This document shows, one piece after another, positions 1 through 25,156 of a stretch of 25,156 bases of DNA; within the stretch, counting starts at the first letter, position 1; each line of letters opens with the position of its first letter. A program made the translations under genes and the position numbers. The notes below the pieces were generated by a model. It was not told the DNA's origin. It saw only the letters and a program-made list of their open reading frames with translations, and searched no databases. Source of the stretch: a virus. Where the stretch lies: positions 1-25,156 of the IMG/VR virus record IMGVR_UViG_3300027844_000552; one strand, 5' to 3'.

Positions 1-86
1 GGCATATCGTCCTGATGGCGGAAGAGGATCGCGACCAAACCGACTGATAGCCCTGTGATTAACGTGATTTGAACTGTCTCGCTCAT
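1..86 (-). CDS. Partial small membrane protein, cut by the window edge
   Basis: This minus-strand reading frame begins with ATG at 86-84 and runs off the left edge, so only 28 residues are visible. After a short polar start (MSETVQ) comes a hydrophobic stretch, roughly residues 7-22 (ITLITGLSVGLVAILF), then charged RHQDD, which suggests one membrane helix. A GAGG sequence lies 7 bases before the ATG. The start overlaps the stop of the upstream gene as ATGA, the usual sign of translational coupling. A holin or another small phage membrane protein is possible, but no family is recognised and the C-terminus is missing. Confidence 0.5.
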   Translation of the reverse strand, partial: MSETVQITLITGLSVGLVAILFRHQDDM

Positions 87-325
87 TGTTTCGCCTCATC
101 GGGGAGTCGCACGGCTACCACAAATTTGTCAGCGTCCCGATGTTTAGTGTCTTGGGCGGTTGCGTATTCCGGGGTGAATCCAAGATCGTGGATCATCGCG
201 CCAATGAATGCTTGTCGATCTGCGTCAGTGTTGAACGTAAACACTTCATGCGCGTATCCACCTAAGCCTCGTGGGTGAATCGTGCCATTCTGTACGGGTA
301 ATGTGTGCCACGCCGTTTTATACAT
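83..325 (-). CDS. Small phage protein of unknown function, 80 aa
   Basis: The protein begins MYKTAWHTLP and ends LPDEAKQ. An in-frame ATG also exists at 331, but the ribosome binding site GGGAG (332-336) abuts that codon and sits 6 bases from the ATG at 325, so the downstream start is preferred. No membrane segment, cysteine cluster or catalytic motif is visible; the middle is acidic and the composition is that of a small globular protein. It lies 12 bases downstream of the 87-aa gene and overlaps the next gene by 4 bases, so it belongs to the leftward operon of small early-type genes. Function is unknown. Confidence 0.7.
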   Translation of the reverse strand: MYKTAWHTLPVQNGTIHPRGLGGYAHEVFTFNTDADRQAFIGAMIHDLGFTPEYATAQDTKHRDADKFVVAVRLPDEAKQ

Positions 326-337
326 AGTCATCTCCCA

Positions 338-601
338 CTAGTACCGTCCGTCGAGCAGTCGGTGGATCTGCGTGGCTTCGTGCTTGCCGATCCGGCGATC
401 CGCCTTGATCATCTTATCGACCGCGATCCGACGATGCGCCAGCACGGTGTCGGCATCGTTCACTTGATCCAGGTATTTGCACTCTGCGACTGGATCGTGG
501 TGTCGCATCGCGTGTGCGGCATTACTGGCGTCTTTTGCGACGTAGCGCAAGGCCGCATCGGATAGCGCGTGGTATCTGTGACCGTGTAATGGGATTCGCA
601 C
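338..601 (-). CDS. Small phage-conserved protein of unknown function, 87 aa
   Basis: The start is a GTG at 601, chosen because AGGAG lies 6 bases upstream of it. The core reads LSDAALRYVAKDASNAA, then AMRHHDPVAECKYLDQ and a VNDADTVLAHRR segment, a charged helix-rich layout. Similar short proteins with a YLDQVNDA-like stretch are familiar from many phage genomes, always without an assigned role; that resemblance is from memory and not from a search. The C-terminus is strongly basic (MIKADRRIGKHEATQIHRLL). It sits in the leftward operon, separated from the upstream gene by a 68-base gap that holds a perfect hairpin. Confidence 0.75.
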   Translation of the reverse strand: MRIPLHGHRYHALSDAALRYVAKDASNAAHAMRHHDPVAECKYLDQVNDADTVLAHRRIAVDKMIKADRRIGKHEATQIHRLLDGRY

Positions 602-627
602 GTTGTACTCCTATATGCAAGGGTGAC

Positions 628-655
628 GGTACCCGATCACTATTAACCGGGTACC
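628..655. repeat. Intercistronic inverted repeat, 8-bp arms
   Basis: GGTACCCG at 628-635 pairs perfectly with CGGGTACC at 648-655 around a 12-base loop. It lies between the 69-aa and 87-aa genes of the leftward operon. No T-run follows on either strand, so it is not a standard intrinsic terminator; an RNA processing or stabilising hairpin, or a protein-binding dyad, fits better. Confidence 0.55.
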
Positions 656-669
656 AGATCGTCAGGCGA

Positions 670-879
670 TTATTTGGCAGATATGACGATGCCGTCCTTC
701 ACGACTACACTCGCATACCATCGATGTGGCTTCGGATAGTGTGGCCCCTCGATCATATCTGTTCCGTCCGAGGTGGTCGGATACATACCGCTCGGATTAT
801 AGGTTTCGTGTTGAATGCCAGCTTTGATCGCCTCTCGGAAGGCCTTTTTCGTGCTGTAGTCAGGGTGGACGTAAGCCAT
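670..879 (-). CDS. Small phage-conserved protein of unknown function, 69 aa
   Basis: The ATG at 879 is preceded by GGGAG with 7-base spacing. The protein starts MAYVHPDYSTKKAFREAI and ends with a compact segment EGPHYPKPHRWYASVVVKDG. The pattern of a GPHYP-PHRWYA segment followed by a short beta-like VVVKDGIVI tail is one I associate with small hypothetical phage proteins, without a known role. It has no membrane segment and no cysteine. It follows the 256-aa gene after a 76-base gap that shows no gene and no convincing terminator, so it may have its own minus-strand promoter or be read through from upstream. Confidence 0.7.
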   Translation of the reverse strand: MAYVHPDYSTKKAFREAIKAGIQHETYNPSGMYPTTSDGTDMIEGPHYPKPHRWYASVVVKDGIVISAK

Positions 880-955
880 CGATTTTCTCCCGGTTAAAGG
901 GTGACGGGTGACCGCGTGAATAAAACGATACTACAGTAGGCGCATAAAATCAAGG

Positions 956-1726
956 CTACACGGCCAGTGATCGCAGACTGACGTAGGACGATGTGCCGAT
1001 CCCATGGGCGATGATCGCAATGGATCGCCGTTGATCGGCGTGGCGTGATCCATCGCAGAGTCCGCATGAATCGCAGGATGTGCGCTTGCCCGCTTCGTCA
1101 GACGCTGGACAGGCAATTTCCTGAGAATCCAGGTTTTCGTCTGCTGTCCTGACGCGAAACGTCCGCCAGCCCGCATTCTTAGCTGTGACGTACTCTGTTG
1201 GCGTATCCACAGACGCCATGAGCCACGGCCGCAGATCAGGCCGCGACTGCCACGCGTGCGTATAACCCGTATGGAAGATGCCATGCGTCAGATCGGCCAT
1301 TACGTTGATAGGCAATGCCGCGCCATCCCCATATGCGCCGATCCGAATGCCCATGCCCATAGACGCGAGATGGATCGCTACGTCTGACGGGCGCATCGTG
1401 ACATAGCGATCCTTACGGTACGCCTCATACACGGCGCGGGGCGCATTCTTGACCGCGACATAGCACGAGCGACCTCTTCCGGTACCATCGCCCCTATGCT
1501 TGCAGATCCCACAGATCGACTGATCCGCGCCGGTCTTAATCGCGTCTAGTGGGCCAATGTCGGATCGTAAGATCCACAGTTGCGCCAAGTTTGCGCCAGT
1601 CTTGGCGTTCTTATTTCCACGATCTAATCCCGTGACAATCGCCACAATCGGCTGGCCGTCGAACGCGGATGGGCCACGCCATACAATGGCCGATGCTGGC
1701 ACTTTTTTTGTGCGGTTCCACCTCAT
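956..1726 (-). CDS. Phage-conserved protein with two Cys clusters (Gp37/Gp68- or DUF7227-like), 256 aa
   Basis: The N-terminal part reads IVAIVTGLDRGNKNAKTG, then QLWILRSDIGP, then a first cysteine group SICGICKHRG (C72, C75) with C88 in SCYVAV. The C-terminal part holds a second group, C206, C218, C221 and C224 (CPASDEAGKRTSCDSCGLC). The seven cysteines in two clusters suggest metal binding, either zinc or an iron-sulfur centre. Layout and motifs resemble a widespread phage protein family of unknown function related to Gp37/Gp68-type proteins; the exact family name is from memory. The start overlaps the stop of the 100-aa gene as ATGA, so the two are translationally coupled. It is the largest gene of the leftward block. 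Confidence 0.8.
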   Translation of the reverse strand: MRWNRTKKVPASAIVWRGPSAFDGQPIVAIVTGLDRGNKNAKTGANLAQLWILRSDIGPLDAIKTGADQSICGICKHRGDGTGRGRSCYVAVKNAPRAVYEAYRKDRYVTMRPSDVAIHLASMGMGIRIGAYGDGAALPINVMADLTHGIFHTGYTHAWQSRPDLRPWLMASVDTPTEYVTAKNAGWRTFRVRTADENLDSQEIACPASDEAGKRTSCDSCGLCDGSRHADQRRSIAIIAHGIGTSSYVSLRSLAV

Positions 1727-2025
1727 GCGGCCACCACGATGGATCCGTGGGAGAAGCTCACGGTAACGTGATCGACGTGACCGAACGTATCCCGTACTAC
1801 GTCACCCGTGATATCGATGATCGGATGTGTTCCGTGCTTCCCTGCAACCCGCCTTGTGCGGAACCCGTCCGACGTGCCAAGCACCAGACGCAGGGACTTG
1901 TCAGCGTGGAACAGATGCCACGATGCGCCAACCGTAAATCCACAATCGGCAAGACGTGATCCTTCGATCCAGATCCGTGAGCGTGGTACCCGTCGCGCCG
2001 TGCCTAACTTTGTCGTGAGTGTCAT
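1723..2025 (-). CDS. Small beta-rich protein with SymE/AbrB-like sequence pattern, 100 aa
   Basis: The open frame extends well upstream, but the ATG at 2025 is chosen because GGGAGG lies just before it and the residues further upstream look random and arginine-rich. The first half, RSRIWIEGSRLADCGFTVG, then a hydrophobic strand LRLVL, resembles the RI-L-G-WL-AGF-G pattern of the SymE/AbrB-like fold. The second half, PIIDITGDVVRDTF then VTVSFSHGSIVV, looks like a diverged second copy. SymE-like proteins can be toxins or nucleic-acid binding proteins; neither role is shown here. It is coupled by ATGA to the cysteine-cluster gene downstream. Function is an inference from pattern only. Confidence 0.7.
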   Translation of the reverse strand: MTLTTKLGTARRVPRSRIWIEGSRLADCGFTVGASWHLFHADKSLRLVLGTSDGFRTRRVAGKHGTHPIIDITGDVVRDTFGHVDHVTVSFSHGSIVVAA

Positions 2026-2062
2026 ACTGTCCTCCCGTGGACGTGGCCTATACCGTAGGCGG

Positions 2063-2428
2063 TTAGATGTAGCAGCGACCGTTGAGACCGAATACGACGA
2101 TGTTTGCGCTATGGACGGGCGCAAAGGTATCCGACCGCGTGAACGTCGGCGCACGGTAGGGGTTGTAGTGTGCGGATACGGCTGTGAGTGTTCCGCGTTC
2201 TGTGAGGTTAACCTCACCAAACACGCGGGCATGCACGGATCGCTGTCCCGTCCTGAGTACCGCAAGGCGTGAAGCCTCCGAGACCTTGAAGGTTGCGCCG
2301 TGTAGTACCGCATGATCAACATGCGCGATTACCTTGCCGTTCGTCGGACTACTTGCGCCACGCCTATCCGTGACACTCCACAGCCCCTTGTGCGGCCCGC
2401 GTAAACAGTAGTGAATGCTTGCTCTCAT
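2063..2428 (-). CDS. Phage-conserved protein of unknown function, 121 aa; first gene of the leftward operon
   Basis: ATG at 2428 with AAGGGG 6 bases upstream. The middle of the protein contains KVIAHVDHAVLHGATFKVSE and SVHARVFGEVN, and the end PTFTRSDTFAPVHSANIVVF. This arrangement is one I recall from small phage proteins encoded next to the SymE/AbrB-like and cysteine-cluster genes, so the three may form a conserved cassette; this needs a search to prove. No membrane segment or catalytic signature is seen. It is the promoter-proximal gene of the leftward set, facing the divergent control region at 2429-3006. Confidence 0.75.
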   Translation of the reverse strand: MRASIHYCLRGPHKGLWSVTDRRGASSPTNGKVIAHVDHAVLHGATFKVSEASRLAVLRTGQRSVHARVFGEVNLTERGTLTAVSAHYNPYRAPTFTRSDTFAPVHSANIVVFGLNGRCYI

Positions 2429-2544
2429 GCTGTACCCCTTGGCACGTGGTCGATAGCGTTCGACGTACGCCTACGGTAGCATCGTCAAATCCGCATTGCA
2501 AGCATAAAGCGACGTGGCGATCACAAAGGATTATCGGTCTGTTG

Positions 2545-2565
2545 CGCGAGGTTACGTCGCGAGGT
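2545..2565. repeat. Direct repeat CGCGAGGT, 13-bp period
   Basis: CGCGAGGT occurs at 2545-2552 and again at 2558-2565. The spacing of 13 bp is a little over one helical turn. It could be a binding site for a dimeric regulator of the leftward operon or chance; there is no third copy next to it. Confidence 0.35.
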
Positions 2566-2577
2566 AGGCAGCTATGA

Positions 2578-2589
2578 CATACGCGTATG
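2578..2589. repeat. Perfect 12-bp palindrome
   Basis: CATACGCGTATG is identical to its reverse complement. It lies about 150 bp upstream of the first leftward gene. A regulator or modification site is possible, but a single short palindrome is weak evidence. Confidence 0.35.
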
Positions 2590-2638
2590 CTCACGCTGTG
2601 GGCGGACGGTGAGCTTCACAGCCTTGTAACCTGGCGTC

Positions 2639-2654
2639 TAGGGCATTTGCCCTA
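2639..2654. promoter_or_regulatory. Operator-like dyad 1 (perfect 7-bp arms)
   Basis: TAGGGCATTTGCCCTA has perfect 7-bp arms around a 2-bp centre. It is the first of three similar 16-bp dyads in the divergent control region. The family pattern across the three is T(A/T)GGGC(A/G)NNTG(C/A)CC(T/A)A. A dimeric phage repressor or activator would be the natural ligand; no such gene is in the window. Confidence 0.6.
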
Positions 2655-2666
2655 AACCAGGAATCC

Positions 2667-2682
2667 TAGGGCAGGTGACCTA
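2667..2682. promoter_or_regulatory. Operator-like dyad 2 (one mismatch)
   Basis: TAGGGCAGGTGACCTA matches dyad 1 at 13 of 16 positions, has one arm mismatch and starts 28 bp after it. The flanks are also alike (C before, AA after), which argues for repeated sites rather than chance. Confidence 0.6.
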
Positions 2683-2701
2683 AAGGTGGGGGTGCCTTGT
2701 T

Positions 2702-2717
2702 TTGGGCGAATGACCAA
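2702..2717. promoter_or_regulatory. Operator-like dyad 3 (degenerate)
   Basis: TTGGGCGAATGACCAA keeps the GGGC and TGACC half-sites and the 16-bp size of dyads 1 and 2, with compensating outer changes (TT and AA) that keep the outer arm pairs. It starts 35 bp after dyad 2. It is the weakest of the three. Confidence 0.5.
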
Positions 2718-2733
2718 AAGTTCAAACGCGAAA

Positions 2734-2752
2734 GAAAAGCGAATCGCTTTTC
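2734..2752. repeat. 19-bp palindrome with 9-bp arms
   Basis: GAAAAGCGAATCGCTTTTC has perfect 9-bp arms around a single central base. It differs from the three GGGC-type dyads, so it would be a site for a second factor. As RNA the arms could pair only around a tiny loop, so a DNA-binding site is more likely than a hairpin. Confidence 0.5.
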
Positions 2753-2862
2753 GATCTGATGATTCCACTGCATCTCTCCTCATACCCCGCGAAAGTGGGA
2801 GCCGATCTGGATACAGCGGGTGTGGTACGCGGGCGGTGGGTGGCAGGGGAGCACGGATCGGC

Positions 2863-2890
2863 TTGACAAAAACAGCGTGTCCGATATATT
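2863..2890 (+). promoter_or_regulatory. Sigma70-type promoter for the rightward late operon
   Basis: A perfect -35 box TTGACA (2863-2868) is separated by 16 bases from TATATT (2885-2890), a 5-of-6 match to the -10 consensus. It is the best promoter seen in the window and points into the terminase-capsid operon. Transcription would start near 2897, giving a leader of about 110 bases with one hairpin. The three operator-like dyads lie about 150-220 bp upstream, too far for simple blocking of polymerase at this site. Confidence 0.7.
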
Positions 2891-2928
2891 CTTTGACAGC
2901 GACATCGCGGCAGAAAGAGTAAAGAAGC

Positions 2929-2959
2929 CGAGGACTTGAAAAAAAGAAGAATGTCCTCG
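2929..2959 (+). repeat. Leader hairpin with purine-rich loop
   Basis: CGAGGAC at 2929-2935 pairs with GTCCTCG at 2953-2959 around a 17-base, almost pure A/G loop. It lies in the predicted 5' leader of the late operon, about 45 bases before the small terminase start. No T-run follows, so it is not a terminator; a control element of the leader RNA is possible. Confidence 0.4.
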
Positions 2960-3006
2960 CTGAAGCCAAAACAGGGGTGCGGGAAAAACTGTAGTAGACT
3001 TTGGGC

Positions 3007-3531
3007 ATGGGACAGGACGGGCCGGTGATTCCGGAGACGGTGGAGGCGCTGGTGGCGGCGACGGATTCGCCGCGCAGGAAGCGTGGCGGGCAGCCGGGGA
3101 ACAAGGGCGGGCGCAAGATCGGGGACACGGTGGCGAGTGGGCGGATTGCCCCGCCCGCGTCGGTTCGGGAGAAGGCGGCATTGCTTGCGGCCTGGAAAGA
3201 GGCGGTGTCGAAGCGGTTTGACCGGTTGGTCGAAGCGCAGTTGACGGCGGCGGAAGGCATCACGCATATGCAGGCGCGGGATGACAAGGGCCGCTGGCAG
3301 CAGGTGACGGATCCGGCGGTGATGGCGGAGAAGCTGTCGCAGGGGGAAGAGGCCTATCGCCTCTCGGCCATTGCCCCGAGTGCGCCGATTCTCAAGGATA
3401 TTCTCGACCGGATGTTTGGGCAGGCGAAGCATAGTCTTGACCTGGATGTCACGACCAGTCCCACCTCCTCCCTTTCGGACAGCGAACTCGCGGAACAGTT
3501 GACGACGATCCTCAAGAAACTCAACCCATAA
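3007..3531 (+). CDS. terS: Terminase small subunit (putative), 174 aa
   Basis: Probable DNA-recognition subunit of the packaging motor. Near the N-terminus (about residues 21-37) is the basic stretch SPRRKRGGQPGNKGGRK, typical of phage small terminases and related proteins, followed by a helical region. The C-terminal part (ILKDILDRMFGQAKHSLDL) matches the usual LxDRxFGKP-like region. The ATG at 3007 is preferred over the in-frame TTG at 3001; no strong ribosome binding site precedes either, so the start is the least certain part. The gene ends directly before the large terminase, which fits the standard terS-terL order. Overall identity between small terminases is low, so the call rests on motif plus position. 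Confidence 0.75.
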   Translation: MGQDGPVIPETVEALVAATDSPRRKRGGQPGNKGGRKIGDTVASGRIAPPASVREKAALLAAWKEAVSKRFDRLVEAQLTAAEGITHMQARDDKGRWQQVTDPAVMAEKLSQGEEAYRLSAIAPSAPILKDILDRMFGQAKHSLDLDVTTSPTSSLSDSELAEQLTTILKKLNP

Positions 3532-4959
3532 ATGCCTCTCACTGTGGATGAGCGGCTCCACTACGACCGACTGATTGCCGAGGCGGTCAGGCGGGCGACC
3601 TCGCGATTTTCCACTTTTTTTTCGGATGACGGGCCACTCGCCCGGTCACGCTATCTCAAGCACTTGGACTTCTTCGCGTCGGGGAAGAAGTTTAAAGAGC
3701 GATTGTTCATGGCCGCGAACCGGGTGGGCAAAAGCGAGGCGGGAGCCTACGAACTCACCTGTCATCTCACCGGCCTCTATCCCCACTGGTGGGAGGGTCG
3801 TCGCTTCGAGAAGCCGGTGGAATGTTGGGCAGTGGGCACGAATAGTCAGACCACTCGCGACATTGTGCAGGCTAAATTGCTGGGCAGTGTGCAAATGCCG
3901 GGGACGGGGATGGTGCCGGGACACCTCATCGTTTCCACGATTAGCTCTCGTGGACTCCCTGGTGCGCTCGAAGGCGGGGTGATTCGTCATGTGTCCGGGG
4001 GGAACAGCCTCTTGGGCCTCAAAACCTACGAACAGGGGCGACAGTCATTCGAGGGCACGAGTAAAGATGTGATCTGGTGCGACGAGGAACCTCCGGCGGA
4101 TTGCTACACCGAAATGCTCTATCGGACAGTGACCACCAAAGGCATCGTGATGGTCACGTTCACGCCGTTGCAGGGCATGAGCGAGGTGGTCAAAGGCTTT
4201 TTAGAACCTGAAACGGATATTGCGGTGGATTTCAAAACGTTTATCCAGGCAGGCTGGAAAGATGTGCCGCACCTTGACCCCGAAGAGCAGCGGGCGTTGA
4301 TGGCGACAACGCCACCCTACCAGATCGCGGCACGAACAGAAGGCGAGCCGTCACTCGGCTCTGGAGCCATTTATCCCATCGCAGAACGAGAGATTCTCGT
4401 CCCCAATACGGAAATACCCGCCAGTTGGCCGAAGGTGTATGCCTTGGATGTGGGGTGGAACCGCACGGCGGTGGTGTGGGGCGCGAAAGATCCCGGATCG
4501 GGCCGGATCGTCCTGTACGATGAACATTACATGGGACATGGGGAACCGGCGAGTCACGCGGAAGGCATTCGGGCGCGTGGCGCATGGATGCATGGTGTGA
4601 TTGACCCGGCGAGTTCGGGCAGTAATCAGGTGGATGGACGCAAATTGATTGATATTTACGGTCGGCTGGGGTTACACCTCCAACCTGCCGTCAATGCGGT
4701 CGAAGCCGGACTGACGGAAACATGGAATTTACTCGTGTCCGGGCGACTTGTGGTACAAGAGCATTTATCCAACTGGCGCAGTGAATTTCGGAAGTATCAT
4801 CGGGACGAGCAAGGCAAGATTGTGAAAGTCTCGGATCACTTGATGGATGCGACACGGTATCTCATCATTTCAGGACGTGAACATATGAAAACGCCGCCTC
4901 GTCCGCTTTCGTCATTTGCTCCAGTGAAGGACTCGTCATCTGGATGGATGGCGAATTAA
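3532..4959 (+). CDS. terL: Terminase large subunit (ATPase and nuclease), 475 aa
   Basis: Motor ATPase and headful or site-specific nuclease that packages DNA through the portal. Walker A is the variant ANRVGKSE (residues 62-69), common in phage terminases. Walker B is VIWCDEEPP (180-188) and the coupling motif is TFTPLQG (209-215). The C-terminal RNase H-like nuclease shows three acidic clusters: ALDVGW (D306), GVIDPASSG (D358) and SDHLMDATRY (D435, D439). Length is normal for the family. The start codon follows the stop of terS directly. All expected catalytic residues are present, so the enzyme looks active. Confidence 0.97.
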   Translation: MPLTVDERLHYDRLIAEAVRRATSRFSTFFSDDGPLARSRYLKHLDFFASGKKFKERLFMAANRVGKSEAGAYELTCHLTGLYPHWWEGRRFEKPVECWAVGTNSQTTRDIVQAKLLGSVQMPGTGMVPGHLIVSTISSRGLPGALEGGVIRHVSGGNSLLGLKTYEQGRQSFEGTSKDVIWCDEEPPADCYTEMLYRTVTTKGIVMVTFTPLQGMSEVVKGFLEPETDIAVDFKTFIQAGWKDVPHLDPEEQRALMATTPPYQIAARTEGEPSLGSGAIYPIAEREILVPNTEIPASWPKVYALDVGWNRTAVVWGAKDPGSGRIVLYDEHYMGHGEPASHAEGIRARGAWMHGVIDPASSGSNQVDGRKLIDIYGRLGLHLQPAVNAVEAGLTETWNLLVSGRLVVQEHLSNWRSEFRKYHRDEQGKIVKVSDHLMDATRYLIISGREHMKTPPRPLSSFAPVKDSSSGWMAN

Positions 4960-4962
4960 GTT

Positions 4963-7506
4963 ATGGCAAAATCGCGAACAGACGACATTCAAAAAGCTCT
5001 TGATCGATTCAAACTTGGCGTCGATGCCGAGATGGATCAACGAAAGCGCGAAGTGGACGCGTTACGCTTTCAGGTGCCGGAACTATCCTGGCCCAATGAT
5101 GTGCGAGAGCAGCGCAAACCCCAGTTAGTCGGCGGGGTGGCGATTCCACAGCGGCCCATGCTCTCGATTCCCACACTCGATCATCCAATCCAGCTCACCA
5201 TTAATGCAGAAAAAGCAGCCCATTTGGGCATTGGGATCCATCCTCTGTCCGATAACGCTGATGACGATACCGCTGAGGTCTTGCAGGGGCTGTATCGGCG
5301 GATTGAGGTCGAAAGTCGCGCTGGGTTGGCGAGAAGTTGGGCGTTTGAGCGAGCAGTCAAGGCGGGACGAGGTTTTTATCGCGTCATTACGGAGCGGGAT
5401 CCGGAGAGTGACAATGCTTTCGATCAACGTATTGTCATTAAACGCATCTTGCAACAGGCCAGTGTGGTCTTGGATCCCTTCGCGCAGGAACCCGATTTCT
5501 CCGATGGGACATGGGCGTTTATTACCAACGATATGCCGTGGGATACCTATAAACGACGGTATCCCAAGAGCGAGATGGCGGCATTCAGCGAAGACGAACT
5601 CTCTGCCTTGGGGGTCGAGACACAAAGTTGGGTATCTGGCGATGAAGGGGCGGGCCGTGCCGTTCGCGTGGCTGAATATTATCGATTGGAAACACGCACA
5701 CGCCGACGCGTGCTCCTCGACGATGGATCTGACAGTTATGACGACGAAATCCCTGATGAGCGAAGTATGCGAGATGGGGATAACGCACGAACGATTAACG
5801 AAGAAGTTCCGATCTTGTATTGGTCGGTGATCAACGCTATCGAGGAGCTTGAACCCGCGCAGACACAAGATGGCCGGTATATTCCGATTATTCCCGTTGT
5901 TGGGCGAGAACTCATTCCGTTTGAGAGCGAACGACGATGGGTGGGAATGATTGAGCCAAATAAAGATGCCGTTCGGTTGTTGAATTACAGCGCCAGTAGC
6001 GCCGTCGAAATGGCGAGCCTGGAGACGAAGGCTCCCTATACGATGGTCGAGGGGCAAGAAGAGGGGCACGAACAGGAATGGCAACTTGCCAATGTGCGGA
6101 ATTTCCCCTATTTGCGTTATCGCAATGTGTCGCTCAACGGAACGCCCGCGCCTCCTCCCCAACGCACACAGGTTGATACATCACGCCTTGGCCCATCAAT
6201 GCTGCTTTTACAGCAAGCGCGAGAGTTCATCCATGAAGGTACCGGGGTTTATGAAAGTGCCTTGGGTCAGCAAGCGACGAATGCAAAGAGCGGACGCGCA
6301 GTCTTGGCACTCCAGCAGCAGCATCAGGCAGGATCGAGCCATTTTATTGATAATCTGGCCGAAATCAGTCTGACCTACGAAGCCAAAGTCATTCTTGATC
6401 TCATTCCGTATATTTATGATCGACCGGGCCGCGTCGCTCGGATCCTGGATCTAGAAGACAATTCACGGACGGTGATGTTGAATGCGCCGTTTACGATGAA
6501 TCAAGAGACAAAACGCCCGCAAATGTCGATGAATGGCGGCGGAGGTATGCCGCCAAACGGGATGGCTCCGATGCCTCCACCGCCGATGCCGCCGGGAATG
6601 GAACAAGGGATGCCTCCGGGGATGCCACCGGGAATGCCGCCGGGGATGCCTCCAGGTATGCCTCCCGGTGGGCCACCCGGTATGCCTCCCGGTGGGCCAC
6701 CCGGAATGCCACCGGGAATGCCACCGGGAATGCCGCCGCCTCAGCCGCCCCCCGACACCTCACTGTCGATTGAGCCACGGATCCAGCATTATGATCTGAA
6801 AAAGGGCCGGTATGGGATTACGGTCAGTATTGGGAAATCGTATAAGAGTCGGTCTGAAGAAGGGGCTGACGAACTTGGACAACTGTTCCAAGCGCAACCG
6901 CAACTCTTCCAGATCTTGGGTGATATTTATCTGAAATTCAGGGATTTCCCCGGACATCTCGAAGCAGCCGCTCGTATCAAGAAACTCCTTCCTCCGCCCT
7001 TGCATGATGAGGAGAATGCGCCAAACCCGCAGCAATTACAGCAACAACTGCAACAAGCGGGTCAAATGGTGGAGCAACTCACGAAGGCACTTGACGAGAA
7101 AACGCAAGAAATCGATGCGAAACTGCCTGAGTTACAGATGGAGTCACAGCGTGCTGAGGGAGATCGGCAAGCCAAGCTGAAAATTGAGCAGATGCGGAAT
7201 GAGACGCAACTGGCAGTGACGGCGATGAAGATTAAGGCGGATGAAGCCTCTTCGATCTTCAAGGCCGAGGTGAACCGTGTAGGAACAGACGCCGATCAAG
7301 CCTTTACGGCGGCTTCACAAGAAGTCACGCTTATCCATGAAAAGGCACTTGAACGAGAGAAGTTATTGTCTCAGGAACTTCGTGCGGATAAAGCGCGATC
7401 CGGCTCTCCGTCTCCCGATCCCTCGATTCTCGAAGAATCGATCATCGCCGTGCCACTTGACGCCGGAATTGATATCAGTCTCGGAGGACTTCCACCGGAA
7501 GAATAA
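4963..7506 (+). CDS. P22-like portal protein with MPPG-repeat insert, 847 aa
   Basis: Dodecameric ring at the capsid vertex that the terminase docks to and DNA passes through. The first 500 residues follow the P22-type portal pattern: acidic N-terminus, [10 protein letters not shown] and [19 protein letters not shown] in the wing region, [18 protein letters not shown] and the [13 protein letters not shown] stem region. Residues about 529-597 form a low-complexity insert of repeated G-M-P-P units, which explains much of the excess over the roughly 725 residues of P22 portal. From about 690 to 805 the sequence is a Q-, E- and K-rich coiled coil, like the barrel region of P22 portal. It begins 3 bases after terL. 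The assignment is strong; the insert is unusual. Confidence 0.92.
6547..6759 (+). repeat. In-frame GMPP tandem repeats inside the portal gene
   Basis: A run of 12-base units of the type ATGCCxCCxGG(G/A) encodes many consecutive M-P-P-G units, interrupted by two GGPP units and ending in MPPPQPPP. The units differ at synonymous third positions, so the array is not freshly expanded, yet it remains in frame. The four-residue period rules out a collagen G-X-Y repeat. Confidence 0.9.
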
Positions 7507-7509
7507 TAT

Positions 7510-7755
7510 ATGGCTCATAAACTCTCAGCATCCGTCCGATCTGCCCGTGCCAAGCCCGGTGGGAGTAATGTAGGCAACTATCCTAATGTTAAGAGTTTTG
7601 CGGGGCCATCTGGGGGTGCGCCTAAGGGGAGTTACCCGATCAATACCCGTGCGAGGGCAAAATCGGCGTTGCAGTTGGCGCATAATGCGCCGAATCCGGC
7701 GGGGATCCGTAAGGCCGTTGTTGCAAAATATCCGGGATTAAAGAAAAAATCATAA
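7510..7755 (+). CDS. Small basic virion-gene-associated protein, 81 aa (first of two paralogs)
   Basis: Begins MAHKLSASVRSARAKPGGSN, has a central FAGPSGGAPKGSYPINT motif, then a helix RARAKSALQLAHNAP and a basic end VAKYPGLKKKS. Small proteins with a (F/Y)PI-T-RA-SAL-LAHN pattern are known from phages, often beside head genes (DUF6582-like, from memory), and their job is unknown. It lies between portal and scaffold, the position of head-maturation factors in many phages, so a capsid role is an inference. A second copy at 24397-24630 shares 60 of 77 aligned residues. No strong ribosome binding site is visible; it starts 3 bases after the portal stop and is probably coupled. Confidence 0.85.
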   Translation: MAHKLSASVRSARAKPGGSNVGNYPNVKSFAGPSGGAPKGSYPINTRARAKSALQLAHNAPNPAGIRKAVVAKYPGLKKKS

Positions 7756-7779
7756 TATTGTGGTATTAAGTAGGGGGCT

Positions 7780-8724
7780 ATGAATACAGACGCTGGTCAG
7801 GTCACACAGGGCGATATTACGGTTGATAGCAACCATGAGACGGTTGACCAGATTCAATTAGCATTTACTGAATCTGATGCCACGGATGCCTCAGATGAGA
7901 AGACCTCTGCGCCTGCACCGCAGGAAGAGATTCAAGATACGGCTGCCCCTGATTTAGCCTCTGACGATACATCTGAACAGAAATCAAAATCAAAGTCCAA
8001 CCGAAGGAACAATCCCACGGAAGCGGTGAAATCCGCTGTATCAAAGCAGCGTGAAGCCGAACGTCGAGCGGAAGCCGCAGAAGCGCGTATTCAGGAGATG
8101 ATTACGCCATCACCGGCTCCTCCTCCGGAAAAGCCAGCGGATTGGGAACGATTTAAGAGTTTGCCTGGGGTGCCAACAGTTGATGGCTTCACGTCGTATG
8201 AAGATTATTCCATGGCGATGGCGTCATTTATTGCTGATACCCGGTATCAAGAACGTGAATCGGAACGGGCATCGGTATATCAGGCGAGTCGGCAGCATCA
8301 GGCTGAATCGGCGCAACTCTCTCGGTGGAATGATCGATTGACCGAAGCTAGATCATCGAATCCAGGCTTTGATGCGTCGTTGAACTTGGAGACACCGATG
8401 TCTCTTCCGATGCAGCATTTGGCGATGGAAAGCCCTCAAGGAATTGAAATCCTTCAATGGCTTTCCGATAATCCACAAGAATCTCAGCGTATCTCCACGC
8501 TGCACCCGGCTGAAACATACCGGGAAATGGGGAAAATCGAAGCACGACTTGAAGCTGCTCCTCCGCGTGCCTCAGCCCGAGTCGTTAGTAACGCGAAACC
8601 CCCGGTTAGGCCGCTCGGGACATCGCCCCATGTCGCTGATGAGTTCGCTATTACGGATGATCTCTCATTTGACGAACATTTTCGTCGAGCAAATGCTGAA
8701 GATCGTGCGCGTGGGCGACTCTAA
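7780..8724 (+). CDS. Capsid scaffolding protein (putative), 314 aa
   Basis: Predicted internal scaffold that guides coat assembly and then leaves the shell. The first 75 residues are acidic and disordered, with SKSKSNRRNNPTEAV as a basic hinge, then a coiled coil rich in E, A and R (KQREAERRAEAAEARIQEM). A segment VDGFTSYEDYSMAMASFIAD resembles the helix seen in many podovirus scaffolds, followed by further coiled coil. The C-terminus is basic and charged (RRANAEDRARGRL), as needed for coat binding. Position between portal and coat fits the P22 order exactly. A good AGGGGG site precedes the ATG. Sequence conservation of scaffolds is low, so the name rests on context and composition. Confidence 0.85.
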   Translation: MNTDAGQVTQGDITVDSNHETVDQIQLAFTESDATDASDEKTSAPAPQEEIQDTAAPDLASDDTSEQKSKSKSNRRNNPTEAVKSAVSKQREAERRAEAAEARIQEMITPSPAPPPEKPADWERFKSLPGVPTVDGFTSYEDYSMAMASFIADTRYQERESERASVYQASRQHQAESAQLSRWNDRLTEARSSNPGFDASLNLETPMSLPMQHLAMESPQGIEILQWLSDNPQESQRISTLHPAETYREMGKIEARLEAAPPRASARVVSNAKPPVRPLGTSPHVADEFAITDDLSFDEHFRRANAEDRARGRL

Positions 8725-8740
8725 ACAAAGGATGTGACCC

Positions 8741-9979
8741 GTGGCAAATACTCTTGCTACTCCGTCCTGGACGACAAAGGAAGTCGCACGAGGGTTTATC
8801 AACAAACTCGTGTTCCTTGCGAATGTCAACAGGACATACGATAGTTCGTATGAAATTGCCGGTGCGAAAGTCGGCAATACTGTCAATGCGCGGCTCCCGC
8901 AGCGGTTTACCGTCACGGATGGTCAGGCATTGCAACTTCAGAACCTCTACGATCAGACGGTTCCGATTTCATTAACCAACCAGAAGAATGTCGCGTTTGG
9001 CTATTCTTCACAGCAAGCCACGACAGAGCTGGATAATATTCGGACACGCTATGTCGAACCCGGAGCCGATGCGCTCGCGAATGCGGCTGAGGTCTTGGCG
9101 TTTGATGCGGTGTATCGAGATATCTACTCGTCTGTCGGGACACCCGGCACGACACCCACGACAACGCTGACCTATTTGCAGGCTGGCGTGAAGCTGACCG
9201 ATCTCTCGACGCCGTTGCGGGGCCGGGTGGCGGTACTCGATCCGTTGGCGATGAGCACGCTGGCGAATACGACCAGCACGCTCTTCAATCCAACCGCTGT
9301 CATCTCTGAGAACTATGAAGAGGGCATGTTTGGGCGGAAGCAGTTGGGCGTCGATAAGTGGTTGCAGGATCCGGTGCGTCCGACGCATACGACCGGCACC
9401 TATACGGCTTCGACGCCACTCGTGAATGGTGCAGACCAGACGGGAAGCACGATTTCCACGGATGGGTGGGCCTCTGGTGCGGCGACCTTGAACAAGGGAG
9501 ACATTTTTACTATCGCAGGTGTGAATAGTGTCAATCCTTTGTCCTACTCGTCCACTGGTCGTCTGCAACAGTTCGTGGTGACGGCGACGACATCCGATTC
9601 GTCGGGGGCGATGGCGACATTGCCGATTAGCCCGTCGATTATTACGTCGGATCAGTTGCAGACCGTGGATGCGTCTCCGGCCAACAATGCCGTGATTACG
9701 GTATTGGGGACGACAGACGCGGCTGGTGGCACATTGGCGACGACAACGAGTCCTCAGTCGTTCGTTTATTTGCCCGATGCTTTCGCATTCGTGATGGCCG
9801 ACTTGATGAAGCCCGGTGCGGGTGCGGAATCGACGACCGTGCGAAGTAAATCACTCGGATTTTCTATTCGGATGGTCGAGCAATACCAGATCGGGACAGA
9901 TCAGAATCCAAGCCGCTTGGATATCCTGATCGGCGCGGCCACCATTCAGGCGCGGCTTGCCGCGAGAGTCTGGGGTTAA
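8741..9979 (+). CDS. Major capsid protein, P22 gp5-like, 412 aa
   Basis: Main shell protein of the HK97 fold, P22 coat class. The family signature is clear: TKEVARGFINKLVFLANVNRTYD-type start, GNTVNARLPQRFTVTDGQ, then TVPISLTNQKNVAFGYSSQQ, and TRYVEPGADALAN before the spine helix. Later, FVYLPDAFAFVMADLMKP and SIRMVEQYQIGTDQNPSRLD match the end of the family, including a final beta segment. Length (P22 gp5 is 430 aa) is normal. The start is GTG at 8741 with AAAGGA upstream. The middle (about 215-310) is threonine-rich and likely includes the inserted domain. No protease is nearby, in line with P22-type coats. Confidence 0.95.
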   Translation: MANTLATPSWTTKEVARGFINKLVFLANVNRTYDSSYEIAGAKVGNTVNARLPQRFTVTDGQALQLQNLYDQTVPISLTNQKNVAFGYSSQQATTELDNIRTRYVEPGADALANAAEVLAFDAVYRDIYSSVGTPGTTPTTTLTYLQAGVKLTDLSTPLRGRVAVLDPLAMSTLANTTSTLFNPTAVISENYEEGMFGRKQLGVDKWLQDPVRPTHTTGTYTASTPLVNGADQTGSTISTDGWASGAATLNKGDIFTIAGVNSVNPLSYSSTGRLQQFVVTATTSDSSGAMATLPISPSIITSDQLQTVDASPANNAVITVLGTTDAAGGTLATTTSPQSFVYLPDAFAFVMADLMKPGAGAESTTVRSKSLGFSIRMVEQYQIGTDQNPSRLDILIGAATIQARLAARVWG

Positions 9980-9983
9980 CGAT

Positions 9984-10610
9984 ATGGCACTAGCAACTAC
10001 GACACTGAGTTCCGCTGTCGCCGTGACAGATACGGACATCGTTGTCGCCTCAGCAACTTCTGTGGCGGCAGGGCGCATTGTGCTCGTCGATGGCGAGTTC
10101 ATGCAGGTGCTCCAGAGTTACACCAGCGGCACGACCGTGGGTGTCACAAGGGGGCAGAACGGCACCGCGACGGCTGCACATGCAGCCTCAGCGAATGTCA
10201 CGCATGGGGATGCGACAGACTTCACTGTCGCCGCCCCTGGCACGCCCAATTTGAAACCGGGCGTTCTTGCGAATACGACGACCTCGTATTCGGCGGCAGG
10301 GGCCATCTCTTTTGGTGTGGCCCAGTTGACGGTGGCGATCATCAACGGGACAGGTGCCTTGGCGATGACGTTGGCAAACCCTGACTCCTCGCAGGATGGC
10401 ATTATTCTCGCCATTGTTGGGAACGGGAAAGCCGCGCACACCGTCACGTACACGGCGGGCCTTGGCGATGCAGGGTCTGGCTACGACGTGGGGACGTTTG
10501 ACGGGAGCGGACAGTGCTCGATGCTGTTGGTTGCGGCCAATAGCATTTGGGTGCCGTTGCCGTCACCGTTCAGCGGCACGTTGACGGCGATTGACGTGGC
10601 TATCGCGTAA
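9984..10610 (+). CDS. Putative capsid decoration or head-surface protein, 208 aa
   Basis: The start at 9984 is preferred over an in-frame ATG inside the end of the coat gene (9957), because it begins just after the coat stop, 4 bases away. The product is rich in A, G, T and V with no charged clusters, typical of beta-structured virion surface proteins. The N-terminal part contains VTRGQNGTATAAHAASANVTHGD, a phrase found in small Ig-like or fibre-like phage proteins. The C-terminal part GTGALAMTLANPDSSQDGIIL and a final VPLPSPFSGT fit a second beta domain. Position right after the coat supports a decoration role. Another virion protein is equally possible. Confidence 0.7.
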   Translation: MALATTTLSSAVAVTDTDIVVASATSVAAGRIVLVDGEFMQVLQSYTSGTTVGVTRGQNGTATAAHAASANVTHGDATDFTVAAPGTPNLKPGVLANTTTSYSAAGAISFGVAQLTVAIINGTGALAMTLANPDSSQDGIILAIVGNGKAAHTVTYTAGLGDAGSGYDVGTFDGSGQCSMLLVAANSIWVPLPSPFSGTLTAIDVAIA

Positions 10611-10624
10611 TACTTTCACCACGA

Positions 10625-10672
10625 GGGAGGCGGCATTGCATTGGTATCTCCAGCGATGCCGTCTCCTATTTT
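10625..10672 (+). terminator. Intrinsic terminator or attenuator inside the late operon
   Basis: Bases 10625-10639 pair with 10653-10667 (15 pairs, three of them G-U) around a 13-base loop, followed at once by ATTTTCC. It sits in the only sizeable gap (74 bases) between the capsid genes and the connector genes. It probably reduces transcription beyond the very abundant coat mRNA instead of stopping it fully, as no promoter was found directly downstream. Confidence 0.75.
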
Positions 10673-10684
10673 CCTTGAGGATCT

Positions 10685-11185
10685 ATGGCGATTATTCACA
10701 ATCCCGATAGCGAATATTCCAAAGCGATGGGACTATGGAATATCCCGAAGAATCAAAAGATTGACGGTAAAAATGGATTTGGGCCTATTGGATATCAAGA
10801 TTTTCCCAAAATGATGTATCGCGCACAGCCGAATGCGAACGGGAAAATCATGTGTGGGCATCCATTAGCCGCTGTCGGAGATGCGACTGGCGAAGCCTTT
10901 TCTCGATCTTGTCAGACGATTGTTCAAGATCAAGAAGAGTCTGACCAAATGATCAAGCGTGGATGGTACGAGACACCAGATTTGGCGTTAAGTGGGTATG
11001 AACACGATCAGAAATCACTCGCAGATATTGCGGCGATGCGACATTTTAGTGATCAAAAAATGAGTGCATTGGCTCAGGAAGAAGCGAGAGTTGTTGATAA
11101 TGCAACGTCTGAACACGTTCCTTCCATTCCAGCACCACGGAAAAAGCGTGGTCGTCCTCGGAAGAGAGTAGTGGTTCCTGACTAA
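10685..11185 (+). CDS. Unknown protein with C-terminal AT-hook, 166 aa
   Basis: Start ATG at 10685 has GAGG 5 bases upstream. The N-terminal half (PDSEYSKAMGLWNIP, FGPIGYQDFPKMMYRAQ) resembles phage proteins with a YPKMxYxA segment that lie in the head-completion part of podovirus genomes; the family is not named. The centre is helical and acidic. The C-terminus ends with KKRGRPRKR (residues 153-161), a clear AT-hook core RGRP that binds the minor groove of AT-rich DNA. The combination suggests a head-interior or DNA-contacting protein, but this is inference. Codon use is visibly more A/T-ending than in the coat and decoration genes just before it. Confidence 0.75.
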   Translation: MAIIHNPDSEYSKAMGLWNIPKNQKIDGKNGFGPIGYQDFPKMMYRAQPNANGKIMCGHPLAAVGDATGEAFSRSCQTIVQDQEESDQMIKRGWYETPDLALSGYEHDQKSLADIAAMRHFSDQKMSALAQEEARVVDNATSEHVPSIPAPRKKRGRPRKRVVVPD

Positions 11186-11463
11186 TGGCGCAAACAACAG
11201 GTACATACAATAAATCAGTCGTTATTACCAAGAGCGACACTGTCAATTTCGATGGCAGCACGTATGCCGCCAACGCCGCCACGAAGGCGCTTCCGGCAGA
11301 TGCTATTTTCGTTGGGGGTGCAGGCGTAGTGGTGGCTGTCTTTGAAAATGGCACAACGGCTCCGTTCACGGTGCTCGCTGGAAGAATGTTGCCCTTGAAA
11401 TGTATTCGTGTGAATAGTACGAATACGACCGCAACCTTAATGAATGCGATGTATCAGATCTAA
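11185..11463 (+). CDS. Small spike-base-like virion protein, 92 aa
   Basis: The start overlaps the previous stop as TAATG. The sequence VGGAGVVVAVFENGTTAPFT followed by VLAGRMLPLKCIRVNSTNTTAT matches a common small phage pattern: a glycine-rich turn, beta strands, a pGxxLP segment, and an RVNATxTTAT ending. Related proteins occur as spike-base or head-fibre proteins in phages and gene transfer agents. There is no membrane segment. Position between the AT-hook protein and the gp4-like protein fits a virion component. The exact place in the particle is unknown. Confidence 0.7.
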   Translation: MAQTTGTYNKSVVITKSDTVNFDGSTYAANAATKALPADAIFVGGAGVVVAVFENGTTAPFTVLAGRMLPLKCIRVNSTNTTATLMNAMYQI

Positions 11464-12200
11464 TGACTGTGCAGCAGCTTATCACCGCAAGTCTTCAGGA
11501 TTTGCGTGTGATTCAGACCGGAGAAACGGCATCCTCCGATGACTCCGCGTTTGCGCTTGATAGGCTTAACGATTGGATTAACGGTCTTGCCACTGAAAAT
11601 CTGACCGTTTACACGATTACCCGAACAACGTGGGCACTCTCAACGGCTGCCAGTTACACGATAGGAACTGGGGCCACGGTTAATGTGGCTCGTCCAACCG
11701 GCCCGCTATCGATTGAAAACATTGGATTTCAGGATACCTCTGTCTCTCCGACGATGGAATACAACCTTGGGCCTGTGTTGACGGAAGACGGGTATGCAGG
11801 GATTGCTCAAAAGGGACTCACGTCGGTCTTTCCGCAGGTTTGGTATTACAACCCTACGTATGATGCCTCTGGATTTGGGTTACTGACCCCCTACCCCATT
11901 CCGACAAGTCTTACACTCCAAGGCGTGATTTATACGCATACGCCTGTGTCGGAATTTACGGCATTATCTGAGACGATTGCATTGCCTCCCGGCTATCGAC
12001 GTTTCTTGCGGTTGGGACTGGCGAAAGAGATCTCGTCAGCGTTTGATGCGGGATTGACGCCTGAACTTCAGATGTCGGCCAATGAAGCAAAGTCCGATGT
12101 GAAGCGAGCCAATATGCGTCTGAGCGATCTCTCGTCAGGTGTTCCTGGCGTGATCTTCGGTGGCGTTGGCCCCCATTACAATATCTATTCGGATACGTAA
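11463..12200 (+). CDS. P22 gp4-like head completion protein, 245 aa
   Basis: Adaptor that binds under the portal and closes the filled head. The N-terminus TVQQLITASLQDLRVIQTGE, then DSAFALDRLNDWINGL and LTVYTI, is the standard helical start of the gp4 (tail accessory factor) family. The C-terminal region LPPGYRRFLRLGLAKEIS with a long helix (NEAKSDVKRANMRLS) also fits. Length is somewhat larger than P22 gp4 (166 aa) owing to the central beta insert TIGTGATVNVARPTGPLSI. The start overlaps the previous stop (TAATG) and the following gene begins directly after its stop, so the connector genes are coupled. Confidence 0.85.
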   Translation: MTVQQLITASLQDLRVIQTGETASSDDSAFALDRLNDWINGLATENLTVYTITRTTWALSTAASYTIGTGATVNVARPTGPLSIENIGFQDTSVSPTMEYNLGPVLTEDGYAGIAQKGLTSVFPQVWYYNPTYDASGFGLLTPYPIPTSLTLQGVIYTHTPVSEFTALSETIALPPGYRRFLRLGLAKEISSAFDAGLTPELQMSANEAKSDVKRANMRLSDLSSGVPGVIFGGVGPHYNIYSDT

Positions 12201-13670
12201 ATGCTCTATCCCGGCTTTATCTCGGGAAGCTATAAGTCTCAGAGTCCTCTTGCCGATCTTGAGAGGACAGTAAATTGGTATCCTGAACCCATCGAACCGA
12301 ATTCTGTCCCGTGGGTGGCCGCGCTCTATCCCTGCCCAGGATTCGAGGAATACGTCACACTGTCCAATGTGAATACTCGCGCCTTGTTCTCCATGGGAGG
12401 GCGTGTGTACGGCGTCATTGGCGATGCCGTCTACAAATTCACGGCGAGTAACTCGGCGTCGATTGTGACGAGTGGGACAGTCACGAATGACCCGAATCCT
12501 GCACAAATTGCCAGTAATGGCGATGCGGGAGGCGAGTTACTGATTGCGTCTGGCGACAATGGTTATCTGCTCAATATTGCGAGCAATGCCCTCAGCACGA
12601 TCTCTGCATTGGCAGGGAAATGCACGATGGCAGGGATGATCGATGGCTATTTTCTGTCCTTCGATGCAAGTGATTCAAAGTTCTATATCAGTGATTTGAA
12701 CGATGGAACGACGTGGGATGCCACACAGTATGCCCAGCGGAGCATTGCTCCAGATCCTTGGAAGGCAATGGTGGTTGATGGGAGCCGCCAGATTTGGCTC
12801 ATCGGAGAACAGACAGGAGAAGTCTGGTACGACGCGGGGACGAGTCCTTTCCCGTTTGCGCCCGTGCCCGGTGCGGTCTTTGGCTATGGCACGCCTGCAC
12901 CGTTTTCCGTTAAGTTAGCTGGAACCTCGATGTGTTGGCTCTCACAAACCGCAGATGGCGCGGGGATTGTTGTCGCCACGAGCGGGGTTGTCCCTGCCCG
13001 TATTAGCACCTATGCAGTGGAAACCGCTATTGCGACTTATGCGCGTGATTCGATTATTACAGACGCAGAGGCATTGGTGTATTCGGAGGCGGGACATACG
13101 TTTTATTGCCTGACATTCCCGTCAGCGAATGCGACGTGGGTGTTTGATCTCACGACAGGCATTTGGCATGAGCGCGGTGTCTGGGACGATTCTTTGGGTA
13201 TTTATGATGTTTGGGCACCGCGGAGTCATTGCTATGGCTTCGGGAAGCATTTGGTTGGTGACCGCGACTCTGGGTTAATTTGCTCGATGGATACGTCCTT
13301 TACGACGGAATGCAATGGCGATGTTATTCGTCGATTGCGTATTCCTCCGCCTATTTTCCGGGCACCCGGCGTACGCCGAATGTTTGTCAGTCGCATGGAA
13401 TTGATCATGGAAACGGGGCTTGGCGCGGCCACTGGGCAAGGGGTCAATCCGCAAGTCATGTTGCGATCAAGTACGAATGCGAAAACCTGGTCAAATGAGC
13501 GGCTCGCGACGGCTGGAGCGATGGGCGCGTATGACGCACAGGTCGTTTGGACACGCTTACCAAGTAGCCTGAAGTTGTGGGTGCCTGAGATTACGGTGAC
13601 CGATCCCATTCCGTGGCGAATCATGGGGGCCGAGATTGATGGGCGCGGCTTCTTCGGACAGGGGGCGTAA
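12201..13670 (+). CDS. P22 gp10-like tail hub (packaged DNA stabilisation) protein, 489 aa
   Basis: Hub protein of the short tail that follows gp4 and prevents DNA leakage. The beginning, PGFISGSYKSQSPLADLERTVNWYPE, is a typical gp10-family start (SYxxxSxxxDxERxVNxYPE), then LYPCPGFEEY and repeated beta-propeller-like strands such as GRVYGVIGDAVYKF, GGELLIASGDNGYLLN, and QIWLIGEQTGEVWY. Late in the protein are FYCLTFPSANATWVFDLTTGIWHERG and YGFGKHLVGDRDSGLICSMD, also family-typical. Length is near that of P22 gp10 (472 aa). Its stop overlaps the next start as TAATG. This is one of the clearest calls in the region. Confidence 0.93.
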   Translation: MLYPGFISGSYKSQSPLADLERTVNWYPEPIEPNSVPWVAALYPCPGFEEYVTLSNVNTRALFSMGGRVYGVIGDAVYKFTASNSASIVTSGTVTNDPNPAQIASNGDAGGELLIASGDNGYLLNIASNALSTISALAGKCTMAGMIDGYFLSFDASDSKFYISDLNDGTTWDATQYAQRSIAPDPWKAMVVDGSRQIWLIGEQTGEVWYDAGTSPFPFAPVPGAVFGYGTPAPFSVKLAGTSMCWLSQTADGAGIVVATSGVVPARISTYAVETAIATYARDSIITDAEALVYSEAGHTFYCLTFPSANATWVFDLTTGIWHERGVWDDSLGIYDVWAPRSHCYGFGKHLVGDRDSGLICSMDTSFTTECNGDVIRRLRIPPPIFRAPGVRRMFVSRMELIMETGLGAATGQGVNPQVMLRSSTNAKTWSNERLATAGAMGAYDAQVVWTRLPSSLKLWVPEITVTDPIPWRIMGAEIDGRGFFGQGA

Positions 13671-14155
13671 TGGCGACACAACTGGCCGCTGTCCCTGAAT
13701 ATGTCGTTGAAACGCCCGTGACGCAGAACAGCATCACAGGCCGTGTCACGCAGGCGATGCGGTATTGGCTCTTGGCATTGGCTGACCGGGTCAATACGAC
13801 GCCGAATCGGATTGCGTCGGCCACCGGGTCAACCCAAGCCGCGTCAATTTCTACCACGGCTTTGGCGATCTCGTCGGTCTTACCGGGGTTATATCGGCTG
13901 TCGATGGCTGCGCGGATTACACGAGCGGCGTCAACCAGTAGCTCGTTGATTCTGACATTCGGATGGACACAGGCGGTAGCGTGTACGGCGGCGAGTGTTG
14001 CCATGACGGGCAATACAACAGCGACGACCGGAACCTTTTCAGTCTTGGTACGCGTGGATCAGGATTCGAGTATTACGTATGCGACGACCTATGTATCGAG
14101 TGGGGGCACGTCGATGCAGTATCGGTTTGATGTGACGTGTGAGCAAATATTGTGA
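13670..14155 (+). CDS. Small beta-rich structural protein, 161 aa
   Basis: Begins MATQLAAVPEYVVETPVTQN and then a helix TQAMRYWLLALADRVNTTP. From residue 45 onwards it is rich in S, T and A, with alternating hydrophobic strands and no cysteine cluster. This N-terminal helix plus S/T-rich beta tail suits a small tail-associated or fibre-attachment protein, and its location directly after the gp10-like hub, where P22 has its needle gene, supports this. No family is recognised. It overlaps both neighbours (TAATG upstream, GTGA downstream). Confidence 0.6.
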   Translation: MATQLAAVPEYVVETPVTQNSITGRVTQAMRYWLLALADRVNTTPNRIASATGSTQAASISTTALAISSVLPGLYRLSMAARITRAASTSSSLILTFGWTQAVACTAASVAMTGNTTATTGTFSVLVRVDQDSSITYATTYVSSGGTSMQYRFDVTCEQIL

Positions 14156-14517
14156 GCACACGCATTCTGCCTCCCGATGAGTGGTCACGATTGAATGGAA
14201 CCTTACTAGAGGGTGCTCCAGATCTGTTAAACCCAGAAATTGATATGGTCTTGGTCGTTGAGAAAGAGGGAGAAATCGTTGGATGTACCTCTTTCCTGCC
14301 TCGATGGCACATAGAAGGCTTATGGGTATCTCCTAAGCATCGTAAAATGGCGAGTGTCGGTCGTCCTTTGCTGCGTGGTATTTATCAGGTTGCTGAAGCA
14401 CTCAAAGCAAAGGAATTGGTCATGATGACATTTGACCCCGAGATGGCGGCATTATGTGCTCGAATTGGTCGATCATGGGAGCATCTAGACGGGGATCATT
14501 ACTCGATAGGGTTATAG
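14152..14517 (+). CDS. GNAT-like acetyltransferase domain protein, 121 aa
   Basis: Start GTG at 14152 overlaps the previous stop (GTGA). The order of elements follows a compact GNAT fold: MVLVVEKEGEIVGCTSF as beta strands, WHIEGLWVSPKHRKMASVGRPLLRGI as the strand and acetyl-CoA loop region (the usual R/QxxGxG/A is diverged to KMASVGRP), then LKAKELVMMTFDPEMAALCARIG as the last strand and helix. Such GNAT-like genes occur in podovirus tail regions with no proven substrate. Codon use is more A/T-ending than in neighbouring hub and structural genes, suggesting a separate origin. A structural rather than catalytic role is also possible given the degraded loop. Confidence 0.65.
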   Translation: MSTRILPPDEWSRLNGTLLEGAPDLLNPEIDMVLVVEKEGEIVGCTSFLPRWHIEGLWVSPKHRKMASVGRPLLRGIYQVAEALKAKELVMMTFDPEMAALCARIGRSWEHLDGDHYSIGL

Positions 14518-14533
14518 AAAGTGAGAATCTGAT

Positions 14534-15124
14534 ATGGCGTGGATACCAACAGTCGCGGGTGCGGGCCTTACTGCTCTTGGTGCATATGGGGCATCGAAAA
14601 AGCAAGCCAGTAGCGCCACGAATGCGGCCAATATACGAGCGCGGACTGCGGCCAATAACGCAAAGCTTCTCGCTCAGTCGGAGGACACGAAGCTAAAATA
14701 TTTACAAGGTGAATCTGCGCTTACGCGTCAACAGGCTGGACACGCCCAACAAGAAAATTATGGGATGTGGGATGTCTCTGAACAGAATATTTACAATAGA
14801 AACAATGCCGCTGCCCTGAATGCCTATAATTTAGCGACGACACGAGGGCTAAACGAGGTTGATAGATTTAATGTAGGCCAAGGGAATGTCTTTGACCAGT
14901 GGACGACTGGCAGGGCCGATAGGAATCTTCAGTTGTCGCAGAAGGATCAACGGATGTCTGAGTTGGGCGTGCTGCTTGGAATGAGGCCTCGGGGAGGCTT
15001 AACCTTCGGAGACGATCCGACGCTCCGTCAAGCCACCCATAGACCTGGAGAACAACCGGTAACCCCTGATCGTGTGACGAGGCCATATAACCCGTTTGTC
15101 CCCACCGGTTCCTCAAACGTCTGA
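14534..15124 (+). CDS. Putative internal or ejection protein with hendecad repeats, 196 aa
   Basis: The N-terminus has a short hydrophobic, glycine- and alanine-rich helix (VAGAGLTALGAYGASKKQ), followed by an Ala/Asn-rich coiled region. From residue 76 to 131 the sequence falls into 11-residue units with aromatic residues at Y76, Y87, Y98 and F120, and V109 in the missing place. The same period is exact in the 270-aa gene two places further on. Hydrophobic N-terminus plus long helix is the usual plan of P22 gp7- or gp16-like ejection proteins. The start follows the GNAT gene after 16 bases. Role is inferred from position and repeat pattern, not from a known family. Confidence 0.7.
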   Translation: MAWIPTVAGAGLTALGAYGASKKQASSATNAANIRARTAANNAKLLAQSEDTKLKYLQGESALTRQQAGHAQQENYGMWDVSEQNIYNRNNAAALNAYNLATTRGLNEVDRFNVGQGNVFDQWTTGRADRNLQLSQKDQRMSELGVLLGMRPRGGLTFGDDPTLRQATHRPGEQPVTPDRVTRPYNPFVPTGSSNV

Positions 15125-15134
15125 TAGGTAAACC

Positions 15135-16685
15135 ATGACACCAGAAGAATATAAAAGAATCACCGGTCGTGAACCAGACGAAGACGAACTGGAAGCGCTC
15201 GCATGGCTTACGACGCTTTCCGAAGAAACTGGAGCGGGAGTCGAAGCAGGTGATGTCAGGGATATCCTTGAGAATCAAAATACAGAAGGTGGATGGGATC
15301 CCCGAAGTGATGCGGATAGTGAGGGCCAAAAGGCTAAGTATGTTCAGCAATATGCCTTGCGTGGTGCGACTGGCGGAGATCGAGGTGAGGGTGGGTATAG
15401 CACAGAGCTAGTAGACGATCCTGAAAGACAGTGGACGCGTGGGGTGGCAGCTCAAGCGGGAGATCCAGGCGAAGAGGGATCGCCGGGAGTTGAGAGTGTG
15501 CCATGGGTAAAACCTACTACGCCAAGACCTACTTCATCGAGCAATGTGCGAGAGCGCATTATACAGATGTATGAGCAGTTTCACTTGCGTACTCCAAGTG
15601 AGGATGAGGTGGACGACTGGTTTGAGGGACTTAATTACCCTGGATGGTATGGGACAAGGGAACCTAAGCCTGGTTGGGAAAAAACGCTCTTCGATGGGAT
15701 AGTTGGATCTCCCGAATACCAAAAAAATGCGGAAGGAAGATTAAACGATCTATACCTAAAATATTACGGTAGGGAAGTCGAAGATGATGAAATATATTCG
15801 AATCTTAGACATCCACAAGGACTTTTAGGCGTAGAGTGGACATTAGCGCAGAATCCGGGAGAAGCTTATAAGGCCTCAGTTGATCCTTACGAGCCAGAAG
15901 TGGTGGGCCGTGATCCGAGAGACGCTAAGGAAGCCGTAGTAGCCTCATGGGATAGAGGCGTACCCACTATGGGGGATATCTGGAATCCCCGCCCTGTTCC
16001 CGATCCTGACCCTGACCCTGATCCTGACCCTGATACAGATCCTCCAGGTGCGCTGGCTACGGCTCAACCAACAATTGCACCGCCAAAAGCGCCCTATAGC
16101 GCACGTCCGGTCACGCAGCCTTATACCGTCGATCCCAGGGCAGGATCATCTCGGATGCCGTGGGCACCAAACCCCTATACGGCTCAACAGGTGTATCCGC
16201 CCGGAATGCCTTCCGTGTCTCCGTATCAAGGCACTGTGGGATCAACCGTATCGGCTCCGACCTCGCCCACGGTAGCGAGTGGAGGCGATCCGGCGTCGTG
16301 GAACAACTTTAATGGATATTATGGGAGGGCTAGTCAGGACTATGCCGCAGGGCCGCAGGGGGCGGGATACAATCCTGCGCCGTGGGCGAATATTGATAAC
16401 AGACTTATGGGTGGGCCACGTGGGCGTCCGGGTCTAGCTGGGATGTCGGATGAGAGTGCCGAAGATCGTCGAGCGCGACGAGCCTATGAGTTTGGTCGTC
16501 GAGAGCGCGTAGGAAATCAATCGAATGCCGATCTGGGGAACCAAGATTTTAGGAGTCAAATGGATCGCTGGATTCGGTCGTATAATCAGTGGAATCAGCA
16601 GGGCGTCGATCCCTTTGCTCCCCCGGTGGGTGGTCGTCGGGCCATCACGGGAACAGGCTCATCGAATAACACGGGAGGTTCGTAA
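15135..16685 (+). CDS. Tail or ejection-region protein with three DUF4214-like motifs and a PD repeat, 516 aa
   Basis: Three similar segments Y-x5-R-(E/T)-(P/V)-x-(E/D)-D-E-(L/V/I) occur at Y6-L19, Y146-V159 and Y207-I220, resembling DUF4214-type repeats known from secreted and adhesion proteins. Residues 289-300 are six Pro-Asp units. Residues 304-390 are rich in P, Y, T and Q. The C-terminal segment (about 470-494) with F472, Y483 and F494 at 11-residue spacing matches the end of the next gene at 10 of 25 positions. Its start has AGGT upstream and its stop overlaps the next start (TAATG). It may link virion parts or form part of the ejected set; the function is not known. Confidence 0.7.
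   Translation: MTPEEYKRITGREPDEDELEALAWLTTLSEETGAGVEAGDVRDILENQNTEGGWDPRSDADSEGQKAKYVQQYALRGATGGDRGEGGYSTELVDDPERQWTRGVAAQAGDPGEEGSPGVESVPWVKPTTPRPTSSSNVRERIIQMYEQFHLRTPSEDEVDDWFEGLNYPGWYGTREPKPGWEKTLFDGIVGSPEYQKNAEGRLNDLYLKYYGREVEDDEIYSNLRHPQGLLGVEWTLAQNPGEAYKASVDPYEPEVVGRDPRDAKEAVVASWDRGVPTMGDIWNPRPVPDPDPDPDPDPDTDPPGALATAQPTIAPPKAPYSARPVTQPYTVDPRAGSSRMPWAPNPYTAQQVYPPGMPSVSPYQGTVGSTVSAPTSPTVASGGDPASWNNFNGYYGRASQDYAAGPQGAGYNPAPWANIDNRLMGGPRGRPGLAGMSDESAEDRRARRAYEFGRRERVGNQSNADLGNQDFRSQMDRWIRSYNQWNQQGVDPFAPPVGGRRAITGTGSSNNTGGS
15999..16034 (+). repeat. Hexanucleotide repeat coding for (Pro-Asp)6
   Basis: Six CCxGA(T/C) units in frame code for P289-D300 of the 516-aa protein. Units are not fully identical (CCCGAT, CCTGAC, CCTGAT), so the array is partly degraded. 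Change in unit number would keep the frame and only change linker length. Confidence 0.8.
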
Positions 16686-17497
16686 TGCCGTGGACACCGG
16701 ATCCGAATATTCGCGGTCTTCTTGGGACGTTTGATTATGGAGCGCCGACCACGCCTCCTGTCCAACCCTATACACAACCGTATTACACACCTTCTGCGCC
16801 ATATCAGCCGCCGAGTCCCTATCAGACGAACCCGTATACGGCTCCTAGCTATCAAGCCGCCACACCCTTTGGCCGACCAGAATATAGTGCAGCCGATCCG
16901 TTCACCTCTCCGACCGCGGCCACCATGCAGCAGGATCCTGGCTATCAGTTCCGACTGACGGAAGGTCAGAAGGCGCTTGAACGGTCGGGGGCGGCTCGTG
17001 GGGTGACGAATACGGGCGGGAACTTAAAGGGCATTGTGGATTATGGGCAGCAATCCGCCAGCCAAGAATATGGCAATGTTTATAATCGGAGCCTCCAAAA
17101 TTACAATGTCAATGAGCAGAATCGACTCAATGCGTATGGCCTGAACTATGGGAATGCGGCGAGTGCCTACACGATGAATGAGGCGAATCGAGCACGAGGC
17201 TTTGAGCGAAATGCCGCCAATGCCTTTCAAGCTTATGGGGCGAATGAATTAGGTCGGGCGGGTGCGTATGGCACAAACGAAGCGGCTCGTCAGTCGGCAT
17301 ATAACGTCAATGAGTTGAACGCGCAAAATGCTTATTCCACAAATGCGATGGCGAATCAGGCGCGATACTCGATGAATGTGGGTCAAGCGCAGCAGGATTA
17401 TACGAACCAGTTTAATAGCTGGGTGGAAGCGTATAACCAATGGCGTGCAAGTAGCATGGATCGCTTTAACGAGCAGTTTCAAGGTCGGCAGGTCTGA
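16685..17497 (+). CDS. Hendecad-repeat phage ejection-type protein, 270 aa
   Basis: Residues 1-80 are rich in P, Y, Q and T. Next comes QQDPGYQFRLTEGQKALE (82-99), then SGAARGVTNTGGNLKGI, the signature of a widespread phage protein often annotated as DNA transfer or tail-region protein. From Y129 to F261 an aromatic residue occurs exactly every 11 residues: 129, 140, 151, 162, 173, 184, 195, 206, 217, 228, 239, 250 and 261. In nine successive units an Asn stands three places after the aromatic residue. Such hendecads form long, nearly straight helical coils. Location before two large internal proteins suggests an ejected, trans-envelope component; this is inference. Start overlaps the previous stop (TAATG). 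Confidence 0.8.
   Translation: MPWTPDPNIRGLLGTFDYGAPTTPPVQPYTQPYYTPSAPYQPPSPYQTNPYTAPSYQAATPFGRPEYSAADPFTSPTAATMQQDPGYQFRLTEGQKALERSGAARGVTNTGGNLKGIVDYGQQSASQEYGNVYNRSLQNYNVNEQNRLNAYGLNYGNAASAYTMNEANRARGFERNAANAFQAYGANELGRAGAYGTNEAARQSAYNVNELNAQNAYSTNAMANQARYSMNVGQAQQDYTNQFNSWVEAYNQWRASSMDRFNEQFQGRQV
17069..17494 (+). repeat. Protein-level hendecad array in the 270-aa gene
   Basis: Thirteen consecutive 11-codon units, consensus (A)Yx(V/M/T)N followed by six helix-forming residues. The DNA units are not identical, so this is an old repeat kept by selection on protein, not a recent expansion. Confidence 0.85.
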
Positions 17498-17500
17498 GAA

Positions 17501-19450
17501 ATGCCGCCATTTCAATACGACACATTTGTTGACCCATACGTCGGAAGCATTGCCCAGTTAATGGGCCAGCAGGGGCAAAGACAGGCTGACGCGGCCGAAC
17601 GGATTGCCGCAATTCGAGCGCAGGAAGCGACGCAGCGTGGGGATATCTGGGGTGGAGCGATTCAGGGGATCGGGAATCTTGCCTCGACTACCCTGACCGA
17701 GTGGAACTCCCCGGAAGCGCGGCGTCAGCGAGAACTAGATAAAGCCAACGAGTTTCTGAGGAATGCGAGTCAGGATGTCAGTAGTGTTTCTACTCCATAT
17801 TATCAAGCAGGAAATCTCCGGCGCGATCCAGGAAGTCCCGGATCAACGATTCAGCATTTAACACCGGGTGTGACAACCGGGGATCTAGGAATGGATCTAT
17901 CTGACCCCCAAATAGCCGAAGCCTATGCACAGGCAATAGAATCTGGACAACTACAGCCTTCAGGCCAGATTTCTTCTACTTCGGCAGCACTCCCAGAGAT
18001 GCCCGTTGGAGCGCGTCCTTCTCGAATCGTTAAAGACCCTGGAACTATAGAGCAAAGAACGCAACAGATAGTCGGAGCTTTTGTAACCCCAGAAGGAAAC
18101 CATGACTTACGTGCTCAGGTAGAAGCCATGAGGGCGGAGGGATTTTCTCCAGATATCATCAATACAACAATGGAGAGATCGAGTCAAACGAATGCCCTCC
18201 TAGAAGCCTATGATGCCAGAGAGAAAAAGGGCGAAGACGAAGCAACTGTTTTGATGGGGCAGCTTGCATCTGATGTTTTAGCCTTGTCGGAGAATGGTGT
18301 CTTGCCATTACAGGAATTAATCGATGTGAATCTCTCTATTTTGGAGCCTCGATTCGGTAAAGAGGGCGTGAATCGTTTGCGGGTAGAGATAAATTCACTT
18401 CCTGAAGACAAGCAAATAGAAACACTTCTAGGCATGGCTAATGCCGCAGATAGAATCACTGGACATGAGTATGTTTCTCGGGACGATGTTGCAATCGGCA
18501 AAGGAACGGCACGAGAAAGGGATGTGTTAGGCCCGAATGCAGTTCAATACTTGCTGGGTATCATGGTTGACCCCGATAATCCACCTGGAAGTAAGAAGCA
18601 TGAGGATGCGTTCAAAAGACTTCAAAACATTAATTTAACCGATCTCCAAGCAGAAGAGGCTGATCGTGCGCATGGCCGAACAATAGCTGACCGAAGGGCG
18701 ACAGTCGATGAACGCATGGTGTCCGTAGAGGAGCAGCTACTGGCTTGGCGGAAAGAGGGTGGCTACGGTTTCACTGGCTCGTCTGGATTGTCAGGTCAAG
18801 GTAGCGGTGCTTTTGATCCTGAAAAGGTTCAAGTCATTATTGATAACCCTTCATTGTTTGCCGCTATGACTCCGACAGAGCGTCAGAACTACATAGTTCC
18901 ACTCGCAAAGGAGACTAACGGTAAGTTCGATTTTGACATTCAAGGCTTAACACCTTCGATGGCTGGTGGTATCGCCTCTTTAAGTGTCCGACTGGAACAG
19001 ATGGAGGCCCTCGATGCGACGTTAACGCAACTGACTGGAATTGAAGGAAAGATGGCCGGTCTTTGGGATCGATGGTTTGTATGGACGGGTGAGAACGCCG
19101 ATCATGCTGATTTTCTTGGGATATCTAACTCAATTTTACCAGCCTTGGCGCGGAGTTCTGGTGAAGTCGGAAATCTCGCGGACAAAGAGGTAGCGTTATA
19201 CAGCAAGCTCCAACCGACGATGACGGATCCAGTGAATATTCGACGTGCTAAATATGCAGCTATTCGATACATTATTGACGCCGCAGAGTCTGGGGCAACA
19301 TCTGATGAAATGCGTCCTTTTCTTGACTATATGGATTTCTACAGTGATCCATCTTATAGGCCTATTTCCTTAGGTCGTGAGCCTATTGATCCATACGGGA
19401 GAAATCCTGTGATATTGAGATTTGACGATAAAGGGAACTTCGTTCCGTAA
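17501..19450 (+). CDS. Large internal virion (ejection) protein, putative, 649 aa
   Basis: Begins MPPFQYDTFVDPYVGSIAQL and continues with a long Q-, A- and R-rich helix (QGQRQADAAERIAAIRAQEA). Most of the chain is helical and mildly acidic with few cysteines, and no catalytic motif was found. The segment LARSSGEVGNLADKEVALYSKL (near residue 550) is a pattern I associate with large internal proteins of phage ejection regions. It lies between the hendecad protein and the glycine-zipper protein, just where P22-like and N15-like podoviruses keep their pilot proteins. It begins 3 bases after the previous stop. Codon use shifts to more A/T in third positions in the middle of the gene. Confidence 0.7.
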   Translation: MPPFQYDTFVDPYVGSIAQLMGQQGQRQADAAERIAAIRAQEATQRGDIWGGAIQGIGNLASTTLTEWNSPEARRQRELDKANEFLRNASQDVSSVSTPYYQAGNLRRDPGSPGSTIQHLTPGVTTGDLGMDLSDPQIAEAYAQAIESGQLQPSGQISSTSAALPEMPVGARPSRIVKDPGTIEQRTQQIVGAFVTPEGNHDLRAQVEAMRAEGFSPDIINTTMERSSQTNALLEAYDAREKKGEDEATVLMGQLASDVLALSENGVLPLQELIDVNLSILEPRFGKEGVNRLRVEINSLPEDKQIETLLGMANAADRITGHEYVSRDDVAIGKGTARERDVLGPNAVQYLLGIMVDPDNPPGSKKHEDAFKRLQNINLTDLQAEEADRAHGRTIADRRATVDERMVSVEEQLLAWRKEGGYGFTGSSGLSGQGSGAFDPEKVQVIIDNPSLFAAMTPTERQNYIVPLAKETNGKFDFDIQGLTPSMAGGIASLSVRLEQMEALDATLTQLTGIEGKMAGLWDRWFVWTGENADHADFLGISNSILPALARSSGEVGNLADKEVALYSKLQPTMTDPVNIRRAKYAAIRYIIDAAESGATSDEMRPFLDYMDFYSDPSYRPISLGREPIDPYGRNPVILRFDDKGNFVP

Positions 19451-21252
19451 TGCCACCTCAAGCACCACGGACGATTGAAGAGGCGAGGGCGATGGGCTTC
19501 ACCGTCAGACAGACGCCTGACGGGTGGACGGCAGTCGATGAGCGGGGTGGGGTAACCCCGACAGAATCTTCTTCGCCCCCACCACGGACGATTGGGGAAG
19601 CGAGGTCAAGGGGTTTAACGGTTAGCCGGACATCTGACGGCTGGACGGCAGTTGACGAGAGGGGCGAAGATTTTTCTCTTGCTACTCAACCAACTGATTC
19701 TACTGCAACGGTAACTCCTGACAGGCCAGATTCCTTTGCATCTAAGTTTTTCGGTATTCCACAGGTGCGAGGATTAGCGCAACGAAAAAATCTGCCTATG
19801 ATTGGAGGCACGGTCGGAGGGATAGCCGGGGGTATACCCGGTGCTCTTCTGGGCGGGGCTGTCGGTGAGGGTCTTCGTCAGGCCACTGGCAGTGAATCAG
19901 ATCGAGCGGGTCTAAGTAGAGCCTTGCAAGTAGCATCAAGTCCTGCTCTCCTGTGGATGATGTCTCCAGAACAACGATCTCAGGCCTACGACTCAGGAAT
20001 GGGACTTGCGAAACAGGGGGCATTCCATGGGGGATTGGAAGGTGCAGGGAAGGGTGTGGGGTTGGTTACGGGTAAGGTATCAAAATGGGCAATGGATAGT
20101 GCATTAAAGGCAGGTCTTCGGCTTCCTAAGTTACCGTTTTCTGGTGTGGGGGGATCGACGGAGGCTACTGGAACTATTACCAATCCATCTTCCATTGCTG
20201 CAAAATTTCCGAATATTGACATTCCTCAAGAGGCGATAAATCGCAGAATTCCTATCACTAGCCCAGGCCTTCAAGCGGTCGAACGTGACATGAGAATGGC
20301 ACGAACCGATGTTCTTGATACGATAGCCGAAGTATCAAGAAATCGTCCTGCTGTCAGTGGACTTTTACCCGAAGGTACAATGGCAGTACCGACAGGAACC
20401 ACGCCAGTTCCATCTGGAGGGGTAATTAGTGTTGGCCCCTCTCGTAATCTAGCGCGTGTGCCGTTTTCTCAAATCCGATCTCGACAGGGAACTGATGTAA
20501 GTCCTCGTGGCGATGTCTCAAATATTTTTGGAGGAACTCCATCGAAGATTACTCCATCAGCGACCGCTGATGTAGTAGAAGGCGCTGGGACTGTGCGTAT
20601 GCCAATGAGTGCGGCTGGTCAAACCGCTCCAGCGGCTTCATTGATTCCACGTCAAAGTGCCATGATTGGCATAGATGAAGTCTTAGAGCCTGCATTGGCT
20701 AGACAAGCCTCGCAAAGAGGAGTGGTCTTGGCTGATGAAGCGAAAGTTCTCGACGACTTAATAGCAAAAGTTAGAGAAGATTACGCTGATCCGGTTGATC
20801 TCATACTAGCTCAAGAACGTAAGGATTATGCTCAAGACCGCGCTATGGGATTGTGGGTTGAAGGGAAAGGTGGGGTAAAGGCTCCATCCGAAGATCGTTT
20901 TTTTCAGGATATGGCATCTGGATACCAAAAAGCTATTGAGGCGAGGATTCCTGGGATTGCTGGGAAAAACAAAGAAACACAAACACTCTATGCTCTCTAT
21001 CACACGATGAGAGTAGCCTTAGATAGAGAAGCACGATCTGCTCGATTCACAGTGGCTGGTGCCATAGATAATCCCCGTTTATGGGGGAAAATAAGTACTG
21101 CGTTAAGAGGATTAAGTTCCGCTTTTAATATGGCTCCAATGGCATTACGTGGATCGTATCTCGCATTACAGACAATGTTCGGTGAACCTAAATTGATGCC
21201 TAGCCATCAGCAAAATCAAAGCACTAGTACGATGGCCGATATCGTCCAGTAA
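19450..21252 (+). CDS. Large internal protein with tandem N-terminal repeat and glycine zipper, 600 aa
   Basis: Residues 6-33 and 45-72 are two copies of a DGWTAVDERG-ending module with 21 of 28 residues identical and a period of 39. Residues about 119-141 (IGGTVGGIAGGIPGALLGGAVG) form a glycine zipper of the type able to enter membranes. The C-terminal half is helical, with RKDYAQDRAMGLWVEGKG and FMAPMALRG-like end features seen in phage internal proteins. Together with the 649-aa gene before it this is the probable large pilot or ejection protein. The start overlaps the previous stop (TAATG). No lytic transglycosylase or peptidase motif was seen, so it may be purely structural. Confidence 0.75.
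   Translation: MPPQAPRTIEEARAMGFTVRQTPDGWTAVDERGGVTPTESSSPPPRTIGEARSRGLTVSRTSDGWTAVDERGEDFSLATQPTDSTATVTPDRPDSFASKFFGIPQVRGLAQRKNLPMIGGTVGGIAGGIPGALLGGAVGEGLRQATGSESDRAGLSRALQVASSPALLWMMSPEQRSQAYDSGMGLAKQGAFHGGLEGAGKGVGLVTGKVSKWAMDSALKAGLRLPKLPFSGVGGSTEATGTITNPSSIAAKFPNIDIPQEAINRRIPITSPGLQAVERDMRMARTDVLDTIAEVSRNRPAVSGLLPEGTMAVPTGTTPVPSGGVISVGPSRNLARVPFSQIRSRQGTDVSPRGDVSNIFGGTPSKITPSATADVVEGAGTVRMPMSAAGQTAPAASLIPRQSAMIGIDEVLEPALARQASQRGVVLADEAKVLDDLIAKVREDYADPVDLILAQERKDYAQDRAMGLWVEGKGGVKAPSEDRFFQDMASGYQKAIEARIPGIAGKNKETQTLYALYHTMRVALDREARSARFTVAGAIDNPRLWGKISTALRGLSSAFNMAPMALRGSYLALQTMFGEPKLMPSHQQNQSTSTMADIVQ
19465..19665 (+). repeat. Tandem 39-codon duplication in the 600-aa gene
   Basis: Copies at 19465-19548 and 19582-19665 start 117 bases apart and code for homologous 28-residue modules. 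The linker between them is threonine-, serine- and proline-rich. DNA copies have diverged at many synonymous sites, so both are kept by selection. Confidence 0.9.
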
Positions 21253-21292
21253 CCGCATTTGATACCATTCTCTCGCATCAGATAGGACTCAC

Positions 21293-23074
21293 ATGGCAGG
21301 CACCCTCACCCCCACACCGTTTCAGACCGTCCTTGACGCCACAGGCGTGGCGGTATCTGGGGCCAAGGTTTACACCTATACCGCTGGCACGACGACGGCG
21401 GCAGCGACCTACACCACGTTGGCGCTGGATGTGGAGAATGCGAATCCGATTGTGGCGGATTCCTCTGGGCGTTATGTGGCCTATCTTCCGGCAGGTGGCA
21501 ATTTTAAGTTCACCTTTAAGACCTCGGGCGATGTCCTGATCAAGGAACAAGATAACGTTCAGGCGGTGCCTGGATCGTCGGTCAACCTCGATATTACGGG
21601 CACGGTGGGTGAGGCGGTGACGGCGGGTGAGGTGGTCTACATGAGTTCGGGCGCAGAGGCGTCTGCGCTCACGAAGGGATTGTGGTATCTCACCGACTCT
21701 GATGCGACCCCGACTTCGACGTTGCCCCAGAGCGTGGGGATGGCTGTTTCTGCCATTGCGATTAATACGGCGGGCACCATCCGACTTGCGGGAGAGGCAA
21801 CCACTGATGGATCCGTGGTTGTCGGCTCGACGTATTACGTCGGCGCAACCCCTGGCGCGATTGTGACGTCGGCTCCTAGTAATTCCCGCACAGTGGGAGT
21901 GGCGAACACCACCTCGACGCTGATTCTGTCTGCGACTTCGGCGGTGGTAGCGAGTCTCCCTGTCCCCATCACGCAGGATCTACTGTTTACCGACAACACG
22001 TATGACATCGGCAAGTCGGGTGCGACTCGGCCCCGCGATGGCTTCTTCAGCCGGAATACAGTGGTCGGGGGAACATTGGGGGTCACCGGGATTGCGACGT
22101 TGACGGCGCAGCCGATTCTCTCGTCGCTGACGGCCAGCCAAGCGACGTTTACCGATGGCAGTAAGGGACTTGTCAGTAACGCCATCACCGGCACGGGGAA
22201 TGTGGTCATGAGCGCCAGCCCGACGATGACCGGCACCATCGGGGCCGCAGCAATGACACTCTCGACGCCATTGGTGGTGGGCAGCGGCGGGTCAGGCGTG
22301 GCGAGCCATACAGCCTACGGTGTGATTGTGGGCGGCACTGGCACCACGGCGGCGACACAGACGATTACACCGGGCGATAGCGGGACGATTCTCACCAGCG
22401 GTGGCACGGGAGGCGTCCCGACGTGGGGCGCTGCGGCGACACAGGTTATTCCACAGGTGATTCAGTCAACTGCGTTTGAGACGGCTGCGCGGTTTACTGA
22501 AACCAATGTTTCGGGTGGTAATTCGACGTTTAATACCCAAGGGGTTGAGCTGGATACGTCAGCGACAATCAGTAGTTCAACTCAAATTAAATGGAATCTC
22601 GTGCGCGCCGAGAATGCGGGCGGTCTGTTTACGACATTCCCAGCGCAGTTTGGGGCGTTTTTAGGGATTGACACGTTTGGCACCGACCGGCAAGACTTTT
22701 ATGGTCTTGGGACTCCAACCGTGGGCGCATCTGGTATTACCTATACCGATGACCACATTGGCGTAAAGATTGTCAGGGCATCGAGCGGAACCACGACGGT
22801 ATCGGCGACCACCGCCCTCAGTTCTACTGAATCCGCTACCGCGCTTACCACGGTTGTAGCCGACGATACTGTTGATGTCTGTATTGAGTTAGTCAGCGCC
22901 TCAAGTATCAAGTTCTACTACCGAAAGAATGGGAGCACATGGTCGGCGGCGACGGAGATCACCACGAACATTCCAACGAGTACGGCGATGGTCGCTGCCT
23001 CGTTTGCTATTAGTAATAGTGGTGTCGCCACACGAACGGCTGTCAAAGTATATAGTGCGTATTACCTGAGATAA
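21293..23074 (+). CDS. Tail fibre protein, 593 aa
   Basis: Receptor-binding or fibre protein of the tail. The N-terminus, PTPFQTVLDATGVAVSGAKV followed by YTYTAGTTT and ADSSGRYVAYLP, is the typical virion-attachment domain of podovirus fibres. The centre holds QDLLFTDNTYDIGKSGATRPRDGFF and repeated GGSGVASHTAYGVIVGGTG, then GDSGTILTSGGTGGVPTWG, hallmark fibre-shaft sequences. The C-terminal 200 residues form a beta-rich lectin-like tail (IKFYYRKNGSTWS, VKVYSAYYLR), the likely binding domain. AGGA precedes the ATG. It is richer in G/C-ending codons than the 600-aa gene before it, in line with frequent exchange of fibre genes. No chaperone domain was seen. Confidence 0.88.
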   Translation: MAGTLTPTPFQTVLDATGVAVSGAKVYTYTAGTTTAAATYTTLALDVENANPIVADSSGRYVAYLPAGGNFKFTFKTSGDVLIKEQDNVQAVPGSSVNLDITGTVGEAVTAGEVVYMSSGAEASALTKGLWYLTDSDATPTSTLPQSVGMAVSAIAINTAGTIRLAGEATTDGSVVVGSTYYVGATPGAIVTSAPSNSRTVGVANTTSTLILSATSAVVASLPVPITQDLLFTDNTYDIGKSGATRPRDGFFSRNTVVGGTLGVTGIATLTAQPILSSLTASQATFTDGSKGLVSNAITGTGNVVMSASPTMTGTIGAAAMTLSTPLVVGSGGSGVASHTAYGVIVGGTGTTAATQTITPGDSGTILTSGGTGGVPTWGAAATQVIPQVIQSTAFETAARFTETNVSGGNSTFNTQGVELDTSATISSSTQIKWNLVRAENAGGLFTTFPAQFGAFLGIDTFGTDRQDFYGLGTPTVGASGITYTDDHIGVKIVRASSGTTTVSATTALSSTESATALTTVVADDTVDVCIELVSASSIKFYYRKNGSTWSAATEITTNIPTSTAMVAASFAISNSGVATRTAVKVYSAYYLR

Positions 23075-23083
23075 GGAATATAG

Positions 23084-23296
23084 ATGCCAACTGGTAGATT
23101 TCGACCAATGCTCAAAGAGGATTTTTTAGCACTCCAAATTGGGAAGATTCAATTAGCGCGGGCGGAGAGTCCAGCGGAGCAGGCCAAAGCGCACGCACGA
23201 AACGCTGTCTTGATCGTGAATATGCGTAAGAACCGAGATACCCCGGTGTCGCATTGGACGATTGACGAAGATAAGGGAATCTTCACAGAGAACTAA
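23084..23296 (+). CDS. Small hypothetical protein, 70 aa
   Basis: AAGGA lies 7 bases before the ATG. The protein is basic and helical in the middle (LALQIGKIQLARAESPAEQAKAHARNAV) and ends VSHWTIDEDKGIFTEN. No membrane segment or known motif is visible. It follows the fibre after 9 bases, so it may be a fibre-associated or assembly factor, but nothing in the sequence proves it. Confidence 0.65.
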   Translation: MPTGRFRPMLKEDFLALQIGKIQLARAESPAEQAKAHARNAVLIVNMRKNRDTPVSHWTIDEDKGIFTEN

Positions 23297-23308
23297 GTAA
23301 CGATTGTT

Positions 23309-23500
23309 ATGCCTGACTTCAGCATCTCCAGCCTCAGAGGAGGCATGAACGACACTGATCCGGCTATCTCTCTGCCTGACGACCAGTGTGTGTTGGCGGA
23401 GAATGTTGAGTTCTTCGACTCCATGCTTGGTGAGCGGCGGAAGGGCACGAGTGCGGTGACGCTGCCAGCGTTTCTCTCGGCGCATGAGAAGACCACCTAA
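23309..23500 (+). CDS. Short protein resembling the N-terminus of a large tail protein (possible remnant), 63 aa
   Basis: The sequence SISSLRGGMNDTDPAISLPDDQCVLAENVEFF then LGERRKGTSAV closely follows the first 50 residues of a family of large phage tail or hub-like proteins that normally continue for several hundred residues. Here the frame stops after 63 codons and a new gene begins at once (23502). It may be a leftover of a displaced tail gene or a separately used attachment domain. The ribosome binding site is weak. The family link comes from memory of the motif GGxNDTDPPxxLxDxQCxxAxNVEF. Confidence 0.6.
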   Translation: MPDFSISSLRGGMNDTDPAISLPDDQCVLAENVEFFDSMLGERRKGTSAVTLPAFLSAHEKTT

Positions 23501-23501
23501 C

Positions 23502-23681
23502 ATGGATGAGCTCAGCATGGCGATGGTCGTGTTAGTCCCCGGTGCTGCGGCCGTGGCGTGGCTCGTGACGCTGCATAGCCGCGTGCGTGCGCATTCAGAG
23601 CAGTTGCTCGAAATGAAGACAGATATTAGATACATCCGCGAACGGATTGATCGGGCGGTCACCGCCAAGAGCCAGATTTAG
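23502..23681 (+). CDS. Single-TM lysis-type membrane protein, 59 aa
   Basis: The ATG at 23502 lies directly after the previous stop; an upstream in-frame ATG at 23484 would overlap the preceding gene and has no advantage. Residues 5-24 (SMAMVVLVPGAAAVAWLVTL) are one membrane helix, and the rest is a charged coiled-coil tail (HSEQLLEMKTDIRYIRERIDRAV). This one-helix plus coil plan is common in phage holin accessory or inner-membrane spanin-like proteins, and its position next to the DUF5675 gene agrees. Which of these roles it has cannot be told. Confidence 0.7.
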   Translation: MDELSMAMVVLVPGAAAVAWLVTLHSRVRAHSEQLLEMKTDIRYIRERIDRAVTAKSQI

Positions 23682-23689
23682 GTTGATCC

Positions 23690-24223
23690 GTGACGATCTA
23701 TATGTCGCGGGACGATTGCACCCCAGAGCGCACACTCGGCACGCTACGGTTCGAAGACGGGTTCGTCTGCCAGACGCTTGAAGACCCGGTGCGTGAGGGG
23801 CCGAAGATCTATGGCGATACCGCCATCCCCCTCGGTACCTATGCCGTGACGATCACGCGGTCGCGTAAGTTCAACAAGATGATGCCGCTGCTGCACAATG
23901 TGCCGGGGTTTGGCGGGGTGAGGCTGCATTGCGGCAACAATACCGACGATACGAGCGGCTGCATCCTCGTGGGGCTGGGGCGTGACGCGTCTGCTGACGC
24001 GGATGGCCTACAGATTTGGGATTCTCGCGATGCGATGAATGAGGTGCAACCGAGAATCGCGTCGGCGCTCGCGAATGGTGAAGAGGTCTGGCTGGATATT
24101 GTGGCCCCCAAGGTGACGACCGACGCGGTTTACGAATTGCAGTCGATTAGTGATGCGACGGGGGATTCATCGAGTGTGACGGATGGCTATCCCGGCAAGT
24201 TGCTCGGATATCGGCCCGGATAA
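23690..24223 (+). CDS. DUF5675-family protein, probable lysis or cell-wall function, 177 aa
   Basis: The start is GTG at 23690, giving the family-like start MTIYMSRDDCTPERTLGTL; the internal ATG at 23702 would remove the first strand. Core features are FVCQTLEDPVREG, TAIPLGTYAVTITRSRKF, LLHNVPGFGGVRLHCGNN and DDTSGCILVG. The H80...SGC91 arrangement recalls the HG...S-x-G-C active site of L,D-transpeptidase-type YkuD enzymes, although DUF5675 has no proven activity. The family often sits in phage lysis regions, as here. It lies between the one-TM protein and the holin-like protein, and GC content rises from this gene on. Confidence 0.85.
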   Translation: MTIYMSRDDCTPERTLGTLRFEDGFVCQTLEDPVREGPKIYGDTAIPLGTYAVTITRSRKFNKMMPLLHNVPGFGGVRLHCGNNTDDTSGCILVGLGRDASADADGLQIWDSRDAMNEVQPRIASALANGEEVWLDIVAPKVTTDAVYELQSISDATGDSSSVTDGYPGKLLGYRPG

Positions 24224-24235
24224 TAAGGAGCCCGT

Positions 24236-24397
24236 ATGAAAAAGTTCTGGCGATCGAAGACCATCATGTTCCAACTGCTCACGATTCTGGCAGCGGTGAC
24301 CGGTGTGGTGCCGCTCCCGGCCGACGTGACGGCGGCAATCGTGGCCGCGATCAACGTGGGCCTGCGGCTCGTGACCTCTGAGGGGGTGTCGACCTAA
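24236..24397 (+). CDS. Holin-like small membrane protein, 53 aa
   Basis: Preceded by a strong AAGGAG (24225-24230) with 5-base spacing. The protein reads MKKFWRSKTIMFQLLTILAA, then VTGVVPLPADVTAAIVAAIN and ends VGLRLVTSEGVST. A basic start followed by a hydrophobic helix, a Pro turn and a second moderately hydrophobic helix ending LRLVT is the usual plan of short phage holin-like proteins (SKTxxxN-LT...NxxLRxxT). It probably helps form the lysis pore, next to the DUF5675 gene. Its stop overlaps the next start as TAATG. Confidence 0.75.
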   Translation: MKKFWRSKTIMFQLLTILAAVTGVVPLPADVTAAIVAAINVGLRLVTSEGVST

Positions 24398-24630
24398 TGG
24401 CACACCCACTCACGCCCCGTGTCCGCGCCGCGCGGCAGAAGCCGGGAGGCTCAAACGTCGGCAAATACGCTGGTGTGAAAAGTTTCGCTGGGCCGAGTGG
24501 AGGCGCCCCGAAAGGATCGTTCCCGATCAACACCCGCGACCGGGCCCAGTCGGCGCTGAAGCTCGCGCACAATGCGCCCCGGCCGGCCGGGATTCGGCAG
24601 GCCGTCAAGCGGAAGTACCCGGGCCTCTAG
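24397..24630 (+). CDS. Small basic protein, 77 aa (second paralog of the 7510-7755 gene)
   Basis: Shares 60 of 77 residues, ungapped, with the protein encoded between portal and scaffold, including FAGPSGGAPKGS and the (Y/F)PINTR, LAHNAP and PAGIR segments. It lacks the LKKKS-type tail. In the first 32 codons 21 end in G or C, against 14 in the other copy, so DNA has diverged far more than protein. It is the last gene of the rightward operon, coupled to the holin-like gene by TAATG, and its last 4 bases overlap a gene of the opposite strand. Function is unknown. Confidence 0.85.
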   Translation: MAHPLTPRVRAARQKPGGSNVGKYAGVKSFAGPSGGAPKGSFPINTRDRAQSALKLAHNAPRPAGIRQAVKRKYPGL

Positions 24631-24743
24631 GGTCGTCCCCAGCAGGCGCAGCACCCCCGGCTGGGGTGAACGGCATAGGCGGTGCGCCGGCAACAGAGCC
24701 ATGACACCAGCCGTGCGGCGAGTTGCCGGTCGTCGTAGCTCAT
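24627..24743 (-). CDS. Tiny cysteine-rich protein, 38 aa
   Basis: ATG at 24743 overlaps the stop of the upstream gene as ATGA. The product reads MSYDDRQLAARLVSWLCCRR, then TAYAVHPSRGCCACWGRP. Cysteines come as CC and CCxC 15 residues apart, a possible small zinc site. Its stop codon lies in CTAG shared with the stop of the rightward 77-aa gene. It is accepted because of its tight coupling within a leftward row of small frames; by itself so short a frame would be weak. Confidence 0.5.
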   Translation of the reverse strand: MSYDDRQLAARLVSWLCCRRTAYAVHPSRGCCACWGRP

Positions 24744-24931
24744 CGGCACACCGCCTCCAGCGTGGCGACGCGCCCGTCCAGCACGCGCACCTCTGTTGCG
24801 AAGTGCGCGATCGTCGCGCGTGCGGCGTTCTCCACGCCACGGCGCACGAGCCACGATCCGGTGAGACAGCCCCCGGCGAAGACGGACCCGACGCACAGAC
24901 CGACGAACAGGAGCGGCCTCAGACCCCCCAT
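24740..24931 (-). CDS. Small membrane-anchored protein, 63 aa
   Basis: Begins MGGLRPLLFVGLCVGSVFAGG: one membrane helix or signal segment with a Cys at 22 inside AGGCL, not a full lipobox. The rest, VRRGVENAARATIAHFATEV then LDGRVATLEAVCR, is an amphipathic helix that could form a coil. This plan resembles short inner-membrane spanin-like or other phage membrane proteins. A G-rich segment precedes the ATG. The start overlaps the upstream 37-aa gene and the stop overlaps the downstream one (ATGA). Confidence 0.6.
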   Translation of the reverse strand: MGGLRPLLFVGLCVGSVFAGGCLTGSWLVRRGVENAARATIAHFATEVRVLDGRVATLEAVCR

Positions 24932-25032
24932 ACGGTCTCGCCCCCACTACCGGTGAGCCGCCGCCGGTGCCGCGCGTAGAGCGCCGCGCACGCCACGGCG
25001 ACGAGCGTGGCCCAGACGAGTCGACTCACCAT
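24919..25032 (-). CDS. Tiny single-TM protein, 37 aa
   Basis: Reads MVSRLVWATLVAVACAALYA, then RHRRRLTGSGGETVWGV: one membrane helix followed by a basic patch, so an N-out or cytoplasmic-tail orientation by the positive-inside rule. It begins inside the end of the upstream frame (ATGGTGA overlap) and its last 13 bases overlap the next gene. Such microproteins are easily called by chance; the row of exact overlaps is the main support. Confidence 0.5.
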   Translation of the reverse strand: MVSRLVWATLVAVACAALYARHRRRLTGSGGETVWGV

Positions 25033-25156
25033 CGGATGTCCGCCGCCGTGATCCCCACGGGTGACGAGGCGCCGCGCATCCGCACCTGCATATGGTCGAG
25101 CGAGAGGTAGCCGTTCCGTCGTCGGATCGACCCCCCGTTGATCGTCTGTTGTGTGA
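25026..25156 (-). CDS. Partial protein at the right window edge, C-terminal 42 aa
   Basis: A minus-strand frame enters from the right edge and ends with TGA at 25028-25026. The visible part contains TINGGSIRRRNGYLSLDHMQ and ends SSPVGITAADIRW. It looks like a normal protein end with balanced composition, but no family is recognised and the start is not in the window. Confidence 0.5.
   Translation of the reverse strand, partial: TQQTINGGSIRRRNGYLSLDHMQVRMRGASSPVGITAADIRW

What the first reader, a model, noticed from the sequence alone, without database searches (positions are those of the whole stretch)
17069..17494. Thirteen-unit hendecad array with aromatic residue at every 11th position
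In the 270-aa protein an aromatic residue stands at exactly 11-residue intervals from Y129 to F261, and nine successive units have Asn at +3. Hendecads make almost straight helical bundles, suited to a rod or tube through the cell envelope. Such a regular Y-x-x-N hendecad in a phage ejection-region protein is, to my knowledge, not described.
Basis: partly seen in the sequence, partly recalled or inferred. Interest (0 to 1): 0.72.

Follow-up and report, generated by a model that had tools for sequence, protein, structure and literature searches.

The report
Thirteen-unit 11-residue helix in ejection protein
A short-tailed phage related to P22 makes a DNA-ejection protein whose second half is predicted to be one very long straight helix, built from thirteen 11-residue units with the same face kept by selection; it probably helps form the tube or rod that carries phage DNA through the bacterial cell wall, and its length varies between relatives in whole units.

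Summary
In detail: in the 270-aa ORF (16685-17497) all 13 positions from Y129 to F261 at a spacing of 11 are aromatic, with Asn at +3 in nine successive units; no shuffle in 100,000 reaches 13. The protein matches PHROG 598 ('DNA ejection'), the family that also holds P22 gp7, and follows the gp10-like head-closure gene as in P22. About 120 relatives show that the hendecad register is family-wide, starting at the Tyr of EYGNVYNR and running for 1 to 15 units. Among seven close relatives amino-acid changes are purged on one helix face (a, d, e, h) and frequent on the other (b, f, j). AlphaFold2 predicts one uninterrupted helix, residues 114-269 (about 230 A). Some relatives carry 66-nt DNA duplications, so arrays can grow by 22 residues at a time. 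'Not described' holds for this family in the papers searched, but a hendecad-containing DNA-conducting helical tube is known: the phiX174 pilot protein H. Whether this array forms a tube, a solid bundle or stays single could not be tested. Verdict: a new variant of a known kind; tube or rod is the best inference.

The parts
16685..17497 (+). 270-aa gp7-like DNA-ejection protein (ATG 16685, TAATG overlap with the upstream gene)
   Evidence: PHROG 598 'DNA ejection' E 2.5e-8; relatives
16685..16912 (+). N-terminal Pro/Tyr-rich arm (residues 1-76), almost no helix in the model
   Evidence: sequence; AlphaFold2 model
16934..17092 (+). conserved family core DPGYQFRL...SQEYGNVYNR (residues 84-136)
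   Evidence: alignment A1, invariant G106, A125, Y129, R135; hits cover this part
17069..17467 (+). hendecad array: 13 aromatics at residues 129+11n, Asn at +3 in units 2-10
17024..17491 (+). single predicted alpha helix, residues 114-269, pLDDT about 85-93 over most of it
   Evidence: AlphaFold2, 31-sequence alignment
17375..17491 (+). C-terminal cap QQDY..QF.SW...YNQWR...DRF.EQ, shared with the C-terminus of the upstream 516-aa protein
   Evidence: E about 2e-5 in a comparison of the five neighbouring proteins
15135..16685 (+). 516-aa acidic protein, upstream partner; in L011, L012, L014 and L017 the array-bearing core lies in one larger ORF with an N-terminal extension
12201..13670 (+). gp10-like head-closure (Hc3) gene that fixes the P22-like order
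   Evidence: PHROG 578, E 6.5e-88

Best explanation
The gene encodes a P22-gp7-like ejection protein. It is packaged in the head and, on infection, leaves through the short tail. Its C-terminal half is one straight hendecad helix of about 230 A (143 residues of array = 214 A). Copies are inferred to associate in parallel through the a/d/e/h face (Tyr/Phe at a, Asn at d, Glu/Ala/Tyr at e, Arg/Ala at h) into a rod or tube of roughly periplasmic length that forms part of the trans-envelope DNA conduit, in the manner of the phiX174 H tube. Shown: the sequence period, its conservation, the conserved face, the family match, the gene order. Predicted: the single helix. Inferred: virion location, ejection, oligomer, conduit.
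For: PHROG 598 match, a family that P22 gp7 matches at 2e-95; gene order head-closure then ejection gene as in P22, DSL-LC05 and VvAW1. Aromatic frequency in 70 non-redundant relatives is 57, 37, 23 and 21% at +11, +22, +33 and +44 from the anchoring Tyr, with most other offsets near 5% apart from the +4/+15/+26 series. In seven close relatives no amino-acid change at position a in 13 columns against 130 silent pairwise differences; nonsynonymous share 0.15-0.23 at d, e, h but 0.59-0.66 at b, f, j. One helix 114-269; a distant relative, L016, also gives one helix of 143 residues through its array. Published parallels: the phiX174 H tube with hendecads, 170 A long, lumen lined by Asn/Gln/Arg; the T7 gp15 tunnel about 200 A high; P22 carries about 12 gp7 per virion, enough for a decamer-sized tube (PMC8402733 abstract).
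Against: The core is polar (aliphatics 0% at a, 2% at d), so a conventional tight coiled coil is not obvious. The P22/T7 counterpart of this gene (gp7/gp14) is assigned to the outer-membrane pore, and gp20/gp15 to the tunnel. The window protein has no hydrophobic segment (highest 19-residue mean about 0), so it cannot do the membrane part alone. No oligomer was modelled. Many relatives carry only 1-3 units, so a long array is not essential in the family. A direct profile comparison with P22 gp7 alone found nothing.
Confidence: 0.5

Rival explanations
1. The long helices act inside the virion: they line or extend the portal barrel as a solid bundle or sleeve (a pre-ejection scaffold or plug) and form no conduit in the envelope.
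For: P22 ejection proteins are thought to lie near the portal, and the P22 portal has a 15-nm helical barrel (PMC4992974 abstract). The window portal is P22-like (E 8e-113).
Against: Proteins of this family are ejected in P22 (PMC8402733 abstract); the copy-number growth to 15 units is not obviously tied to portal size (not tested).
Confidence: 0.2
2. The helix is a shape adaptation: one long, thin, marginally stable helix passes the narrow tail channel easily, and the array is a spacer with no specific oligomer.
For: The array is Asn/Ala/Gln-rich and the protein has near-zero net charge. In phage Peru-2 an ejected internal protein is seen as two helices in the tail lumen.
Against: A mere spacer does not explain strict selection on one face, with a invariant in 13 of 13 columns and d and e in 11 of 13 each.
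Confidence: 0.18
3. The conserved stripe binds another partner lengthwise: packaged DNA, a membrane surface, or the neighbouring 516-aa and 649-aa proteins, as a helical tape.
For: 11-residue amphipathic repeats are known in membrane-lying helices (alpha-synuclein, apolipoproteins; own knowledge). Asn/Arg can contact DNA. T7 gp16-N acts as a molecular tape on gp15. The 516-aa protein shares the C-terminal cap.
Against: The face lacks the aliphatic and Lys pattern of lipid-binding 11-mers, and the protein has net charge -1, poor for general DNA binding.
Confidence: 0.12

Closest known systems
P22 gp7 / PHROG 598 'DNA ejection' (also annotated 'DNA transfer protein p32')
   Same: Matches the same profile; same place after the head-closure gene; shares the DPGYQFRL...EYGNVYNR core with PHROG 598 members such as the protein of phage DSL-LC05
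   Different: The C-terminal half is a 13-unit hendecad helix in place of the Gly/Ala-rich, partly hydrophobic C-terminus of P22 gp7; the N-terminus is a Pro/Tyr-rich arm
phiX174 DNA pilot protein H (H tube, PDB 4JPP)
   Same: Hendecad repeats in a long helix of a DNA-delivery protein; amide and guanidinium residues on the conserved face
   Different: No sequence match (PDB search); H has 3 hendecads and 11 heptads and Gln where this has Tyr; ssDNA tailless phage; a decamer is proven there, untested here
Sf6 gp12 / P22 gp20 decamer and T7 gp15-gp16 tunnel
   Same: Ejected proteins of short-tailed phages that make a channel of 150-200 A
   Different: They are products of the next gene in the cluster; no hendecad array reported for them in the passages read
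Uncultured Caudovirales 'DNA transfer' and DUF4214 proteins (BFVD A0A6J5SVL9, A0A6J5QY22)
   Same: Closest predicted folds (E 2.6e-10 and 0.022; the best is 50% identical)
   Different: Larger proteins with extra parts; function not studied as far as found

Membership tests
PHROG 598 / P22 gp7-type ejection protein | profile match to PHROG 598 | tested here: met
   E 2.5e-8, residues 80-185; P22 gp7 itself 2e-95
PHROG 598 / P22 gp7-type ejection protein | gene order after gp10-like head closure and before larger ejection genes | tested here: met
   Hc3 at 12201-13670; same order in P22, DSL-LC05, VvAW1; the 649- and 600-aa genes downstream had no family match
PHROG 598 / P22 gp7-type ejection protein | direct similarity to P22 gp7 | tested here: not met
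   hhalign of a profile of the window protein against P22 gp7 alone: probability 0.1; the link is through the family profile only
PHROG 598 / P22 gp7-type ejection protein | hydrophobic Gly/Ala-rich C-terminal segment as in P22 gp7 | tested here: not met
   highest 19-residue hydropathy about 0 against 1.31 at residue 190 of P22 gp7
PHROG 598 / P22 gp7-type ejection protein | packaged in the head and ejected into the cell | not testable with these tools
   needs virion proteomics and infection assays
hendecad (11/3) coiled coil | 11-residue period with conserved a/d/e/h face | tested here: met
   period 3.66; nonsynonymous share 0.00-0.23 at a, d, e, h against 0.47-0.66 at b, c, f, j
hendecad (11/3) coiled coil | aliphatic hydrophobic core | tested here: not met
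   a = aromatic 86%, d = Asn 58%; aliphatics 0-2% at a and d
hendecad (11/3) coiled coil | parallel oligomer | not testable with these tools
   only monomer prediction was available
phiX174 H-type DNA pilot tube | sequence similarity to protein H | tested here: not met
   PDB sequence searches returned no H protein
phiX174 H-type DNA pilot tube | lumen lined with Asn/Gln/Arg | tested here: inconclusive
   d is 70% Asn/Gln/Arg and h 37%, but which face would look inward is unknown

The most novel reading that the evidence does not exclude
The array is a length-adjustable DNA-conducting tube: rings of Asn (d) and Arg (h) line the channel, Tyr and Ala seal neighbouring helices, and whole units (16.5 A) or pairs (33 A, by 66-nt duplication) are gained or lost to fit the span of the host envelope; a hendecad tube reached independently of phiX174 H in a dsDNA tailed phage.
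Probability: 0.18. Interest if true: 0.75.

Novelty: new variant of a known kind. Interest (0 to 1): 0.45.

Why it matters
How P22-like phages carry DNA across the periplasm is unsettled, and the gp7 family had no solved relative in the PDB sequence searches made here. A regular array with a fixed rise per unit, and relatives with 3 to 15 units, offers a natural length series: if the array is the conduit, its length should set the length of the conduit. It also points to possible convergence on hendecad helices between ssDNA and dsDNA phages.

Tried and rejected
Globular fold: rejected by the model. Chance or low-complexity artefact: rejected by shuffles and background frames. Recent DNA tandem repeat in the window: rejected. 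22-residue superperiod in the window array: not significant (shuffle p 0.24), though it is suggested in L060, L011, L051, L013 and others at p 0.007-0.05 without correction for 17 arrays. PDB relatives by sequence or fold: none. Pfam: one sub-threshold match (MbeD_MobD, E 0.019), not credited. Relation of the window's 649- and 600-aa genes to P22 gp20 and gp16: not found. Paper searches for hendecads in podophage ejection proteins: none beyond phiX174 H.

Full report
Observation. The ORF 16685-17497 encodes 270 residues. From Y129 to F261 an aromatic residue stands at every 11th position, 13 of 13, and Asn stands three residues later in the nine units that begin at 140 to 228. The best alternative period gives 7 aromatics, and 100,000 shuffles gave at most 10. 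In 1,862 unrelated reading frames of 150 aa or more from the loci then held the longest such run was 5. The aromatics peak at a period of 3.66 residues, the 11/3 of a hendecad. The DNA shows no tandem or direct repeat there.

What the protein is. It matches PHROG 598, 'DNA ejection', at 2.5e-8 over residues 80-185. P22 gp7 matches the same profile at 2e-95. A profile of the window protein set against P22 gp7 alone finds nothing, so the link is remote and runs through the family. The surroundings are P22-like: portal (8e-113) and coat (3e-32) by Pfam, head closure Hc3 by PHROG 578, then small genes and the ejection region. The same order, with a gene annotated as DNA transfer or DNA ejection after the gp10-like gene, stands in phages DSL-LC05 and VvAW1 and in P22. 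The window is a 25,156-base virus record. Thirty-four phage records carry a relative, but the match is to the core and the first part of the helix only.

Relatives. Scans of viral and genome contigs gave 135 loci (some contigs twice). The core model found 122 family members, 103 of which could be anchored at the Tyr of EYGNVYNR, the window's Y129; this Tyr was invariant in the first 28-sequence alignment. In 70 anchored members below 70% identity, aromatics occur at +11, +22, +33 and +44 in 57, 37, 23 and 21%, and at +4, +15 and +26 (positions e) in 100, 41 and 34%; the +4 value is fixed by the anchoring pattern itself. Uninterrupted runs range from 1 to 15 units. Close relatives keep 13 units; L009 has 15, L051 10, L049 8, L011 7, and a distant one, L060 (the same contig as L016), 8 with a W/Y-D-R-N unit. 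The hendecad register is thus a feature of the family, and the long array is an expansion in some lineages.

Selection. In seven relatives with collinear arrays, pairwise codon differences at position a were 130 silent and 0 replacing. The replacing share was 0.15 at d, 0.20 at e, 0.23 at h, and 0.66, 0.66 and 0.59 at b, f and j. Columns a, d, e were invariant in 35 of 39 against 45 of 99 for the rest (Fisher p 1e-6, which treats columns as independent). On a helical wheel this is one continuous face, the canonical core of a hendecad, found without any structure prediction. The pairwise counts share ancestry and are not independent events.

Growth of arrays. L051 and L049 hold three 66-nt-spaced direct repeats (77-82% identity to the reference copy), and L016 two. 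The corresponding proteins tend to alternate two unit types (lag-2 identity above lag-1; nominal p 0.007-0.05 in several of 17 arrays); the window array does not show this significantly. Arrays therefore appear to lengthen by 22-residue duplications and then diverge.

Structure. AlphaFold2 with 31 sequences gives one helix from 114 to 269, with pLDDT about 85-93 over most of the array, preceded by a short helix and a Pro/Tyr-rich arm without regular structure. pTM is 0.41 and the model is a monomer; a lone helix is an easy outcome for such a predictor, so it supports helicity and continuity, not assembly. A second model, for L016, has a 143-residue helix through its array with lower confidence towards its end. 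Fold searches find uncultured phage 'DNA transfer' and DUF4214 proteins and nothing credible in the PDB.

Mechanism. The helix is about 230 A long by residue count (1.5 A per residue). P22 ejects about 12 gp7 (PMC8402733 abstract), T7 builds a tunnel about 200 A high, and phiX174 uses a decamer of helices with three hendecads and a lumen of Asn, Gln and Arg, 170 A long. Sf6 gp12, in the P22 group, was fitted with that tube. From this I infer a parallel rod or tube in the envelope conduit. The conserved face is rich in Asn and Arg beside Tyr, which is compatible with an amide-lined channel, but it is equally compatible with a polar core in a solid bundle. The reviewed assignment of gp7/gp14 to the outer-membrane pore is a caution: this protein has no hydrophobic segment, so the roles may be distributed differently here.

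Neighbours. In several relatives the array-bearing core sits in one larger ORF with an N-terminal extension, which I read as fusion or fission of these two genes; the blastp search with the 516-aa protein did not itself recover those N-terminal extensions at the threshold used, so this reading rests on a short shared motif seen by eye and on position.

Novelty and score. A hendecad helix in a DNA-delivery protein is known from phiX174; a long Y-x-x-N array in the gp7 family was not found in the literature searched, which lacks most subscription papers. I rate it a new variant of a known kind, interest 0.45.

Noticed in passing
window 6585-6738: The P22-like portal gene carries a 12-nt tandem repeat encoding a Met-Pro-Pro-Gly array ([13 protein letters not shown]) beyond the best-matching stretch of the Pfam portal model.
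   Followed up: no
window 15135-16685 and 16685-17497: The C-terminal cap W...YNQW of the 270-aa protein recurs at the end of the upstream 516-aa protein; in relatives such as L011, L012, L014 and L017 the core and array lie in one longer ORF.
   Followed up: partly
window 15992-16043: Short Pro-Asp (PDPDPD) tandem repeat inside the 516-aa gene; the protein is four residues longer there in L003.
   Followed up: no
window 19450-21252: The 600-aa protein begins with two similar copies of a segment of about 30 residues (PRTI.EAR..G.TV..T.DGWTAVDERG).
   Followed up: no
L029, L031, L036 (ends of the gp7-like proteins): Some gp7-family relatives end in what looks like a chaperone-of-endosialidase (S74-type) domain; the L036 protein (Pseudomonas phage PAE2) is annotated so (pfam13884), an odd ending for an ejection protein.
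   Followed up: no
window 14534-15124: The 196-aa protein has a Gly/Ala-rich N-terminus reminiscent of gp7-type proteins and a weak resemblance (E 0.03) to the hendecad array, so it may be a split-off or paralogous ejection protein.
   Followed up: partly
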